This document shows positions 1 to 64,000 of a DNA stretch of 64,000 nucleotides, one piece after another; the stretch's first letter is position 1; each line of letters starts with the position of its first letter. A program made the position numbers and the translations under genes. The notes under the pieces are model-generated. The model was given only the letters and a program-made list of their open reading frames with translations. It was not told the DNA's origin and ran no database searches. This DNA comes from Albibacterium bauzanense (lineage in GTDB: Bacteria > Bacteroidota > Bacteroidia > Sphingobacteriales > Sphingobacteriaceae), in the NCBI RefSeq assembly GCF_004339765.1, contig NZ_SMGO01000002.1:186001-250000 (forward strand), read 5' to 3'.

Positions 1-613
1 TAAGCGCCTTATTCGTCATCAGGCTTAAGAAGTTATTCAATTTCTTAAATTCTGTCGTTTTCGTTTCCATCAGGCGAAGCGGCTTCTTCTGCTGCAATCT
101 AAACTCTTGCATCGCCTTTAGGGTTCTATTAAAAGGCAATAAAACTTTTCTGGAAATCAATATACTTACCAAGCCGGTTACAACCAGCATAATCAAAAAG
201 ATAGTGCTGATAGATTTAACCACAGCAGTGGTAATATCGCGGGTGTCCACAATGGCCCCATAAGTTGAGATATAAAAATGATGACCGCCAATTATTTGTG
301 ACGTTGAAACCTTTAACTGTGGTTCTTTACGCCTTAAATAACGTGTATATACAAGCGTATCTGTTACGGAAAGCCTGGTTTTTGGGGTAGACATGGCCAG
401 CTCACTGATCTCCATCCTATTTTGAGATAAGGAATCAGGAATAACTCCCCTGTTCAATTCTCTAATCGTAAAATCAATGTTCTTCCTCAAATACTTTACC
501 TGCTCATAATCCACCTCTGATTTTATGGAATAATAAGAAAGCAAACCACCAATGATAAGCACCACAAAGGTGATTACTAAATACCAAAGAGTGAACTTCT
601 GGATGAGTTTCAT
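1..613 (-). CDS. Sensor histidine kinase, N-terminal part (cut by window edge)
   Basis: Reading the complement from an ATG at 613-611 gives 204 residues without a stop, running off the window. A membrane helix lies near residues 5-27 (TLWYLVITFVVLIIGG), then an extracytoplasmic sensor region, a second helix around 150-168 (IFLIMLVVTGLVSILIS) and a HAMP-like segment (RKVLLPFNRTLKAMQEF). The catalytic core (H box, ATPase) is outside the window. The start codon overlaps the stop of the response regulator by one base (TAATG), so the pair is translationally coupled. It probably phosphorylates that regulator. The signal sensed is unknown. The kinase assignment rests on layout and pairing, since the kinase motifs are not visible. 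Confidence 0.85.
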   Translation of the reverse strand, partial: MKLIQKFTLWYLVITFVVLIIGGLLSYYSIKSEVDYEQVKYLRKNIDFTIRELNRGVIPDSLSQNRMEISELAMSTPKTRLSVTDTLVYTRYLRRKEPQLKVSTSQIIGGHHFYISTYGAIVDTRDITTAVVKSISTIFLIMLVVTGLVSILISRKVLLPFNRTLKAMQEFRLQQKKPLRLMETKTTEFKKLNNFLSLMTNKAL

Positions 614-1293
614 TACTTATTTGTGTTTAGCTTATACCCCAGCCCATATACTGTTTCAATATAATCTTTACCATCCGCCTGCACAATCTTCTTCCTTAAA
701 TTCTTAACATGCTGATAAACGAAATCAAAGTTCATAAGATTATCTGTATAATCACCCCAAAGATGTTCAGCAATGGTTTGGCGTGTCAATACACGATTCT
801 GATTGGTAAGAAAATACAAAAGCAGCGCATACTCTTTCCGGGTAAGATCAAGCATGTTGTCATTTACACTTACCTCCATATTATCGGTATTAATATAAAT
901 CTCATTAAAGCGGATCTCATAAGCTCCCTGCAGATATTTTCTACGGTAGATAGCCTTTAAGCGCGCATTAAGCTCCGGCAAGTGGAATGGTTTTGTCAAA
1001 TAATCATCTGCACCCAACTCTAGTCCGTTAACCTTATCATCTAACGAGTTTTTAGCAGATATAATAAGAATTCCACTATCAATCTTCTCTGATTTAATAT
1101 GGCTCAAAATATCCAAACCATTTCCATCAGGCAGAATAATATCCAATACAATGCAATCGTATTTGAAACCATTCAGCTTATCAATCGCCTGAAAATGATT
1201 CGTAGCAAGTTCACAAATGTATCCTTCTCTGGTTAGGTAAGAAGTGATGTTTTGTGCTAATTCTTCGTTGTCTTCAATGACTAAAACCTTCAT
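613..1293 (-). CDS. OmpR/PhoB-family response regulator
   Basis: A 226-residue two-domain regulator of normal family length. The receiver domain (about 1-115) has the acidic pair E7/D8, phosphoacceptor D51 in CIVLDIILPDG, S79 in the switch position and K101 in LTKPF. The C-terminal winged-helix DNA-binding domain (about 125-222) has the typical RKEYALLLYFLTNQNRVLTR and HVKNLRKKI segments and ends YGLGYKL. It is the first gene of a two-gene operon with the kinase. A TAnnTTTG element lies 9 bases upstream of the start. Target genes cannot be read from the sequence; an 11-bp tandem repeat array lies about 125 bp upstream and could be a binding region. Confidence 0.95.
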   Translation of the reverse strand: MKVLVIEDNEELAQNITSYLTREGYICELATNHFQAIDKLNGFKYDCIVLDIILPDGNGLDILSHIKSEKIDSGILIISAKNSLDDKVNGLELGADDYLTKPFHLPELNARLKAIYRRKYLQGAYEIRFNEIYINTDNMEVSVNDNMLDLTRKEYALLLYFLTNQNRVLTRQTIAEHLWGDYTDNLMNFDFVYQHVKNLRKKIVQADGKDYIETVYGLGYKLNTNK

Positions 1294-1301
1294 TTATAGC
1301 A

Positions 1302-1309
1302 CAAATATA
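1302..1309 (-). promoter_or_regulatory. Candidate -7 promoter element of the two-component operon
   Basis: On the complement the sequence is TATATTTG, matching the Bacteroidota -7 consensus TAnnTTTG. It sits just upstream of the response-regulator ATG at 1293. No clear TTG -33 element is visible at the usual spacing, so only the -7 box supports the call. Confidence 0.45.
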
Positions 1310-1417
1310 TATTTTGTTTTTGATGAAACTTTGAAGCTAGCCTCTTACTAAAGAATTCACTTGTCCATACTTGACTAATATCAAACAGTAAACAGACAGT
1401 CCTTGACCAGTCCTTTT

Positions 1418-1472
1418 ACCACTGCTTAACCACTGTTCAACCACTGTTTGACTACTGTTTAACCACTGTTTG
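1418..1472. repeat. 11-bp tandem repeat array, five copies
   Basis: Five consecutive 11-bp units: ACCACTGCTTA, ACCACTGTTCA, ACCACTGTTTG, ACTACTGTTTA, ACCACTGTTTG. Units differ at one to three positions, mainly in the last four bases. The array lies between the response regulator (start 1293) and the 3' end of the arginase-like gene (1564), so it is upstream of the two-component operon. The period is close to one DNA helical turn, so each unit would present the same face to a protein. Function is unknown. Confidence 0.9.
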
Positions 1473-1563
1473 AGTATAGCGAATTTTAAAGACGTTTCTT
1501 TTTAAGAACGAAACAGACAATAAGATTGAATATTTTACGCTGGAATATTATAAGGTTTCTGCC

Positions 1564-2739
1564 CTAAATTAGCTTTTGATAGGTTCTCCACCATAAATCA
1601 GGGAGTTCGCCATCAATGGCTATTTGGTAGTCTTCATAACGACAAGGAACCATGTGGTAGCGCTCGTTAACCGATTTGGTGTTCGGGTAAGGAACTTGCA
1701 TCCACCAGCGATCTGACTTCTTGCTTTTCACAAAAACCACTTCATGCTCATCGGCAGTTAAAGAGGTTCGGTAGATCACATAAGCTGACTTTGGCTGCAA
1801 TGGGAAGTCTTTTTTGCGGCCGTAATACCCATCAATGAAATACCAGATCATTTGTGATAACAGAATAGCTGTTTGTCCGTTTTGATCTAAATCCGGATTA
1901 AATTCATAAAATCCAATGGAAGTAAGCTTATCGCTCATACCTGCATAACGACACATTTGGCAGGCTTCTTCGCCGTAAAAACCATTGGGACCAGCATTCG
2001 CATTTGCGAAAGCATTCGATGAACGAATGGCTCCCATATCAAAACTTATCATATCGGCATTACGTAGTATGGGTTCTGCCTGCTCTATTTTACCTGAGAA
2101 AGTGCCTAAACGATAGACATCAAAAAGAAGCTTATCCAACACTTTAAGGCTCTCGGTATTAACGAAATAAGACTGATAGCCAATGTTGCTGAAATTGAAC
2201 AGATAATTAGGTTGGTGAAGCATGATCTTATTTAAATAAGACCGCGATGTTGTATCGCTTTCTTCGCTGCTATCTTCTTCCAGATCGAAAGCCGGGTCAA
2301 TAAGTACTAAATCTACCCTTTGTTCTAATTTCTCATAAGCCATGTATTGAGCATAAGTCAGATCTTGTCCGCCACCAATAATTATAGGCAGTATATTGCT
2401 TTTTACCAGCTCTGTAACAACTGTTTTTACAGCCGCATAAGTATCAGTTACTTGAAAGCCTTTTTGTATATTACCGAGATCAACAACGTTGATTTTATGT
2501 TCGCCCTGATGCAGCTGATAGAATTTCTTGCGGAAGGCATCTGCCGCGGAAGCACAGCCTTTATTATTAACAGCTTTGCGATCGTCTGCTACCCCAAATA
2601 TGGCGATATCAACACCCTCCAAGTCAGGAAACTCTTGCTCATAAATTGTGATTATTGAACCAAGCTGACTATTAAGGAAGCCGGCTTCCTTCTTTATTTC
2701 CTGAACATTGACTGGAGTAAAAAAATCGATTAACGACAT
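1564..2739 (-). CDS. Arginase/formimidoylglutamase-fold protein with degraded metal site
   Basis: A 391-residue protein with the ureohydrolase fold, recognisable from VDIAIFGVADDRKAVNNKG (43-61), PIIIGGGQDLTYAQYMA (118-134) and MISFDMGAIRSS (230-241). In active ureohydrolases these blocks read GGGHD, DAHxD and SxDxDxxDP and bind two manganese ions. Here they are GGGQD (H to Q at 125), DPAFD (148-152, H to A) and SFDMGAI (second D to G). At least three metal ligands are therefore missing. Annotation tools would name it formimidoylglutamase, but histidine catabolism is not supported by neighbours or by the active site. It is more likely a catalytically dead or repurposed family member. Confidence 0.8.
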   Translation of the reverse strand: MSLIDFFTPVNVQEIKKEAGFLNSQLGSIITIYEQEFPDLEGVDIAIFGVADDRKAVNNKGCASAADAFRKKFYQLHQGEHKINVVDLGNIQKGFQVTDTYAAVKTVVTELVKSNILPIIIGGGQDLTYAQYMAYEKLEQRVDLVLIDPAFDLEEDSSEESDTTSRSYLNKIMLHQPNYLFNFSNIGYQSYFVNTESLKVLDKLLFDVYRLGTFSGKIEQAEPILRNADMISFDMGAIRSSNAFANANAGPNGFYGEEACQMCRYAGMSDKLTSIGFYEFNPDLDQNGQTAILLSQMIWYFIDGYYGRKKDFPLQPKSAYVIYRTSLTADEHEVVFVKSKKSDRWWMQVPYPNTKSVNERYHMVPCRYEDYQIAIDGELPDLWWRTYQKLI

Positions 2740-2803
2740 AAATTGGCTTAAAATATATGAGATGGTAAAACAGATAATTCCTACAAATATCCATTTAATA
2801 CCT

Positions 2804-2811
2804 TACTTTTG
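2804..2811 (+). promoter_or_regulatory. Candidate -7 promoter element of the epimerase gene
   Basis: TACTTTTG matches the TAnnTTTG consensus and ends 41 bases before the GTG start at 2853. No convincing -33 TTG is visible at normal spacing. Confidence 0.4.
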
Positions 2812-2852
2812 AAAGTGAATAATGCATGAATTAATTTCCAAAAAATATTAAT

Positions 2853-3806
2853 GTGATATTAGTAACGGGCGGAACTGGTTTTATAGGATCACTTGTAATC
2901 AAAAGCTTGCTAGAAAAAGGTAAATCTGTTTTAGCAATTAAACGTGCAAGCTCCATTATTCCACAAGAACTACTTTATAAGGCCAATCTATTCTGGTTTG
3001 ATGCTGATGTAACAGACTATTTCTCGCTGGAAGATGTTTTTACCCAAGTTCGGCAAGTATATCACTGTGCTGGTATGGTTTCTTTTAATACAGCAGACAG
3101 AAAGAAATTAATGGATGTAAATGTAAAAGGAACTACACATATCGTTAATCTTTGCCTGGAGAAAAAAGCACGGTTAGTATACCTGAGTTCAGTGGCTGCT
3201 TTGGGTGAAGAAAAGGATAGCGGGTTTATTGATGAGAAATCAAAATGGGAATGGCACCCAAAACTAAGTGGCTATAGCATCTCAAAGTTTGAAGCCGAAA
3301 GGGAAGTGTGGAGAGGAATTGCAGAAGGTCTGGATGCTGTTATTGTTAATCCGACGATTGTAATTGGTGCTGATAATTCAAACAATACGGCTCAGCTGTT
3401 CTCTCTGGTAGACAAGGGTTTAAGATATTATCCTACTGGCAGTACCGGCTTTGTAGATGTTGAAGACCTGGCTTCTATCATGATCCAACTTATGGAATCG
3501 CCTGATATTTCAGGAACCAATTTCTTGATCAATAACATTAATCTAAGCTATAAGGAGCTTTTCCAGCAGTATGCCCGTATAGTAAAAAAAGCTCCTCCTT
3601 CTATTCCAACCAATCGCTTTCTTCTGGCTTTTGCCTGGCGGGCACAAACTTTGCTTTCGTTCCTTAAAATCATGAAACCAAAGCTCACGAAAGAGATCGC
3701 CCGCTCTTCCATCAAAAAGCATATTTATAGCAATGAAAAAATAATAAGCACATTAAACTATTCTTTTAAACCCTTTGATCTTAGTTTAGAAGAAATCAGT
3801 CATTAA
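2853..3806 (+). CDS. NAD(P)-dependent epimerase/dehydratase (extended SDR)
   Basis: A 317-residue extended short-chain dehydrogenase. The Rossmann motif GGTGFIG is at residues 6-12, and the catalytic YSISK motif near residue 144 follows the SSVAA strand. It is similar in layout to dihydroflavonol-4-reductase or sugar-nucleotide epimerase-like proteins. The substrate cannot be deduced. The start is a GTG: the overlapping ATG at 2851 is followed at once by TGA, and the upstream in-frame ATG at 2826 runs into a stop. It is divergent from the arginase-like gene and 33 bp upstream of the SerB-like gene, which has its own promoter element. Confidence 0.88.
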   Translation: MILVTGGTGFIGSLVIKSLLEKGKSVLAIKRASSIIPQELLYKANLFWFDADVTDYFSLEDVFTQVRQVYHCAGMVSFNTADRKKLMDVNVKGTTHIVNLCLEKKARLVYLSSVAALGEEKDSGFIDEKSKWEWHPKLSGYSISKFEAEREVWRGIAEGLDAVIVNPTIVIGADNSNNTAQLFSLVDKGLRYYPTGSTGFVDVEDLASIMIQLMESPDISGTNFLINNINLSYKELFQQYARIVKKAPPSIPTNRFLLAFAWRAQTLLSFLKIMKPKLTKEIARSSIKKHIYSNEKIISTLNYSFKPFDLSLEEISH

Positions 3807-3810
3807 CAAC

Positions 3811-3818
3811 TATATTTG
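3811..3818 (+). promoter_or_regulatory. Candidate -7 promoter element of the serB-like gene
   Basis: TATATTTG lies 22 bases before the ATG at 3840. An in-frame TTG at 3816 falls inside this element, so that upstream start is unlikely to be transcribed. Confidence 0.5.
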
Positions 3819-3839
3819 CGTCAAATTTCATTAAACTTC

Positions 3840-5132
3840 ATGAAAACAAATTACATCATAGATTTTGATAGCACTTTTACACAGGTAGAAGCGCTGGATG
3901 AACTAGCAAAAATCTCTTTAAAAAACAATCCGGACCGTCAGCAACACTTAGCCGATATTGCAGAATTAACAAACCTGGCAATGGACGGGAAGCTTTCTTT
4001 CCGTGAGAGTTTGACGCGCAGGGTGCAGCTTTTACATGCTAACCGTGAGCATCTGGATGCACTTATTAAAAAACTAAAGAAGAAGGTATCAGCCTCCTTT
4101 TCACGCAATAAGGAGTTTTTCAAAGATAATTCGAAAGATGTATATATCGTTTCCGGCGGATTCAAAGAATTTATTTGTCCGGTTGTAGGCAACTACCATA
4201 TCTCTGAAGAAAATGTATATGCTAATACCTTTCTTTTTGATGAGGAAGGTAATATTTATGGCTTCGACGAAAAGAACCCACTATCAGAAGAAGGTGGAAA
4301 AGTTAAATTATTAAAGCAGCTGAAACTTGAGGGTAAAGTTTATGGTATTGGAGATGGATACTCTGATTTTCAATTAAAAGAATCGGGTATGATTGAAAAG
4401 TTCTATGCCTTTACTGAAAATATAGAACGTGCTTCTGTTTCATCAAAAGCGGATCATATTGCTCCTACTTTTGATGAGTTTTTATATATTAATCAGCTTC
4501 CACGCGCTATTTCCTATCCTAAGAATCGGATTAAATGCTATGTTGTTGGTGATGTGCCTCATCATGCCATTAAGTTCTTAGAAAAAGATGGGTTCAGCAC
4601 CATTCAACTTAATAAAATTGAAGGTGAAGACTTAAGTGAAGCGGGAATGATTTTGTTTCAGGATGGACTTACTTTCTCCAATGAACAAATAGAAAAAGCA
4701 TCTCGTTTAAAAACAATTGGTTACTTAGGAAATAGTAAACGTAAGATCGATAAGAACTTCTGTCTTCAAAAAGGTATCGTATTATTTGATGATAAAAAAG
4801 ATACCTGGAAGAGTGCTGACTTTATTCCGAAGAGGATGGCTGATTTCATTAATAACGGTGATACAAAAATGAGCAGGAACTTCCCTAACCTGAAAGTTCC
4901 GTTAATGGATAACGCTCACCGTTTGATCCATATTCATGAAAATATACCAGGTATCATGGCGCAAATCAATGGTACCTTCCGGGATAACAATGTAAATATT
5001 GTTGCTCAGTTTTTAATGACTAAAAACGGGATAGGTTATGTGATAACCGATATTAGCAGAAAGTATGACAAAAAGCTTTTAACAGAATTAAAGTCGATTG
5101 CACATACTATTAAATTCAGAGTACTTTATTAA
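3840..5132 (+). CDS. serB: Phosphoserine phosphatase fused to vestigial SerA domain and ACT domain
   Basis: 430 residues from the ATG at 3840. Residues 1 to about 215 are a HAD phosphatase with all four motifs: IDFDST (D8 and D10), IVSGGF near 106, a conserved lysine in EEGGKVKLL, and GIGDGYSDF near 172. This is the SerB type that dephosphorylates phosphoserine in the last step of serine synthesis. Residues about 228-325 resemble the N-terminal half of a 3-phosphoglycerate dehydrogenase substrate domain. The sequence then jumps to the SerA C-terminal linker (DFIPKRMADFINNGDT, NFPNLKVP) and a complete ACT domain (about 352-430). The NAD-binding domain is missing, so dehydrogenase activity is not expected. 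The ACT domain may sense serine. Confidence 0.85.
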   Translation: MKTNYIIDFDSTFTQVEALDELAKISLKNNPDRQQHLADIAELTNLAMDGKLSFRESLTRRVQLLHANREHLDALIKKLKKKVSASFSRNKEFFKDNSKDVYIVSGGFKEFICPVVGNYHISEENVYANTFLFDEEGNIYGFDEKNPLSEEGGKVKLLKQLKLEGKVYGIGDGYSDFQLKESGMIEKFYAFTENIERASVSSKADHIAPTFDEFLYINQLPRAISYPKNRIKCYVVGDVPHHAIKFLEKDGFSTIQLNKIEGEDLSEAGMILFQDGLTFSNEQIEKASRLKTIGYLGNSKRKIDKNFCLQKGIVLFDDKKDTWKSADFIPKRMADFINNGDTKMSRNFPNLKVPLMDNAHRLIHIHENIPGIMAQINGTFRDNNVNIVAQFLMTKNGIGYVITDISRKYDKKLLTELKSIAHTIKFRVLY

Positions 5133-5140
5133 AAAATCTA

Positions 5141-5177
5141 TTTAAACTAGTGGGATTAATGATTCCACTAGTTTAAA
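5141..5177. terminator. Bidirectional terminator hairpin between serB-like and tlpA-like genes
   Basis: Perfect 13-bp inverted repeat TTTAAACTAGTGG / CCACTAGTTTAAA with an 11-base loop, between two convergent genes. A run of A (T on the complement) follows the stem on the left side. It overlaps the last codons and stop of the thioredoxin gene. Confidence 0.75.
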
Positions 5178-6298
5178 ATTCCTGCCAGCGTGGTATGCAG
5201 TTCTTCACCACGAATATTAGTTGCAATGATTTTTCCGTTAGGATCCAGTAAGAAGTTTCTAGGGATAGCACTTACACCGTATTTCTTAGCAACCTCATTA
5301 TTCCAGAACTTAAGATCAGATACCTGAGCCCAGGTTAATTGATCATCCTTAATTGCCTTCAACCAGGCGTTTCTGCCTGTTTCACGATCCAAAGAAACTC
5401 CTAATACAGTAAATCCTTTATCTTTATACTTGGTGTAAGCAGCCACGATATTGGGGTTTTCCTGACGACAAGGAGCACACCAACTTGCCCAAAAATCGAC
5501 AAGAACATATTTACCATGAAACGAAGAAAGCGTTATGGGATTGCCATCCGGGTCGTTCTGTGTAAAATCGGGTGCGATTGCTCCCACCATAACCAGTTTT
5601 CCTACTTCAATTTGTTTTCGCAATGCTTTTGCCGACTCCATTTCCTGAAGCTCAGGCGATAGTGCATTCAAAAGAGGTTCTACCAAGGCTACATCAGGTA
5701 CGGGACCAGCTATTTCAACCAAGGTTTTTAAGCTTAAAAGAGAATTCGGTGTAGTTTTGATGAAATTTATATAAGCTTCATCCTTTTCTTTTTGCAGCGC
5801 ATTGTATTCACTCTCTAAACGTTGATTAAATTCTTGAGAGTTCAATTCCTCTTGTGTAGCTTGACTGAATTTCTTTCTGAAAGCTTTCTCTTTAGCGGTT
5901 ACTGCAGCTAAGCTTGAATTTAACTTATAACGATCATCGTTTAGCGGGGTTCCCGACAAAACTGCATTATAGATGGAATCGGTTCCTTTTATACTAATTG
6001 CTCCACCTTCCAGAAATAGATTTAAAAGATCAGGACTGCTCAATTTAGACATCCCTACACCTTTGTGATCAATTGTTAAGAGAGCATCACCCGGCTGACT
6101 CACGACTCCGGCAAATGTAAATTTACCTTGGTTAATTGATGTTGAATCTATCTTTCTCTGCGCTCCATCACTGTATATAAGATAAGCTTTAGCAGTATTT
6201 GGAACATTCGTTATTTCTCCTGTGATCGTATAGCTCTCTTGCGCAAATACCATAAATGGTAACACAGCAAAAGCACTTAATAACATTCTCTTAATCAT
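5168..6298 (-). CDS. TlpA-family thiol-disulfide oxidoreductase with DUF4369-like N-terminus
   Basis: 376 residues. An N-terminal signal peptide (about 1-19, ending VFAQ) exports it to the periplasm. Residues about 22-120 resemble the DUF4369 beta domain common in Bacteroidota (YTITGEITNVPNTAKAYL). A helical linker follows, then a thioredoxin/AhpC-TSA domain from about 240 with active site WCAPC (C274, C277) and the cis-proline segment SAIPRNFLLDPNGK. It probably reduces or exchanges disulfides in envelope proteins. It stands alone between convergent serB-like and divergent ilvE, with its own -7 element upstream. Confidence 0.92.
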   Translation of the reverse strand: MIKRMLLSAFAVLPFMVFAQESYTITGEITNVPNTAKAYLIYSDGAQRKIDSTSINQGKFTFAGVVSQPGDALLTIDHKGVGMSKLSSPDLLNLFLEGGAISIKGTDSIYNAVLSGTPLNDDRYKLNSSLAAVTAKEKAFRKKFSQATQEELNSQEFNQRLESEYNALQKEKDEAYINFIKTTPNSLLSLKTLVEIAGPVPDVALVEPLLNALSPELQEMESAKALRKQIEVGKLVMVGAIAPDFTQNDPDGNPITLSSFHGKYVLVDFWASWCAPCRQENPNIVAAYTKYKDKGFTVLGVSLDRETGRNAWLKAIKDDQLTWAQVSDLKFWNNEVAKKYGVSAIPRNFLLDPNGKIIATNIRGEELHTTLAGILN

Positions 6299-6343
6299 TG
6301 TATTTTCTTTTTATTTGAGAGATATTCAGACAATCCCTCCAAG

Positions 6344-6351
6344 CAAAATTA
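6344..6351 (-). promoter_or_regulatory. Candidate -7 element and adjacent palindrome upstream of the tlpA-like gene
   Basis: The complement reads TAATTTTG, matching TAnnTTTG. Directly upstream lies the 14-bp palindrome CTATTTACAAATAG (6353-6366), in the region where RNA polymerase or a regulator would contact DNA. Confidence 0.35.
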
Positions 6352-6448
6352 ACTATTTACAAATAGATCATCGTCATATAAAATTAATATTAGAATTCAA
6401 ATCCTTTTTTTCTTAAATTGCGCTAGTATAGGTAAAATATAAAATATC

Positions 6449-7513
6449 GTGGAAAAAGTGCATTCTATAGAAGTTGAGCAAACAACGTCGTCTCGTTTAG
6501 CCCAAGTAGATTTTGAGAATCTGAAGTTCGGACATATCTTGTCTGATCACATGTTGGTAGCAGAATATAATAATGGTGCGTGGCAAAGCGTCAAGGTTGT
6601 ACCTTATGGCAATATCGTCATGAGTCCTTCTAGTTCATTTATTCATTATGGACAGTCAATTTTTGAAGGAATAAAAGCTTATAAGCAAGAGAATGGGGAT
6701 GTAAGTATTTTCCGTCCGGATCAAAATCATGAGCGTTTTAATAAATCAGCTGCTCGTTTAGAGATGCCTACTGTTCCTGCCGAAATTTTTATGGACGGTC
6801 TGAAAACATTAATTGATCTGGATAGAGATTGGGTACCTCCAACAAAGGATGCTTCTTTATATATTCGTCCTTTTATGTTTGGGACCGAGGCTGCATTGGG
6901 CGTACATCCTTCTGCTAGTTATACGTTTATGATTATTACGAGCCCTGTTGGTTCTTATTATAACAAACCGCTGCGATTAAAAGTAGAAACTCATTATACA
7001 CGTGCCGCTAATGGCGGTGTAGGGTTCTCTAAGAATGCAGGTAATTATGCGCTATCTCTTCATCCAACTAAGTTGGCTCAAGAAGAAGGTTTTGACCAAT
7101 TAATTTGGACAGACGCAGAAGAACATGCTTATGTAGAAGAAGCAGGAACGGCCAATCTTTTATTTAGAATTGGGGATACGCTGATAACTCCTTCTTCAGA
7201 AACCATTTTAAGAGGCATTACGCGATTAAGCATTATGGCGATTGCTGAGAAATGGGGCTTGAAGACTGAATCTCGCAAAGTATCTGTTCAGGAGTTAATT
7301 GATGGAATTGAAAATGGTTCGGTTACGGAAGCTTTTGCTGCTGGTACTGCAGCTACATTAACCCCAATTGCAGAAATAGGATATCAAGGAAAAATATATA
7401 AATTAAGCGATCCGGCGACACGTGAATTTTCAAATAAGGTTTTACAGTATTTGAATGATTTACGCTATGGAAGGATTGAAGATGAATTTGGATGGAATTT
7501 AGTGGTTGATTAA
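6449..7513 (+). CDS. ilvE: Branched-chain amino acid aminotransferase
   Basis: A 354-residue fold-type IV PLP enzyme that transaminates leucine, isoleucine and valine with 2-oxoglutarate. The PLP lysine is in GFSKNAGNYALSLHPTK. The family signature EEAGTANLLF and the phosphate-binding segments TILRGITR and AFAAGTAATLTPI are present. The start is GTG at 6449; the N-terminal block SRLAQVDFENLKFG lies at the position expected for the long (mitochondrial-like) BCAT class, and no in-frame ATG lies nearby upstream. It is convergent with the AsmA-like pair; a hairpin covers both 3' ends. Confidence 0.95.
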   Translation: MEKVHSIEVEQTTSSRLAQVDFENLKFGHILSDHMLVAEYNNGAWQSVKVVPYGNIVMSPSSSFIHYGQSIFEGIKAYKQENGDVSIFRPDQNHERFNKSAARLEMPTVPAEIFMDGLKTLIDLDRDWVPPTKDASLYIRPFMFGTEAALGVHPSASYTFMIITSPVGSYYNKPLRLKVETHYTRAANGGVGFSKNAGNYALSLHPTKLAQEEGFDQLIWTDAEEHAYVEEAGTANLLFRIGDTLITPSSETILRGITRLSIMAIAEKWGLKTESRKVSVQELIDGIENGSVTEAFAAGTAATLTPIAEIGYQGKIYKLSDPATREFSNKVLQYLNDLRYGRIEDEFGWNLVVD

Positions 7514-7520
7514 ACCACTA
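7500..7520. terminator. Hairpin across the convergent ilvE / AsmA-like 3' ends
   Basis: TAGTGGTT / AACCACTA with a five-base loop covers the 3' ends of both genes and is followed by a pyrimidine-rich tract (TTCCTCTTCC). It could terminate the plus-strand transcript and possibly both. Confidence 0.5.
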
Positions 7521-9299
7521 TTCCTCTTCCTTTTTCTTAAATACCCCTTTAATAAAAGACCCCACTTTCTGAGCAGCTTGTTTTGTATTCTCAACTCGCT
7601 GCTTAGTTTGTTCGGCTGTCTTTTTTAGTTTCATTTCTCGCTCTGCACTTACACCAACACTTGTTTTAACGCCCTGGAATATACTTTTCCACATGAATTT
7701 AAAAATCGAATAGGTGGATGGACGTCTGTAGTAAACAACGCCGGGAATGTATTCGCCTAATTCAGTCGGATTACTGCTATTAATAATAAAGCTGTTTGCA
7801 ACTGTAGAAGCAATCTTACTTTTAACAACACCCTTCTCTTCTAACATCAATAGCTTAACTTTTAGATTATTATATCGGAAGTTTACTGTACCGCGGGCAT
7901 CCCTTTCATTTGCTTTAAAATTAAAGGCAAGGCTCCTAATATTAGCTGAATTTATCTCTACTTCTGCCAGCGGCATCAATACCCGATTTAAGACTCTGCC
8001 ATTCATAGCGTTTAACTTACCCTGAAATTCAAAGGCACCAATCTCCGAAACCAGATCAAAATGGAGATTCGTTTCCAAAGTTGCGGCATTCATAAATTTA
8101 CTTTGCATAAAAACACCCATAATTGCATTGCGGCTGATGGCTATAGAATCATTGGTAACATTGGTAAAACGGATAGTGGAATTATTAAACGACAGCTTAC
8201 CCGTTTCCTGGGTTACCTTACTTAACTCTTCATAAACAATATCTGTATTCAGAAGGTTCAGCGTATCAATGTTTAAATTCCACGCCAATTTCTGTAATTG
8301 CTGCTGAGGGTCTTTCCCCTTTTTACTTGCAGGAGTCCGTGCATAATTGGTATTATTATAAATCTCAACTGCCCCCTTTCCAATATCAATTCTCTGGGCA
8401 TGAAAACGTTGATTATTCAATAGTTCAGGAATATTTATATTCTCGATCAATAAAGAATCAAAAGCTAAATCAAAGCGCTCTGTTGGTTTCTCCACCACCT
8501 TATAAAAGTCGGCTTTACTTTGTCGTGGCTTTAGCTCTACCCTATTAATTTTTAAGCGTTTATCTGTTGTTGAGAAATCTATTGCTGAAAGGTTGATGTA
8601 ATACATGCTGTCTCGGGTAGCAATTTGATAGCTATCCATTTTAAAGTCAACTCCCGATGAATAATAAATACGCGATGAATCCTTCTGAGAAAGTGAATCG
8701 ATCAGGAAATCATGAACAGCGATATTGATATTCTTTAGCTTGGTTTCTTTTGAATCTTTCAGTGTATTGTTTCGATAGGTGAAGTTTAGGTTATTTACAT
8801 TGAAATTATCGATACGGAGCTCTTTAAGGATCTTTGATAATTTTTGATAAGGCGTTTTCTTCTCTTTTACCAAGATCGAATCATTCTGCGATAAATCTTC
8901 ATTCATAACCAAGACCGTAGGATCTTGCACCATAATTTCATCAACATTCAATCTCTGCTGCTTATACAACCTGGTGGGATGGAAATTCTTAATCTTAATT
9001 GACTTGACCTGAATGGAATACTGGTTATCAGGAGCATCGCCTGTTGTCTTTAAGCGTTCATAAACTTCTTTAATAGGAGTTAATGAAACATTCGTGAGAT
9101 AGGCATTTCCACTGTACCAGCTAAAATCAAAGTCTTCGTAACTTAAGTGATAAAGGCCATCAGAAGAAGCGTTGACAAGAGCCTGCAAACGTTCACTAAG
9201 AATGGGTTTCCAATGCCGGCTTATGTACCAGGAACCAACCGCTACTATCAAGATTAAAACTACCAATATGGCGATAAGCACCTTCCAAATTCTTTTCAT
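7518..9299 (-). CDS. AsmA-like membrane-anchored protein (paralogue B)
   Basis: 593 residues. A single N-terminal membrane helix (about 7-27) is followed by a long beta-rich region of alternating hydrophobic residues, typical of AsmA/DUF748-like proteins that sit on the periplasmic side. The C-terminal part has NSFIINSSNP (about 497-506) and FMWKSIFQGVK, both also present in the upstream neighbour, then a charged Lys/Glu/Gln-rich tail that may be coiled coil. AsmA-like proteins elsewhere take part in lipid transport or outer-membrane homeostasis; that role is inferred by family only. It lies 9 bp downstream of its paralogue and is very likely cotranscribed with it. Confidence 0.75.
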   Translation of the reverse strand: MKRIWKVLIAILVVLILIVAVGSWYISRHWKPILSERLQALVNASSDGLYHLSYEDFDFSWYSGNAYLTNVSLTPIKEVYERLKTTGDAPDNQYSIQVKSIKIKNFHPTRLYKQQRLNVDEIMVQDPTVLVMNEDLSQNDSILVKEKKTPYQKLSKILKELRIDNFNVNNLNFTYRNNTLKDSKETKLKNINIAVHDFLIDSLSQKDSSRIYYSSGVDFKMDSYQIATRDSMYYINLSAIDFSTTDKRLKINRVELKPRQSKADFYKVVEKPTERFDLAFDSLLIENINIPELLNNQRFHAQRIDIGKGAVEIYNNTNYARTPASKKGKDPQQQLQKLAWNLNIDTLNLLNTDIVYEELSKVTQETGKLSFNNSTIRFTNVTNDSIAISRNAIMGVFMQSKFMNAATLETNLHFDLVSEIGAFEFQGKLNAMNGRVLNRVLMPLAEVEINSANIRSLAFNFKANERDARGTVNFRYNNLKVKLLMLEEKGVVKSKIASTVANSFIINSSNPTELGEYIPGVVYYRRPSTYSIFKFMWKSIFQGVKTSVGVSAEREMKLKKTAEQTKQRVENTKQAAQKVGSFIKGVFKKKEEE

Positions 9300-9308
9300 A
9301 TAGATAAA

Positions 9309-10997
9309 CTAAAGTTCAGGCACGCCCAGATTAACTTTCATTCCCATAAAAATGCTTTTCCACATCAGGTTAAAAAATGATCTCTCCCGATCATGTATAT
9401 AACTAATATCGGCATTTATTGGGGCTTCCCCCTTTTTTCGGGGATTACTATTTTTTATAATAAAGGAATTAGCCAGAAACGAAAGGAAACCCTTCTTTTT
9501 TAAAACATTCCCATCCTTTCCTAAAAGATTCACTTTTAAATTATCATAGAGCAATTGAACATGCGCAGTTGATCCATAGCTATTTGCATTCACATTAAAC
9601 GTAACTTCTTGTATTGTTCCCTCTTCAATTCTTGCCATTGCCATAGGTACTAAAAGTTCATTGTAAAGCTTAGCATCAGACTTAGCAAGGGAGCCTTTAT
9701 AATTAAACTCACCATCCTTATCTTCCATGTTTAAATTGATATCAACCATTAGCTTGGTTTTTCCTAGAAAATTTGTTTGGAAAGTAGTACGGCACCAAGG
9801 GTCTTTCTTCCACTGTAAAGTATCGTTTGTTACATTATGAAGTGTACCATAAATATTTGTGAAAAATGCAGTACCTGCTTTCTCCGATTGCCTGCTGAGC
9901 TCTTTATAATAAACATCAAAGTTCTTAACATACATGGTATCCAACACCAAAGGAATTTTTAATCTCTTTATAGCAATGTTTGGAAAATTACCGGTCTTGA
10001 TCTTTCCTGAAGGTGGCATCATTTTATTATGAAAAACTCTTAGCTCTGCATTTTCAAGATCTAATGCTAATACATGGAGCCGGCCTGATAATTCCAACTG
10101 TTTAAAATCAACCTCTTTGGCATTTATTCTTTGGACAACCAATTGATAGCGATCGCCTTCTTCTCCTAAGCGTTGTGAGAACTCCATTTCTGGGTATTGA
10201 GGAATCACTTTAAAATCAAGAATATCAAGCGCTTTTCTCTTTACAGAAGCCTTGATCTCACCAATTGTATATTTATACATTCCATCGTTTGATGCGAATT
10301 GAACCTTTCTACTATTAACCTGGATGTCTTTACAGAACCAAAAGGCGGTTGAATCTTTCTGGCTGAGGGAATCAATAGAAACTGATTCCATTGCAAAGCT
10401 TAAATTACTCCACTTTCCACTTTGCTTAGTAGTATCACCCATTTCTTGTTGAACATAAGATAGTCCATTAACTCTGAACACTTGTACCCTGGCATCTTTT
10501 AACAGGGAAGGCATTTGTTCATACATCGTTTTATTGACGTTAGAATCAACCTTTACTGTATCATGCATGTTCATAACAATAAGATCGGGCCTATTGAGTG
10601 TAATACTAGAAACCTGTATATTCTTTTTGAAAAAAAGCTTTAAGAAGCCGAGGCCCGATATATCTAACGAAGTGGCTTTTAATTTAAAAAGCTTAGAGGC
10701 TCGTTGAGCACTATCAAGGTGAAAATAGGCTGTTGTATCTGGAAGTAATTGTACATTGTTTAATCTGATAGACCCGTTCAATAAGCTAACGTTCATCCTA
10801 TCAAATTTCAACTCATACACGCCCTTGCTTTCTGTTCGTATTCTATTTTTAAGATTCTCCGGGAGTCGGTTCTGTAAGATGAAACCACCAATAATCAATA
10901 ATAAAATGATAAAACCTGTTACAGCTGCTGTCCAAATTAAGATTCTCTTCCAATTAGTTTTAGTCGATTTTACTTGATCACTGTGGTTTTTACCCAT
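9309..10997 (-). CDS. AsmA-like membrane-anchored protein (paralogue A)
   Basis: 562 residues. A short basic cytoplasmic tail (to about residue 17) precedes one membrane helix (about 19-40), then a long beta-rich periplasmic region. The C-terminus has NSFIIKNSNPRKKGE and LMWKSIFMGMKVNLGV, matching the downstream protein and showing that the two arose by duplication. It is the first gene of the pair. It is divergent from miaB across a 156-bp gap. No enzymatic motif is visible. A role in envelope lipid or outer-membrane maintenance is possible but inferred from the fold class only. Confidence 0.75.
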   Translation of the reverse strand: MGKNHSDQVKSTKTNWKRILIWTAAVTGFIILLLIIGGFILQNRLPENLKNRIRTESKGVYELKFDRMNVSLLNGSIRLNNVQLLPDTTAYFHLDSAQRASKLFKLKATSLDISGLGFLKLFFKKNIQVSSITLNRPDLIVMNMHDTVKVDSNVNKTMYEQMPSLLKDARVQVFRVNGLSYVQQEMGDTTKQSGKWSNLSFAMESVSIDSLSQKDSTAFWFCKDIQVNSRKVQFASNDGMYKYTIGEIKASVKRKALDILDFKVIPQYPEMEFSQRLGEEGDRYQLVVQRINAKEVDFKQLELSGRLHVLALDLENAELRVFHNKMMPPSGKIKTGNFPNIAIKRLKIPLVLDTMYVKNFDVYYKELSRQSEKAGTAFFTNIYGTLHNVTNDTLQWKKDPWCRTTFQTNFLGKTKLMVDINLNMEDKDGEFNYKGSLAKSDAKLYNELLVPMAMARIEEGTIQEVTFNVNANSYGSTAHVQLLYDNLKVNLLGKDGNVLKKKGFLSFLANSFIIKNSNPRKKGEAPINADISYIHDRERSFFNLMWKSIFMGMKVNLGVPEL

Positions 10998-11095
10998 AAA
11001 GTATAATAAAACTCGTTCTTATTTGTTCTAATAACATAAAACAAGGTAAATAGTTCGTTCATTAAAAAACTTATATTATTTTACCTAGCATTAAC

Positions 11096-11134
11096 ATGAC
11101 AAACTGTCATTATATCAATTTTTTTGTATCTTTG
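11096..11134 (+). promoter_or_regulatory. miaB promoter region: inverted repeat plus -7 element
   Basis: TATCTTTG at 11127-11134 matches TAnnTTTG and lies 20 bases before the miaB ATG. Sixteen bases upstream of it is the inverted repeat ATGACA-AAC-TGTCAT (11096-11110), in the -33 region, where a bound protein could control initiation. Confidence 0.45.
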
Positions 11135-11153
11135 ATGCTCGAAATAAAAAGCT

Positions 11154-12581
11154 ATGTTAGAATTAAATATTCAATCAAAAGAACACGATGAAGCTCGACA
11201 AGGGGAAGCACTTTTGCTAAAGAATGATCTATTAATAAATAATAGCAGGAAGCTTTATATCGAAAGTTATGGTTGTCAGATGAATTTTGCAGATAGCGAG
11301 ATTGTTGCTTCTATTTTATTTGACCATGGCTTTGAGACTACAGGTACTTTTAACGATGCGGATGTAATTTTCATTAATACCTGCTCTATTCGTGAGAATG
11401 CAGAGCAGCGGGTACGTAAACGTTTAACTGATTTTAAAACTGCAAAGAGTCAAAACCCGGGAATGATTATCGGAGTGCTTGGCTGCATGGCTGAACGCTT
11501 AAAATCGAAATTCTTAGATGAAGAGAAATTAGTAGATTTAGTGGTTGGCCCGGATGCTTATCGCGATTTACCAAACCTTATTGGTAAAGTTGAGGAAGGT
11601 TCTCGCGAAGTAAATGTGTTGCTTTCGAGAGAAGAAACCTACGCTGATATTAGTCCGGTACGTTTAAACTCCAATGGAATTACAGCATTTATCTCCATTA
11701 TGCGGGGTTGCGATAATATGTGTTCATTTTGCGTAGTACCTTTTACGCGTGGAAGAGAACGGAGCAGGAGTGCTGAATCAATTGTAAAGGAAGCAAGAGA
11801 TTTATTTGAAGCAGGCTATCGTGAGGTAACTTTATTAGGTCAGAATGTTGATTCATATAAATATAAAGCAGATGATAAAGAGGATGGAGCGGTTATAAGT
11901 TTTGCAGATCTATTAGCGATGGTTGCTGATGTTGACCCTTTATTAAGAGTACGGTTCTCAACTTCGCATCCTAAAGATCTTACGGATGACGTTCTATACA
12001 CAATTGCTAAATATTCTAATATCTGTAACAGCATTCATTTGCCTGTACAATCAGGGAGTTCGCGTGTTCTGGATTTAATGAACCGTACTTATACAAGAGA
12101 GTGGTACATTGACCGTATCAATGCAATTCGCAAGATTGTACCAAATTGTGGTATTTCAACTGATATAATTTCTGGTTTCTGTACTGAAACAGAGCAGGAT
12201 CATGAAGATACACTGTCTATTATAGATTTGGTTCAGTTCGATTATGCATATATGTTTACCTATTCGGAAAGGCCAGGAACATTGGCTGCAAAAAGATTCG
12301 AGGATGATGTACCTGAAGAAACCAAAAAACGAAGACTGACAGAAATTGTTAATAAACAAAGAAGTTATAGCCTTAAAAGGCTTGAAAGTCAAGTAGGGAA
12401 AACTCACAAGGTGCTTATTGAAGGTTTTTCAAAACGTTCTGATCAGGATTTCTGTGGCAGAAACGATCAAAATGCAATGGTGGTTTTCCCTGTTGTTGAT
12501 TCTTATAAAATTGGTGATTATGTAACGGTTATCGGGGAGACCTGTACGTCGGCTACATTAATCGGAAAAATTATTGAATAG
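11154..12581 (+). CDS. miaB: tRNA-2-methylthio-N6-dimethylallyladenosine synthase
   Basis: 475 residues. This radical-SAM methylthiotransferase adds the 2-methylthio group to i6A37 of tRNA, acting after MiaA, which is also encoded in this window. The N-terminal UPF0004 domain has cysteines C41, C77 and C111 for the auxiliary iron-sulfur cluster. The radical-SAM site is C186, C190, C193 in [16 protein letters not shown]-terminal TRAM domain (about 405-475) binds RNA. Length is slightly above the family norm because of about 30 extra N-terminal residues. It heads a run of closely spaced genes that continues through secG. Confidence 0.96.
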
Positions 12582-12587
12582 ATACGA

Positions 12588-13826
12588 ATGGATATACAAG
12601 ATGTAAAAAACAGATTCGGAATTATTGGGAATTCTCCTCTATTAAACCGGGCCATTGATGTTGCTAAGCAAGTTGCGCCAACGGATATCTCTGTTTTAAT
12701 AACTGGTGAAAGTGGTAGTGGAAAGGAAGTATTTTCACATATTATCCACCAATTAAGTGCAAGAAAGCATGGACCTTTTATTGCAGTAAACTGTGGAGCT
12801 ATTCCAGAAGGAACAATTGATTCAGAGCTTTTCGGTCATGAGAAAGGTTCCTTTACAGGTGCTCATGAGGCTCGGAAGGGATACTTTGAAGTAGTTAATG
12901 GTGGTACGATCTTCCTGGATGAGGTAGCTGAACTTCCTGTTGGAACACAGGCCAGGCTGTTACGTGTATTGGAATCTGGCGAATATATCAGAGTAGGTTC
13001 ATCAAAAGTGCAAAAAACAGATGTTCGTATTGTTGCAGCAACGAACGTAGATGTATATAATGCTGTTGAGAATGGTAAATTCAGAGAAGACCTGTATTAC
13101 AGGCTGAATACTGTTCCCTTAAGAATTCCTTCCTTACGTGAACGTAAAGAAGACATCAACCTGATCTTTCGGAAGTTTATTGCTGATTTTACAGATAAAT
13201 ACCGCAGTCCGAGTGTGCAACTAACAGAAGATGCTCAAAGGTTATTAATGGAATACAATTGGCCGGGAAACGTGCGTCAGCTAAAAAATGTTGCAGAGCA
13301 GATTGCTGTTCTTGAAAAAGATAGAACCATTACTTCTCAAACAATAAAGAACTATCTACCGCCTGAAGGAAAAAGCAATTTACCGATGCGTATTTCGCAT
13401 GGCAATAATGATGATTTCTCTGAAAGAGATCTCTTATACAAGGTTCTTTTTGATATGAAAAAAGATATGGTTGAGTTAAAAAAACTGGTTGTTGGCATTG
13501 TAAACAATGGTGTTAATCCATCTACCATCGATGAACACTCTCCTTATATCAATCAGCTATATCAGGAAATAGACCAGCCACGCGTAGAATTTCCAAGTTC
13601 CCCTACACTAACAATCCACCAACCAAATCTCGATCGATCAGACGATATGAATATTACTGAAGATGTAGAAGAAGTTGAAGAATCTCTCTCATTAATAGAC
13701 AAAGAATCGGATTTAATTAAGAAAGCACTTAAAAAACATAAAGGAAAACGTAAATTAGCTGCACAGGAACTAGGGATTTCAGAACGCACTCTATACCGTA
13801 AAATTAAAGACCTAAATCTAAACTAA
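12588..13826 (+). CDS. Sigma-54-dependent activator without receiver domain
   Basis: 412 residues. The AAA+ domain starts almost at the N-terminus: Walker A GESGSGKE (40-47), sigma-54 contact loop GSFTGA (87-92, Ser in place of the usual Ala), Walker B GGTIFLDE (105-112). After the AAA+ domain (about 1-245) comes a roughly 100-residue acidic, poorly conserved linker. A Fis-type helix-turn-helix follows at about 375-412 (LAAQELGISERTLYRKI). There is no sensory or receiver domain, so activity is probably set by level or by a partner protein. It lies 6 bp after miaB and one base overlaps lptE. Its targets are unknown. Confidence 0.93.
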   Translation: MDIQDVKNRFGIIGNSPLLNRAIDVAKQVAPTDISVLITGESGSGKEVFSHIIHQLSARKHGPFIAVNCGAIPEGTIDSELFGHEKGSFTGAHEARKGYFEVVNGGTIFLDEVAELPVGTQARLLRVLESGEYIRVGSSKVQKTDVRIVAATNVDVYNAVENGKFREDLYYRLNTVPLRIPSLRERKEDINLIFRKFIADFTDKYRSPSVQLTEDAQRLLMEYNWPGNVRQLKNVAEQIAVLEKDRTITSQTIKNYLPPEGKSNLPMRISHGNNDDFSERDLLYKVLFDMKKDMVELKKLVVGIVNNGVNPSTIDEHSPYINQLYQEIDQPRVEFPSSPTLTIHQPNLDRSDDMNITEDVEEVEESLSLIDKESDLIKKALKKHKGKRKLAAQELGISERTLYRKIKDLNLN

Positions 13827-14350
13827 TGCTCCTTGCTATTAAAAATAAACTAAGCTACGCTCTTCTCTTATTTGCTGCTATAGGATTCAATTTATCTTGT
13901 GGTATTTATAGCTTTACAGGAGCTTCTATACCGCCAACGATGAAAACTGTTAGCGTTGATTTCTTTGAGAACAATGCCCCTTTAGTAGTATCTTATCTAA
14001 GTACAGATTTTACAGAAGCGCTGAAAGAAAGAATCAGGAATCAAAGCAGCTTGAGTATGGTCAGAACAGATGCCGATGCATCGTTCTCTGGAAGAATTAC
14101 GGGTTATACTATTAATCCGACAGCTGTTCAGGGTAATGATCGTGCCGGATTAAATCGATTATCAATCACAGTAAGCGTTAAATATACCAATTCGGTTAAC
14201 CCAACATATAACTTTGATGAATCCTTTACCCGTTTTAAGGATTTCTCTACCAATGCTGGCCCTATTCAAAGTCAGGAGCAACAATTGATAAAAGAGATTA
14301 ATACGATGCTAACTGAAGATATTTTTAACCGTGCATTTGCAAATTGGTAA
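13826..14350 (+). CDS. lptE: LPS assembly lipoprotein LptE-like
   Basis: 174 residues with a lipoprotein signal (hydrophobic stretch then LSCG, Cys near residue 25). The body has the LptE/LptE2-like pattern: GIYSFTGASIPPTMKTVSVDFFENNAP, then an RNQSSLSMV strand and a DASFSGRITGYTI block, as in the Bacteroidota family. LptE partners LptD at the outer membrane to insert lipopolysaccharide. The start codon overlaps the regulator stop by one base, and the next gene begins directly after its stop. The OstA/LptA-like gene at 41 kb may serve the same pathway. Confidence 0.85.
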   Translation: MLLAIKNKLSYALLLFAAIGFNLSCGIYSFTGASIPPTMKTVSVDFFENNAPLVVSYLSTDFTEALKERIRNQSSLSMVRTDADASFSGRITGYTINPTAVQGNDRAGLNRLSITVSVKYTNSVNPTYNFDESFTRFKDFSTNAGPIQSQEQQLIKEINTMLTEDIFNRAFANW

Positions 14351-15265
14351 ATGGAAAATATTAATGTGGAAATAAGTAACAAACGAGAGAAGTTTTATCA
14401 GTTCTTAGCCAATCCGGATGAGGCTGATTTAACCGAGGTTAAGGACCTTTGTAAGGAATATCCTTATGTTCAGTCGCTTTGGGCTTTGCAGGCACGGCTA
14501 AGTGTTTTGCAAAACACCAGGGACGCTAAAGATATTTATCAAAAAGCAATCTTACATAGTACCAATCCTGAACTATTTCGGGAATTTGTATATAAGACCC
14601 AAACACAGGTTGAGGAAATTGAGTACATCGATACAGAGGACTATTATATTGAGGAAGAGCCTCAAAACATAGCAGAAGATTTTGATTCACTTTCACTCAA
14701 TCCAGAAATACCTGAATCACCAAAAGAAGCTGACGGTTCAACACCTAGCCGCTATATGGATGACTGGATGCCTTATACATTTGTATGGTGGCTTCAAAAG
14801 ACCCGAATGGAATATGCAGAGACTTATCAACCTTATTCTACTTCAGGCTTGAGTGAAAACAAAGACAAGGCTGATAAAAACAATTCGGCCAATCCATTAG
14901 ATCAGCAAATTAGAGAGCATATTTTTAACCTTCAGGATCCGGAAGAGAAATTAAGTGAACAATTTGATGGAAGCGCTAAAGTTTTTAAGGTTCCTCATAA
15001 GGAAGACGCAATCATCGAAAAGTTCATCAAAGAAGATCCTCAAATAAAGCCTCCGGCAGCTGATAAAATCAATTTAGAGAACAAGGCACGCAAAAGTGCC
15101 GAAGATAATTCAGGTTTTGTATCTGAAACGCTGGCCAAAATTTATACCGAACAAGGACTTTATCACAAAGCTTTAGACACTTATAAAAAATTAAGTTTGA
15201 AATATCCCGAAAAAAGTCTTTATTTTGCCAACCTTATTGAAAAACTGAATCAGAAATTAAATTAA
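14351..15265 (+). CDS. Hypothetical protein with C-terminal TPR-like motif
   Basis: 304 residues, no signal peptide or membrane helix. The N-terminus is helical (about 1-90); the middle is acidic and low-complexity with many Glu, Asp and Pro. The last 45 residues carry a TPR-like helix pair (LAKIYTEQGLYHKALDTYKKLSLKYPEK split over two helices). It starts one base after the lptE stop and ends 7 bp before secG, so it is part of the same operon. Position between LptE and SecG hints at an envelope-biogenesis role, but I do not recognise a defined function. Confidence 0.8.
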   Translation: MENINVEISNKREKFYQFLANPDEADLTEVKDLCKEYPYVQSLWALQARLSVLQNTRDAKDIYQKAILHSTNPELFREFVYKTQTQVEEIEYIDTEDYYIEEEPQNIAEDFDSLSLNPEIPESPKEADGSTPSRYMDDWMPYTFVWWLQKTRMEYAETYQPYSTSGLSENKDKADKNNSANPLDQQIREHIFNLQDPEEKLSEQFDGSAKVFKVPHKEDAIIEKFIKEDPQIKPPAADKINLENKARKSAEDNSGFVSETLAKIYTEQGLYHKALDTYKKLSLKYPEKSLYFANLIEKLNQKLN

Positions 15266-15272
15266 TTATACA

Positions 15273-15626
15273 ATGTTTTATTTATTTATCGCTCTTATTA
15301 TCCTAGCCTGTGTTTTACTTGTATTTATTGTATTGATACAAAATCCAAAAGGCGGTGGATTAAATTCAAACTTTGCCGGCTCAAACAACCTAATGGGCGT
15401 TAAACGTACAGGAGATATCCTTGAAAAAGGTACTTGGGTGTTAGTTATAGCTATTATGGTTATTTCTTTATTAATCAATGCAACCATGCCTACCGATGGA
15501 GGTGCAGCTATAGGTGGTTCTGGATTAGGAGATCAAATTAATCCTACTTCGGTGCCAACAACAACGGCTCCGAACACAACTGCGCCATTAACTCCGGTTA
15601 CTACGCCAAGCGATACAACTAAGTAA
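15273..15626 (+). CDS. secG: Preprotein translocase subunit SecG
   Basis: 117 residues: two membrane helices (about 2-22 and 51-72) joined by the conserved loop QNPKGGGLNSNFAGSNN, the SecG signature. SecG assists SecYE in protein export across the inner membrane. The Pro/Thr-rich tail (about 80-117) is longer than in E. coli SecG. It is the last gene of the miaB-secG run; an intrinsic terminator follows 22 bp downstream. Confidence 0.95.
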   Translation: MFYLFIALIILACVLLVFIVLIQNPKGGGLNSNFAGSNNLMGVKRTGDILEKGTWVLVIAIMVISLLINATMPTDGGAAIGGSGLGDQINPTSVPTTTAPNTTAPLTPVTTPSDTTK

Positions 15627-15648
15627 TTAGATGTAAAAAAGAGATTGA

Positions 15649-15677
15649 GGGGATGGAAGGTATTTCATCCCCTTTTT
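15649..15677 (+). terminator. Intrinsic terminator after secG
   Basis: GGGGATG / CATCCCC with a ten-base loop, followed by TTTTT. Confidence 0.9.
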
Positions 15678-15690
15678 ATGTAACATTACT

Positions 15691-15717
15691 CTGTCATTTT
15701 TGCATAGCTAATGACAG
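15691..15717. promoter_or_regulatory. Inverted repeat upstream of groES
   Basis: CTGTCATT (15691-15698) and AATGACAG (15710-15717) form 8-bp arms with an 11-bp spacer, 136 bp upstream of the groES ATG. The half-site TGTCAT/ATGACA is shared with the inverted repeat in the miaB promoter. It may be an operator or activator site for the chaperonin operon. No CIRCE element is present. Confidence 0.4.
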
Positions 15718-15852
15718 TTTTAAAAGATGGAATTTGCTTTATAGAGCCAAATGGTGAAAAATTGGCAAGAATTGTTCAAAAACGGCCTTTGGCATAATTC
15801 CTGAACTAACAATATTATAGTATTAAACATTAAATTTTTAATAGATCAAATT

Positions 15853-16128
15853 ATGGCATTAAACATTAAACCTATCGGAGACAGAGTGGTTGTACAAGCC
15901 GCTCCTGCAGAAGAAAAAACCGCATCAGGGATTTATATTCCGGATACCGCAAAAGAAAAACCTCAACGTGGCTCTGTGGTAGCTGTTGGTAATGGTAAAG
16001 TTGACGAACCATTAACTGTAAAAGTTGGTGATGAAGTACTTTACGGTAAATATGCAGGCACAGAAATCACCTACGAAGGTAAAGAATACTTAATTATGCG
16101 CGAATCAGATATTTATGCAGTTCTTTAA
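15853..16128 (+). CDS. groES: Co-chaperonin GroES
   Basis: 91 residues, normal for GroES. It has [10 protein letters not shown] at the N-terminus, the mobile loop [19 protein letters not shown], the roof and the C-terminal [15 protein letters not shown] block. It forms the heptameric lid on GroEL for protein folding in the cytoplasm. It is 109 bp upstream of groEL and likely cotranscribed. There is no Shine-Dalgarno sequence before the ATG. Confidence 0.98.
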
Positions 16129-16219
16129 TTGTAGACAATCTTAATTAGCATAACATTTATAAAATTAATCAACGTTTGAATAATTATCTGATTAAAAATT
16201 ATTAATTCTAATTACTTAA

Positions 16220-17872
<1,653 letters not shown>

Positions 17873-17894
17873 TATCATTTAGCTTTATAAGTAT

Positions 17895-17930
17895 AAAAAG
17901 GCCATTCTGTTTATTCAGGATGGCTTTTTT
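17895..17930 (+). terminator. Intrinsic terminator after groEL
   Basis: GCCATTCTG / CAGGATGGC (one T/G pair) with a six-base loop, an A-rich left flank and TTTTTT on the right. Confidence 0.92.
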
Positions 17931-18011
17931 CATTTAAAGATGTCATCCAATAATTCTTTAATCACTTTATTGCTTTTTTATAATTATTTTTGATTAAGAA
18001 AATCGACGGGC

Positions 18012-19550
18012 ATGAATAGATATATATCGTTTTTAAAGAAGTATTTCTTACTTAGTTCTATCACTGTATTACTATTCTCGGCCTCTTGCCAGAAATCAGA
18101 TGCCCCAGCTCCCATACCTCCAAGAACCAGAGATACCTCACGTGTTCCTGGTAACCCAGCATCCAATACTGCGGTTAACACATGGATAACTGATAGCATG
18201 CGCATTTATTATTACTGGAATGAAAGTATTCCTAAGGATGATCTTTTGAACCTTAAGCTGGCACCTCCGGATTTTTTTGAAAGCATACTGGATGATGCAG
18301 ATCGATTCTCCTGGATTCAAAATGTAGATGACTTAAATGATAACCTGGCTGGCGTAAGTACCACTACCGGATTAAATATTATGCTCGTATCCTACAACGA
18401 TGATAAAAACGTTCTGGGAGTAGTGAGATATGTTATTCCCGGATCTCCGGCAGACAATCTGGGTATAAAACGCGGAGTGCTTTTCAGCGAAATAAATGGA
18501 ACAACAATGACTCCTGGAAACTATGAGACGTTGCTAGACCCTTATTTTAACGGAGAGAGCTTTCAAATTACCCTTGCTACTATTGAGAATGACGTCGTAA
18601 AAGAAGGAAATAAGGTTAACCTTAGCGTTACTCGCGTTGATGAGCCCTCCGTGTATTATCATAAGATATTTACCACAAACTCGGGCAAAGAAGTAGGCTA
18701 TATCTTTTATAATCGTTTCTTAAATGAAAAAGCAGATGAACTTTTTAGCGTGTTCAATGAATTTAAGTCATCGGGCGTAAACGAATTAATTTTAGACCTT
18801 CGCTATAATTTAGGAGGAGGAATTTCGGTATCAGGCGTATTGGCGGCTTTGATTAAACAAAGCTATAACAAGGATCAGATCTTCGTTAACTACAATTATA
18901 ACAAGCTCTTTAATGCATTGATTCCTTTGGAAGAAAGAAACGATAGCTTCGCAAAGCTGTTCCCGGCAGTATCAAACATACAAAATACCGATAATGCTAT
19001 AAGTGACATTGACTCCAAAGTAAAAAATGCGAACTTAAATCTTCCAAAGGTTTATATACTCGGAACTTACAATTCTGCTTCTGCCAGCGAATTAGTAATT
19101 CATAATCTGGCTCCTTATATGCAGGTTATTCATATTGGCGAAACCACACGTGGAAAGAATGAAGGATCCATTACAATTGAGGATAAGAGAACACCACGAG
19201 TTATAAACTGGGCTCTTCAGCCAATCATTGTAAAGCTAGCGGATAAAAATGGAGAAGGAGATTACGATCAGGGCTTAATACCAGACTATGAAGTTGACGA
19301 AACCGATGTGTTACCTTTATTACCCATTGGCTCAGAACAGGACCCATTGGTTGCAAAGGCATTGAGCTTGATTGACCCCATTAGCAGTCCACAAGCACGA
19401 GCCAGAACCATGGCAATTACACCAACACCTTTATTACAAAAAGTATCTTTTGCTAATAAATTCGATGAAAGAACAATGAAAGCGAAACCTGTTCAGGTTG
19501 ATGGAACCATTGATACAGAAACTCTCAAAAAAATAAAGGAAGAAAAGTAG
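18012..19550 (+). CDS. S41-family peptidase lipoprotein (C-terminal processing protease-like)
   Basis: 512 residues. The lipoprotein signal ends SASC (Cys near 26), followed by a Pro-rich linker. A tricorn/S41 N-terminal helical region (ITDSMRIYYYWNESIP) comes first, then a PDZ domain (about 140-200; NLGIKRGVLFSEINGTTM). The S41 catalytic domain has LILDLRYNLGGG and the nucleophile segment YNSASASELVIHNLAP. It likely acts on proteins in the periplasm or at the surface. It is monocistronic, after the groEL terminator and convergent with lipB (8 bp apart). The substrate is unknown. Confidence 0.92.
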   Translation: MNRYISFLKKYFLLSSITVLLFSASCQKSDAPAPIPPRTRDTSRVPGNPASNTAVNTWITDSMRIYYYWNESIPKDDLLNLKLAPPDFFESILDDADRFSWIQNVDDLNDNLAGVSTTTGLNIMLVSYNDDKNVLGVVRYVIPGSPADNLGIKRGVLFSEINGTTMTPGNYETLLDPYFNGESFQITLATIENDVVKEGNKVNLSVTRVDEPSVYYHKIFTTNSGKEVGYIFYNRFLNEKADELFSVFNEFKSSGVNELILDLRYNLGGGISVSGVLAALIKQSYNKDQIFVNYNYNKLFNALIPLEERNDSFAKLFPAVSNIQNTDNAISDIDSKVKNANLNLPKVYILGTYNSASASELVIHNLAPYMQVIHIGETTRGKNEGSITIEDKRTPRVINWALQPIIVKLADKNGEGDYDQGLIPDYEVDETDVLPLLPIGSEQDPLVAKALSLIDPISSPQARARTMAITPTPLLQKVSFANKFDERTMKAKPVQVDGTIDTETLKKIKEEK

Positions 19551-19558
19551 CTTAAAGA

Positions 19559-20260
19559 TTAGATCTGAAAGTCCATTTGGAAGAGCTCTGCTAAATGATG
19601 TTTTAGCCGGGCTTTAACTTCCGATATATCTTGCTTTGCTCCAAGCTCTATTTCCATGGAAGTAACCTGTTTATCATCAATACCACAAGGTACAATGTGA
19701 TTAAAATAGCCTAAGTCAGGGTTCACATTAAATGCAAAACCATGCATAGTTACCCAACGACTGCTACGAACACCCATAGCGCATATTTTACGAGCTCGCT
19801 CACTATCAGGCTCCAGCCATACTCCTGTATAACCAGGAAACCTTCCAGCCTCTATACCATACTCTGCTAAAGTCAGTATAACCGCTTCCTCCAGTGTTCT
19901 TAGATATAAGTGGATATCCGTAAAGAAATTATCAAGATCCAATATAGGATAACCTACAATTTGACCGGGACCATGATAAGTGATATCACCTCCACGATTA
20001 ATCTTATAATAGCTGGCACCCGCCTTTTCCAATTCAGCCTCATCTAATAACAGATGCTCAGGCTTACCGCTTTTACCAAGAGTATAGACATGTGGGTGTT
20101 CTACAAAAACGAGATAGTTATCCGTTGGATTAGCTGTACTATTTGTACGATTAGCAACTTTCTGAGCTACTATATCCGCGAAAATGGTCTCCTGCTTTCC
20201 CCAAGCCTCCTGATAATCGATACTACCCCAATCCTGAAAAATAACCTTCTTATTTTGCAT
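19559..20260 (-). CDS. lipB: Octanoyltransferase LipB
   Basis: 233 residues from the ATG at 20260 (a GTG directly before it is a less likely start). It transfers octanoyl from acyl carrier protein to lipoyl domains. The family signatures RGGDITYHGPGQIVGYPI, the lysine segment KICAMGVR and the catalytic cysteine in HIVPCGI are all present, with VTSM-type binding sequence following. It lies downstream of a phosphopantetheinyl transferase gene on the same strand; both deal with acyl-carrier chemistry. Confidence 0.96.
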   Translation of the reverse strand: MQNKKVIFQDWGSIDYQEAWGKQETIFADIVAQKVANRTNSTANPTDNYLVFVEHPHVYTLGKSGKPEHLLLDEAELEKAGASYYKINRGGDITYHGPGQIVGYPILDLDNFFTDIHLYLRTLEEAVILTLAEYGIEAGRFPGYTGVWLEPDSERARKICAMGVRSSRWVTMHGFAFNVNPDLGYFNHIVPCGIDDKQVTSMEIELGAKQDISEVKARLKHHLAELFQMDFQI

Positions 20261-20282
20261 CACCTTTTTTCAATCTACAAAT

Positions 20283-20921
20283 TTACGCATTGCAAACATA
20301 TGCTAAAAGATACCCATCCATTTTCTCATAATCTACTGTTAAATATTGCGAGAAATCAGGGGTATATAAATGGGCCCGAAGCGTGCCAGCTTCCTGAAAT
20401 TGAAAGGCTTCAACATCAATATTCTGTTTTAAAGAAATTCCCTTCTTTCCTTGCCATTTAAATATTGCCTCTTTAGCACACCAGCAAACATATAATCTTT
20501 CAATTTCATGCTCACCATGTACTCTTTCAATTTCAAAATCTTTTAGAAACTTTTTGGCAATACGCCTTATCTTGGGTTGAATTATCTCTATATCCACACC
20601 TACGGCATTCTTTGGATGAACCATTGCAATAGCAAAATCATTAGAATGGCTTAAAGAAATATACCCTTCATAATTATCAATATAGGGCTTACCATGCTCA
20701 TCTTTCAAACACTCTGCAACCCCCTGCGGAAATAACGCATTTAATGCTTGCCTTACTGCCAACCAACGAACTCTTCCTCTTTCTGAACGTATAGCAAGTA
20801 ATTCGTTCTGTTCTCGTTTACTGATATTTAAATTTGACCGCAATTCCTCCTCATTTTCCTCAATATGCCATAAACATAAAGAGCTTCCATTGGCTAAGGT
20901 TTTAATATAACGTATCGGCAT
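20283..20921 (-). CDS. 4'-phosphopantetheinyl transferase (Sfp-like)
   Basis: 212 residues, Sfp/Gsp superfamily length. The magnesium- and CoA-binding motifs are visible: GVDIEIIQPKIRRIAKKFL and WCAKEAIFKW, with the upstream ISLSHSNDFAIAMV block. It moves the phosphopantetheine arm of CoA onto carrier proteins. Whether it serves fatty-acid ACP or a secondary-metabolite carrier cannot be read from context. It lies 22 bp upstream of lipB and is probably cotranscribed. Confidence 0.92.
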   Translation of the reverse strand: MPIRYIKTLANGSSLCLWHIEENEEELRSNLNISKREQNELLAIRSERGRVRWLAVRQALNALFPQGVAECLKDEHGKPYIDNYEGYISLSHSNDFAIAMVHPKNAVGVDIEIIQPKIRRIAKKFLKDFEIERVHGEHEIERLYVCWCAKEAIFKWQGKKGISLKQNIDVEAFQFQEAGTLRAHLYTPDFSQYLTVDYEKMDGYLLAYVCNA

Positions 20922-21053
20922 TCTCTATTATATTTCTAATTATTCTTGATAAGAGCATTCCAAATTACAAACATTTGTTCGGATATTAATTTAAAAACAG
21001 TTTCTTGACTTTTCCGAGTATATTAAGCAAGATTATTTTCTAATTTTACAGCT

Positions 21054-21590
21054 ATGATTTTATCTGATAAGCGAATACTCGAAGAGATTGAAGCAGGAAA
21101 CATTGTAATCGAACCTTATGATCGTAAATGCCTGGGAACCAATTCATATGATGTACACTTAGGGAAATACCTGGCCACTTACAAGAACCGGGTATTGGAC
21201 GCAAGAGAACATAATGAAGTTCTTCATCTGGAGATTCCAAAAGAGGGCATAGTCCTGGAACCAGGCACTCTATATTTAGGCGTAACCGTTGAGTATACAG
21301 AAACCTACAAGCACGTTCCTTTTTTAGAAGGAAAATCAAGCATCGGGCGCTTAGGAATTGATATCCATGCTACTGCCGGAAAAGGCGATGTTGGTTTTTG
21401 CAACACCTGGACCTTAGAAATATCAGTTACCCAAGCTGTTCGCGTTTATGCAGGTATGCCCATTGGTCAGTTAATCTATTTCGCTGTTGATGGTGAAATT
21501 GAAACTCCATACAATACAAAAGGGAATGCCAAATACAATCGGAAAACTACCAAACCGGTAGAAAGCATGATGTGGAAGAACGACTTTTAA
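21054..21590 (+). CDS. dcd: dCTP deaminase
   Basis: 178 residues. It deaminates dCTP to dUTP for thymidylate supply. Conserved blocks [34 protein letters not shown] and the catalytic glutamate segment NTWTLEI are present, plus the C-terminal GNAKYN close over the active site. It is convergent with prfB and the two coding regions overlap by four bases (21587-21590). Confidence 0.95.
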
Positions 21591-22673
21591 TCATCGCTAA
21601 ACTCCATTAAATAAGCTTTCAAGAACTCATCTATTTCTCCATCCAATACAGCCTGTGTATTGGATGTTTCGTAATTTGTGCGTAAGTCTTTCACCAATTT
21701 ATAAGGGTGCAACACATAATTTCTTATTTGCGATCCCCATTCAATCTTTTTCTTATTGCCTTCAATTAAAGCCGTTGCTTCCATCTTTTTACGCATCTCA
21801 ATCTCATACAATTGAGATTTCAATAGTCGCATCGCATTTTCCTTATTTTGCAATTGAGAACGGGACTCCTGGTTTTTAATAACGATCCCTGTAGGTTTGT
21901 GATGCAACCGAACAGCGGTCTCTACCTTATTAACATTCTGACCTCCAGCACCTCCAGAGCGAAAAGTATCCCATTCAACTTCTGAATCCTTGACATCAAT
22001 CTCAATCGTGTCATCAATTAACGGATAAACATAAACAGAAGCAAATGAGGTATGCCTTTTAGCATTAGAGTCAAAAGGAGAAATACGCACCAATCGATGC
22101 ACCCCATTCTCACCTTTTAAATAACCGTATGGAAAGCTGCCTTCAAATTGCAAGGTAACTGTTTTCAGTCCGGCAATTTCACCCGACTGATAATCCTGCT
22201 CTGTAATCTTATAACCATTTCTCTCTCCCCACATCAAATACATTCTCATCAACATCTCAGCCCAATCACAACTTTCTGTCCCTCCGGCACCCGATGTAAT
22301 CTGAAGAACCGCACCCAACTGATCTTCTTCAGAACTTAACATATTTTTAAACTCAAGATCTTCTAATGCACTTACAGCATTGCGATATACTTCGTCAACC
22401 TCTTCTGCACTGGCATCGCCAGCATGAAAGAAATCATACATCACAACCGTATCCTCAACAAGCGACAATAGCTTATCGTAGGAGTCAGTCCATATTTTCT
22501 TACTTTGAATGGTATGTAATACAGCCTCAGCTGCCTTAGGATCGTCCCAGAAATTAGGAGTAAGTGTTAAACTCTGGTCTTTATGGATCTCTTCTTTTTT
22601 AGTATCGATGTCAAAGGTGCCTCCTCAGGGAAGCAGTTCGATCCCTCAAATCTTGAATGTTTTCTTTGGTCAT
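21587..22673 (-). CDS. prfB: Peptide chain release factor 2, with programmed +1 frameshift
   Basis: Two reading frames joined by a programmed +1 shift: codons 1-20 (22673-22614) end at CTT, then TGA, and reading resumes at GAC (22612). The full product is 361 residues, the usual RF2 length. RF2 marks are the tripeptide SPF (for UGA/UAA recognition) and GGAGGQ for peptide release. RF2 recognises UGA, so its own in-frame UGA makes the shift a feedback control of RF2 level. Annotating only the longer frame from 22468 would lose about 70 N-terminal residues. It is convergent with dcd. Confidence 0.95.
22610..22625 (-). other. prfB: prfB programmed +1 frameshift site
   Basis: The complement reads AGGAGG CAC CTT TGA C. 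This matches the classic RF2 arrangement (internal Shine-Dalgarno, three-base spacer, CTT slippery codon, TGA, C). Confidence 0.95.
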
Positions 22674-22748
22674 TGGACAAATATACGATTAATGATGAGT
22701 CTATTTTTAGAACAACGAAAACAATTGATGGTTTAATAAAATCAATAA

Positions 22749-25652
22749 TTACTTCAATAGTTCTGTTATATCTTCTTCTGTTAATGACTTTACGAAGCTT
22801 TCTTCAATCTGAATTAAGGAATCGGCAATTACTTTCTTTCGATTTTGCAAAGCCAGAATCTTCTCTTCTACAGAGTCTTTGGTAATAAATTTATAGATAA
22901 ATACATTGCGACTTTGCCCGATACGGTGCGAACGATCTATCGCCTGCATTTCTACTGCAGGGTTCCACCAAGGGTCTAATATAAAAACATAATCTGCTTC
23001 TATGAGGTTCAAACCTACTCCTCCGGCTTTAATGGAGATCAAAAAGACATTTACATCATCACTCTCTCTAAACTCATTCACTACTTCCTTACGATTCTTC
23101 GTAGCACCATCTAAATATGCATAAGCAATCTTCTCTTGATTAAAGTAATCAGCATAAATTTTCATCTGCCTTACAAACTGAGAGAAAATCAGAACCTTAT
23201 GGCCCCGCAATAAGACATTCTCCAGGGTATCAATAACATTCTCAAACTTTCCTGAAGATCCTTTATACTCATTATCAATCATGCGCGGATGGTTGGCTAA
23301 CTGCCGAAGCTTACTCAAACCCTGTAAAACCTGGATACCCGTCTTCTTAAAGCTTCCATCCTCCAATTGCTTAAGCATTAAATTACGATATTCAGCTTTA
23401 ACCTTCTCATAATCGTCAGCCTGTTCGTCAGTCATACTACAATAGAATATCTTTTCAGACTTTTCCGGAAGCTCTGTAGCCACCTGTGCCTTGGTACGAC
23501 GTAAAACAAAAGGCTTAATCAATACCTGTAGCCGTCTGGCAGCTTCTTCATCCTTTTTCTTTTCAATAGGAACCACAAACTCCTTTAAAAAGAATGAATG
23601 GCCTCCCAATAATCCCGGATTAATAAATGCCATTTGCGGCCATAAATCAGCCACTGAGTTTTCAACCGGCGTACCGCTTAATATCAATTTATGCCGTCCC
23701 CTCAACTTATTAATCGCCTTAAAAGATTTCGAAGAAACATTTTTTATATTCTGACTCTCATCCAATATGATATAATGAAATAAGAAATCGCCCAAAACAA
23801 GTTCATCAATCCTTGCAATTCCATAAGTGCTGATAACCAAATCATAATTGGAAAAATCTACAGAAGATTTCCCACGCATCCCTCCTGTATGATTTAGAAT
23901 TTTCAAATGAGGAGCAAACTTCTCAGCCTCACTTAACCAGTTATAGATCAATGAAGTGGGCATTATAATCAACGAAGTAGGATTGCTTGTCTCGGTTGAG
24001 AGATCTTCTTTCTCTTTTTGCAAAAGAGCTAAAGTTTGTACAGTTTTTCCCAAGCCCATATCATCTGCCAGACAACCTCCAAAATGATACTTCTTTAAGA
24101 ACTGGAACCAATTATAGCCCGCCTTTTGATAAGGCCGTAAGCTTCCACTAAAATTAACAGGGTCGTCAACCTCTTCCAATGTCTCAAAATCAATCAATCT
24201 TTCCATCTTCCTTCGCATGCTGATTCCTGCTATTTCACTTACCTGCAACTCATTGATCACCCCTACATGCTGCTTTTTTAATCGCAAAGATTCATTGCCC
24301 TCTGCGAAATAAAAGAAATTCACGAACTGCGTAAACCACTGCTCCGGAATAATAGCAACTTCGCCCGAAGGAAGGACAAACTCCCTTATCTTATTTAATA
24401 TGTTTTTTCGAAGACTTATAAATGGGATGCTATACTGTCCAAATTGAACCATCGCCTGAATGTCAAACCAGTCATTATCCTCCTTAACTTCCAGATCCAG
24501 CTCTATCTTTCCAAATAGAAATTGTTTCTCGGCCTTCTTTTGAATAACCTCAAAACCATTCTCTTTCAATACCTCAATATGCTCACTTAACCAGTTAATC
24601 AACGAGAAATCCTCCTGCCCCATGCTATCATTCAGCGAAGGATCTATTTCAAACTGATTTGAAAGTCCCACTTTAGGATGAAGCCCCAAACTCTTAAGGA
24701 ATGAAATTCTCCCACTCTCCCATTGCACCGATCTTTTTATCCGATAAAATGTGTAGGAATCAGATTCTGCATCATATTCTAATTTAACACTAACTTTCTT
24801 TCCTGATATCTCTGAAAACGTATAAGGACCATATTTAAACTTAACTTTAAGTACAGGGCCTTCAGCCGCCTGATAACTAAATTCAATGATAGGAGTGCCA
24901 TCATACTGTTGAGTCTTTATCTCAAAACCTTCGGCATATACATGATGCTTCTCAATCAACGGTCCTATGAATTTCTTAAAATAACTTTGCTCTGCCGAAC
25001 GGGGAATAGAAATAAATCGTTTATTCAGGAAAGGAGATAATTTCTTACCATCTACATCCTGCTCAAAGAAGTACAGAACGTTTTCCAATAACAAACAAGC
25101 AGGTTCATTAGTAATAACTTCTGCATCCTTATACATGAATTCTATCCTAAAACCATCATACTTCAATGTTGGAAAATAACGGAGTTCGGTATCAGAGCGT
25201 CTAAAATGAAATAAAACAGAAGTTAAATGCTCCGCGAATGCCAGAGGAGTCTCAACCGGCCATCCTTCTTTGCTCATTAAAAAAAGAGATTTCTCTTTAA
25301 GCAAACTAAGGATCTGGTTCAAATTCTGTTCAATCCTGGGACGAATAACAGCGAAAATCTTTGGAGTGAAGATGTTTAAAAAGTATTCCGAAGGACGAAT
25401 ATTCTTCTTATAAAACCGCTTAATCAATTGACTTTGCTCAATCTCTTCACACAGTTTAATCAAAGTCCAATCCGTCTCATCCATGCCTTGCTCATATTCA
25501 GAGGCAGTATTCATGAACAATCGCTGGTAGGTAAGCGAAAAACTATGATCCTGATTCAGTTGCACAACATGAGGTTCTATTAAATAACCCAGAAACTCAT
25601 GCTTACACAAAGAATAAACTATCTTAAATGGTTTCTTGCTATCTACTCTCAT
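22749..25652 (-). CDS. SNF2-family DEAD/DEAH helicase
   Basis: 967 residues. The N-terminal half (about 1-480) is the SNF2-associated region seen in large bacterial Swi2/Snf2 proteins. The C-terminal half has the helicase core: Walker A DDMGLGKTVQT, motif II DESQ (ILDESQNIKN), motif III LSGTPVENS, and the second RecA lobe with VLIFSQFVRQM and QAIDRSHRIGQ. It is an ATP-driven DNA translocase, likely in the nucleoid or in transcription-related remodelling; the partner is unknown. Not near restriction-modification or defence genes, so I do not call it part of such a system. Confidence 0.93.
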   Translation of the reverse strand: MRVDSKKPFKIVYSLCKHEFLGYLIEPHVVQLNQDHSFSLTYQRLFMNTASEYEQGMDETDWTLIKLCEEIEQSQLIKRFYKKNIRPSEYFLNIFTPKIFAVIRPRIEQNLNQILSLLKEKSLFLMSKEGWPVETPLAFAEHLTSVLFHFRRSDTELRYFPTLKYDGFRIEFMYKDAEVITNEPACLLLENVLYFFEQDVDGKKLSPFLNKRFISIPRSAEQSYFKKFIGPLIEKHHVYAEGFEIKTQQYDGTPIIEFSYQAAEGPVLKVKFKYGPYTFSEISGKKVSVKLEYDAESDSYTFYRIKRSVQWESGRISFLKSLGLHPKVGLSNQFEIDPSLNDSMGQEDFSLINWLSEHIEVLKENGFEVIQKKAEKQFLFGKIELDLEVKEDNDWFDIQAMVQFGQYSIPFISLRKNILNKIREFVLPSGEVAIIPEQWFTQFVNFFYFAEGNESLRLKKQHVGVINELQVSEIAGISMRRKMERLIDFETLEEVDDPVNFSGSLRPYQKAGYNWFQFLKKYHFGGCLADDMGLGKTVQTLALLQKEKEDLSTETSNPTSLIIMPTSLIYNWLSEAEKFAPHLKILNHTGGMRGKSSVDFSNYDLVISTYGIARIDELVLGDFLFHYIILDESQNIKNVSSKSFKAINKLRGRHKLILSGTPVENSVADLWPQMAFINPGLLGGHSFFLKEFVVPIEKKKDEEAARRLQVLIKPFVLRRTKAQVATELPEKSEKIFYCSMTDEQADDYEKVKAEYRNLMLKQLEDGSFKKTGIQVLQGLSKLRQLANHPRMIDNEYKGSSGKFENVIDTLENVLLRGHKVLIFSQFVRQMKIYADYFNQEKIAYAYLDGATKNRKEVVNEFRESDDVNVFLISIKAGGVGLNLIEADYVFILDPWWNPAVEMQAIDRSHRIGQSRNVFIYKFITKDSVEEKILALQNRKKVIADSLIQIEESFVKSLTEEDITELLK

Positions 25653-25770
25653 TATTCAATTAAAAATCACTTTTTATTCCTTATAATTCTTAAAAGGGTT
25701 TTAAATATAATGATTCCTTTTGGATAAAAGCCTATTATTAAAAAACAGGCTGAGAAAGATTACCTATAAA

Positions 25771-25803
25771 CAAAAAATGCCCTCCTGTAACAGGAGGGCA
25801 TTT
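25771..25803 (-). terminator. Intrinsic terminator of the rplM-rpsI-rpsB-tsf operon
   Basis: Perfect 13-bp stem AAATGCCCTCCTG / CAGGAGGGCATTT with a three-base loop. On the complement it is followed by a T-run, 19 bp beyond the tsf stop. Confidence 0.95.
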
Positions 25804-25821
25804 CATATAATTTTAAAAGAT

Positions 25822-26661
25822 CTATGCTCCTAACTGAACTCTTTTGAATGCAGTTACAGTCAATCCTTTAGATACACTATCCAAGAACTGGCTTATATTT
25901 TTAGAAGAATCTTTAACAAATTCCTGATTCAATAAAGTGTTTTCTTTATAGAATTTATTCAATTTACCTTGTGCGATTTTTTCAATCATAGCTTCAGGTT
26001 TTCCTTCAGCACGAATTTGCTCTTTGGCAATTTCAAGCTCACGCTCAACTAAAGTAGCATCTACACCGTCTTTATCGATAGCAGTAGGATTCATTGCAGC
26101 AATTTGCATCGCTACGTCTCTACCTGCATCTTCAACACCTTCTGTATCTGCACTTAATCCAACCAATACAGCTAAACGGTAATTGCTATGAACATAAGCT
26201 ACTACTTTCTCAGCTTCAATAAATTCGTAAGTCGAAACTTCAACCTTCTCACCAGTTTTACCAGTTTGCTCAATAATTAAATCAGCAACACTTACGTTAT
26301 TGATTGTTAATAATTTTAATGCTTCTACACTTGAAGGATGCTCTTGAGCAGCAAGATTAAGAATGCTTTCTGCAAATGCAACAAACTCATCGTTCTTTGC
26401 AACGAAATCAGTTTCGCAATTAACTTCAACAACTACCCCTCTTTTTCCATCTACAGAAGTTTTTGCTAAAACCAAACCTTCATTTGATTCACGATCTTGA
26501 CGATTTGCAGCAACCTTTGCACCTTTTTTACGTAGATAATCAACTGCATCCTCAAAATTACCTTTAGCCTCTACCAAAGCCTTTTTGCAATCCATCATAC
26601 CTGCGCCTGTTTGTTGGCGTAGTTTATTTACGTCTGATGCAGAAATTTGTACTGTCGACAT
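25822..26661 (-). CDS. tsf: Translation elongation factor Ts
   Basis: 279 residues. It is the nucleotide-exchange factor for EF-Tu. The N-terminal UBA-like domain LRQQTGAGMMDCKKAL and the core motif GVVVEVNCETDFVAKN are visible. It is the last gene of the ribosomal operon, with an intrinsic terminator after it. Its ATG is preceded by AAAGGAG at a five-base spacing, which is unusual in this phylum. Confidence 0.97.
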   Translation of the reverse strand: MSTVQISASDVNKLRQQTGAGMMDCKKALVEAKGNFEDAVDYLRKKGAKVAANRQDRESNEGLVLAKTSVDGKRGVVVEVNCETDFVAKNDEFVAFAESILNLAAQEHPSSVEALKLLTINNVSVADLIIEQTGKTGEKVEVSTYEFIEAEKVVAYVHSNYRLAVLVGLSADTEGVEDAGRDVAMQIAAMNPTAIDKDGVDATLVERELEIAKEQIRAEGKPEAMIEKIAQGKLNKFYKENTLLNQEFVKDSSKNISQFLDSVSKGLTVTAFKRVQLGA

Positions 26662-26666
26662 TTTTT

Positions 26667-26673
26667 CTCCTTT
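26667..26673 (-). promoter_or_regulatory. Shine-Dalgarno sequence of tsf
   Basis: AAAGGAG on the complement, five bases before the tsf ATG. Most genes of this window lack such a site. Confidence 0.8.
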
Positions 26674-26759
26674 ATTTATTAATAAAATAATTATGGGTTG
26701 CTAATTAAGTGTTGTGATAAAGCAAAACACATAATCAACAACCCACAACATTAAAAAAT

Positions 26760-27653
26760 TTAATCCTTTTTCTCTTCTACTTTATCTTCTACACTCTCTT
26801 CACTTGCTGTTTCAGCAGCTTGAGGTGCATCTGAAGTTGTAGTTGCAGATTTACGTGCACGTTTAGCACCGCCTTCTTTTTTCTCAGGAGCTGCTTCTTG
26901 CTTAGCATTATCTATTTGTGCTTTTGCTGCTGCCGCTTCTTTCTCTGCTTCATCTTCCTTATCGCGCTTGCGTTCATCTAAACCTTCTTTAATTGCTTGT
27001 CCAATTACGCCTGCAATTAATGAAATTGATTTAGAAGCATCGTCATTCGCCGGAATAGGGAAATCGATATTTGATGGATTAGAGTTGGTATCAACCATTC
27101 CGAAAGTAGGAATGTTTAATTTGATAGCCTCACTAACTGCAATATGTTCTTTCTTTACGTCAACAATAAATAACGCAGCAGGTAAACGGTTTAAATCAGC
27201 GATACCACCTAATAGTGATTCCAATTTAACACGCTCACGTTGAATCATCAACTTTTCTTTCTTTGATAAAACATCGTATGTACCATCTTTCGTCATTTTG
27301 TCAATGTTCGACATCTTTTTGATCGACTTACGTACAGTAGCAAAGTTTGTAAGCATACCACCTAACCAACGTTCCGTAACAAACGGCATGTTAGTTTCTT
27401 TGGCTTGCTCCGCAATAATATCTTTTGCTTGCTTCTTAGTAGCAACAAATAATATCTTACGACCTGATTTTACAATTTGTTTAATTGCAGATGAAGCTTC
27501 TTCTAACTTCACCAATGTTTTATTTAAATCGATAATGTGGATGCCGTTACGCTCCATGAAAATGTATTTCGACATTTTCGGATCCCATTTGCGGGTAAGG
27601 TGTCCAAAATGTACACCTGCATCCAGTAATTCCTGATATGTTGTTCTAGCCAT
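26760..27653 (-). CDS. rpsB: 30S ribosomal protein S2 with acidic/basic tail
   Basis: 297 residues. The S2 core (about 1-230) has TYQELLDAGVHFGHLTRKWDP, IDLNKTLVKLEEA and the FVTERWLGGMLTNF block. The C-terminal tail (about 230-297) is low-complexity Glu/Ala/Lys and longer than in E. coli S2. It binds the 30S head-body junction. It is followed by tsf after 98 bp. Its ATG is preceded by AAGGAGG at eight bases. Confidence 0.97.
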   Translation of the reverse strand: MARTTYQELLDAGVHFGHLTRKWDPKMSKYIFMERNGIHIIDLNKTLVKLEEASSAIKQIVKSGRKILFVATKKQAKDIIAEQAKETNMPFVTERWLGGMLTNFATVRKSIKKMSNIDKMTKDGTYDVLSKKEKLMIQRERVKLESLLGGIADLNRLPAALFIVDVKKEHIAVSEAIKLNIPTFGMVDTNSNPSNIDFPIPANDDASKSISLIAGVIGQAIKEGLDERKRDKEDEAEKEAAAAKAQIDNAKQEAAPEKKEGGAKRARKSATTTSDAPQAAETASEESVEDKVEEKKD

Positions 27654-27661
27654 TGCTTGGT

Positions 27662-27668
27662 CCTCCTT
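27662..27668 (-). promoter_or_regulatory. Shine-Dalgarno sequence of rpsB
   Basis: AAGGAGG on the complement, eight bases before the rpsB ATG, a full match to the canonical site. Confidence 0.85.
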
Positions 27669-27671
27669 AAA

Positions 27672-28058
27672 TTAACGTTTACTAAATTGAAATTTCTTAC
27701 GAGCTTTAGCACGTCCTGGTTTCTTACGCTCAACCATACGGTTATCACGAGTTACCAAGCCTTTAGCACGTAAAGCCGCTTTAATTTCTGGGTTGAGTTC
27801 AATTAGAGCTTTAGCAATTGCTAAACGCACTGCTTCTGCCTGACCTTTTACTCCACCACCCGAAACGTTAACTTTAACATCATGGTTTCCAGAAACTCCG
27901 GCAACCTCAATGCTTTGCGTTACTATGTATTGCAGGGGCAATGTTGGAAAGTATTCTTTGTAATCTTTACCGTTTACGATAATGGTTCCGCTACCTGCAC
28001 TAAGATAGATACGTGCAACAGCAGTTTTTCTTCTTCCTGAAGTGTTTGTAATTGACAT
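27672..28058 (-). CDS. rpsI: 30S ribosomal protein S9
   Basis: 128 residues, normal size. It has the S9 signatures GRRKTAVARIYL and the conserved basic C-terminus KKPGRAKARKKFQFSKR that reaches the P-site tRNA. It follows rplM by 11 bp. Its ATG is preceded by AAGGAG at seven bases; this site overlaps the rplM stop codon, as TAAGGAG. Confidence 0.97.
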   Translation of the reverse strand: MSITNTSGRRKTAVARIYLSAGSGTIIVNGKDYKEYFPTLPLQYIVTQSIEVAGVSGNHDVKVNVSGGGVKGQAEAVRLAIAKALIELNPEIKAALRAKGLVTRDNRMVERKKPGRAKARKKFQFSKR

Positions 28059-28065
28059 TTCTTTT

Positions 28066-28071
28066 CTCCTT
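28066..28071 (-). promoter_or_regulatory. Shine-Dalgarno sequence of rpsI
   Basis: AAGGAG on the complement, seven bases before the rpsI ATG, overlapping the rplM stop codon. Confidence 0.8.
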
Positions 28072-28513
28072 AGAATTTAACTGTTTTAGGACTTTGAGCC
28101 GCATGTGGATGCTCATTACCAACATACACATAAAGGTTCTTAAATAGGGCGCGGCCTAATTTGTTCTTAGGCAACATACCACGTACCGCTTTCTCAACGA
28201 TGCGCGTCGGGTGTTTAGCCAATAATTCCTTAGGAGAAATGAAACGCTGACCACCTGGATAACCAGTATAAGAGGTATAAACTTTATCATTCAGTTTATT
28301 CCCGGTCAACTTAACCTTGTCTGCATTAATAACGATCACGTTATCTCCGCAGTCTACGTTTGGGGTAAATGTAGGCTTGTGTTTTCCTCTGATTACTTTC
28401 GCAATTTCAGAAGACAAGCGCCCCAAAATCTCACCTTCGGCATCAACTACAATCCATTCTTTATTAATGGTTTGCTTGTTGGCTGAGACAGTTTTGTAAC
28501 TTAACGTATTCAC
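28070..28513 (-). CDS. rplM: 50S ribosomal protein L13
   Basis: 147 residues. L13 signatures are present: [35 protein letters not shown] and [12 protein letters not shown]. The start is a GTG at 28513 with no Shine-Dalgarno sequence, unlike the three genes downstream. First gene of the rplM-rpsI-rpsB-tsf operon, with a well-formed Bacteroidota promoter upstream. Confidence 0.96.
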
Positions 28514-28568
28514 TTGCTTTGTTTTATTTTATGAATAATTTATATTTTTTCCCTAAAAATAAGGACTG

Positions 28569-28598
28569 CAAAGGTAAGAATAAGTTTTTTGAAACCAA
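28569..28598 (-). promoter_or_regulatory. Promoter of the rplM operon
   Basis: On the complement: TTG (28598-28596), a 19-base spacer, and TACCTTTG (28576-28569). This matches the Bacteroidota consensus of TTG and TAnnTTTG. A leader of roughly 50 bases would follow before the rplM GTG. Confidence 0.75.
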
Positions 28599-28631
28599 CA
28601 TAGATTTACTAATTTTTCTTAGGTTTGTTTT

Positions 28632-29966
28632 ATGAAGCTACCAACCTTACCCGGTTTTGACCCTCAGGCATTTGAGAAATATTTCAAAAACACGGGCTGG
28701 CTTATGATGGCACGTGTAGGCACGCTACTTGTAAAGATGCTTACCGGAATTGCTGTAGCCAACTATTTAGGTAGCTCAGGCAATGGAATATTAAACTTTC
28801 CCTTAGCCCTTATCACATTTTTTATGGCTGCTTCTGCATTAGGCCTGGACTCCTATATTACCCGCGAACTATTGCAACGCCCTCAATCTAAAAACGTATT
28901 ATTAGGAACCGCATTTGCCTTGCGTCTATCTGCAGGATTAATTGTACTGCCTTTAATTTATTTCACCTACTTCCTGATTAACGGCCTTTCAAGTGCTAAC
29001 CCGGGCGTTCCATTTAATTTTATCGCCATTGTTTCCTTCGTCTGCGTTATCCAGTCCATTAACATCATCGATAGCTATTTCCAGTCGCAGGTTCAGGGAA
29101 GAAAGATCATGATCGTGCAGGTTATCGCCAATATTATCTCTGCCCTGGCAAAAATAATCCTTATATTTTTAGCTGCTCCCATTACCTGGTTTATCTGGGC
29201 GCTATTAGCCGATGCTGCATTTTTAGCTATTGGCTATTTATGGATGTATCAAAAGAGCAATGAGTCTGTCTTTCATTGGAAATTCGATAAAAGCCTGGCG
29301 AAATATTTACTCAAAATGGCGTGGCCGCTTGCTTTTTCAGCCATACTGGTTACCCTCTACATGAAAATAGATCAGATAATGATCAGCAGTTATTTGGGCA
29401 GTAGTGCGCTGGGCATTTATTCAACTGTAGTAAGCCTGAGCGAAAGCTGGTATTTTATCCCCGTCGCAACAGTAAGCGCACTCTTCCCGGCAATCATGAA
29501 TGCCCGGAAACACAATGAAGAACGCTATCAGAATCGGCTCCAAAACCTGTATGATCTTATGTCATTTATCAGTGTTGGAATAGCCATCATCATGACCTTT
29601 GCATCCCCTCTCATATATAGAATACTTTACAAAGCAGATTATGCCGCAGGCGCTGAAGTTTTAGCCATTCATATTTGGGCAGGAATATTCGTATTTTTGG
29701 GGAGTGCTAGCGGCCAGTATTTAATTGCCGAAGGTTATACCAAACTCTCACTGGTGCGTACCGCCGTAGGAGCTTTGGTAAATATTATTTTAAATATATG
29801 GTGGATTCCAATTTTTGGCATAAAAGGTGCGGCTTGGGCATCATTAATAGCTTATGCAGTAGCTACATTTTATATTGTACTAATACCAAGAACAAGAGCC
29901 CAGGGTATCATGATGTTAAAATCAATATTTCAGATAAACTTAATCAGAAAACTTATTAAACCTTGA
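28632..29966 (+). CDS. Oligosaccharide flippase (Wzx/MATE-like)
   Basis: 444 residues with about 12-14 predicted membrane helices across the full length, from near residue 35 (IAVANYLGSSGNGI) to the C-terminus. It is typical of Wzx-type polysaccharide transporters, which flip lipid-linked oligosaccharides across the inner membrane. It begins a run of five same-strand genes for glycan transfer. Its stop overlaps the next start by four bases. The substrate glycan cannot be determined. Confidence 0.9.
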   Translation: MKLPTLPGFDPQAFEKYFKNTGWLMMARVGTLLVKMLTGIAVANYLGSSGNGILNFPLALITFFMAASALGLDSYITRELLQRPQSKNVLLGTAFALRLSAGLIVLPLIYFTYFLINGLSSANPGVPFNFIAIVSFVCVIQSINIIDSYFQSQVQGRKIMIVQVIANIISALAKIILIFLAAPITWFIWALLADAAFLAIGYLWMYQKSNESVFHWKFDKSLAKYLLKMAWPLAFSAILVTLYMKIDQIMISSYLGSSALGIYSTVVSLSESWYFIPVATVSALFPAIMNARKHNEERYQNRLQNLYDLMSFISVGIAIIMTFASPLIYRILYKADYAAGAEVLAIHIWAGIFVFLGSASGQYLIAEGYTKLSLVRTAVGALVNIILNIWWIPIFGIKGAAWASLIAYAVATFYIVLIPRTRAQGIMMLKSIFQINLIRKLIKP

Positions 29967-30607
29967 AAAATATATATCCTATCTCCAGTCTTTTAAATAT
30001 CCAAAAGCTACGCTCCATACTATCTTTTGGCATAAAAGGTTATCTAGCAGAAATCGGTTGGTTTGTTGCCCTTAAGCATAAATCATCTGTAAACGGAGAG
30101 AATGAACCGATCCCCTGGCTCACGTATTCATTTATCGATTTTCTGGAAAACAGGCTAAATAAAGAACAGTCTATCTTCGAATTTGGCTCAGGTAACTCAA
30201 CACGTTATTTTGCAAAGAAGGTAAACGATATCAGCTCCTTGGAGCATGATAAAGCCTGGTATGAAAGCGGACTTAAGAATAAACCGCACAATGCCAATCT
30301 GATCTTTTGTGAACTTGACGCAGATGGCAATTATTGTCGCGGAGCAATTAATACCAAACAAAAATTCAATATTATTATTATAGATGGTAGAGATCGTGTA
30401 AACTGCTGCCTGCAAAGTATTGATGCCCTTAAAGAAGACGGAGTACTTATCTTAGATGATTCTGAACGCGAACGTTATACAGCTGGACGGATTGCTTTAA
30501 TAGAAAAGGGCTTCAAAGAGCTTTCTTTTAGCGGCATTTCACCAGGCTTTTTTTACAGGAAGGAAACTTCCGTATTTTACCGAAGCAATAACTGTTTAGG
30601 TATTTAA
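29963..30607 (+). CDS. Class I SAM-dependent methyltransferase-like protein
   Basis: 214 residues. The nucleotide-binding motif IFEFGSGNSTRYFAKK (about 71-86) and IIIIDGRDRVNCC (about 138-150) fit a Rossmann methyltransferase. The start is TTG at 29963, overlapping the flippase stop; no ATG is available anywhere near. Its place in a glycan cluster suggests methylation of a sugar or of the lipid-linked intermediate, but that is inference. Confidence 0.75.
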   Translation: MKNIYPISSLLNIQKLRSILSFGIKGYLAEIGWFVALKHKSSVNGENEPIPWLTYSFIDFLENRLNKEQSIFEFGSGNSTRYFAKKVNDISSLEHDKAWYESGLKNKPHNANLIFCELDADGNYCRGAINTKQKFNIIIIDGRDRVNCCLQSIDALKEDGVLILDDSERERYTAGRIALIEKGFKELSFSGISPGFFYRKETSVFYRSNNCLGI

Positions 30608-30632
30608 TATATCAATTTTAATGTAATTCTAT

Positions 30633-31550
30633 ATGCAGCATCTTGCGCCCATTGCTTTATTTGTATATAACAGACCGGAACATACACGCCGGACGATTTC
30701 CTTTTTACAAAAAAACCTGCTGGCAGATGAATCAAGATTATTTATTTACTCAGATGCCGCCAAAGACGAGGCCGATAGAAAAAAGGTTGATGAAACAAGA
30801 GAGCTCATCAAAACGTTTGATGGTTTCAAATCCGTAAAAATAATTGAACGTAAGGAGAACTATGGCTTAGCTGCATCCATCATTGATGGTGTATCAGAAC
30901 TTACAAAAGAATATGGAAAGGTAATTGTTTTTGAAGACGATCTACTAGCCTCACCCTTCACCTTAAGATATTTCAATGAGGCCTTAAGAACCTATCAGAC
31001 AGAAGAGCGTGTAATGCAGATCAGCGCCTATATGTTTCCTCTAAAAGATGCAGAGAAATTGCCAGAAACATTCTTCTTCCGGGCAACTACAAGTTGGGGT
31101 TGGGCTACGTGGGAAAGAGCCTGGAATCACTTTGAACCCAATGTTTCTCTTTTATATCAGCAATTTGACCAGAACAAAATCAGAGATTTCTCTATAGATG
31201 GTTCCATGAATTACTGGAAACAGCTACTCGATTTTAAAAGCCATAAAAACAACTCCTGGTCTATCCGCTGGTATGCATCTGTCTTTTTAAATAAGGGGCT
31301 CGTTTTACATCCAAGAGAATCATTAATCGATAATATCGGACACGACGGCACAGGTGTACATTCAATCATTGAAGATACTTACCAGGTTACCATCTCCCGA
31401 AAACCCGTTCATAATTTCGCGTCAGAAATTAAAGAAAATAAAGAAGCACTGGCAGCGATCAAGCTCTTTTTTAAACATAGAAAAGGAAGCCTATTCAAAC
31501 GAGGAAAGAAATTCCTTATTAATACATGGTATCAATTTTTCAAGTCGTAG
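30633..31550 (+). CDS. Glycosyltransferase (GT-A fold)
   Basis: 305 residues. The N-terminus PIALFVYNRPEHTRRTISFL and the acidic motif VIVFEDDLLASP (metal and nucleotide-sugar binding) indicate a GT-A glycosyltransferase of the GNT-I-like type. A Trp-rich block (RATTSWGWATWERAW) follows, typical of bacterial members. It is 25 bp after the methyltransferase-like gene and two bp before the next gene. Donor and acceptor are unknown. Confidence 0.82.
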   Translation: MQHLAPIALFVYNRPEHTRRTISFLQKNLLADESRLFIYSDAAKDEADRKKVDETRELIKTFDGFKSVKIIERKENYGLAASIIDGVSELTKEYGKVIVFEDDLLASPFTLRYFNEALRTYQTEERVMQISAYMFPLKDAEKLPETFFFRATTSWGWATWERAWNHFEPNVSLLYQQFDQNKIRDFSIDGSMNYWKQLLDFKSHKNNSWSIRWYASVFLNKGLVLHPRESLIDNIGHDGTGVHSIIEDTYQVTISRKPVHNFASEIKENKEALAAIKLFFKHRKGSLFKRGKKFLINTWYQFFKS

Positions 31551-31551
31551 A

Positions 31552-32250
31552 ATGATCGAAGTAAGCGTAGTTATACCAATATATAAGTCTGAATTAACAG
31601 ATTCTGAATTAAGGTCTTTCAAACAGTGCCTGGATATACTGGGAGACCACCCGCTGATGCTCGTTGCTCCAAATGGTTTAGATACTACATTTTACGAGAA
31701 CATTGCAGGCAGAAATCTTCAATGTGCATACTTCAATAAACGCTATTTCACTTCTGTACGCGGCTATTCTGAACTATTTTTAAGCAAGAAGCTCTACTGT
31801 CATTTTGAGGCATACGAATACATCCTTATCTATCAATTAGATGCCTGGGTATTTCGCGATGACCTATCTTATTGGTGCGAACAGAAATACGATTATATTG
31901 GTGCACCCTGGTTAGAAGCCCCTCCCATAACATCGGGCAAGAAACCGCTTATTAACCTTTCTAATTTCTTAATAAACAAGGTAGGTAATGGAGGCTTTTC
32001 GTTGAGGAAAGTGAAACCACATATCAAATGGGCCTGGTGGGTTTCTTTTCTATTTAAGTTCTTCCCAAAAAACGAAGACATTTTATGGACACTCTTCGCA
32101 CCTTTTAAAAAGCCCAATGAGATAGAAGCCTTACAATTTGCATTTGAATTAAATCCAGAGCATTCCTATGAGCTCATCAATGAGCAATTGCCATTCGGTT
32201 GCCATGCCTGGGAAAAATACAATCCTACATTCTGGAAAAGATTCATTTAA
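31552..32250 (+). CDS. DUF5672-like protein of the glycan cluster
   Basis: 232 residues from the ATG at 31552; a longer in-frame extension would overlap the previous gene by 200 bases and is rejected. Features are VSVVIPIYKSEL at the N-terminus, the acidic YILIYQLDAWVFRDDL block and YDYIGAPWLE, matching the DUF5672 family. These proteins resemble GT-A glycosyltransferases. No direct evidence for substrate. Confidence 0.8.
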   Translation: MIEVSVVIPIYKSELTDSELRSFKQCLDILGDHPLMLVAPNGLDTTFYENIAGRNLQCAYFNKRYFTSVRGYSELFLSKKLYCHFEAYEYILIYQLDAWVFRDDLSYWCEQKYDYIGAPWLEAPPITSGKKPLINLSNFLINKVGNGGFSLRKVKPHIKWAWWVSFLFKFFPKNEDILWTLFAPFKKPNEIEALQFAFELNPEHSYELINEQLPFGCHAWEKYNPTFWKRFI

Positions 32251-32253
32251 ATC

Positions 32254-33015
32254 ATGCCGACTAATTTTCATCCCACCCTATCAGTTATCACCATCGTTTA
32301 TAACAACGTAAAGGATATTGAACGGACCATGCTTTCAGTAATTAATCAAGATTATGATGCAATAGAATACATCATTGTCGATGGAGGTTCAACAGACGGG
32401 ACCTTGGATATAATTAAGAATTACGAAGATAAGATCACCAAATGGATCAGCGAACCCGATAAGGGGATCTATAATGCCATGAACAAAGGGTTAAAAATGG
32501 CGAGTGGCGACTATGTTCTGTTTATGAATTCAGGCGATGAGATATATGCCAATAATACTGTATCTAAGGTGTTTGCATCAGAACCGAATGCTGATATCTA
32601 TTACGGAGAGACTGAAATGTTCAATGAAGATTGGGAAAGCCTGGGAACACGCCGGCATAAAGTTCCCGAAAAGTTTACCTGGCGCAGCTTTAGATATGGT
32701 ATGAGCATCAGCCATCAAGCCATCTATATCCGCAGAGAAATAACCGAATCCTATGATGAACATTATAAATTAAGCGCAGATATCGACTGGATTCTTAAAG
32801 CTGCCCGAAAAGCAAAAAAGATTGTAAATACTCATCAATATGTTGCTAAATACCTAGTTGGGGGGATGTCTAAAAAACGCCACCGTGAAAGTCTGAAAGA
32901 ACGCTTCCACATCTTTACTGAGTATTATGGCTTTACTGCCAACCTATTTAACCATGCAATTATTGCAGCCAAGTTAAGCTGGTATTATTTGAAAAACAGG
33001 CGAACAAACGATTAA
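32254..33015 (+). CDS. Family 2 glycosyltransferase
   Basis: 253 residues. Classic GT2 N-terminus LSVITIVYNNVKDIERTMLS, then the donor-binding VDGGSTDGT, YNAMNKGLKMASGDYVLFMNSGDE (split over two motifs) with the DxD-like SGDE, and a C-terminal acceptor block SADIDWILKA. It is the last gene of the cluster and its 3' end overlaps glycerate kinase by four bases on the opposite strand. Confidence 0.93.
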   Translation: MPTNFHPTLSVITIVYNNVKDIERTMLSVINQDYDAIEYIIVDGGSTDGTLDIIKNYEDKITKWISEPDKGIYNAMNKGLKMASGDYVLFMNSGDEIYANNTVSKVFASEPNADIYYGETEMFNEDWESLGTRRHKVPEKFTWRSFRYGMSISHQAIYIRREITESYDEHYKLSADIDWILKAARKAKKIVNTHQYVAKYLVGGMSKKRHRESLKERFHIFTEYYGFTANLFNHAIIAAKLSWYYLKNRRTND

Positions 33016-34157
33016 TCAGAAGCTTGATTAGCTAAGGCCAAAAGATTCCCTAAATTTTCAGCTGTCCTTGTAAGGTTAGAAGCCGTATGCTTAAAAGCTT
33101 GGGCTAAATCAATGGGTTCATTTCCGATTGACAAAATCACATCAAAATATTCCTGCAAATCAGTATTCACATCCAAAGGCACTTTCCCTGCAAAAGCAAT
33201 AACCGGCAAGCCCTTAAGCTTTGCCCGATAAGCTACTCCAAATGGCCCCTTTCCTTGCAGCGTTTGCTCATCAATACTTCCTTCTCCTGTAATTACCAGA
33301 TCTGCATTTTCTAAAGAAGAAGAGAAATCAGTAAACTCTAAAAAGTAATCAATTCCATTCACAAGCTTTGCATTTAAAAAGGCATACAATCCGGCTGCTG
33401 CACCTCCTGCAGTACCGCCATGCTTTACAGAAGCCATATCCTTTCCAGTCTGTTTCAAAGCTACTTCTGACAGTTTAGAAAGCGCTTTATCCAGCTTATT
33501 CACATCTTCTGTCGATGCACCCTTTTGAGGCCCGAAGACAGCAGCTGCTCCCTCATTACCTAATAATAAATTGTCTACATCGCAAAGAACAACCACCTCA
33601 CAGTCCAACATTCTTTTATCAAATAAAGAAAGGTCAATAGAATACAAATCAACCAGACTCTCTGGAAGCGATATCAATTCTTTACCTTCTTTATCCAAAA
33701 AACGGATACCCAAAGCTTTCAATATTCCGCAGGCACCATCCACCGTGGCTGAACCTCCCAATGCAATAATGAACTTCTTTACTCCTTTTTCAAGAGCTAT
33801 TTTTATCTGTTCACCGGTTCCAAAAGATGTTGCTATCAATGGGTTCAATTCTTCCGACTGCAGCAAGCGTATTCCAGATGCATTTGCCATCTCGATAACA
33901 GCTGTTTTGCCACCGTCAATCAATCCAAAAGATGTGCTTATCTCTCTTCCCAATGCATCGTGCACGGACGATTCTATTATTTCTCCTTTAAAATTGTCTA
34001 TAATTAATGCCCCCGTTCCATCACCTCCATCGCCTATCGGAAAGCAGGTACAATTGCAAGCAAGCTTACTTTGTAAAAAACCTTTCTGGATAGCTAAAGC
34101 TGCCTCTGAAGCATTCAAACTATGCTTAAAGCTATTAGGAGAGATAAGGATCTGCAT
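33012..34157 (-). CDS. Glycerate kinase (GlxK family)
   Basis: 381 residues. It phosphorylates D-glycerate, in this family usually to 2-phosphoglycerate. Motifs: ISPNSFKHSLNASEAA at the N-terminus, FPIGDGGDGT, GLGGSATVDGG-type IALGGSATVDGACGI and VITGEGSIDEQT. It lies two bases downstream of the dehydrogenase, indicating a two-step route from hydroxypyruvate (or glyoxylate products) to glycolysis. Confidence 0.92.
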   Translation of the reverse strand: MQILISPNSFKHSLNASEAALAIQKGFLQSKLACNCTCFPIGDGGDGTGALIIDNFKGEIIESSVHDALGREISTSFGLIDGGKTAVIEMANASGIRLLQSEELNPLIATSFGTGEQIKIALEKGVKKFIIALGGSATVDGACGILKALGIRFLDKEGKELISLPESLVDLYSIDLSLFDKRMLDCEVVVLCDVDNLLLGNEGAAAVFGPQKGASTEDVNKLDKALSKLSEVALKQTGKDMASVKHGGTAGGAAAGLYAFLNAKLVNGIDYFLEFTDFSSSLENADLVITGEGSIDEQTLQGKGPFGVAYRAKLKGLPVIAFAGKVPLDVNTDLQEYFDVILSIGNEPIDLAQAFKHTASNLTRTAENLGNLLALANQASD

Positions 34158-34159
34158 TG

Positions 34160-35119
34160 TTAACCGTTTACCACATTAACCGGATTACCTTTTTTGAAAG
34201 CAGATAAATTATCTGTAGCAATCTGCAATAAACGAGTGCGCGATTCGATCGTTGCCCAGGCAATATGAGGAGTTATGATGCAATTCTTCGCATTAAACAA
34301 CGGATTATCTTTTGCAGGAGGCTCAAGCAATAACACATCAATACCAGCCCCGGCAATAACGCCCTCATTTAATGCGGATGCAAGATCTTCCTCAACGATA
34401 ATAGGCCCTCTGGCGGTATTTAAAAGAAATGCAGAAGCTTTCATGCTTTTTAAGCTTTCCTTATTAATTAAACCTTCTGTTTGAGGGGTTAACGGACTAT
34501 GGATACTCACTACATCCGATTCTTTTAAAAGATCAGGTATCTCTGCCCATTTAAAATTCTTGCGCTGTGATTGATTACTATGTGTTCGGCTTGCGCCAAT
34601 AACATTCATCCCAAAAGCGGTAGCCACATCAGCAACCTGTTGTCCGATGGTGCCAAAACCGATGATCCCCATTGTTTTACCCGAAAGCTCAATCAACGGA
34701 TAATCCCAAAAACTAAAATCTAAAGAACGCGACCATTTGCCATCTGTCACAGCATCGCTATGGCGCTGAACATGCAAGCAGAGTTCCAGCAACAATGCAA
34801 AAGTTAATTGCACAACAGAGGGCGTGCTATAACCAGGCACATTACACACAGTTATTCCACGTTTTTTTGCAGCTTCGATTGCAATAATATTATAACCGGT
34901 TGCCGTAACCCCGATGTATTTTAAATCAGGCAGGCTATTTATTTCTTTCTCACCAATAGAAACTTTATTAGTCAGCAGAACATCCGCACCTTTGCAGCGT
35001 TCAATTATTTTATCAGTCGGTGTGCGATCATATACTACAACCTCACCCAACTGCTTTAAGCCATCCCAACTCAAATCTCCCGGATTTAATGTACAACCGT
35101 CAAGTACGATAATTTTCAT
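34160..35119 (-). CDS. D-2-hydroxyacid dehydrogenase (glycerate dehydrogenase-like)
   Basis: 319 residues with the full two-domain layout: substrate domain, Rossmann motif GIIGFGTIGQQVA, and catalytic Arg/Glu/His (NTARGPI, LLEPP, TPHIAWAT). The next gene is glycerate kinase, so hydroxypyruvate reductase is the most likely activity. No ACT domain is present, so this is not an ordinary SerA. The upstream region (35120-35447) contains several inverted repeats. Confidence 0.9.
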   Translation of the reverse strand: MKIIVLDGCTLNPGDLSWDGLKQLGEVVVYDRTPTDKIIERCKGADVLLTNKVSIGEKEINSLPDLKYIGVTATGYNIIAIEAAKKRGITVCNVPGYSTPSVVQLTFALLLELCLHVQRHSDAVTDGKWSRSLDFSFWDYPLIELSGKTMGIIGFGTIGQQVADVATAFGMNVIGASRTHSNQSQRKNFKWAEIPDLLKESDVVSIHSPLTPQTEGLINKESLKSMKASAFLLNTARGPIIVEEDLASALNEGVIAGAGIDVLLLEPPAKDNPLFNAKNCIITPHIAWATIESRTRLLQIATDNLSAFKKGNPVNVVNG

Positions 35120-35447
35120 TATATTAATTTGTTTTTTAATGGAAATGAAGCTATCATGAGTTATCGTTTTCTCGATTTATAAACTCCATGAACTCATGAT
35201 GGTTTCTTTGAATTTTCTTTATACCTAAATTATTAAAAGTAAAGAAAATTAATCAAAAATGATAAGCCAGGTTCATAATTTCTTCTAATCATGCTTTAAC
35301 CATGTATTACCCTTGCTTTACATATTCGGCTTATTAGCGAGTGATCCCTCCGTTGAGTCTGTGCTTTTTTGGCTGTTTTAACGCAGATACAACGGAAGAA
35401 CAAAGAAATATGTAAAAATAAATGTAATAGGAGGGTTAATTTGGGGT
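35120..35447. other. Gene-free region rich in inverted repeats
   Basis: The largest gap in the window (328 bp), with no plausible coding frame. It holds four inverted pairs in a row: ATCATGAGTT/AACTCATGAT (35153-35162, 35191-35200); AATTTTCTTTA/TAAAGAAAATT (35211-35221, 35240-35250); GATAAGCC/GGCTTATT (35261-35268, 35328-35335); and a 15-base pair of arms (35349-35363, 35382-35396) beginning TCCGTTG and ending CAACGGA with one mismatch. It must also carry the promoter of the dehydrogenase operon. Possible small RNA or decayed mobile DNA; unproven. Confidence 0.6.
35349..35396. repeat. 15-bp imperfect inverted repeat
   Basis: Arms TCCGTTGAGTCTGTG and CGCAGATACAACGGA pair over 15 positions with one A-A mismatch and two G-U pairs in RNA. 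The 18-base loop contains TTTTTT. No T-run follows on either strand, so it is not a standard intrinsic terminator. Confidence 0.75.
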
Positions 35448-36233
35448 TTATTCAATTATTCCTAAGCCTGTTGCTGCCCAGTAAATACCGCCATAAATAT
35501 GAGCTAAAAACCAAGGATCTTTGAATGCCTCAGGCATATGTCCAAGAGTTGTGTAGAATGATCTCCCTCCATCATATTCCTGATACCATGCTACAGGGTG
35601 AAAATCACCCATTGCAGTAAATCTATTGGGGTTTCCCCATGTTCTATCAGGATCATAGGTTTTTTCATCTACTGTAAGCAATGTTTTCAAATTGCCTGTC
35701 AATGCTTCTCCATATGAATACCACTCTTCAGTCCAGATCCATTTGTCGGGAAGATGCATAGTAGCCGGGAAATTTTTATCAACTACATTCATAACAGCAG
35801 TTTGCTCTTCTGGGTGATCAGTAAGGCTGCGTCCGACTAGTTTTCGGAACCATTCTTCCTGGTTTCTATTGGCAGAAGATCCATGGATGCCCACAAATCC
35901 GCCACCGTTGCGGATAAAAGCTTTGAAATTTTCCTTCTGTGCATCAGAAAGGTCTTCTCCTTTTGAGTGAAGAAAAACAATGGCATCAATTCCTTTCAGA
36001 AATTCTGCTGAAAAAGGATCTCTAACATTTCCACTACCGTTCTTCTGTGCCCAAACTAATTCAAAATGATGTTGTAATGCCATCTCCTTGAACTCAATCA
36101 TGGCAACCGGAACAGTAGGGTCATGCCATCGATCCGGCCCCGTATAAACCATTACTTTAAATTGTTGTGCAAAAGCAGGGACCGTGCTAATTAACACCAT
36201 CAAAACGATGAAGATGTAATTGATTTTTTTCAT
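35448..36233 (-). CDS. ThuA-like secreted protein
   Basis: 261 residues from the ATG at 36233; the TTG eight codons earlier is rejected because the signal peptide starts at this ATG (MKKINYIFIVLMVLIS, cleavage near AFAQ). The mature part is a ThuA domain (trehalose-utilisation-like, class I glutamine amidotransferase fold): VMVYTGPDRWHD, DAIVFLHSKGEDL, GGGFVGIHGSSA and HPVAWYQEYDGGRSFYTTLGH. It probably acts on sugars in the periplasm; substrate unknown. Monocistronic. Confidence 0.9.
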   Translation of the reverse strand: MKKINYIFIVLMVLISTVPAFAQQFKVMVYTGPDRWHDPTVPVAMIEFKEMALQHHFELVWAQKNGSGNVRDPFSAEFLKGIDAIVFLHSKGEDLSDAQKENFKAFIRNGGGFVGIHGSSANRNQEEWFRKLVGRSLTDHPEEQTAVMNVVDKNFPATMHLPDKWIWTEEWYSYGEALTGNLKTLLTVDEKTYDPDRTWGNPNRFTAMGDFHPVAWYQEYDGGRSFYTTLGHMPEAFKDPWFLAHIYGGIYWAATGLGIIE

Positions 36234-36307
36234 CAGGTTATTTAATTGGTTTCGCAATTCACATTCTATGCAAACAACATTCTTATGTCCTTATGTAATC
36301 TTACGGC

Positions 36308-38779
36308 TTAAGAATTTTTAGAGGAGGCCTTGTATTCCTTTTGTTCTCTCCAAACTGCAAAGCCCAATACTAAAAGTAATAAGACGGAAGCAATAAGGGA
36401 AATAGTTTCTCCGGTATAATAAGATTGAGGTTCGAATTTGAATTCTACTTTATGGTTACCTCCGGGAAGCTGAGCAGCACGCAATACATAGTCGGCTCTG
36501 AAATATGGAATTTCTTGACCATCTACATACGCTTTCCATCCTTTATCATAATAGATTTCAGAAAATACTGCTACAACGGTGCCTGGAGCAGAATATTCAT
36601 ATATCAAATGATCTGGACGGTAATCAACTAATTCTATAATGGCATTGGTTGAATTACTGATCTTGGCAGAATCGATAAGGTGTTTAAATTCTGTGTGAAT
36701 GATAGCTACGTCTTTTGGATTGAAGCTATCAAGTCCTTGCATTTCCTGCTCTGCATTATCTACATATTTAATACGGTTGATAAACCATGCATTTCCTGCA
36801 GCCGAACTTCTGTTCTGGATATGTTGAGAATCTTGCCCATCGGAAGTAATAACATACTTCGTATTCAGCATATCCAATACATCCTGATTAATGGCGTTAT
36901 TGAACTGACGTTCTAATAATTCTTGATAACGCATTAATTTAGCAGCATGGTATCCTCCAATGGTATTGTGATAATACGATGTGCTTGCACTATTGAATGT
37001 AGAAATGGTTAAATCAAGAACCCGATAATCTGGCTGTGTATCACGGTTAATAAATTTATCTACCTCACGTTTCGGGAATTGATTGGCAAGTACAGATGCT
37101 TCAACAAAATTATCTTTGTTTAAATAGCGACGGTTTACACCCCACATATCAATCAGAATAGCTACTGCTAATAAAATGATAGCTGTTTTTGGTTTCAATT
37201 TATCTTTAACCCAAAGCCAAACGACTCCTGAACCTAACAATACAAAAATGAACGATCTAAAAGCATCGTTTCTTGCCATAGCGGTACGATCACTAACCAA
37301 TGCATTCAAGATAGATTGTGCAAAATTATTATCGCCAAGCTGCTGTCCTAACTGTTGAGCTATTGCCTGATGATTACTGGTTTTAAAGCTTAAGAACAGG
37401 TTGGGCAAAATGGCTACAATTAAGGCAATGCCACCGACAATATAAAAGCTATAAAGTACCTTTTTATCTAACTTTGGAATCTCTGTCCGCTTGGTAATAA
37501 TTTCGTTTAAAGCCAATACTGCAAGGATTGGAATAAAGAGGGATGCGATTACCAGAGTTGACTCTACAGCTCTGAATTTATTATAAAGTGGGAAATAATT
37601 AAAGAAGATATCGGAAATAAATGGCAAATGTCTTCCAAAGGCGAGGAATAGACTCAGAAGCGTTGCTCCTAATAGCCACCATTTTAAGCGACTGTGAACG
37701 ATGAATAGTCCCAATACAAATAAGAAAATTACAATCGCACCAAAATACCATGGTCCAGAGGTAAAAGGCTTATCGCCCCAATAGGTAGGCATTTGCTGTG
37801 CGAAACCCACCGCTTGGTTTGCAGGAACACCTTCTTTAAGAAGCACTTTTGCAACTTCTGAGTTTTCGTCTAATTGAGGACCTGAACCACCGCCGTATGC
37901 ATTAGGAATTAGGAAAGTAAGGTTTTCCATTACTCCCTGACTCCATTGATAGGCATACTCTCTATCAACTCCTTTTGTATCTGCAGCCTTTGCTTCAGTT
38001 GTTAAATTTGATTTACCTCTGATAGATTCCTGGCTATATTCATAGGTAGTCCATAATAAGCCAGCATTTACTGCCAAAGCTAATACGCAAGCTACTGCCA
38101 AAGAACCGATAGCTTTTCCAAATTCAGCTGTTTTCTTTTCTTTAATGGCATGATATAGTTCTATTCCCACCAATATTAACATAGCAATAAGGAGGTAATA
38201 GGTCATTTGAATATGGTTTACCCTGATCTCTAAGGCCAGGAACAGGGCTGTTAAAGCGGCTCCCCATAGATATTTACCCCGTAACGTTAGTAAAATACCG
38301 GCTATAACAGGTGCAAAGAAAGCAATAGCGTAGGCTTTACTGGCATGCCCTGCTTCAATATATATAAAATTATAAGAGGAGAAAGTAAATGCAACTGCCC
38401 CTAATGCGGCAATCCATGGCTTAACGCGCATTACATTAAAGAGCAAATAAGAACCTATTAAATAGAAGAGAATGGTATCAATCGGATTGGGAAATACGGT
38501 CTTAAAGAAACCCATAACATGGGTTGTAATGTTCTTAGGATAGGATACCCAGATCTGATAAGAAGGCATTCCACCAAACATTGCATTGGTCCAAAGTGGT
38601 GCTGTACCATCTTCTGCTTTAAAATCCATGATCTCCCTTTGCATGGCTTTCGCTTGGATAACATCTTGTTGTACAAGCTCTTTACCTTGCCAGGCAGGAG
38701 TAAAATAGATAAAGCTGATAGCTATAAATAGTCCAATGATTGCAAAATGGACGGAGTTACGCGTAAACCAATGTTTCAT
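36308..38779 (-). CDS. YfhO-like multi-spanning membrane protein
   Basis: 823 residues with about 12-13 membrane helices, mainly in the first 560 residues and again at the C-terminus (about 785-805). A large extracytoplasmic domain lies between (about 570-780; NAINQDVLDMLNTKYVI, HKVEFKFEP). This is the YfhO/GT-C-like layout. YfhO relatives in Firmicutes help attach sugars to teichoic acids or lipids; in Bacteroidota the role is not settled. Complete gene with no truncation seen. A -7-like TATTTTTG lies on the complement at 38812-38805. Confidence 0.88.
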   Translation of the reverse strand: MKHWFTRNSVHFAIIGLFIAISFIYFTPAWQGKELVQQDVIQAKAMQREIMDFKAEDGTAPLWTNAMFGGMPSYQIWVSYPKNITTHVMGFFKTVFPNPIDTILFYLIGSYLLFNVMRVKPWIAALGAVAFTFSSYNFIYIEAGHASKAYAIAFFAPVIAGILLTLRGKYLWGAALTALFLALEIRVNHIQMTYYLLIAMLILVGIELYHAIKEKKTAEFGKAIGSLAVACVLALAVNAGLLWTTYEYSQESIRGKSNLTTEAKAADTKGVDREYAYQWSQGVMENLTFLIPNAYGGGSGPQLDENSEVAKVLLKEGVPANQAVGFAQQMPTYWGDKPFTSGPWYFGAIVIFLFVLGLFIVHSRLKWWLLGATLLSLFLAFGRHLPFISDIFFNYFPLYNKFRAVESTLVIASLFIPILAVLALNEIITKRTEIPKLDKKVLYSFYIVGGIALIVAILPNLFLSFKTSNHQAIAQQLGQQLGDNNFAQSILNALVSDRTAMARNDAFRSFIFVLLGSGVVWLWVKDKLKPKTAIILLAVAILIDMWGVNRRYLNKDNFVEASVLANQFPKREVDKFINRDTQPDYRVLDLTISTFNSASTSYYHNTIGGYHAAKLMRYQELLERQFNNAINQDVLDMLNTKYVITSDGQDSQHIQNRSSAAGNAWFINRIKYVDNAEQEMQGLDSFNPKDVAIIHTEFKHLIDSAKISNSTNAIIELVDYRPDHLIYEYSAPGTVVAVFSEIYYDKGWKAYVDGQEIPYFRADYVLRAAQLPGGNHKVEFKFEPQSYYTGETISLIASVLLLLVLGFAVWREQKEYKASSKNS

Positions 38780-38863
38780 TCTCTGAATTCTATGTCTGAA
38801 AACTCAAAAATATAGAATAGAATCCAATTTTTATGAAGAGAATAGTATTTTGTATAAAAACGC

Positions 38864-39151
38864 TTACTTTATCTCTTCAAAATCAACAAATTCACCTGCT
38901 TGGTTTGCGCCATTCTGGTTAGATGGCTGAGGAGGAATGTAATCGATATTAATCTTACCATCCGCTTTCTTTTGATGTTCACGAGGGTTTTGTCTACTTC
39001 TTTGCTGACCCTGTGCCTGAAATTCTTTAAAGGCTTGCTCCTGCATTTTTTTTGCAAAGCCTCTTAAAATCCATGGCAATAAACGAGCCGTCAGTATACG
39101 AAGTATCCATAAGACCAATATTGCAATAAATAAAAACTTTATAAAACCCAT
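38864..39151 (-). CDS. Small membrane protein, DUF4834-like
   Basis: 95 residues. A membrane helix at the N-terminus (about 4-22), then a short basic segment and a Gln/Asn/Pro-rich acidic tail ending VDFEEIK. This matches the Bacteroidota DUF4834 type. It lies between the YfhO-like gene and a second small membrane protein gene, all on the same strand. Function unknown. Confidence 0.8.
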   Translation of the reverse strand: MGFIKFLFIAILVLWILRILTARLLPWILRGFAKKMQEQAFKEFQAQGQQRSRQNPREHQKKADGKINIDYIPPQPSNQNGANQAGEFVDFEEIK

Positions 39152-39244
39152 ATCGTTGTAAATCCTTTTCTTTTATAAATCTTTAACAAAATTAATAAAA
39201 AACTGTTTATTAAAAATTTATCTGCTGTAAAATTGACGAGTGTA

Positions 39245-39724
39245 TTACTTTTGTTGCGCTTGCTTAATGGCGTCCACCAGTTCTTTTGGTCGCTGACTAC
39301 CAATAATATACACTAATCCTTCGCGGTCTGTTATCCAAACAGCTTTCTTACCACCGGCATAGAAACGTATTTTACCATTTTGATGAAGATTATAAACCGG
39401 GTTATTAACCAAGAACGTACTGTAACCTTTGTTTTCTACCTTAACAACGCTATTTAAATCAATCTTTACCAGGCGGGTGGTCCATAATCCGCTCATTTGT
39501 ATGCTATTTTCTGTTACCGTAATTCGGTAATGCAGCATATACATCATGATGATGGAAACAAAAATAATGATGGAGCCTGCAACTAAAAATAGCCTGCTAT
39601 TCTCTTCATGCTCTATATTAAGATAATAGGCAACGAAGCAGAATAACGCTAAAAGTAAGCGTACGCTCAGCCATCCGCGATCCCGGCCGAGGTATTGGTT
39701 TTCGATATAAATTGCTTTACTCAT
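39245..39724 (-). CDS. Hypothetical two-helix membrane protein with PH-like C-terminus
   Basis: 159 residues. Two membrane helices (about 19-37 and 44-63) form a hairpin; the remainder is beta-rich and resembles bacterial PH-like domains (YRITVTENSIQMSGLW then FLVNNPVYNLHQNG). Its first codons overlap the tilS stop by eight bases, so translation is probably coupled to tilS. No enzymatic motif is visible. Confidence 0.75.
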   Translation of the reverse strand: MSKAIYIENQYLGRDRGWLSVRLLLALFCFVAYYLNIEHEENSRLFLVAGSIIIFVSIIMMYMLHYRITVTENSIQMSGLWTTRLVKIDLNSVVKVENKGYSTFLVNNPVYNLHQNGKIRFYAGGKKAVWITDREGLVYIIGSQRPKELVDAIKQAQQK

Positions 39725-41045
39725 CTTTTATTTCATCGAAGATAATAACTTTTTTAGTTTTTGGTGTCACCTTAAAATTATCATCAATTCTCCAGGGTAA
39801 AATTGCTACAATTGATTGACCAGCATCTTCAATGACAGGTACTTCCTGCTTTAAAGTAACCGGTATTTTTAAAGAGATCAGGAAGTCACTCACTTTTTTT
39901 TGTCCTTTCATACCCAAGGGCTGAAAGCGATCTCCTTGATGCCAGGAACGGACAAGAAGCGGAAGTTTGACTGCATCAAAATCAATGACCTGTATAAAAC
40001 CTGTCAAGCTTAAGTCTGCCCTATCTGCACTATACACTTTATATCTTTTATGAAACCATGTAAATTCATAAGGAAGTGCTTCTATAGATAGATCTTCAAA
40101 ATTCTCTTTAACAAGTGGTTTCAATATCAGGCTTGTCCGATCTACCAATATTTGATGTGTTGAGGAATAGAAACTTCTTCCTGAACCATTATCCCAATCT
40201 CTTAATAAATCTGATAAAACTGCCTCTGTAAACCCATAAGGACTAAAGAGTTCATAGATCCATAAACTAATAGGGTTGAGCTCTTTTAGATGGGATATTT
40301 GAATATGAGTTTCTTCATTTGGCTCTTTAATAAAGAGTTCTAATCTTAACTCCTCAACGGCTTGAGTCAAAAAAGACTCGACAGCATGGAATCTTTTGCT
40401 ATTGGCAAGGAACGTTTTCTCAATTTCAGGATTGATTTTACGCAGAACAGGCAGAACTTCCAACCTGATTCTATTCCTTTTATACTTGGTACTTGCATTG
40501 GATGCATCTTCCCGAAAATCTAATTTCTTCTGAACAACAATATCCTTTACTTCTTCCCCGGTAAATGCCAGTAGGGGACGAATCAGCTTATCTCGTTTGG
40601 GTAAAATTCCTGATAAACCAGCAATGCCTGTCCCCCGCAGAAGATTCAAGAATACCGTTTCTACTGAATCTGTTTGATGATGTGCGACTGCAAGAAAGGA
40701 ATAATTGTGCTTGCTTCGAATCTCTTCTAACCATTTATAGCGAAGATCTCGCGCTGCCATCTGTATAGAAATATGGTTTTCGCTTGCATATTGTTCAGTA
40801 GAGAAATGGGTTGAATAGAAATCAACTTTAAATTGATCTGCCAATGATTTAACAAATTCTTCATCGAGATTGGATGCCTCTTCTCTCAATCCGAAATTAC
40901 AATGAGCAATTCCAAAATTGAAACCAGCTTCTGCAAATAGATAGGCCATCAAAACAGAATCTTTGCCACCACTTACAGCCAGAAGAATTGGTTGTTCTTT
41001 TGTAAACAAACTATTTTCAGCAATAAAGCGCAAAAACTTATCCAT
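39717..41045 (-). CDS. tilS: tRNA(Ile)-lysidine synthase
   Basis: 442 residues from the ATG at 41045. It attaches lysine to C34 of the minor isoleucine tRNA, making it read AUA codons. The N-terminal ATP-binding site SGGKDS is at residues 25-30, followed by AHCNFGLR and the HHQTDSVETVFLNLLRGTGI block; substrate-binding and C-terminal TilS domains follow (KVSDFLISLKIP). Longer starts (GTG at 41087 and an ATG at 41054) are rejected because a candidate -7 element TAACTTTG on the complement (41065-41058) would put the transcript start just before 41045. Confidence 0.93.
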   Translation of the reverse strand: MDKFLRFIAENSLFTKEQPILLAVSGGKDSVLMAYLFAEAGFNFGIAHCNFGLREEASNLDEEFVKSLADQFKVDFYSTHFSTEQYASENHISIQMAARDLRYKWLEEIRSKHNYSFLAVAHHQTDSVETVFLNLLRGTGIAGLSGILPKRDKLIRPLLAFTGEEVKDIVVQKKLDFREDASNASTKYKRNRIRLEVLPVLRKINPEIEKTFLANSKRFHAVESFLTQAVEELRLELFIKEPNEETHIQISHLKELNPISLWIYELFSPYGFTEAVLSDLLRDWDNGSGRSFYSSTHQILVDRTSLILKPLVKENFEDLSIEALPYEFTWFHKRYKVYSADRADLSLTGFIQVIDFDAVKLPLLVRSWHQGDRFQPLGMKGQKKVSDFLISLKIPVTLKQEVPVIEDAGQSIVAILPWRIDDNFKVTPKTKKVIIFDEIKDE

Positions 41046-41048
41046 GAA

Positions 41049-41080
41049 TTGCATAGTCAAAGTTATGGAAATTATCTTTG
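41049..41080 (+). promoter_or_regulatory. Candidate promoter of the OstA-like gene, inside the tilS start region
   Basis: TTG (41049-41051), a 21-base spacer, then TATCTTTG (41073-41080), on the plus strand. The minus-strand TAACTTTG of tilS lies at 41058-41065, between the two plus-strand boxes, so the divergent promoters overlap. Confidence 0.5.
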
Positions 41081-41160
41081 GCAGCACATTTGCGATTCCT
41101 TAAATGACATTTTTATTTTATTATGGACTTTGGTTAAAGCAAAAACGTATTTTTGAGGCG

Positions 41161-43323
41161 GTGAAAAAAATAATCTTCTTTTTAATTATTTTATTATTTC
41201 CTACTTTATTATTGGCTCAACAAACCATTACGGTAGTATCCAATACAAAAGTAACTTATGACCAGGACCGTGGATCGTACCGCTGGTATCATCCCGTTTT
41301 TGCCCATGAGGGAAGTACGCTCGCTGCTGACAGCTCGGATTTCAATGAAGGAGATAATTTTTTTGACGCCTATGGCCATGTGGTAATTACTCAGCCCAAT
41401 GGCACCGTGGTTTATGCCGATAAGCTTCATTATACAGAAAGTACCCAACAGGCATTGCTGACAGGCAATGTGCGATTGGTAGACCGCGGTGCTACTTTAA
41501 CCACAAACTACCTAACCTATAATATGAAATCAAAGATTGGTTCTTATCATGGGGGAGGGAAAATAATTAACGGTACTGATACATTGGATAGTACGCATGG
41601 TTATTATTTTGAGAACACACAAGATGCTTATTTTCGAGAAAATGTAGTTGTAAGAAGCAAAGACGCTATTATTAATACCGATACGATGCGGTATAATTCT
41701 AATTCTAAAGTGGCTTATTTTTATGGACCTACTAATATTAAAGGAGGAAGCGGAAATCTTTATACAGAGAATGGCGATTATAATACAGAAACCGACCAGG
41801 CAAAGTTTGGGAAAAATAACTTATACACTGAAGGAAGTAAATTTCTGAGAGGTGATAGCTTGTATTATGATGGAGTTTTAGGGAATGGGCGCGCGGTAAA
41901 AAATGTTGTATTTATAGATACAGCTCAGAAAATTGTTATGCGCGGACAGCTGGGTGTTTATACGAAAGCTACGCAGACTACTGTCGTCACGCAGAATGCC
42001 TATATTGTTTTAGCGACGGAGGATTCTACGTCGACCTCAAGCGATTCTACGAATTTGGCAGCCGACAGCACTGCTATAGATAGTTTATCGACTAAGCCGG
42101 AAACAAAGAGAGATTCTACTTTTATGACAGCAGATACTCTTTTTTCACAAGTAATACCTCTTCGCGATTTTATTCATTTAAAATTAAATCTGGGAAAAGA
42201 GAATGATAGTCTGGAAGAGCCGGACGAGTCTCTGGGGCTACCTTCGGACACATCCGTCCGGAATAATATAATTAGCAGAGGCCCTCTCATACCAACAGAT
42301 TCTTTAAATACAACCGATTCTTTGTCGGTGAGCGCAGCCGACTCTTTGACAATAAGCACTGTCGATTCTTTGATGGCTGATAGCATTGATAAAGCTGATA
42401 TTCCTATTGATAGTTTGACAAAGAGGCTTCCCGAAAAGATACCTGATACCTTAAACGTTGATAGTTTGGATGCCTTTGCTGTTGATTCAACATTTATATC
42501 ACCGGTAAAAGGAACAGCCGATAGCTTACTAAATGAGGCTACTAAAGTTGCACTTCAGGCCAAAACAGATACCCTGAGGACAGACACTGGTGAAACAAGA
42601 ATTGTCAAAGCTTATCATAACGTTAAAATCTTCAAATCTGACCTGCAGGCAATTGCAGATTCGGCTTATTACGGTTATGCTGATTCCATTATCAGGTGTT
42701 ATGGAAAACCTATTATATGGTCTCAAGGTTCACAGCTTTCTGCTGATACTGTTTACATGCTTCTAAAGAATCAGAAGATGGAGAATGTTCTATTTGAGAG
42801 GAATGCCTTTATGGTCAATACACAACTTGATTCAATCAAGTTTAACCAGGTAAAAGGACGAAAGATAACAGGTTATTTTAAAGACAATAACCTAGACCGG
42901 ATTTATGTTGATGGAAATGCCGAAAGTATTTATTTTACTGTTGAAGAAGAAGAATATACAGGAATGCTAAGAAGCATAAGCAGTCGGATTAAGATTAAGT
43001 TTGAGGATAACAAAATGACAGATGTCATTTCAATTCGAAAGGCAGAGAGTGTTTATTATCCCATTGCCTCAGTTCCGGCAGGACAAGATATATTGGAAGG
43101 TTTTATATGGAAACCTGAATTACGACCAAAGTCGAAAGAAGAAATAATTCCATCTGATGATCAGGAAGCGAAAGCTGTTGAAGAGGTTCCTGTTACTGAA
43201 GAAGAAAAACCGGCTACTGAAAATATTGCCGCTCCTGCGCCAGCCAGTGAGGAAACTCCTGCTCCTACACCTACTGAACCTGAGCCGACTGAAGAAAATG
43301 CGCCAACTTCTGAACAGCAATAG
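41161..43323 (+). CDS. OstA/LptA-like exported protein with Asp/Ser-rich middle
   Basis: 720 residues from the GTG at 41161, where a clean signal peptide begins ([19 protein letters not shown]). An ATG 19 codons earlier (41104) is possible; it would put a charged stretch before the signal. Residues about 20-270 are OstA/LptA beta repeats ([56 protein letters not shown]). The centre (about 290-445) is rich in Asp-Ser, with many short DSL/DST motifs. A second OstA-like stretch (about 470-640) and an acidic Pro/Glu tail follow. LptA-type proteins bridge lipopolysaccharide across the periplasm. Its 3' end overlaps rdgB by 53 bp on the opposite strand. Confidence 0.85.
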
Positions 43324-43855
43324 CTCGGTGGCTAATGTTGTTTTTCTCTGACGCATCCATCTGTGCGAATGATTTTGAATAACCTTCCGGAATAAATATC
43401 GGGTCGTATCCAAATCCATTATCTCCCATTCTTTCAGTGCTGATCGAACCTTCAATCCTACCTTCAAAAAAGTATTCTTTGTCTTCTAATAACAAGGATA
43501 TCACGGTTACAAAAGCTGCTTTTCGGTTGCTTTTACCCTTTAAATTGTCCAGCAACAGATTGATGTTCTTTTCCATATCTCTTGATCCGGAATAGCGCGC
43601 TGAAAGAACACCTGGCTCATTATTTAATGCTTCAACCATTAAACCAGAATCGTCAGCAAAACAATCCAATTGATAATGCTCTTTGATATAATGGCTCTTC
43701 TGGCTGGCATTTATTTCAAACGTATCTCCCGTTTCAGGAATATCAGCCGTACAGCCGATATCATCTAAACTTTTTAAGATGATATGATTATCCAGCATGG
43801 CATTAACTTCTTCCAATTTGTGTTTATTGTTGGTTGCAAAGACTATTTCTCTCAT
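43271..43855 (-). CDS. rdgB: XTP/dITP pyrophosphatase (RdgB/HAM1)
   Basis: 194 residues. It hydrolyses non-canonical purine nucleotides such as dITP and XTP. The N-terminal [49 protein letters not shown] and C-terminal [19 protein letters not shown] are the HAM1 blocks. It follows an unknown gene by one base on the same strand. Its 3' end runs 53 bp into the 3' end of the OstA-like gene. Confidence 0.95.
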
Positions 43856-43856
43856 A

Positions 43857-44381
43857 TTAAAGACTCATCAGTTTAATTGCATCCCAAAATAAACGTTTCT
43901 TTTCTGTGTCTCGTAGCATTTCTTCAAAACTATAGCTGTATAAAAACTGAATGTCATCTTGTATTTTTAATATGTTCTCTGCGCAACCTTCTATTCCCAA
44001 TAGCTGAGGTTCAGCACCAAGGAAAATGCAATTTTTAGGATTAAGCTTCTCTTTAACCTTTCCGAATGTCAAACCCTTATCAGGTTCATTATGATTCAAT
44101 ACTACAATGTCTTCAAGTGCTAACTTCAAGGCTTTTAATATCTTCATAAATGCAATTTCAGCATCGGCCGAAAGAAATTCATTACTATTATCTGAAATTA
44201 CAAAAAGAATATTCTTATTATTGCCACCATAAGTTTTAAGTACGATTTCTGACTCCGTTTGTATGGGCCGGATTTCAAAAGAGGCATCATCAATCGAAGG
44301 ACTTTGAAAGTCTATATCAAAGATAGTCTCTGACATCAAAGCTTGAAGTGCTAAGGGATTGGAAGTATTCAACGGACTCAT
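43857..44381 (-). CDS. Hypothetical protein upstream of rdgB
   Basis: 174 residues, no signal or membrane helix. Blocks such as [39 protein letters not shown] and [12 protein letters not shown] look like an alpha/beta Rossmann-type core. I do not recognise the family. It is one base upstream of rdgB on the same strand and probably in one transcript with it, suggesting a link to DNA or nucleotide quality control; this is inference only. Confidence 0.7.
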
Positions 44382-44512
44382 GGGTTCAAAGGTAAAGAAA
44401 GCTTCATTTAAACAGTAGAATTAATGTTAAAAATCGTTAAAAGCAAAGTCAATCTACGATAAATACCTAACTTAGCGAATCTTTTAAAAACTGAACAGAT
44501 AGTATATCATAA

Positions 44513-45844
44513 ATGAAGAAGTATTTTAGTTTAATCATATTATTCCTCGTTGCATTTAGCAATTCTGCGAAAAGTCAACAGCTTGATAAAGTAGTTGCAG
44601 TAGTAGGCAATAGTATTATTTTAAAATCAGAAATTGAAAATCAATATATAGCTCAGGGAAGCCCTGCTGATGTTAGTGCTAAATGTATCATCTTACATCA
44701 GCTATTAACTCAAAAGCTTCTTGCGCAGCAAGCAGCGATCGATTCAATTAGCGTTACAGAAGATGAAGTAGATGATAATATAAATAATCGTTTGCGGTAT
44801 ATGTCAAATCAGGCTGGAGGACAGGAGAAATTAGAAGAGTTCCTGAATAGATCTTTGCTTCAGTATAAAGAAGAAATGCGTCCTACGATTCGTGAGATGC
44901 TGATTGCTAATAAAATGCAGCGGTCAATCACTCAAGATATAGACGTTACTCCGAATGAGGTTAAACGCTACTTCGAGAATATTCCTGCTGATAGTCTTCC
45001 AAACTTCAATACAGAGGTAGAGATTGGAGAAATTGTATTTCAACCCAAATTAACGGATGCGGAGAAAAAACCTTTTTATGATCGCGCAGAACAATTACGT
45101 CAGGAAATAATTAGTGGTAAAGATTTTGGGACCATGGCACGCTTATATTCACAAGATCCGGGATCGGCACCTGATGGAGGTGAAATGCCTTTCGCTGATC
45201 GTGAATCTTATGTAAAAGAATTCTCTGCTGTTGCCTTCAAATTAAAAGCCGGAGAGATCTCAAAAGTATTCGAAACTGATTTCGGATATCATTTTCTTCA
45301 GGTATTAGAACGCAGAGGTGAACAGGTAAGAGTTAGACATATACTTATCTCTATTGTTCCAACCGAGGCGAGTTTAACGCGTGCAAAGCAATTAGCAGAC
45401 AGCGTATACAACGAAATAAATGCTAAAAGATTAGACTTCTATACTGCTGCTACAACTTACTCTGATGATAAAGCAACCAAGTATAACGGTGGGATGATTA
45501 TCAATGCTCAAAATGTTCAGACAAGAACTACTTATATTCCAGTAGACCAACTTGATGCAGGCATCTTTACTGCTATTGACACTTTACAGGCTGGGCAATA
45601 CTCTAAACCAAGCCGCTTTACAGGTCCGGATGGCAAAAGTGCTTATCGCCTGGTTTATTTGAAATCACGTACTCCGCCTCATCAAGCAAGCTTCAATGAT
45701 GACTTTGCTAAGATTAAAGAAGCAGCTCTAGAAGATAAAATGAATAAGGTAGTTGCAGACTGGTTTGACGAAAGAAAGAAATCAACCTATATAAGAATTG
45801 ATCAGGAATATCAAGACTGCGATGTACTGAAAGTATGGTTATAG
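44513..45844 (+). CDS. surA: Periplasmic peptidyl-prolyl isomerase (SurA-like)
   Basis: 443 residues with an N-terminal signal peptide (about 1-21). The SurA N-terminal helical region (LDKVVAVVGNSIILKSEIE) is followed by two PpiC/parvulin domains (about 165-270, EVEIGEIVFQP, and 275-380, VRVRHILISIVP) and a C-terminal helix. SurA chaperones outer-membrane beta-barrel proteins. It fits the other envelope genes in the window. Not in an obvious operon. Confidence 0.93.
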   Translation: MKKYFSLIILFLVAFSNSAKSQQLDKVVAVVGNSIILKSEIENQYIAQGSPADVSAKCIILHQLLTQKLLAQQAAIDSISVTEDEVDDNINNRLRYMSNQAGGQEKLEEFLNRSLLQYKEEMRPTIREMLIANKMQRSITQDIDVTPNEVKRYFENIPADSLPNFNTEVEIGEIVFQPKLTDAEKKPFYDRAEQLRQEIISGKDFGTMARLYSQDPGSAPDGGEMPFADRESYVKEFSAVAFKLKAGEISKVFETDFGYHFLQVLERRGEQVRVRHILISIVPTEASLTRAKQLADSVYNEINAKRLDFYTAATTYSDDKATKYNGGMIINAQNVQTRTTYIPVDQLDAGIFTAIDTLQAGQYSKPSRFTGPDGKSAYRLVYLKSRTPPHQASFNDDFAKIKEAALEDKMNKVVADWFDERKKSTYIRIDQEYQDCDVLKVWL

Positions 45845-45855
45845 TATTTATAGTA

Positions 45856-45898
45856 TTATTTGAGAAGTAGCTTCTTGGTAAGTCTATTTCTCAAATAA
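45856..45898. terminator. Bidirectional hairpin after surA and the NTF2-like gene
   Basis: Perfect 11-bp arms TTATTTGAGAA / TTCTCAAATAA around a 21-base loop, between convergent genes. The right arm lies within the 3' end of the NTF2-like gene. Confidence 0.6.
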
Positions 45899-46747
45899 CA
45901 TTTCTACAAGTACATTCCACTTAAATTCCTCGTTTAGTTCCCAAATACGGATATAATAAAAGTTTTCAACGCGGTTGTTTTTGACAACTTTAGCACTTCC
46001 ATAAGAGTAAGCTAGTTCTCCACTATACGATCTATCAACCTCGATATTCTCTGTCTTAATCTCAATTTTATTAGTTTTCAGAAAATTAAGAATGTTCTCT
46101 TTACCTATTTGGGGGGCATAACCTGCGAATAACATTCGGGCATTTTCTCCTAAAAACTCTTTGTAGGCAACAACATTATCAGCCATTAGAACGGTCCCCA
46201 TTAAACGATCTGTACTACGAACTATATCTTCTCGTTGATTGAGACGCACTTCAGACTGTTGCTTAAAGTATTTTTCATTCGCAGGATTAACAAACTTAAT
46301 ACCTTCTTCTTTAGAAGGATTGGGATGCTCAATCTCGGCCTTCAAAGCTATCTTCCACTTACCGCGTCTATCTCTTTTCCATACAGTCAGATATTCTCCA
46401 TATTTTTCTCCGAAGCCTTTATTCTGCCAACTTATAGGACCGGTTGTAAAGCCCCACTCGTTACTTTTAGCAATCTTTGCCAATACTGGACGCCAGCTTA
46501 TGGAATCTGGGATATTAGGACGTGTTTTGAAATAATCAAAGGCAGGTTCAGGTGCCGGTTTAAAGTAGATAGAATTCCTATCTAGTGAATTCCTTAATCC
46601 TTCTAAGCTACCTTTATTAGCGCTCAGCTCCGAATCATAAATATCGGCAGCCACAATTTGGCCAACCATATTATTAGATTGAGCTAAAACGAAATGAGGG
46701 AAAGCAAGAAATGATATGGGAACGATCCATTTAAGGGCACAATGCAT
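45884..46747 (-). CDS. Secreted protein with NTF2/SnoaL-like domains
   Basis: 287 residues with an N-terminal signal peptide (about 1-22, ending VLAQ). Two NTF2-like (DUF4440/SnoaL) modules follow: residues about 25-145 (ending YGEYLTVWKRDRRGKWKIALK) and about 165-285 (ending YYIRIWELNEEFKWNVLVEML). Each module ends with the Trp-containing strand typical of the fold. No catalytic residues can be named. It is 18 bp downstream of cysS, possibly cotranscribed. Confidence 0.75.
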   Translation of the reverse strand: MHCALKWIVPISFLAFPHFVLAQSNNMVGQIVAADIYDSELSANKGSLEGLRNSLDRNSIYFKPAPEPAFDYFKTRPNIPDSISWRPVLAKIAKSNEWGFTTGPISWQNKGFGEKYGEYLTVWKRDRRGKWKIALKAEIEHPNPSKEEGIKFVNPANEKYFKQQSEVRLNQREDIVRSTDRLMGTVLMADNVVAYKEFLGENARMLFAGYAPQIGKENILNFLKTNKIEIKTENIEVDRSYSGELAYSYGSAKVVKNNRVENFYYIRIWELNEEFKWNVLVEMLFEK

Positions 46748-46765
46748 AATTTAAGTTTATGTTTT

Positions 46766-48232
46766 CTAATTTTTCAGCCAAAGGGTCGTAGATTTATTAT
46801 CTTTTAGCTGAATTCCAATTTTTTGAAGACTATCCCTGATCTTATCCGAACTTACATAGTCTCTGTTCTCTTTAGCTTCATTACGCAACCCGACAACAAT
46901 ATCCATCACTTTATCAAAGTCTTCATCCATCTTCAAGATATCATCTTTTAAACCCAATACTTCATAAACGAATTGCTCCATTAATGTTTTCAACTGGTCT
47001 ATTTGTTCTGAATTTAGAAATACCTTTTCATCATAAGCTCCGTTAATAATACGAACGCCTTCAAAAAGTTCAGCTATTAAAACCGGACTATTGAAATCAT
47101 CATTCATAGCTGTATAGCAACGGTCTTCTAATTCCGGAATATTAATATCATTCTCACGATCGGAAGGGTGAAGTTCTTTCAACAATACCATTGCATTCAT
47201 TAGGCGCTTAAATCCTTTTTCAGCTGCATCAAGAGCATCATTAGAAAAATCCAGCGTACTTCTATAATGAGCTTGCAACATAAAGAACCGGATGGACATT
47301 GGCGTATAACCTTTTTTAAGTAAAGGATGGCTACCTGTAAATAGTTCATGAGGCAAAAAGCCGTTACCGGCAGATTTTGACATACGAACACCGTTTACTG
47401 TAAGCATGTTCGTATGCATCCAATATTTTGCGGGATTGGTATGATTACAAGCTTGCGACTGGGCAATCTCATTGGTATGATGCGTAGCAGCCAAATCCAT
47501 CCCTCCACCATGAATATCAAACTGAGCGCCCAGATACTTATTACTCATTGCTGAGCATTCAATATGCCAACCAGGAAAACCTACTCCCCATGGAGAAGGC
47601 CAACGCATAATATGCTCTGGTTTTGCTTTTATCCATAATGCAAAGTCTAAGCGGCCTCGTTTCTCATCCTGGCCTCCTAGCTCTCTTGTATTATTAAGCA
47701 TATCTTCTAAGTTCCTATTAGTTAATAGGGTATAGTTATTTTCTTTGCTATATTTTTCTACGTCAAAATAGACAGTTCCATTAACAACATAGGCAAAGCC
47801 ATTGTCGATGATTTCCTTTACCATCTCAATTTGCTCAGATATATGACCGGTAGCAGTAGGTTCTATAGAAGGAGGAAGTGTATTAAAAAGTGTTAACACT
47901 TCATGAAAACCAAGTGTATATTTTTGAACAATTTCCATTGGTTCAACCTGCTCTAAACGGGCTTTCTTGGAGAACTTATCGTCCCCCTCGTCTCTATCTC
48001 CTTCTAAATGTCCGGCATCGGTTATATTTCTTACATACCTTACCTTATAACCCAGATGAAGCAAATAACGGAATATTAAATCAAAAGAAACAAAAGTACG
48101 GCAGTTTCCAAGATGGACATCACTATAAACTGTTGGACCACACACATACATACCAACAAACGGGCTGTTTAATGGCTCAAACTTCTCTTTAATTCGATTA
48201 ACTGTATTGTAAACTACAAGTGAATCTTTCAT
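46766..48232 (-). CDS. cysS: Cysteinyl-tRNA synthetase
   Basis: 488 residues. Class I synthetase. The HIGH-like motif is in [18 protein letters not shown], and the KMSKS motif is MSKSAGN. The zinc ligands lie in [15 protein letters not shown] and the [13 protein letters not shown] segment. It charges tRNA(Cys). Convergent genes are absent; the NTF2-like gene follows on the same strand. Confidence 0.97.
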
Positions 48233-48289
48233 GCTGCGAATTTACTAAAGAGATTTGAGATTATATTTTGGATTTATGTAATTTATAAG

Positions 48290-49399
48290 CTATAAGCGTA
48301 AATCACTCCAGATAGGATAATGATCGGATAGTTTTTTAGAAACGATTTGATAATTCTGAACATTAAACTCTCTACTAGCCAGAATATAATCGATCTGAAA
48401 ATTAGGGAATGCGCCGTTATAGGTTATACCAAAACCTCTGCCTTTTTCAACGAAAGCATTCTGCATATCGCCAGATAGTTTATTTACCGAATAGGATAAT
48501 GGAGTATCGTTAAAATCTCCTGCTACAATATAAGGTGTTTTTGCACCTTTTGTATGAGAATACAAGGAATCTATTTGTTTATTGCGTTTAATATAGGCCA
48601 GCTTCAACCGGCTGCCGATACGCCTGGTAGACTTCACATCTACATTTGCGGTTGGGATATCTTTCTTTATAAAATCGTAATCTTCTTGTTTAAAACCTAC
48701 TGATTGAAGATGTACATTGTATATCCGGAATTTCTTACCTTCCTTATTAATATCGCTGTATACTATTTTATTTACAATTCCGGTTTCTGTATTGATATCA
48801 ACATTGCCTGAACTTGTGATGGGATACTTTGAGAAGATGGCTATTCCATAGGCATCATAATCGTTTCGGGCGGATGGAATAAAATAGGAGAAGTTTAATC
48901 CCAGTTCTTCCATATATCGCTTTCTCATATTATTTCTGCCTTTAGTTCTTGAATAAAATTCTTGAATACAAAGCACATCAGGCGATACCTCTTTTATTAA
49001 TTCTAAAATATCTCCTTGATTTTGAGCATCCTTACCTTCATCATCATGAAACATCCTTACATTATAACTCATTACCCGAATGGTGCTGGTATCTCGTTCT
49101 AACGTATCGGGAACAGCTTCATTAAACCCAAAATTCTTATTGATTGCTGACCATCCTATTCCAATTGCTATTAACGAAATAAGTGCGAATGAGGCTTTGC
49201 GAAAGAGCCAAAATACTATAAATAATATGTTAACAGCTAATAGGATTGGGTATGCAATTCCTAAGAATGCTATGGGCCAAAACATCTGTGGCTTAATAAA
49301 TGGTGCCAGGTAGCTTAACAGTAAAACGACCACAGCTATACCATTAAACACCAATATAAATTTACTTGTTAATCCTAATGGTTTTCTCCTAGGCCGCAT
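48290..49399 (-). CDS. Membrane-anchored endonuclease/exonuclease/phosphatase family protein
   Basis: 369 residues. Three N-terminal membrane helices (about 12-32, 37-60, 68-86) anchor a C-terminal EEP domain. Catalytic motifs: VMSYNVRMFHDDEG, LCIQEFYSRTKGR, YIVAGDFNDTPLS and LSDHYPIWSDL. Such proteins cleave phosphodiesters in nucleic acids or lipids; the membrane anchor makes a periplasmic or lipid substrate plausible, but not shown. It lies 10 bp after a rhomboid gene in the mutL-rhomboid-rhomboid-EEP block. Confidence 0.88.
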   Translation of the reverse strand: MRPRRKPLGLTSKFILVFNGIAVVVLLLSYLAPFIKPQMFWPIAFLGIAYPILLAVNILFIVFWLFRKASFALISLIAIGIGWSAINKNFGFNEAVPDTLERDTSTIRVMSYNVRMFHDDEGKDAQNQGDILELIKEVSPDVLCIQEFYSRTKGRNNMRKRYMEELGLNFSYFIPSARNDYDAYGIAIFSKYPITSSGNVDINTETGIVNKIVYSDINKEGKKFRIYNVHLQSVGFKQEDYDFIKKDIPTANVDVKSTRRIGSRLKLAYIKRNKQIDSLYSHTKGAKTPYIVAGDFNDTPLSYSVNKLSGDMQNAFVEKGRGFGITYNGAFPNFQIDYILASREFNVQNYQIVSKKLSDHYPIWSDLRL

Positions 49400-49409
49400 C
49401 TCTTTCTTT

Positions 49410-50279
49410 CTAACTTTGATCTTGTTTACTTGCTTTAAACAAGGCCGCTTTCTCCTCTTTTGTTAAATTTTCATAGCCTGATTGAGATATCTTATCAAGA
49501 ATGGTATCAATATATTCCTGGTTTGGAATAGTACGCGATGTTTTTACGGGTTGTTCGTTTTTAAAAACCTTCAGTTTGGGCTTTTTCTTGCCTTTAACAA
49601 AGATTTTGCTCCAATCATTCCCTTTCTGCAGTTGACTAATATATAAATAACCAAAAAGCGCTCCGCCTAAGTGTGAAAGGCTTCCACCAGGATTTGCTCC
49701 TGCTATTCCGATTAGATCTAAAATAATAAATACTGAGGCTAAATATTTTAATTTAACATTTCCAAAGAACAGCATTCTGATTGCATAATCTGGCAATAAG
49801 GTTGCAGTTCCAACAACAATTGCGCTCACTGCTGCTGAAGAACCCAGCAACACGCTAAGCTGTGCATCATTCTTAAACACAGGCAGAAAGTTATACAGTA
49901 AAATGAACGCTACTCCACCCATTAGTCCACCTGCAAGATAGTTGAAGATGAATTGTCGCCGATTTAAGAAATCAAGAAATATTTGACCCAGCCAGAACAG
50001 CCATAACATATTAAATAAGATATGAAAGAACTCCCTTTGCGTAAACATGTAAGTAATGATCGTCCATGGTTTCATTACAAATGCAGCAAAACTTGCCGGC
50101 ATCATTAATTGATTCTGCAATGGCTCGCTTATTAAGCCTGCTTGTCCGAAGAGGAACTCAATTACATACAACAGATTAAGCAACAAGAAAACACCTACAT
50201 TGATTGCAATGAATTGGTAAAGTGGGTTCCCTGATTTAAAGACCCTATATCGCAGATCGCTTAAAATTGAGCTTCTCAT
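49410..50279 (-). CDS. Rhomboid-family intramembrane protease, variant active site
   Basis: 289 residues with six or so membrane helices. The rhomboid HxxxN-type block HILFNMLWLFWLGQ and the histidine in SLSHLGGALFGYLYI are present. The nucleophile segment is LLGSSAAVSAI: the serine is kept but the usual GxSG is GSSA. The C-terminal tail (about 220-289) is basic and cytoplasmic. It lies in tandem with a second rhomboid and mutL. Activity is possible but less certain than for the neighbour. Confidence 0.85.
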   Translation of the reverse strand: MRSSILSDLRYRVFKSGNPLYQFIAINVGVFLLLNLLYVIEFLFGQAGLISEPLQNQLMMPASFAAFVMKPWTIITYMFTQREFFHILFNMLWLFWLGQIFLDFLNRRQFIFNYLAGGLMGGVAFILLYNFLPVFKNDAQLSVLLGSSAAVSAIVVGTATLLPDYAIRMLFFGNVKLKYLASVFIILDLIGIAGANPGGSLSHLGGALFGYLYISQLQKGNDWSKIFVKGKKKPKLKVFKNEQPVKTSRTIPNQEYIDTILDKISQSGYENLTKEEKAALFKASKQDQS

Positions 50280-50347
50280 TAAAAACTTTTATTTATAGTT
50301 TGAAATTACAAATCGTTTGCGCAAAATACAAATAAAGTGCATGTGCT

Positions 50348-51073
50348 CTACCATGGTTGTGGCCTTCCGATACGCCATATTTTTAAAAGTAAGAATCCAA
50401 ACAAAGCACCTCCTAAATGAGCAAAATGGGCAACCGAATCACCTGAAAAACGAGAAAACCCTAAAAACAGTTCGATTAATATATAAACCGGAATAAAGTA
50501 TTTTGCTTTTACAGGTACTGGAATAAACATTAAATAAAGTGAAGTGTTTGGGAAAAGATATCCAAAAGCCACTAACACTCCAAATATTGCTCCAGAGGCA
50601 CCGACCATTGGCGTATTATAAGTTACCGCTAATGAACGAAGACCTTCTTGTGTAAGTCCGGGAAAGTTACTGGAAATCATTCCGGTTGATCTGTCGTATT
50701 CAAAGAAATCTCTTGCAAAAGGTGTTCCTACCAGTTGGTATACTTCAATTCCCTGAACAAAAAACTGCAATGCTAAAGCACCCAGTCCTGTAATTAAATA
50801 AAAATTGATGAACTTCTTTGGTCCGAGAATTCGCTCAATAACAGGTCCGAACATAAACAAAGCGAACATGTTAAAGAAAATATGAGCAAAACCTCCATGC
50901 ATAAACATATAGGTTATCACCTGCCAGCTATGAAACATAACCGAGTCTGGATAGTAAACTCCAAATAACATATTGGCCTGTGTAAAAATCATTGAGCCAA
51001 CAAATCCGATAATATTAAATATTAACAGATTCTTAACTACGGGGGTCATAAGGAGGTTTGTAAACATCTTCAA
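50348..51073 (-). CDS. Rhomboid-family intramembrane serine protease
   Basis: 241 residues with six membrane helices. Canonical active-site elements: HIFFNMFALFMFGP, nucleophile VGASGAIFG and histidine AHFAHLGGALFG. It should cut membrane-spanning substrates. It starts three bases after the mutL stop (51077), so the two are cotranscribed. Substrates are unknown. Confidence 0.93.
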   Translation of the reverse strand: MKMFTNLLMTPVVKNLLIFNIIGFVGSMIFTQANMLFGVYYPDSVMFHSWQVITYMFMHGGFAHIFFNMFALFMFGPVIERILGPKKFINFYLITGLGALALQFFVQGIEVYQLVGTPFARDFFEYDRSTGMISSNFPGLTQEGLRSLAVTYNTPMVGASGAIFGVLVAFGYLFPNTSLYLMFIPVPVKAKYFIPVYILIELFLGFSRFSGDSVAHFAHLGGALFGFLLLKIWRIGRPQPW

Positions 51074-51076
51074 TCT

Positions 51077-52927
51077 TTAATTTAATTTTCCAAATTTTTC
51101 CAATAATTCCTTGAGCGTAAAGGTAATGATTATAGGTTTACCGCTTAAAGAAACATTGGGGCTTTCACAAGCAAACAATTGATCAATCAGATCTCCCATT
51201 GCCTCTTTACTAAGAGATGTTCCACTTTTGATTGCTGCATTTCTAGCCAAACTACGTGCCAAACTTTCACGTTTAGAAAGGCGATCAACTGCTTGATAAT
51301 TTTTATAAGTTTCTAATAATTGTTCAATAACCTGAGTCTCACTAAAGCCTGGTCCGATATCTGCTGGAATGCCCTCAATGATCAACGCAGTTTTACCAAA
51401 AGGGCGAACCTGAAAACCTAAGACTTCAATCTGAGGCAATAGGTCTTGTATTAATTCAAAATCTGATGTACTTAGCGTTACTGTTTGTGGGAACAAGCTT
51501 TGCTGGCTTGCACCTTTATGATTTTCTAGCTGTTGAATAAATCGCTCATAAAGCACTCTTTCATGGGCAGATTGCTGTTCAACTACAATAAAGCCCGATT
51601 TAATTTGTGAGATAATCAAGCAATTATGCAGTTGAAATATTTGTTTCTCAGAAGAAAAAGTAGTCTTTACATTTTCTTCATTATGTAAATGAAGTTGACT
51701 GACTTCAGCTTTATCGGATATCTCATATAGAGTTTCCCAGTTATGGTTTATTGGGCTTTTGAAGGATGAATTACCCCCTGAGCCACTTATGCCTGTTTGC
51801 TTACTCTTTCCGGCATCATCAAAAGGATTAAACTTTGGATTAAAGCTGATTGAGGGAGCTACAATCTCGTTCATCGGCTTTGGACTTATCATTTGATTAA
51901 ATCCGGTTTCCTGATTAAAATCTAAGGAAGGGGTGATATTATATTTTCCTAATGAGCGCTTTACGGCTGAACGTACTATTGCATAAATAGACCGATCGTC
52001 CTGATACTTTATTTCAGTTTTGGTAGGGTGTACGTTGATATCTATTTTAGAGGGATCTATATCAATAAACAAAACATATAATGGATAGCTGTCTGTTGAT
52101 AACAACTCATTATAAGCGCCCATTACGGCATGATTAAGATAAGGGTCTTTGATAAACCGCTTGTTTACAAAGAAATATTGCTCTCCGCGTGTTTTCTTTG
52201 CAAATTCAGGCTTTCCAACAAAACCTTTTAAATTAATTATGGAGGTTTCCTCCTCTACCGGAACTAAACGTTGATTATAACTACTGCCAAAGACATGGAT
52301 AATCCGTTGCTTCAGGCCCGAAACAGGCAAATGAAACAGCTCATTTCCATCATGATGAAGACTAAAGAAAATTCCCGGATTAGCCAGTGCAAGGCGTTGA
52401 AACTCATCAACGATATGTTTTAATTCTACTGAATTACTTTTAAGAAAGTTTCGTCTGGCAGGAATGTTATAAAAGAGATTTTTAATACTGATGCTAGTTC
52501 CGGCTGCTGTAGCAATCGGTTCTTGGTTAATAACCTTTGACCCTTCTATTTCAACACAGGTGCCAAGCTCATCTTCGTGTCTTCTTGTTTTTAACTCTAC
52601 TTGTGCAATAGCCGCGATAGAAGCCATAGCTTCACCCCGAAAACCCATGGTTCTAATAGCAAAAAGATCTTCTGCCCGCTTTATCTTAGACGTAGCATGG
52701 CGCTCAAAACACAATCGTGCATCGGTTACGCTCATTCCACAGCCATTATCAATTACCTGGATTAATGACTTTCCGGCATCTTTAATTATCAATTGAATCT
52801 TGTCTGCTCCTGCATCAATAGAATTCTCCAATAATTCCTTCACTGCAGAGGCTGGTCTCTGTACCACCTCTCCTGCAGCTATCTGGTTTGCTACTGAATC
52901 AGGTAGCAGGCTTATTATATCAGACAT
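51077..52927 (-). CDS. mutL: DNA mismatch repair protein MutL
   Basis: 616 residues. The GHKL ATPase N-terminus (IAAGEVVQRPASAVKELLENSIDAGA, cut here in two blocks; DNGCGM; GFRGEAMASIAA) is intact. It links MutS mismatch recognition to strand removal. The C-terminal endonuclease motif DQHA(x)2E(x)4E is replaced by EQQSAHERVLYE (from residue 450), and later cysteine/histidine motifs are also changed (ARN at 561, SLSGKP at 593). The nicking endonuclease is therefore probably lost. It lies in the same block as miaA and two rhomboids. Confidence 0.95.
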   Translation of the reverse strand: MSDIISLLPDSVANQIAAGEVVQRPASAVKELLENSIDAGADKIQLIIKDAGKSLIQVIDNGCGMSVTDARLCFERHATSKIKRAEDLFAIRTMGFRGEAMASIAAIAQVELKTRRHEDELGTCVEIEGSKVINQEPIATAAGTSISIKNLFYNIPARRNFLKSNSVELKHIVDEFQRLALANPGIFFSLHHDGNELFHLPVSGLKQRIIHVFGSSYNQRLVPVEEETSIINLKGFVGKPEFAKKTRGEQYFFVNKRFIKDPYLNHAVMGAYNELLSTDSYPLYVLFIDIDPSKIDINVHPTKTEIKYQDDRSIYAIVRSAVKRSLGKYNITPSLDFNQETGFNQMISPKPMNEIVAPSISFNPKFNPFDDAGKSKQTGISGSGGNSSFKSPINHNWETLYEISDKAEVSQLHLHNEENVKTTFSSEKQIFQLHNCLIISQIKSGFIVVEQQSAHERVLYERFIQQLENHKGASQQSLFPQTVTLSTSDFELIQDLLPQIEVLGFQVRPFGKTALIIEGIPADIGPGFSETQVIEQLLETYKNYQAVDRLSKRESLARSLARNAAIKSGTSLSKEAMGDLIDQLFACESPNVSLSGKPIIITFTLKELLEKFGKLN

Positions 52928-52933
52928 ACGTCG

Positions 52934-53842
52934 CTAAGGTACGAATTTGGTAATAAAATCTAACCGTTCAGTTAATGTGTTTTGATTTACCCAATGGATT
53001 TTCAAGCCATCTTTTTCCATTTTTCGGAAATAAGTCATTTGTCTCTTTGCAAATTGGTGAATTGCTATCTCTAGCTTATTGAAACATTCTTCGAGTGTAT
53101 AATCACCCTGAAGATGCTGTGTAATTATTTTATATTCCAAGCCATAAAAGATCAACATATCTGCTGAAATACCCTTATCCAGAAGTTGCTGAACCTCATC
53201 AATAAGGCCTTTATCAAAACGTTCGCGTAATCTTTCACTAATGTTTGACCGGCGAGTATCCAAATCTAAGTTTATTCCAAAAATAATGGGCTCTATTGAT
53301 AGGTCAGGCTCTTCTAGCAGTTCATTTCCTTCTAACCACTTTGCAATTTCGATTGCTCTTATTAACCGCTTATGTGTACTTATATCTGCATTGAATGAAT
53401 GAGCTTTTGGTAGCTTTTCGAATAGTTGTTTTAAATCAGAATACTCTTTGTCGATTAATGAATCGCGCAATGTGAAATCTCTTGGAATATAGGTATGTGA
53501 AAAATTTTGCAGAACTGCTTGAATATAAAGCCCTGTTCCTCCGGATAAGATGGGTATCCGTTTTCGGCTCCTTATTTCACGAACTACTCGTTTAAAATCT
53601 TTTTGAAACTGACTGACTCCATATATTTCTCCGGCATCAAGAATATCGATTAAATGATAGGGAACATCACCATACTCTTCCAGATCTTTACCGGTTCCGA
53701 TATCCATACCCCGATAAACCTGACGAGAATCGGCACTGATGATCTCTCCATCTACCATCTTGGCCAAAGCAACCGCCAGCGTCGTTTTGCCAGAAGCTGT
53801 AGGACCCAGTATACATATTAAATCAAACTTTTCTTCTTCCAA
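52934..53842 (-). CDS. miaA: tRNA dimethylallyltransferase MiaA
   Basis: 302 residues. It adds the dimethylallyl group to A37 of tRNA; MiaB (also in this window) acts next. The P-loop is GPTASGKT (13-20), then EIISADSRQVYRGMDIGT and the C-terminal FAKRQMTYFRK. The start is a TTG at 53842: no ATG lies upstream in frame and the P-loop position is normal. Seven bases separate it from the mutL start. Confidence 0.95.
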   Translation of the reverse strand: MEEEKFDLICILGPTASGKTTLAVALAKMVDGEIISADSRQVYRGMDIGTGKDLEEYGDVPYHLIDILDAGEIYGVSQFQKDFKRVVREIRSRKRIPILSGGTGLYIQAVLQNFSHTYIPRDFTLRDSLIDKEYSDLKQLFEKLPKAHSFNADISTHKRLIRAIEIAKWLEGNELLEEPDLSIEPIIFGINLDLDTRRSNISERLRERFDKGLIDEVQQLLDKGISADMLIFYGLEYKIITQHLQGDYTLEECFNKLEIAIHQFAKRQMTYFRKMEKDGLKIHWVNQNTLTERLDFITKFVP

Positions 53843-53858
53843 TCTGCTAAAATAATAT

Positions 53859-53887
53859 GAGCCTGGCAGAATATCTCTACCAGGCTC
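53859..53887 (-). terminator. Hairpin after the Gfo/Idh oxidoreductase gene
   Basis: GAGCCTGG / CCAGGCTC with a 13-base loop, 21 bp beyond the oxidoreductase stop; the following complement sequence is AT-rich. Confidence 0.55.
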
Positions 53888-53907
53888 TTAATTAATAGAT
53901 CAGGTAA

Positions 53908-55077
53908 TTAATCTACCTTAATCCACTTTTCATTACTGTTATTACTTTCAACTACTTTATCAACGAAAGCCATGCCTCTTACACCTTCATCAACTTGAGG
54001 GAAATCAAGCATTTCTGCCGTTGGAGTTTCACCGTTCAATTTAGCAGAAACAGTTAAAACGAAGTTACGGTAGATGTTAGCAAATGCCTCTAAAAGCCCT
54101 TCTGGGTGACCTGCAGGAATACGTGTATTGTGCGTAGCAAAACTACTTAATGTATATGGCTCCATGTAAGCATTACCCGGACGATATACTTGTACCGGGC
54201 GATCTAATAATTTAACATATAAATTATTAGGATCGTGTTGCTTCCATTCTAAACCACCTTTTTCTCCATAAATCCGCATAGAGATCGCATTTTCCTCACC
54301 CGCTGCAATTTGTGTTGCAATTAATACTCCGTTAGCACCATTATTAAAACGTAGTAAAACGTTTCCGTCATCATCTAACATTCTTCCTTCTACTACGATG
54401 GATAAATCAGCATTAAGTTCAGATATTTTTAAGCCGGTAACGTATTCTGCTAAATGAGCTACGTGAGTACCAATATCGCCCATAGCACCACTTTTACCTG
54501 ATTTCTTAGGATCTGTTCTCCAGGCTGCACCTGCATTTCCTTCTCTTTCTGAAAGACGGCTTAACCATCCTTGAGGATATTCAACAATTACTTTTCTGAT
54601 TTTTCCAAGCTCACCATTGGCAACCATAGCTTTCGCCTGTTTAACCATTGGATAGCCACTATAGGTATGTGTTAATGCTAATGTCAAGCCTGTTTTTTCA
54701 ACAATTTCTTTTAGTTCAACAGCCTCTTCTAATGAAAAAGTCATTGGCTTCTCAATGACAACATTAAAACCATTTTCTAAAGCCATTTTGGCTGGAGCGA
54801 AATGAACGAAGTTAGGAGTAACAATCGTTAAGAAATCCATTCTTACATCTGCAGGTAGCTGGCTTTCTTTTTCAATCATTTCCTGATATGTAAGATATAC
54901 TCGATCAGGGTTTACAAAAAGGGCTTCACCAGATTCTTTACTTACTTTAGGGTCAACACTGAATGCACCACATACAAGTTCAACTAATCCGTCCATGAAT
55001 GCAGCTCTACGGTGTACAGCGCCAATAAAGGCATCATTTCCACCACCAAGCATACCCATTCTCAATTTTCTTTTCAT
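53908..55077 (-). CDS. Gfo/Idh/MocA-family oxidoreductase
   Basis: 389 residues from the ATG at 55077; the TTG eight codons earlier is less likely. The Rossmann N-terminus MGMLGGGNDAFIGAVHRR binds NAD(P). VIEKPMTFS carries the catalytic lysine (EKP motif), and GDIGTHVAHLAEYV provides the conserved histidine. Such enzymes oxidise or reduce sugars or cyclitols; the substrate is unknown. Monocistronic, with a hairpin terminator. Confidence 0.92.
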   Translation of the reverse strand: MKRKLRMGMLGGGNDAFIGAVHRRAAFMDGLVELVCGAFSVDPKVSKESGEALFVNPDRVYLTYQEMIEKESQLPADVRMDFLTIVTPNFVHFAPAKMALENGFNVVIEKPMTFSLEEAVELKEIVEKTGLTLALTHTYSGYPMVKQAKAMVANGELGKIRKVIVEYPQGWLSRLSEREGNAGAAWRTDPKKSGKSGAMGDIGTHVAHLAEYVTGLKISELNADLSIVVEGRMLDDDGNVLLRFNNGANGVLIATQIAAGEENAISMRIYGEKGGLEWKQHDPNNLYVKLLDRPVQVYRPGNAYMEPYTLSSFATHNTRIPAGHPEGLLEAFANIYRNFVLTVSAKLNGETPTAEMLDFPQVDEGVRGMAFVDKVVESNNSNEKWIKVD

Positions 55078-55156
55078 AGTGTTATTTAATTTATTCTTCA
55101 ATTTATTGTAAAGCTAAATATATAAATTCTAATCGTAAATTAAATCGATCTTACGA

Positions 55157-55939
55157 TTAACAATATTTTATCATTTTAATACTGCCTGAATTGGCAACTC
55201 TATAAAAAGAGGTATTACTCAGGCTATGATCTTCAAACTTTGGAATCAAAAGTCTTTCGTTATTTTCTTTATTCACAAAGAAAACTTGAGGATCTGTGAC
55301 CATGATCTTTATAAAGCCTAGTTTTTCAAATTTACTTCCATCCGACCAATCTGCATCCACATAAGTCATAACATCATTGGGTTTAAAATCATGGACAAAA
55401 GCTTTCAATAGCTTACTAAACCCTCCTATTACTACCAATTGTTGTTTTGAACAGAATCTCAAACATTCAAAAGACCGATAGTTTTCTGAATGTCTCATTA
55501 ACCTTCCTCCGCTAAAAACCATAATCGCAACCAATTCTCCCTGAAAGAATAAACCGTATCGGTACTTTCCAGGTAACTCTACTTGTAAATGATGCTCTTT
55601 CTGAAAACTTAAAGCAGTTTGTTTATCGATACGAGCTGTAACACATTGACGTGCATATACACGTTCTCCCTTTCCTACTAGTACTTTAATTCTGTTCAAT
55701 AACAATTGTGGTTTACGAAGCCAAACATCCTCATCAATATGAATAAAGAGCTTACTGGATTCTTGATCCTCAAATTTTATTTTAGAAGCACCTTGCAGAT
55801 AAAATACTAAAAGGTAATCACTTTCTAAAATCTCTATAGCAAAGGTTTGACTATTAATCTCTTTAAGCGTAATAGAAGAGTCCAGCCGATTTCTTAATCC
55901 ATCGATAAATTCAGAAACGCTCTGAGGAATAATACCCAT
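55157..55939 (-). CDS. Unknown protein resembling phage-type acyltransferase-like domains
   Basis: 260 residues, cytoplasmic. The C-terminal half has FQKEHHLQVELPGKYRYGLF, ELVAIMVFSGGRLM, SFECLRFCSK, VVIGGFSKLLKAFV and YVDADWSDGSKFEKLGFI. This order looks like the GNAT-like domain often found in phage and homing-endonuclease proteins. The N-terminal half is not recognised (contains VWLRKPQLLLNRIK). The similarity is from memory of pattern and not a search. No mobile genes are beside it. Confidence 0.6.
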   Translation of the reverse strand: MGIIPQSVSEFIDGLRNRLDSSITLKEINSQTFAIEILESDYLLVFYLQGASKIKFEDQESSKLFIHIDEDVWLRKPQLLLNRIKVLVGKGERVYARQCVTARIDKQTALSFQKEHHLQVELPGKYRYGLFFQGELVAIMVFSGGRLMRHSENYRSFECLRFCSKQQLVVIGGFSKLLKAFVHDFKPNDVMTYVDADWSDGSKFEKLGFIKIMVTDPQVFFVNKENNERLLIPKFEDHSLSNTSFYRVANSGSIKMIKYC

Positions 55940-56055
55940 GCTGCAAATATCTTAAAAATCTTAATACATGCTTGTTCATAAAATCCTTTTAACAGCAATG
56001 CATAATTAAATAAAATATAAAATTGTATATATTAGAAAGATCTAAAGATATTCAA

Positions 56056-57822
56056 ATGCATATATCAAGGTTTACACCTTTCTTCATTATATTATTCTTC
56101 TTATTTACTATATCGGCTTGTGCGCAAGAAAAAATAGAGGACATCATTACCAGTCAAAATCGAATCGAGGCAGCGATTGTACTGTTAAACAATTCAAGAT
56201 CCATAATTCCAATTCAAGATCTTGAAGCCCGAAAAATTGTTTCAATAAACGGGAGCGCCTCTTTCGACAGCACATTAAGCAACTACGCTTTGGTATCCCC
56301 CATAAAGTTGCATCAACTTAAAGAATTAAAAGGGAGCTTCAATACATTTATAATTCGTGCAGATAGCAATTTTTTCTCGGACGAGGATTTTATTGAGCAG
56401 ACAATAGATATAGCTAAAGATAATCAAGTCATAATTACCGGCTTTGGTCCGGCAGTTGGTTTAGCAAAACTTAATGACCTAGACGTTCCTATTATCTGGA
56501 GTGAGGATACAAGTGATTATGCAGAAAAAACAAGTGTTGAGCTCATTTTTGGAGGTGTCGATGCCGAAGGTTATTTAAAAGATTCTATCTCTTCTAATTT
56601 TAAATTAGGCGATGGGTTTTTAACTCAACAAAGCAGGCTGCAATATGCCATACCAGAAAGAGTTGGTATAAACGGAAAGAAACTTACTAAGGAAATTGAT
56701 GCTATTGCAGAAGAAATGATTGATAAGAAAGCTGCTCCAGGGGCTGTAGTCATGATCGTTAAAGATAATAAAGTAATCTTCAACAAAGCTTATGGCAATC
56801 ATTATTACGATATAAATGAGCCGACGAAAGTAGATGATATCTTTGACCTGGCATCTGTAAGTAAGGTTGCTGCTACCACGCTTGCTGTAATGCACCTTGA
56901 AGAAGAAGGTAAAATTGATTTAGAGAAAACGGTAGGTGATTATTTGAGGGACGCTCAAGGAACGAATAAGGAAAATATAAAAGTAAGAGACTTAATGCTG
57001 CACCAGGCCGGACTTATTCCTTTTATTCCTTTTTATAGGGATTTAACTGAAAAGGATTATCGTCTTGATTCTTCTGCTGCTTTTCCAGTAAAAGTTTCAG
57101 AACATTATTATTTAAGAAAAGATTACTTTGAAGATGTTATGTGGCCATTGATGCTGAAGTCGAAAGTCAACCCTCCCGGTAAGTATGTTTACAGTGATAT
57201 CAGCATGTATATTATGCAACGTATAATAGAAACTGTAACTAATGAAACTCTTGATAGCTATGTAGAAAACAATTTTTATAAAAAGCTGGGAATGTATTCT
57301 ACAGGGTATAATCCCTGGAAAAAGTTTCCAATATCACGGATTATACCTACGGAGCTTGATAAAACATTCAGGAAGTCTCAACTAATAGGTTATGTTCATG
57401 ATCAAGGGGCCGCTATGGCAGGAGGTGTTGCCGGACATGCAGGGCTTTTTTCTACAGCTAATGATTTAGCGATATTTGGCCAATTATTATTAAACAATGG
57501 AAATTACGGAGGTGAGGATTACTTTAAACCTGAAACAATAACAAAATACACTCGCAGATATGGAGAAAATAGTCGTCGGGGCCTGGGTTTTGACGGATGG
57601 GATCCAGAAATAGATAATGGGTATCCTTCTGAGTTTGCTTCACCTTTTACTTTTGGACATACCGGTTATACTGGTACATGTATTTGGATAGACCCTGAGC
57701 AACAGCTGATTTATATCTTTTTATCAAATCGGGTTCAGCCTTACGTAAGTCCTTTCTTATCAGAATTAAACATTCGTTCGAGAATCCAGGATGCAGTTTA
57801 TAAAGCAATTCCAGAAAAATAA
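56056..57822 (+). CDS. Beta-lactamase-fold lipoprotein with remnant GH3 C-terminal domain
   Basis: 588 residues from the ATG at 56056; an upstream TTG is rejected because the signal peptide starts here, with a lipobox-like ISAC (Cys22). Residues about 35-190 look like the GH3 C-terminal domain (IEAAIVLLNNSRSIIPI; VELIFGGVDAEGYLKDS). Residues about 205-588 are a serine beta-lactamase/PBP domain with SVSK (267-270), YSD in place of YxN, and HTG in FGHTGYTGT. Longer relatives carry a full GH3 catalytic domain at the N-terminus; it is absent here. Likely a cell-wall or esterase-type hydrolase. Confidence 0.85.
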   Translation: MHISRFTPFFIILFFLFTISACAQEKIEDIITSQNRIEAAIVLLNNSRSIIPIQDLEARKIVSINGSASFDSTLSNYALVSPIKLHQLKELKGSFNTFIIRADSNFFSDEDFIEQTIDIAKDNQVIITGFGPAVGLAKLNDLDVPIIWSEDTSDYAEKTSVELIFGGVDAEGYLKDSISSNFKLGDGFLTQQSRLQYAIPERVGINGKKLTKEIDAIAEEMIDKKAAPGAVVMIVKDNKVIFNKAYGNHYYDINEPTKVDDIFDLASVSKVAATTLAVMHLEEEGKIDLEKTVGDYLRDAQGTNKENIKVRDLMLHQAGLIPFIPFYRDLTEKDYRLDSSAAFPVKVSEHYYLRKDYFEDVMWPLMLKSKVNPPGKYVYSDISMYIMQRIIETVTNETLDSYVENNFYKKLGMYSTGYNPWKKFPISRIIPTELDKTFRKSQLIGYVHDQGAAMAGGVAGHAGLFSTANDLAIFGQLLLNNGNYGGEDYFKPETITKYTRRYGENSRRGLGFDGWDPEIDNGYPSEFASPFTFGHTGYTGTCIWIDPEQQLIYIFLSNRVQPYVSPFLSELNIRSRIQDAVYKAIPEK

Positions 57823-57919
57823 TTCAACTTTAGAAATATTAAAATTATCTTAGCTAACTCTTATCATAAATGGTAAATGTGCCTATTTATGATCAAAATC
57901 AAATTTAGAATTTATTCAA

Positions 57920-59059
57920 ATGAAAATAGGTATCGTTTGTTACCCAACTTTTGGCGGAAGCGGTGTCGTTGCGACAGAATTAGGCAAAGCTTTAGCTGCA
58001 CATGGACATCAGGTTCATTTTATAACTTATAACCAACCTGCACGATTAGATTTCTTTTCGGCAAATCTTTTTTATCACGAAGTTAGTATATCTAAATATC
58101 CTTTATTCGATTTTCCACCCTACGAGTTAGCTCTCTCCAGTAAATTAGTGGATGTTGTTAGATTCGAAAAACTGGATCTACTTCATGTACATTATGCCAT
58201 ACCTCATGCTTCAGCAGCTTATATGGCAAAACAGATACTAAAGACCTACAATATAAATATCCCTGTTATTACCACTTTGCATGGAACTGATATTACACTT
58301 GTTGGGCGCGATCCAAGCTATAACCCGGTAGTTACATTCTCAATAAATGAATCAGATGGAGTTACCGCTGTTTCTGAAGACCTGAAGAAGGATACTTTAA
58401 ATCATTTCAATATAACCAAAGAAATACAAGTAATCCCTAACTTTATTGACCTAAGCAGATTCAGCCTTAAACCTAGAGAACATTTCAAAAAAGCAATTGC
58501 TCCCGGAGATGAACGAGTAATTACACATACATCCAACTTCAGAAAAGTAAAAAGGACAATGGATGTAATTCACGTCTTTAAGAAGATAAAGGAAACAATA
58601 CCTTCCAAACTTCTCATGGTTGGTGATGGTCCGGAACGTGCAAATAATGAAAAACTTTGTCGTGAATTAGGAATTGTTGATGATGTTCGGTTCTTGGGTA
58701 AGCAAGATGCTGTAGAAGAGATCTTATCCGTTTCAGACTTGTTTTTAATGCCTTCTGAGTCGGAAAGTTTCGGACTAGCGGCTCTTGAAGCAATGGCATG
58801 TAAAGTTCCTGTGGTAGCAACCAATGTTGGCGGAATACCTGAGTTAATCGTAAATGGTGTAACAGGCTTTATGAGTAACGTAGGAGATGTTGATGATATG
58901 GCAAAAAATGCACTTTATATCTTAGAAGATTGCGATCGTTTAAATACCTTTAAAAAGGCAGCATTGAACCGGGCTAAAAAGTTTGAGCTAAGCTTAATTC
59001 TTCCACATTATGAAGCCTACTATCAAAAGATAGTTGATGCATCGAAGGCAAATTTATAA
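57920..59059 (+). CDS. bshA: N-acetyl-alpha-D-glucosaminyl L-malate synthase BshA
   Basis: 379 residues. GT4 glycosyltransferase that joins GlcNAc to L-malate, the first step of bacillithiol synthesis. Distinct BshA features: KIGIVCYPTFGGSGVVATELG, YHEVSISKYPLFDFPPYELA, HVHYAIPHASAAYMAKQ and the C-terminal ESESFGLAALEAMACKVPVVATNVGG (here in two blocks). BshB and BshC are not in the window. Monocistronic, 97 bp after the beta-lactamase-fold gene. Confidence 0.9.
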   Translation: MKIGIVCYPTFGGSGVVATELGKALAAHGHQVHFITYNQPARLDFFSANLFYHEVSISKYPLFDFPPYELALSSKLVDVVRFEKLDLLHVHYAIPHASAAYMAKQILKTYNINIPVITTLHGTDITLVGRDPSYNPVVTFSINESDGVTAVSEDLKKDTLNHFNITKEIQVIPNFIDLSRFSLKPREHFKKAIAPGDERVITHTSNFRKVKRTMDVIHVFKKIKETIPSKLLMVGDGPERANNEKLCRELGIVDDVRFLGKQDAVEEILSVSDLFLMPSESESFGLAALEAMACKVPVVATNVGGIPELIVNGVTGFMSNVGDVDDMAKNALYILEDCDRLNTFKKAALNRAKKFELSLILPHYEAYYQKIVDASKANL

Positions 59060-59134
59060 CATTCTGTTTTTTATAATAATACCTTCGTAAACAGTTAATT
59101 AAGATAAGGCTTTTTATATTATAAAATAATTTCT

Positions 59135-59142
59135 TATATTTG
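59135..59142 (+). promoter_or_regulatory. Candidate -7 promoter element of the rimP-nusA-infB operon
   Basis: TATATTTG matches TAnnTTTG, with the leader hairpin starting about 12 bases downstream. No clear TTG -33 is seen. Confidence 0.5.
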
Positions 59143-59153
59143 TGCTTCTTGAG

Positions 59154-59185
59154 AAAGAGGGAACATGTCGTTCCCTCTTTTTTTT
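59154..59185 (+). terminator. Leader terminator/attenuator hairpin upstream of rimP
   Basis: Perfect 11-bp stem AAAGAGGGAAC / GTTCCCTCTTT with a five-base loop, then five more T residues. It lies between the -7 element and the rimP ATG at 59202, so it would end transcription before the operon unless read through. Outer arms GCTTCTT (59144-59150) and AAGAAGC (59187-59193) could extend the structure. Confidence 0.8.
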
Positions 59186-59201
59186 AAAGAAGCTTTTTAT
59201 A

Positions 59202-59666
59202 ATGAATATAGAAAAATACGTTACCGAATTGGTGAGAGATAAGATCTCAGACCGGGAAGATTTATTCTTGGTTAGCGTTCAATATGTTCCTAATGCAAAA
59301 TTATCTATTTTAGTTGACGGGGATAACGGTCTGAACATTCAAGACTGTGCTGCTATAAGCAGACATGTGGGTTTTCATCTTGAAGAAGAAAACATAATAG
59401 AAGCCGCTTATAACATTGAAGTATCCTCTCCGGGTATAGAATCTCCTTTGGTTCTTGACCGCCAATTTATGAAAAACATTGGTCGTGAAGTAAGTGTTAA
59501 ATTAACCAATGGAGAGAAGCATGAGGGAGTATTACTTAGTTATACTCCGGAAGGAATTGTTATCAATGAATCAATAAAAGAAAAAGGGAAGAAGGCTATT
59601 CAGCAAGAAAACTTTTTTAATATCGATAATATAGTAGAAACAAAAGTGTTAATTTCATTTAAATAA
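59202..59666 (+). CDS. rimP: Ribosome maturation factor RimP
   Basis: 154 residues from the ATG at 59202. A longer frame from a GTG at 59142 would run through the leader hairpin and is rejected. Blocks: EKYVTELVRDKISDREDLFLV, DGDNGLNIQDCAAISRHV and YNIEVSSPGIESPL, the RimP signature. It assists 30S subunit maturation. First gene of rimP-nusA-infB; nusA starts two bases after its stop. Confidence 0.95.
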   Translation: MNIEKYVTELVRDKISDREDLFLVSVQYVPNAKLSILVDGDNGLNIQDCAAISRHVGFHLEEENIIEAAYNIEVSSPGIESPLVLDRQFMKNIGREVSVKLTNGEKHEGVLLSYTPEGIVINESIKEKGKKAIQQENFFNIDNIVETKVLISFK

Positions 59667-59667
59667 A

Positions 59668-60903
59668 ATGAGCAATATTAATCTGATAGACTCATTTCAA
59701 GAGTTTAAAGACTTTAAAAACATCGATCGCCCTACAGTGATCAGCGTATTAGAAGAAGTGTTTCGTAGCATGATTCGCAGACGCTTTGGTACGGATGAGA
59801 ACTGTGACGTAATTGTAAATCCGGACAATGGTGACCTTGAAATATGGCGCACACGAGTTGTTGTTGAGGATGAATTTTCTGAAGATGATGACTTAGAAAT
59901 TGAATTGGCTGAAGCAAGAAAGGTAGATGCTGATTTAGAAGTTGGCGACGACTTTATTGAGGAGATCACCCTAGAAAGTTTCGGTAGACGTGCAATTTTA
60001 GCTGCCCGTCAAACTTTAGTTTCTAAAGTATTGGAGCTTGAAAAGGATGAGATATTCAAGAAATATAAAGATAGAGTAGGTGAGTTGGTGACTGGAGAGG
60101 TTTATCAGATCTGGAAAAAGGAAACCTTGGTGCTGGATGATGATGGTAATGAATTAATATTACCAAAGACAGAGCAGATCCCTGCCGATTATTTCAAAAA
60201 AGGAGATAGTATCCGTGCAGTCGTTCATAAAGTAGATATGATGAATGCCTCGCCTAAGATTATTATTTCCAGAACTGCACCGGAATTTCTCCACCGATTA
60301 TTCGAGCTGGAAGTCCCCGAAATCTTTGATGGCCTTATTACAATCAAAAAGATTGTAAGAGAACCAGGCGAGCGTGCGAAAGTAGCTGTTGAATCATATG
60401 ATGATCGTATTGACCCGGTGGGTGCTTGTGTGGGTATGAAAGGTTCACGTATTCATGGTATCGTTCGTGAATTGCGTAATGAAAACATTGACGTTATCAA
60501 TTTCACAAACAATACTTCTCTATATATCACCAGAGCATTAAGCCCTGCTAAAATATCATCGATTAAACTTGATGAGGAGGAAAAACGTGCTGAAGTTTAT
60601 TTACAATCAGACCAGGTTTCATTAGCGATTGGCCGTGGAGGACATAATATTAAACTGGCAGGTAAATTAACGGGATATGAAATTGATGTATACCGTGAAT
60701 CTGATGAAAGCGATGAAGATGTTGATATTGAAGAATTCTCAGACGAAATCGAGAGCTGGATTCTTGATGAATTTAAACGTGTAGGCCTTGACACAGCTCG
60801 ATCTGTACTTGCATTAAGTGTGGAGGAACTAATAAAAAGAACTGATTTAGAAGAACAAACTATCATTGATGTTATTCAGATTTTCAAATCTGAGTTTGAA
60901 TAA
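59668..60903 (+). CDS. nusA: Transcription termination/antitermination factor NusA
   Basis: 411 residues. The N-terminal RNA-polymerase-binding region (about 1-125), S1 domain (about 130-200, GELVTGEVYQIWKKETLVL) and two KH domains (VDPVGACVGMKGSRI and QVSLAIGRGGHNIKLA) are all present; the C-terminal helical part is short (about 355-411). It pauses or terminates RNA polymerase. It may act on the hairpin in its own operon leader, as is known for NusA autoregulation in E. coli; that is inference here. Confidence 0.96.
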   Translation: MSNINLIDSFQEFKDFKNIDRPTVISVLEEVFRSMIRRRFGTDENCDVIVNPDNGDLEIWRTRVVVEDEFSEDDDLEIELAEARKVDADLEVGDDFIEEITLESFGRRAILAARQTLVSKVLELEKDEIFKKYKDRVGELVTGEVYQIWKKETLVLDDDGNELILPKTEQIPADYFKKGDSIRAVVHKVDMMNASPKIIISRTAPEFLHRLFELEVPEIFDGLITIKKIVREPGERAKVAVESYDDRIDPVGACVGMKGSRIHGIVRELRNENIDVINFTNNTSLYITRALSPAKISSIKLDEEEKRAEVYLQSDQVSLAIGRGGHNIKLAGKLTGYEIDVYRESDESDEDVDIEEFSDEIESWILDEFKRVGLDTARSVLALSVEELIKRTDLEEQTIIDVIQIFKSEFE

Positions 60904-60935
60904 AACAATGCGAAACATACGTTTTCTATAAATCA

Positions 60936-60968
60936 TTGGTAATTAACAAGTAAAAAAGTATACTTTTG
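60936..60968 (+). promoter_or_regulatory. Candidate internal promoter before infB
   Basis: TTG (60936-60938), a 22-base spacer and TACTTTTG (60961-60968) upstream of the infB ATG at 60997. It may let infB be expressed apart from rimP-nusA. Confidence 0.5.
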
Positions 60969-60996
60969 TAGTATAAATAAAGGGTAATAATAATAA

Positions 60997-63900
60997 ATGA
61001 CAGAAGGTAAAAGCATTAACTTACTGAAAGCCGCCAAAGAATTAAACATTGGTATAGCTACAGCTGTTGATTTTTTAAGTAAGAAAGGTTATGATATAGA
61101 GTCAAAACCAAATACGAAACTGAACGGCGAAATGTACAATGTTCTATTGAAAGAATATCAGGGGGACAAAATCGTGAAGGAAGAAGCCAATCAAATTGTT
61201 ATTGGTAAAATCCGCCGCGATGAGACTCCTATTGAATCTATTCAAGATAGATCTGATAGAGGTTCAGAAACAGAAGAAGTTCTTATAAAAAACAGCACTT
61301 TCAGCCCACCTTCTGTAGAAAAAAATAAAGAGCAAGAAAATCTACCTTTATCTACTACTACTGAAGAAGATAAGGCAGAAGATACTGAAGCTAGCACTCG
61401 CAAGGGTGTAAAGGTGGTAGGTAAAATTGATTTAAAAAACTTAAATCAACGTACTAAACCTGAAAAAGCTAAACCTTCAACTGAGCAAGTGGAGAAAGAA
61501 AATAAAGTCGAATTGAAACCTACTCCTGCCCCTAAAGAGCCAGAAGTAATTAAGGAAGAAATAAAACCATCTGCTCCTGAAACACCGGTAAGCTCAGAAA
61601 AACCTGTTGAATCTCCTAAGCCTGTAGTAGAAGCCGAGGAAAAAAAGGAAGCTCAGGAAACTAAAGTTGAAGAAGTTAAAGCTGAAGAAGCTCCTGTAGA
61701 GAAAACTCCAATAGAAAATACTAAAATAGAAAAAGAGAAAGAAGCAAAACCGAAGACCGAAGAACCTCGGAAAACAGACTCTGATGGTGTTTTTCGTACT
61801 AAGACCGTACGATTAACTGGTCCAAATGTAGTTGGTAGAATAGAACTTCCAACTTCTTCTCGTAGAAAGAATCAACCAGTTGCTTCTTCTACTGGTTCTG
61901 GTACAGATCATAAACGTAAACGTAAACGTAAAGAAGCTCCTACAGGACAAAACAGGCCTCATACACCTTCAGCAACAGGTGCTACTGGTACACCAAATGC
62001 ACCTCATACAGGTCAGGCTCCCAATCGTGGTGGAGCTAACACTGGCGGAACTAACAGACCAGGACAACATCCTCGGGGAAAAAACGATTTCAATAAAGGA
62101 AGAGCACGTCAGCCTGCTGTTAAAAAAGAAGAACCAACGGATAAAGAGATACAAGATCAAATTAAAGCAACTCTTGCACGTTTAAGCGGCGCTGGTAAAT
62201 CCGGTAAGTTTGCTCAACGAGCGAAACTAAGACGTCAAAAACGTGATGATGTTGCCTTATCTGCAGAAGAAGCTGCTTTAGAACGTGAATTACAATCAAA
62301 AGTACTTCGAGTAACAGAATTTGTTACGGCTAATGAACTTGCTACTCTTTTAGACGTTCCGGTAACACAGATTATTTCTACTTGCATGAGCTTAGGCCTG
62401 TTCGTATCAATTAATCAACGTCTCGATGCAGAAACAATTAGTATTGTTGCTGAAGAGTTTGATCATGAGGTAGAATTCATTAAACCTGATGAAGAAGAAG
62501 CATTCGATCTGGAAGAAAAGGACAATCCGGATAACTTGATTCCTCGTTCACCAATTGTAACGGTAATGGGCCATGTGGATCATGGTAAGACCTCGCTTCT
62601 TGACTATGTTCGTAAATCAGATGTAATAACTGGTGAGGCTGGTGGAATTACTCAACATATAGGTGCTTACGAAGTTACTCTTGAAAACGGTCGCAAGATC
62701 ACTTTCTTAGATACTCCAGGTCACGAAGCGTTTACCGCCATGCGGGCTCGTGGTGCTAAAGTTACAGATATTGCTATTATTGTAATAGCTGCAGACGATA
62801 GCGTAATGCCTCAAACGAAAGAAGCTATTAACCATGCTCTGGCAGCTAATCTTCCTATCGTATTTGCCTTTACAAAGATAGATAAGCCAAGTGCAAACAC
62901 TGATCGTGTTCGTGAACAATTATCTGCGATGAATATTCTTGTAGAAGAATGGGGTGGTAAGTATCAGGCGCAAGAGATATCTTCTAAAACAGGAGAGAAT
63001 GTAAATCTATTATTAGAGAAAGTATTGCTTGAAGCAGACTTACTTGAGTTAACTGCAGATCCAAACAAGCGAGCCGTTGGTTCAGTTGTGGAAGCAGAGC
63101 TTGATAAAGGACGTGGTATTGTTACAACAGTTCTTATCCAATCTGGTACGTTACGTGTAGGGGATGCAATTCTAGCAGGATCGCATAGTGGAAAGGTTAA
63201 AGCTTTAACCAACGAACGTGGACAAAAGGTGGTTTCGGCAGGTCCTTCATCGCCCGTACAGATTCTGGGAATGACAGGAGGTGCACCTACAGCAGGTGAT
63301 AAGTTCTATGTTTTGGAAAGCGAATCTGAGGCAAGAAGAATAGCGAATCAGAGATTGCAATTACAAAGAGAACAAGGTCTGAGAACGCAAAAACATATTA
63401 CTCTGGATGAGATTGGCCGAAGACTAGCAATCGGTAACTTTAAAGAGTTAAATGTAATTGTTAAAGGTGACGTTGATGGATCTATTGAAGCACTTTCAGA
63501 TTCTCTATTAAAGTTATCTACAGAAGAAATCCAGGTAAATGTTATTCATAAGTCGGTCGGACAGATTTCAGAATCTGACGTTTTATTAGCTTCCGCTTCT
63601 GACGCAATTATAATCGGTTTCCAGGTTAGACCTTCAACTGGTGCAAGGAAACTAGCAGAACATGAACAAATAGATATTCGTTTATATTCAATCATTTACG
63701 ATGCAATTGATGAGCTTAAATCAGCCATGGAAGGTATGTTGGCTCCTAAATACGAAGAGAAGATTGTTGCGAACGTTGAAATTCGTGAAACATTCAAAAT
63801 CAGTAAAGTTGGTACAATTGCCGGCTGTATGGTATTAGACGGTAAAATAAACCGTAACCACGATATCCGGATAATTCGAGACGGAGTAGTTGTTTACACC

Positions 63901-64000
63901 GGTAAACTGGCATCCCTGAAACGCTTTAAAGATGACGTTAAAGAAGTTTCTACAGGATACGAATGTGGTTTGAATATTGATAAATTTAATGATATTCAAG
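60997..64000 (+). CDS. infB: Translation initiation factor IF-2 (3' end outside window)
   Basis: The frame is open from the ATG at 60997 to the window end (1001 codons). The N-terminal IF2-N helix bundle ([23 protein letters not shown]) is followed by a long Lys/Glu/Pro-rich linker (about 90-380), typical for Bacteroidota IF2. The G domain has [18 protein letters not shown] (G1), [16 protein letters not shown] (G3) and FTKIDKP (G4), followed by the beta-barrel domains II to IV. It places initiator tRNA on the ribosome. The stop codon is not seen. Confidence 0.96.

Follow-up and report, generated by a model that had tools for sequence, protein, structure and literature searches.

A compact terminator hairpin in the rimP-nusA-infB leader of Bacteroidota, probably a NusA-responsive attenuator

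The closest described counterpart of the element reported here is the rimP-leader, an attenuator in which a hairpin followed by a T-stretch occupies the 5′ UTR of rimP-nusA-infB, 4–130 nt from the gene, and for which NusA has been proposed as the regulator (Naville and Gautheret 2010, PMC2965389). The main text of that study makes no mention of Bacteroidota. In the nusA operon of B. subtilis, NusA-stimulated intrinsic termination in the 5′ leader has been shown experimentally to control transcription into the gene (PMC12288461), the leader being about 180 nt long (PMC2965389). RNA-seq of the S. agalactiae operon gbs0413-gbs0418 revealed short and long transcripts, with a terminator stop 31 nt after the start, and NusA feedback was again proposed (PMC4448216). 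The E. coli metY-rimP-nusA-infB operon carries two terminators, t1 and t2, and NusA has a role in its regulation (PMC6511841), described as feedback (PMC2965389, PMC6511841). As for the Bacteroidota themselves, the available text of a 2021 study of Flavobacterium psychrophilum reports a structured 5′ element upstream of rimP with no Rfam match, and offers no mechanism, signature or phylum-wide analysis of it (PMC9723704).

We analyzed a 64,000-nucleotide stretch of the Albibacterium bauzanense genome (hereafter the window), near the end of which a rimP-nusA-infB operon, a core gene set encoding factors for ribosomes and transcription, follows a short leader (Table 1). A preliminary description of this DNA held that a perfect 11-bp stem with T residues behind it lies between a promoter element and rimP, and both the sequence and RNA folding bear this out. 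The stem begins 11 nt after the −7 box, ends 21 nt before the rimP ATG (59202), and has a G-rich 5′ arm and a C-rich 3′ arm (GAGGGAAC/GTTCCCTC). The leader folds at −28.3 kcal/mol (z −8.6), and none of 200 shuffles was equally stable. In Flavobacterium, the −7 box has the consensus TAnnTTTG and lies at −12 to −5 (PMC9723704), which places the transcription start near 59147; an RNA ending at the T-run would then be about 39 nt long. Two other readings of this region were ruled out. An in-frame GTG at 59142 is not the rimP start, as the RimP proteins of relatives align from the ATG at 59202, residue 1, and an upstream ORF from the loop ATG (59165) was dismissed by inspection, the loops differing in sequence and length among relatives.

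Table 1. Features of the rimP-nusA-infB leader and operon, in window coordinates.
Feature	Position	Strand	Basis
Bacteroidota −7 promoter box TATATTTG, consensus TAnnTTTG	59135..59142	+	sequence; box kept in relatives; consensus from PMC9723704
Predicted transcription start	59147 (about 59146-59149)	+	inferred from box position
Terminator hairpin	59154..59180	+	sequence, folding, covariation, phylum survey
Hairpin 5′ arm AAAGAGGGAAC	59154-59164	+	
Hairpin loop ATGTC	59165-59169	+	
Hairpin 3′ arm GTTCCCTCTTT	59170-59180	+	
Run of eight T, predicted release point	59178..59185	+	sequence; T-rich tail kept in relatives
Outer arms GCTTCTT (59144-59150) and AAGAAGC (59187-59193)	59144..59193	+	present, not conserved
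rimP	59202..59666	+	Pfam RimP_N and RimP C-terminal domain
nusA	59668..60903	+	Pfam NusA_N and NusA-like KH domains
infB (IF2), continues beyond window end	60997..64000	+	Pfam IF-2, IF2_N, GTP_EFTU
Upstream gene, GT4-type glycosyltransferase	57920..59059	+	divergent gene in its place in sister species

A hairpin scan of the window found seven that resemble terminators, and the one in the rimP leader alone has a TAnnTTTG box no more than 45 nt upstream. Of the remaining six, three lie directly past gene ends, one is intergenic and two are within genes. The rimP-leader hairpin was not picked up by a generic terminator scan of the window, and Rfam searches of the leader with default and permissive settings returned matches solely below the gathering scores, with no family that fits. 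Among the loci compared, the closest named one is from Pedobacter (NusA 86%, RimP 62% identity), which points to Sphingobacteriaceae as the probable family.

Similar to the rimP-leader, the window element sits in the 5′ UTR of rimP-nusA-infB, consists (by sequence and folding) of a short hairpin and a T-stretch, lacks a visible antiterminator and, at 21 nt from the gene, falls inside the 4–130 nt range. The G-rich 5′ and C-rich 3′ arms are a further likeness in the window, while some other lineages of the phylum differ. The signature sets the two apart, being GGGc(...)gCCC in the rimP-leader and GGGRAC(...)GTYCCC in Bacteroidia. The window has GGGAAC/GTTCCC and most relatives have GGGGAC/GTCCCC; because the GGGc/gCCC signature is absent, we file the window as a variant of the rimP-leader and not as a member. 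Whereas the B. subtilis leader runs to about 180 nt, the stop here is predicted at about 39 nt. S. agalactiae offers the same operon with an early intrinsic stop, in a different phylum and with a different promoter type, and the stop in our case is a prediction. The E. coli leader likewise has hairpins with T-runs ahead of rimP, but its terminators are in tandem, it has several promoters and RNase III sites, and it contains an initiator tRNA gene. It had been claimed that E. coli exerts NusA control through other sequences; the role of NusA stands, but E. coli also has a GGGC/GCCC hairpin with a T-run, immediately ahead of rimP.

Conservation of the leader is extensive among relatives. We identified RimP in 58 of 60 related genomes, and in every one of these rimP is preceded by a T[A/G]nnTTTG box and a hairpin whose tail is rich in T; a check for close relatives in which the hairpin is absent thus found it in all 58 leaders. 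The majority form of the stem in relatives and in Bacteroidia is GAGGGGAC/GTCCCCTC, with both GGGGAC and GTCCCC exact in 33 of the 58. The GGGAAC/GTTCCC of the window and its sister species is a compensatory change from G-C to A-U, and this variant recurs in several Saprospiraceae loci among the matches listed; genomes of family f25 have a similar stem, GAAGGGAA/TTCCCTTC. In an alignment of 50 leaders (49 distinct), 93.4% of the pair cells of a 12-pair stem are paired, a count that leans to the consensus since eight outlier leaders, deviant in sequence yet keeping a hairpin and T's, were omitted. Two-sided changes in the stem number 15 across the 49 distinct leaders, against 5.0 in shuffles. 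None of 500 shuffles reached the observed values for pairing and two-sided changes, although the sequences are related and this figure is not a probability. When the stem register is slid, paired cells drop to about 72% or below. The T-rich tail is also kept, with at least five T in the 8 nt after the stem in 54 of 58 relatives, and a mean of 6.3 T in 8 on the sense side versus 4.2 on the other strand.

A survey of the whole phylum gave a similar picture. We defined a strict intrinsic terminator as an uninterrupted stem of 6 or more pairs, at least 4 of them G-C, with at least 6 T in 9 nt, located no more than 150 nt before the start. Such a terminator is present in 112 of 157 Bacteroidota rimP leaders, with 0.5 expected from dinucleotide shuffles and none in 562 coding windows taken from these loci; these shuffles and coding windows served as the survey controls, and the intergenic comparison was made within the window. 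Some of the other 45 leaders do have a visible hairpin, but one that falls outside the strict definition. The gene next after rimP is nusA in 136 of the 157 loci, the remaining 21 ending too soon downstream to judge. This phylum-wide conservation strongly supports the earlier proposal of a leader terminator, or attenuator, of rimP-nusA-infB. Comparison of leaders in other Bacteroidota for a conserved hairpin of varying sequence showed structure and place to be kept while sequence drifts, with stems such as AAGTGGGG/CCCCACTT in f35, CGCCC/GGGCG in f34, GCCCG/CGGGC in f32 and GTCCCG/CGGGAC in f48. The variation is seen across lineages of the phylum; within Bacteroidia the stem sequence is kept as well. 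Hairpins with C-rich 5′ arms, for example CGCCC..GGGCG then ATTTTT, occur in f34, f32, f48 and f31 (among L180-L278), and their polarity is reversed relative to the rimP-leader signature.

In a collection scan, the Bacteroidia stem is also nearly specific to this position. We scanned the pattern GAGGGRAC(3-8)GTYCCCTCTTTT across a collection of named species genomes and obtained, among the matches listed, at least 80 loci, at least 68 of them Bacteroidota by title. The 68 Bacteroidota loci among the matches listed comprise 63 with RimP just downstream, 2 cut by the stretch end and 3 other cases; RimP was downstream of none of the 12 non-Bacteroidota loci among them. A covariance model of the leader, R2, has its best match in its own genome at the rimP leader. 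Other R2 matches in that genome were rejected as like elements, the four inspected lying at or near gene 3′ ends with no promoter box directly ahead. At five loci (L071, L076, L099, L109 and L139), the rimP hairpin is preceded at 17–69 nt by a tRNA-Gln(UUG) gene on its own strand, and there is no TAnnTTTG box within 50 nt ahead of the hairpin. The tRNA promoter may drive transcription of these leaders, an arrangement that recalls E. coli metY-rimP.

RimP is a widespread ribosome maturation factor, and some members of the phylum lack it. No RimP match was found in 18 of 392 phylum genomes; some of the 18 are also without NusA, probably owing to an assembly gap. Eleven of those genomes together with G162 and G051 form a set of 13 rimP-less genomes with NusA, from families f16, f50 and f67; in G051 and G162, no RimP scored over the cut-off when matches up to E 10 were listed. 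Read by eye, all 13 have a hairpin with a T-run directly ahead of nusA, and in most a Bacteroidota-type promoter sequence lies ahead of the hairpin. Examples are GGGCagaaGCCC-ATTTTTT in f50, a family in which a GGGC/GCCC stem is found, and GGAAAGGGGGATTTGACAAAGTCCCCCTTTTCG in G051. The infB gene (IF2) follows nusA in all 13, none of which has nusA and infB unlinked. The simplest reading, made without a tree, is three losses of rimP, one per family. Genomes that are 98–100% complete and without detectable rimP are found in f50 (L279, L286-L289, L291, L292, L296) and f67 (L290, L293-L295).

The prediction that the element stays with nusA after rimP loss agrees with what is seen in these 13 genomes of three families. 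Since the hairpin leader is kept in them, it belongs to nusA-infB and does not need RimP. The rimP-less genomes are in effect a natural experiment, removing RimP as a necessary regulator and leaving NusA (or IF2).

NusA stimulates hairpin-dependent pausing and intrinsic termination. We think it probable that the hairpin acts as an intrinsic terminator close to the promoter and attenuates rimP-nusA-infB, with NusA as the feedback signal. Transcription would begin about 10 nt ahead of the stem, and a fraction of polymerases would halt at the T-run, releasing a transcript about 39 nt long, while the remainder reads through into the operon. Given its known effect on pausing and termination, rising NusA would enlarge the stopping share, so that nusA and its operon partners would come under negative feedback. 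We infer from the sequence that transcription terminates at the T-run, and premature termination is the best reading of this run given that 54 of 58 relatives preserve it and that the sense side has the stronger run. By analogy with the other systems, NusA would set the efficiency of termination; this link rests indirectly on the hairpin staying with nusA in the 13 rimP-less genomes and on the B. subtilis, S. agalactiae and E. coli reports. Established directly are the anatomy, the compensatory changes, the conservation of a stem and T-run behind a promoter box, and the association of the leader with nusA over rimP. In the literature, we found no transcript data or NusA test on this leader in any member of the Bacteroidota. 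A stop near +39 is early, and sigma may remain bound at that point and compete with NusA.

No antiterminator or sensor domain is visible in the leader, which fits a factor acting on the terminator itself. It had been suggested that the outer arms GCTTCTT/AAGAAGC add a second structure. The arms exist as written, but their pairing is not conserved, averaging 4.92 bp in 37 family members versus 4.50 bp in shuffles, and the first three bases of the GCTTCTT arm are 5′ of the predicted transcription start (59147). As this pairing barely exceeds that of shuffles, a second structure or antiterminator formed by the outer arms was rejected as unsupported, and we do not think that they are functional.

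A leader with no sensor would also suit a constitutive attenuator, in which a strong promoter is given a fixed low readthrough and nothing is sensed, as would the keeping of structure and T-run while the stem sequence differs between lineages. We consider this unlikely, however, as the operon encodes a termination factor, the counterpart leader in B. subtilis is NusA-regulated (PMC12288461), the stem sequence is kept within Bacteroidia, and a weaker promoter would have an equal effect at less cost. A stem sequence kept across Bacteroidia (both arms exact in 33 of 58) and nearly specific to rimP leaders among the matches listed in the collection scan, would be expected if a different factor, such as IF2 or a ribosomal or other RNA-binding protein, read the attenuator by recognizing the GGGRAC/GUYCCC stem, and infB always comes after nusA. 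Yet this stem gives way to unrelated hairpins with T-runs in some Bacteroidia and in the phylum's other lineages, and the 13 rimP-less genomes show that RimP is not a necessary partner, so that we hold such a reader to be distinctly unlikely.

Two further alternatives dispense with attenuation of the operon. Hairpins near a 5′ end can stabilize mRNA, and this one is about 7–10 nt from the predicted 5′ end, as might suit a stability element or an RNase III site that protects or processes the message without terminating it. A stabilizer has no need of a T-run, though. With the run preserved in 54 of 58 relatives and a weaker one on the other strand, this role is very improbable. Least credible is an ordinary 3′ terminator of the upstream gene. 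In the window that gene shares the strand of the operon and stops about 95 nt short of the stem, but the promoter box sits between the gene and the hairpin, and the hairpin remains after rimP loss and where the upstream gene is divergent. By a rough ORF count, this is so in 46 of 157 loci. Judged by eye, the divergent neighbor resembles a TonB receptor gene in the sister species (G001) and a universal stress gene in several f26 genomes. With upstream genes so often divergent, the sister species included, the hairpin is not the upstream gene's terminator.

A further point goes against NusA-responsive attenuation as the best explanation: the stem sequence of Bacteroidia is kept beyond what general stimulation of termination needs, which leaves room for another RNA reader. 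IF2 could be the signal instead of NusA, as infB comes after nusA in every case seen. More tentatively, and with considerable doubt, the GGGRAC/GUYCCC stem of Bacteroidia might be a sequence-specific site for NusA or for an unknown RNA-binding factor; if so, the operon would be controlled by specific binding, beyond a general stimulation of termination.

To our knowledge, this kind of control has been little described in Bacteroidota. The element is a Bacteroidota variant of the known rimP-leader attenuator, to which we add a phylum-wide survey, the GGGRAC/GTYCCC signature and the retention of the leader on nusA after rimP loss. The rimP-nusA-infB attenuator is thereby extended to a very compact, phylum-wide form in bacteria that have their own promoter type and few characterized attenuators. 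The conserved stem sequence permits a clean test of whether the regulator reads sequence or structure alone.
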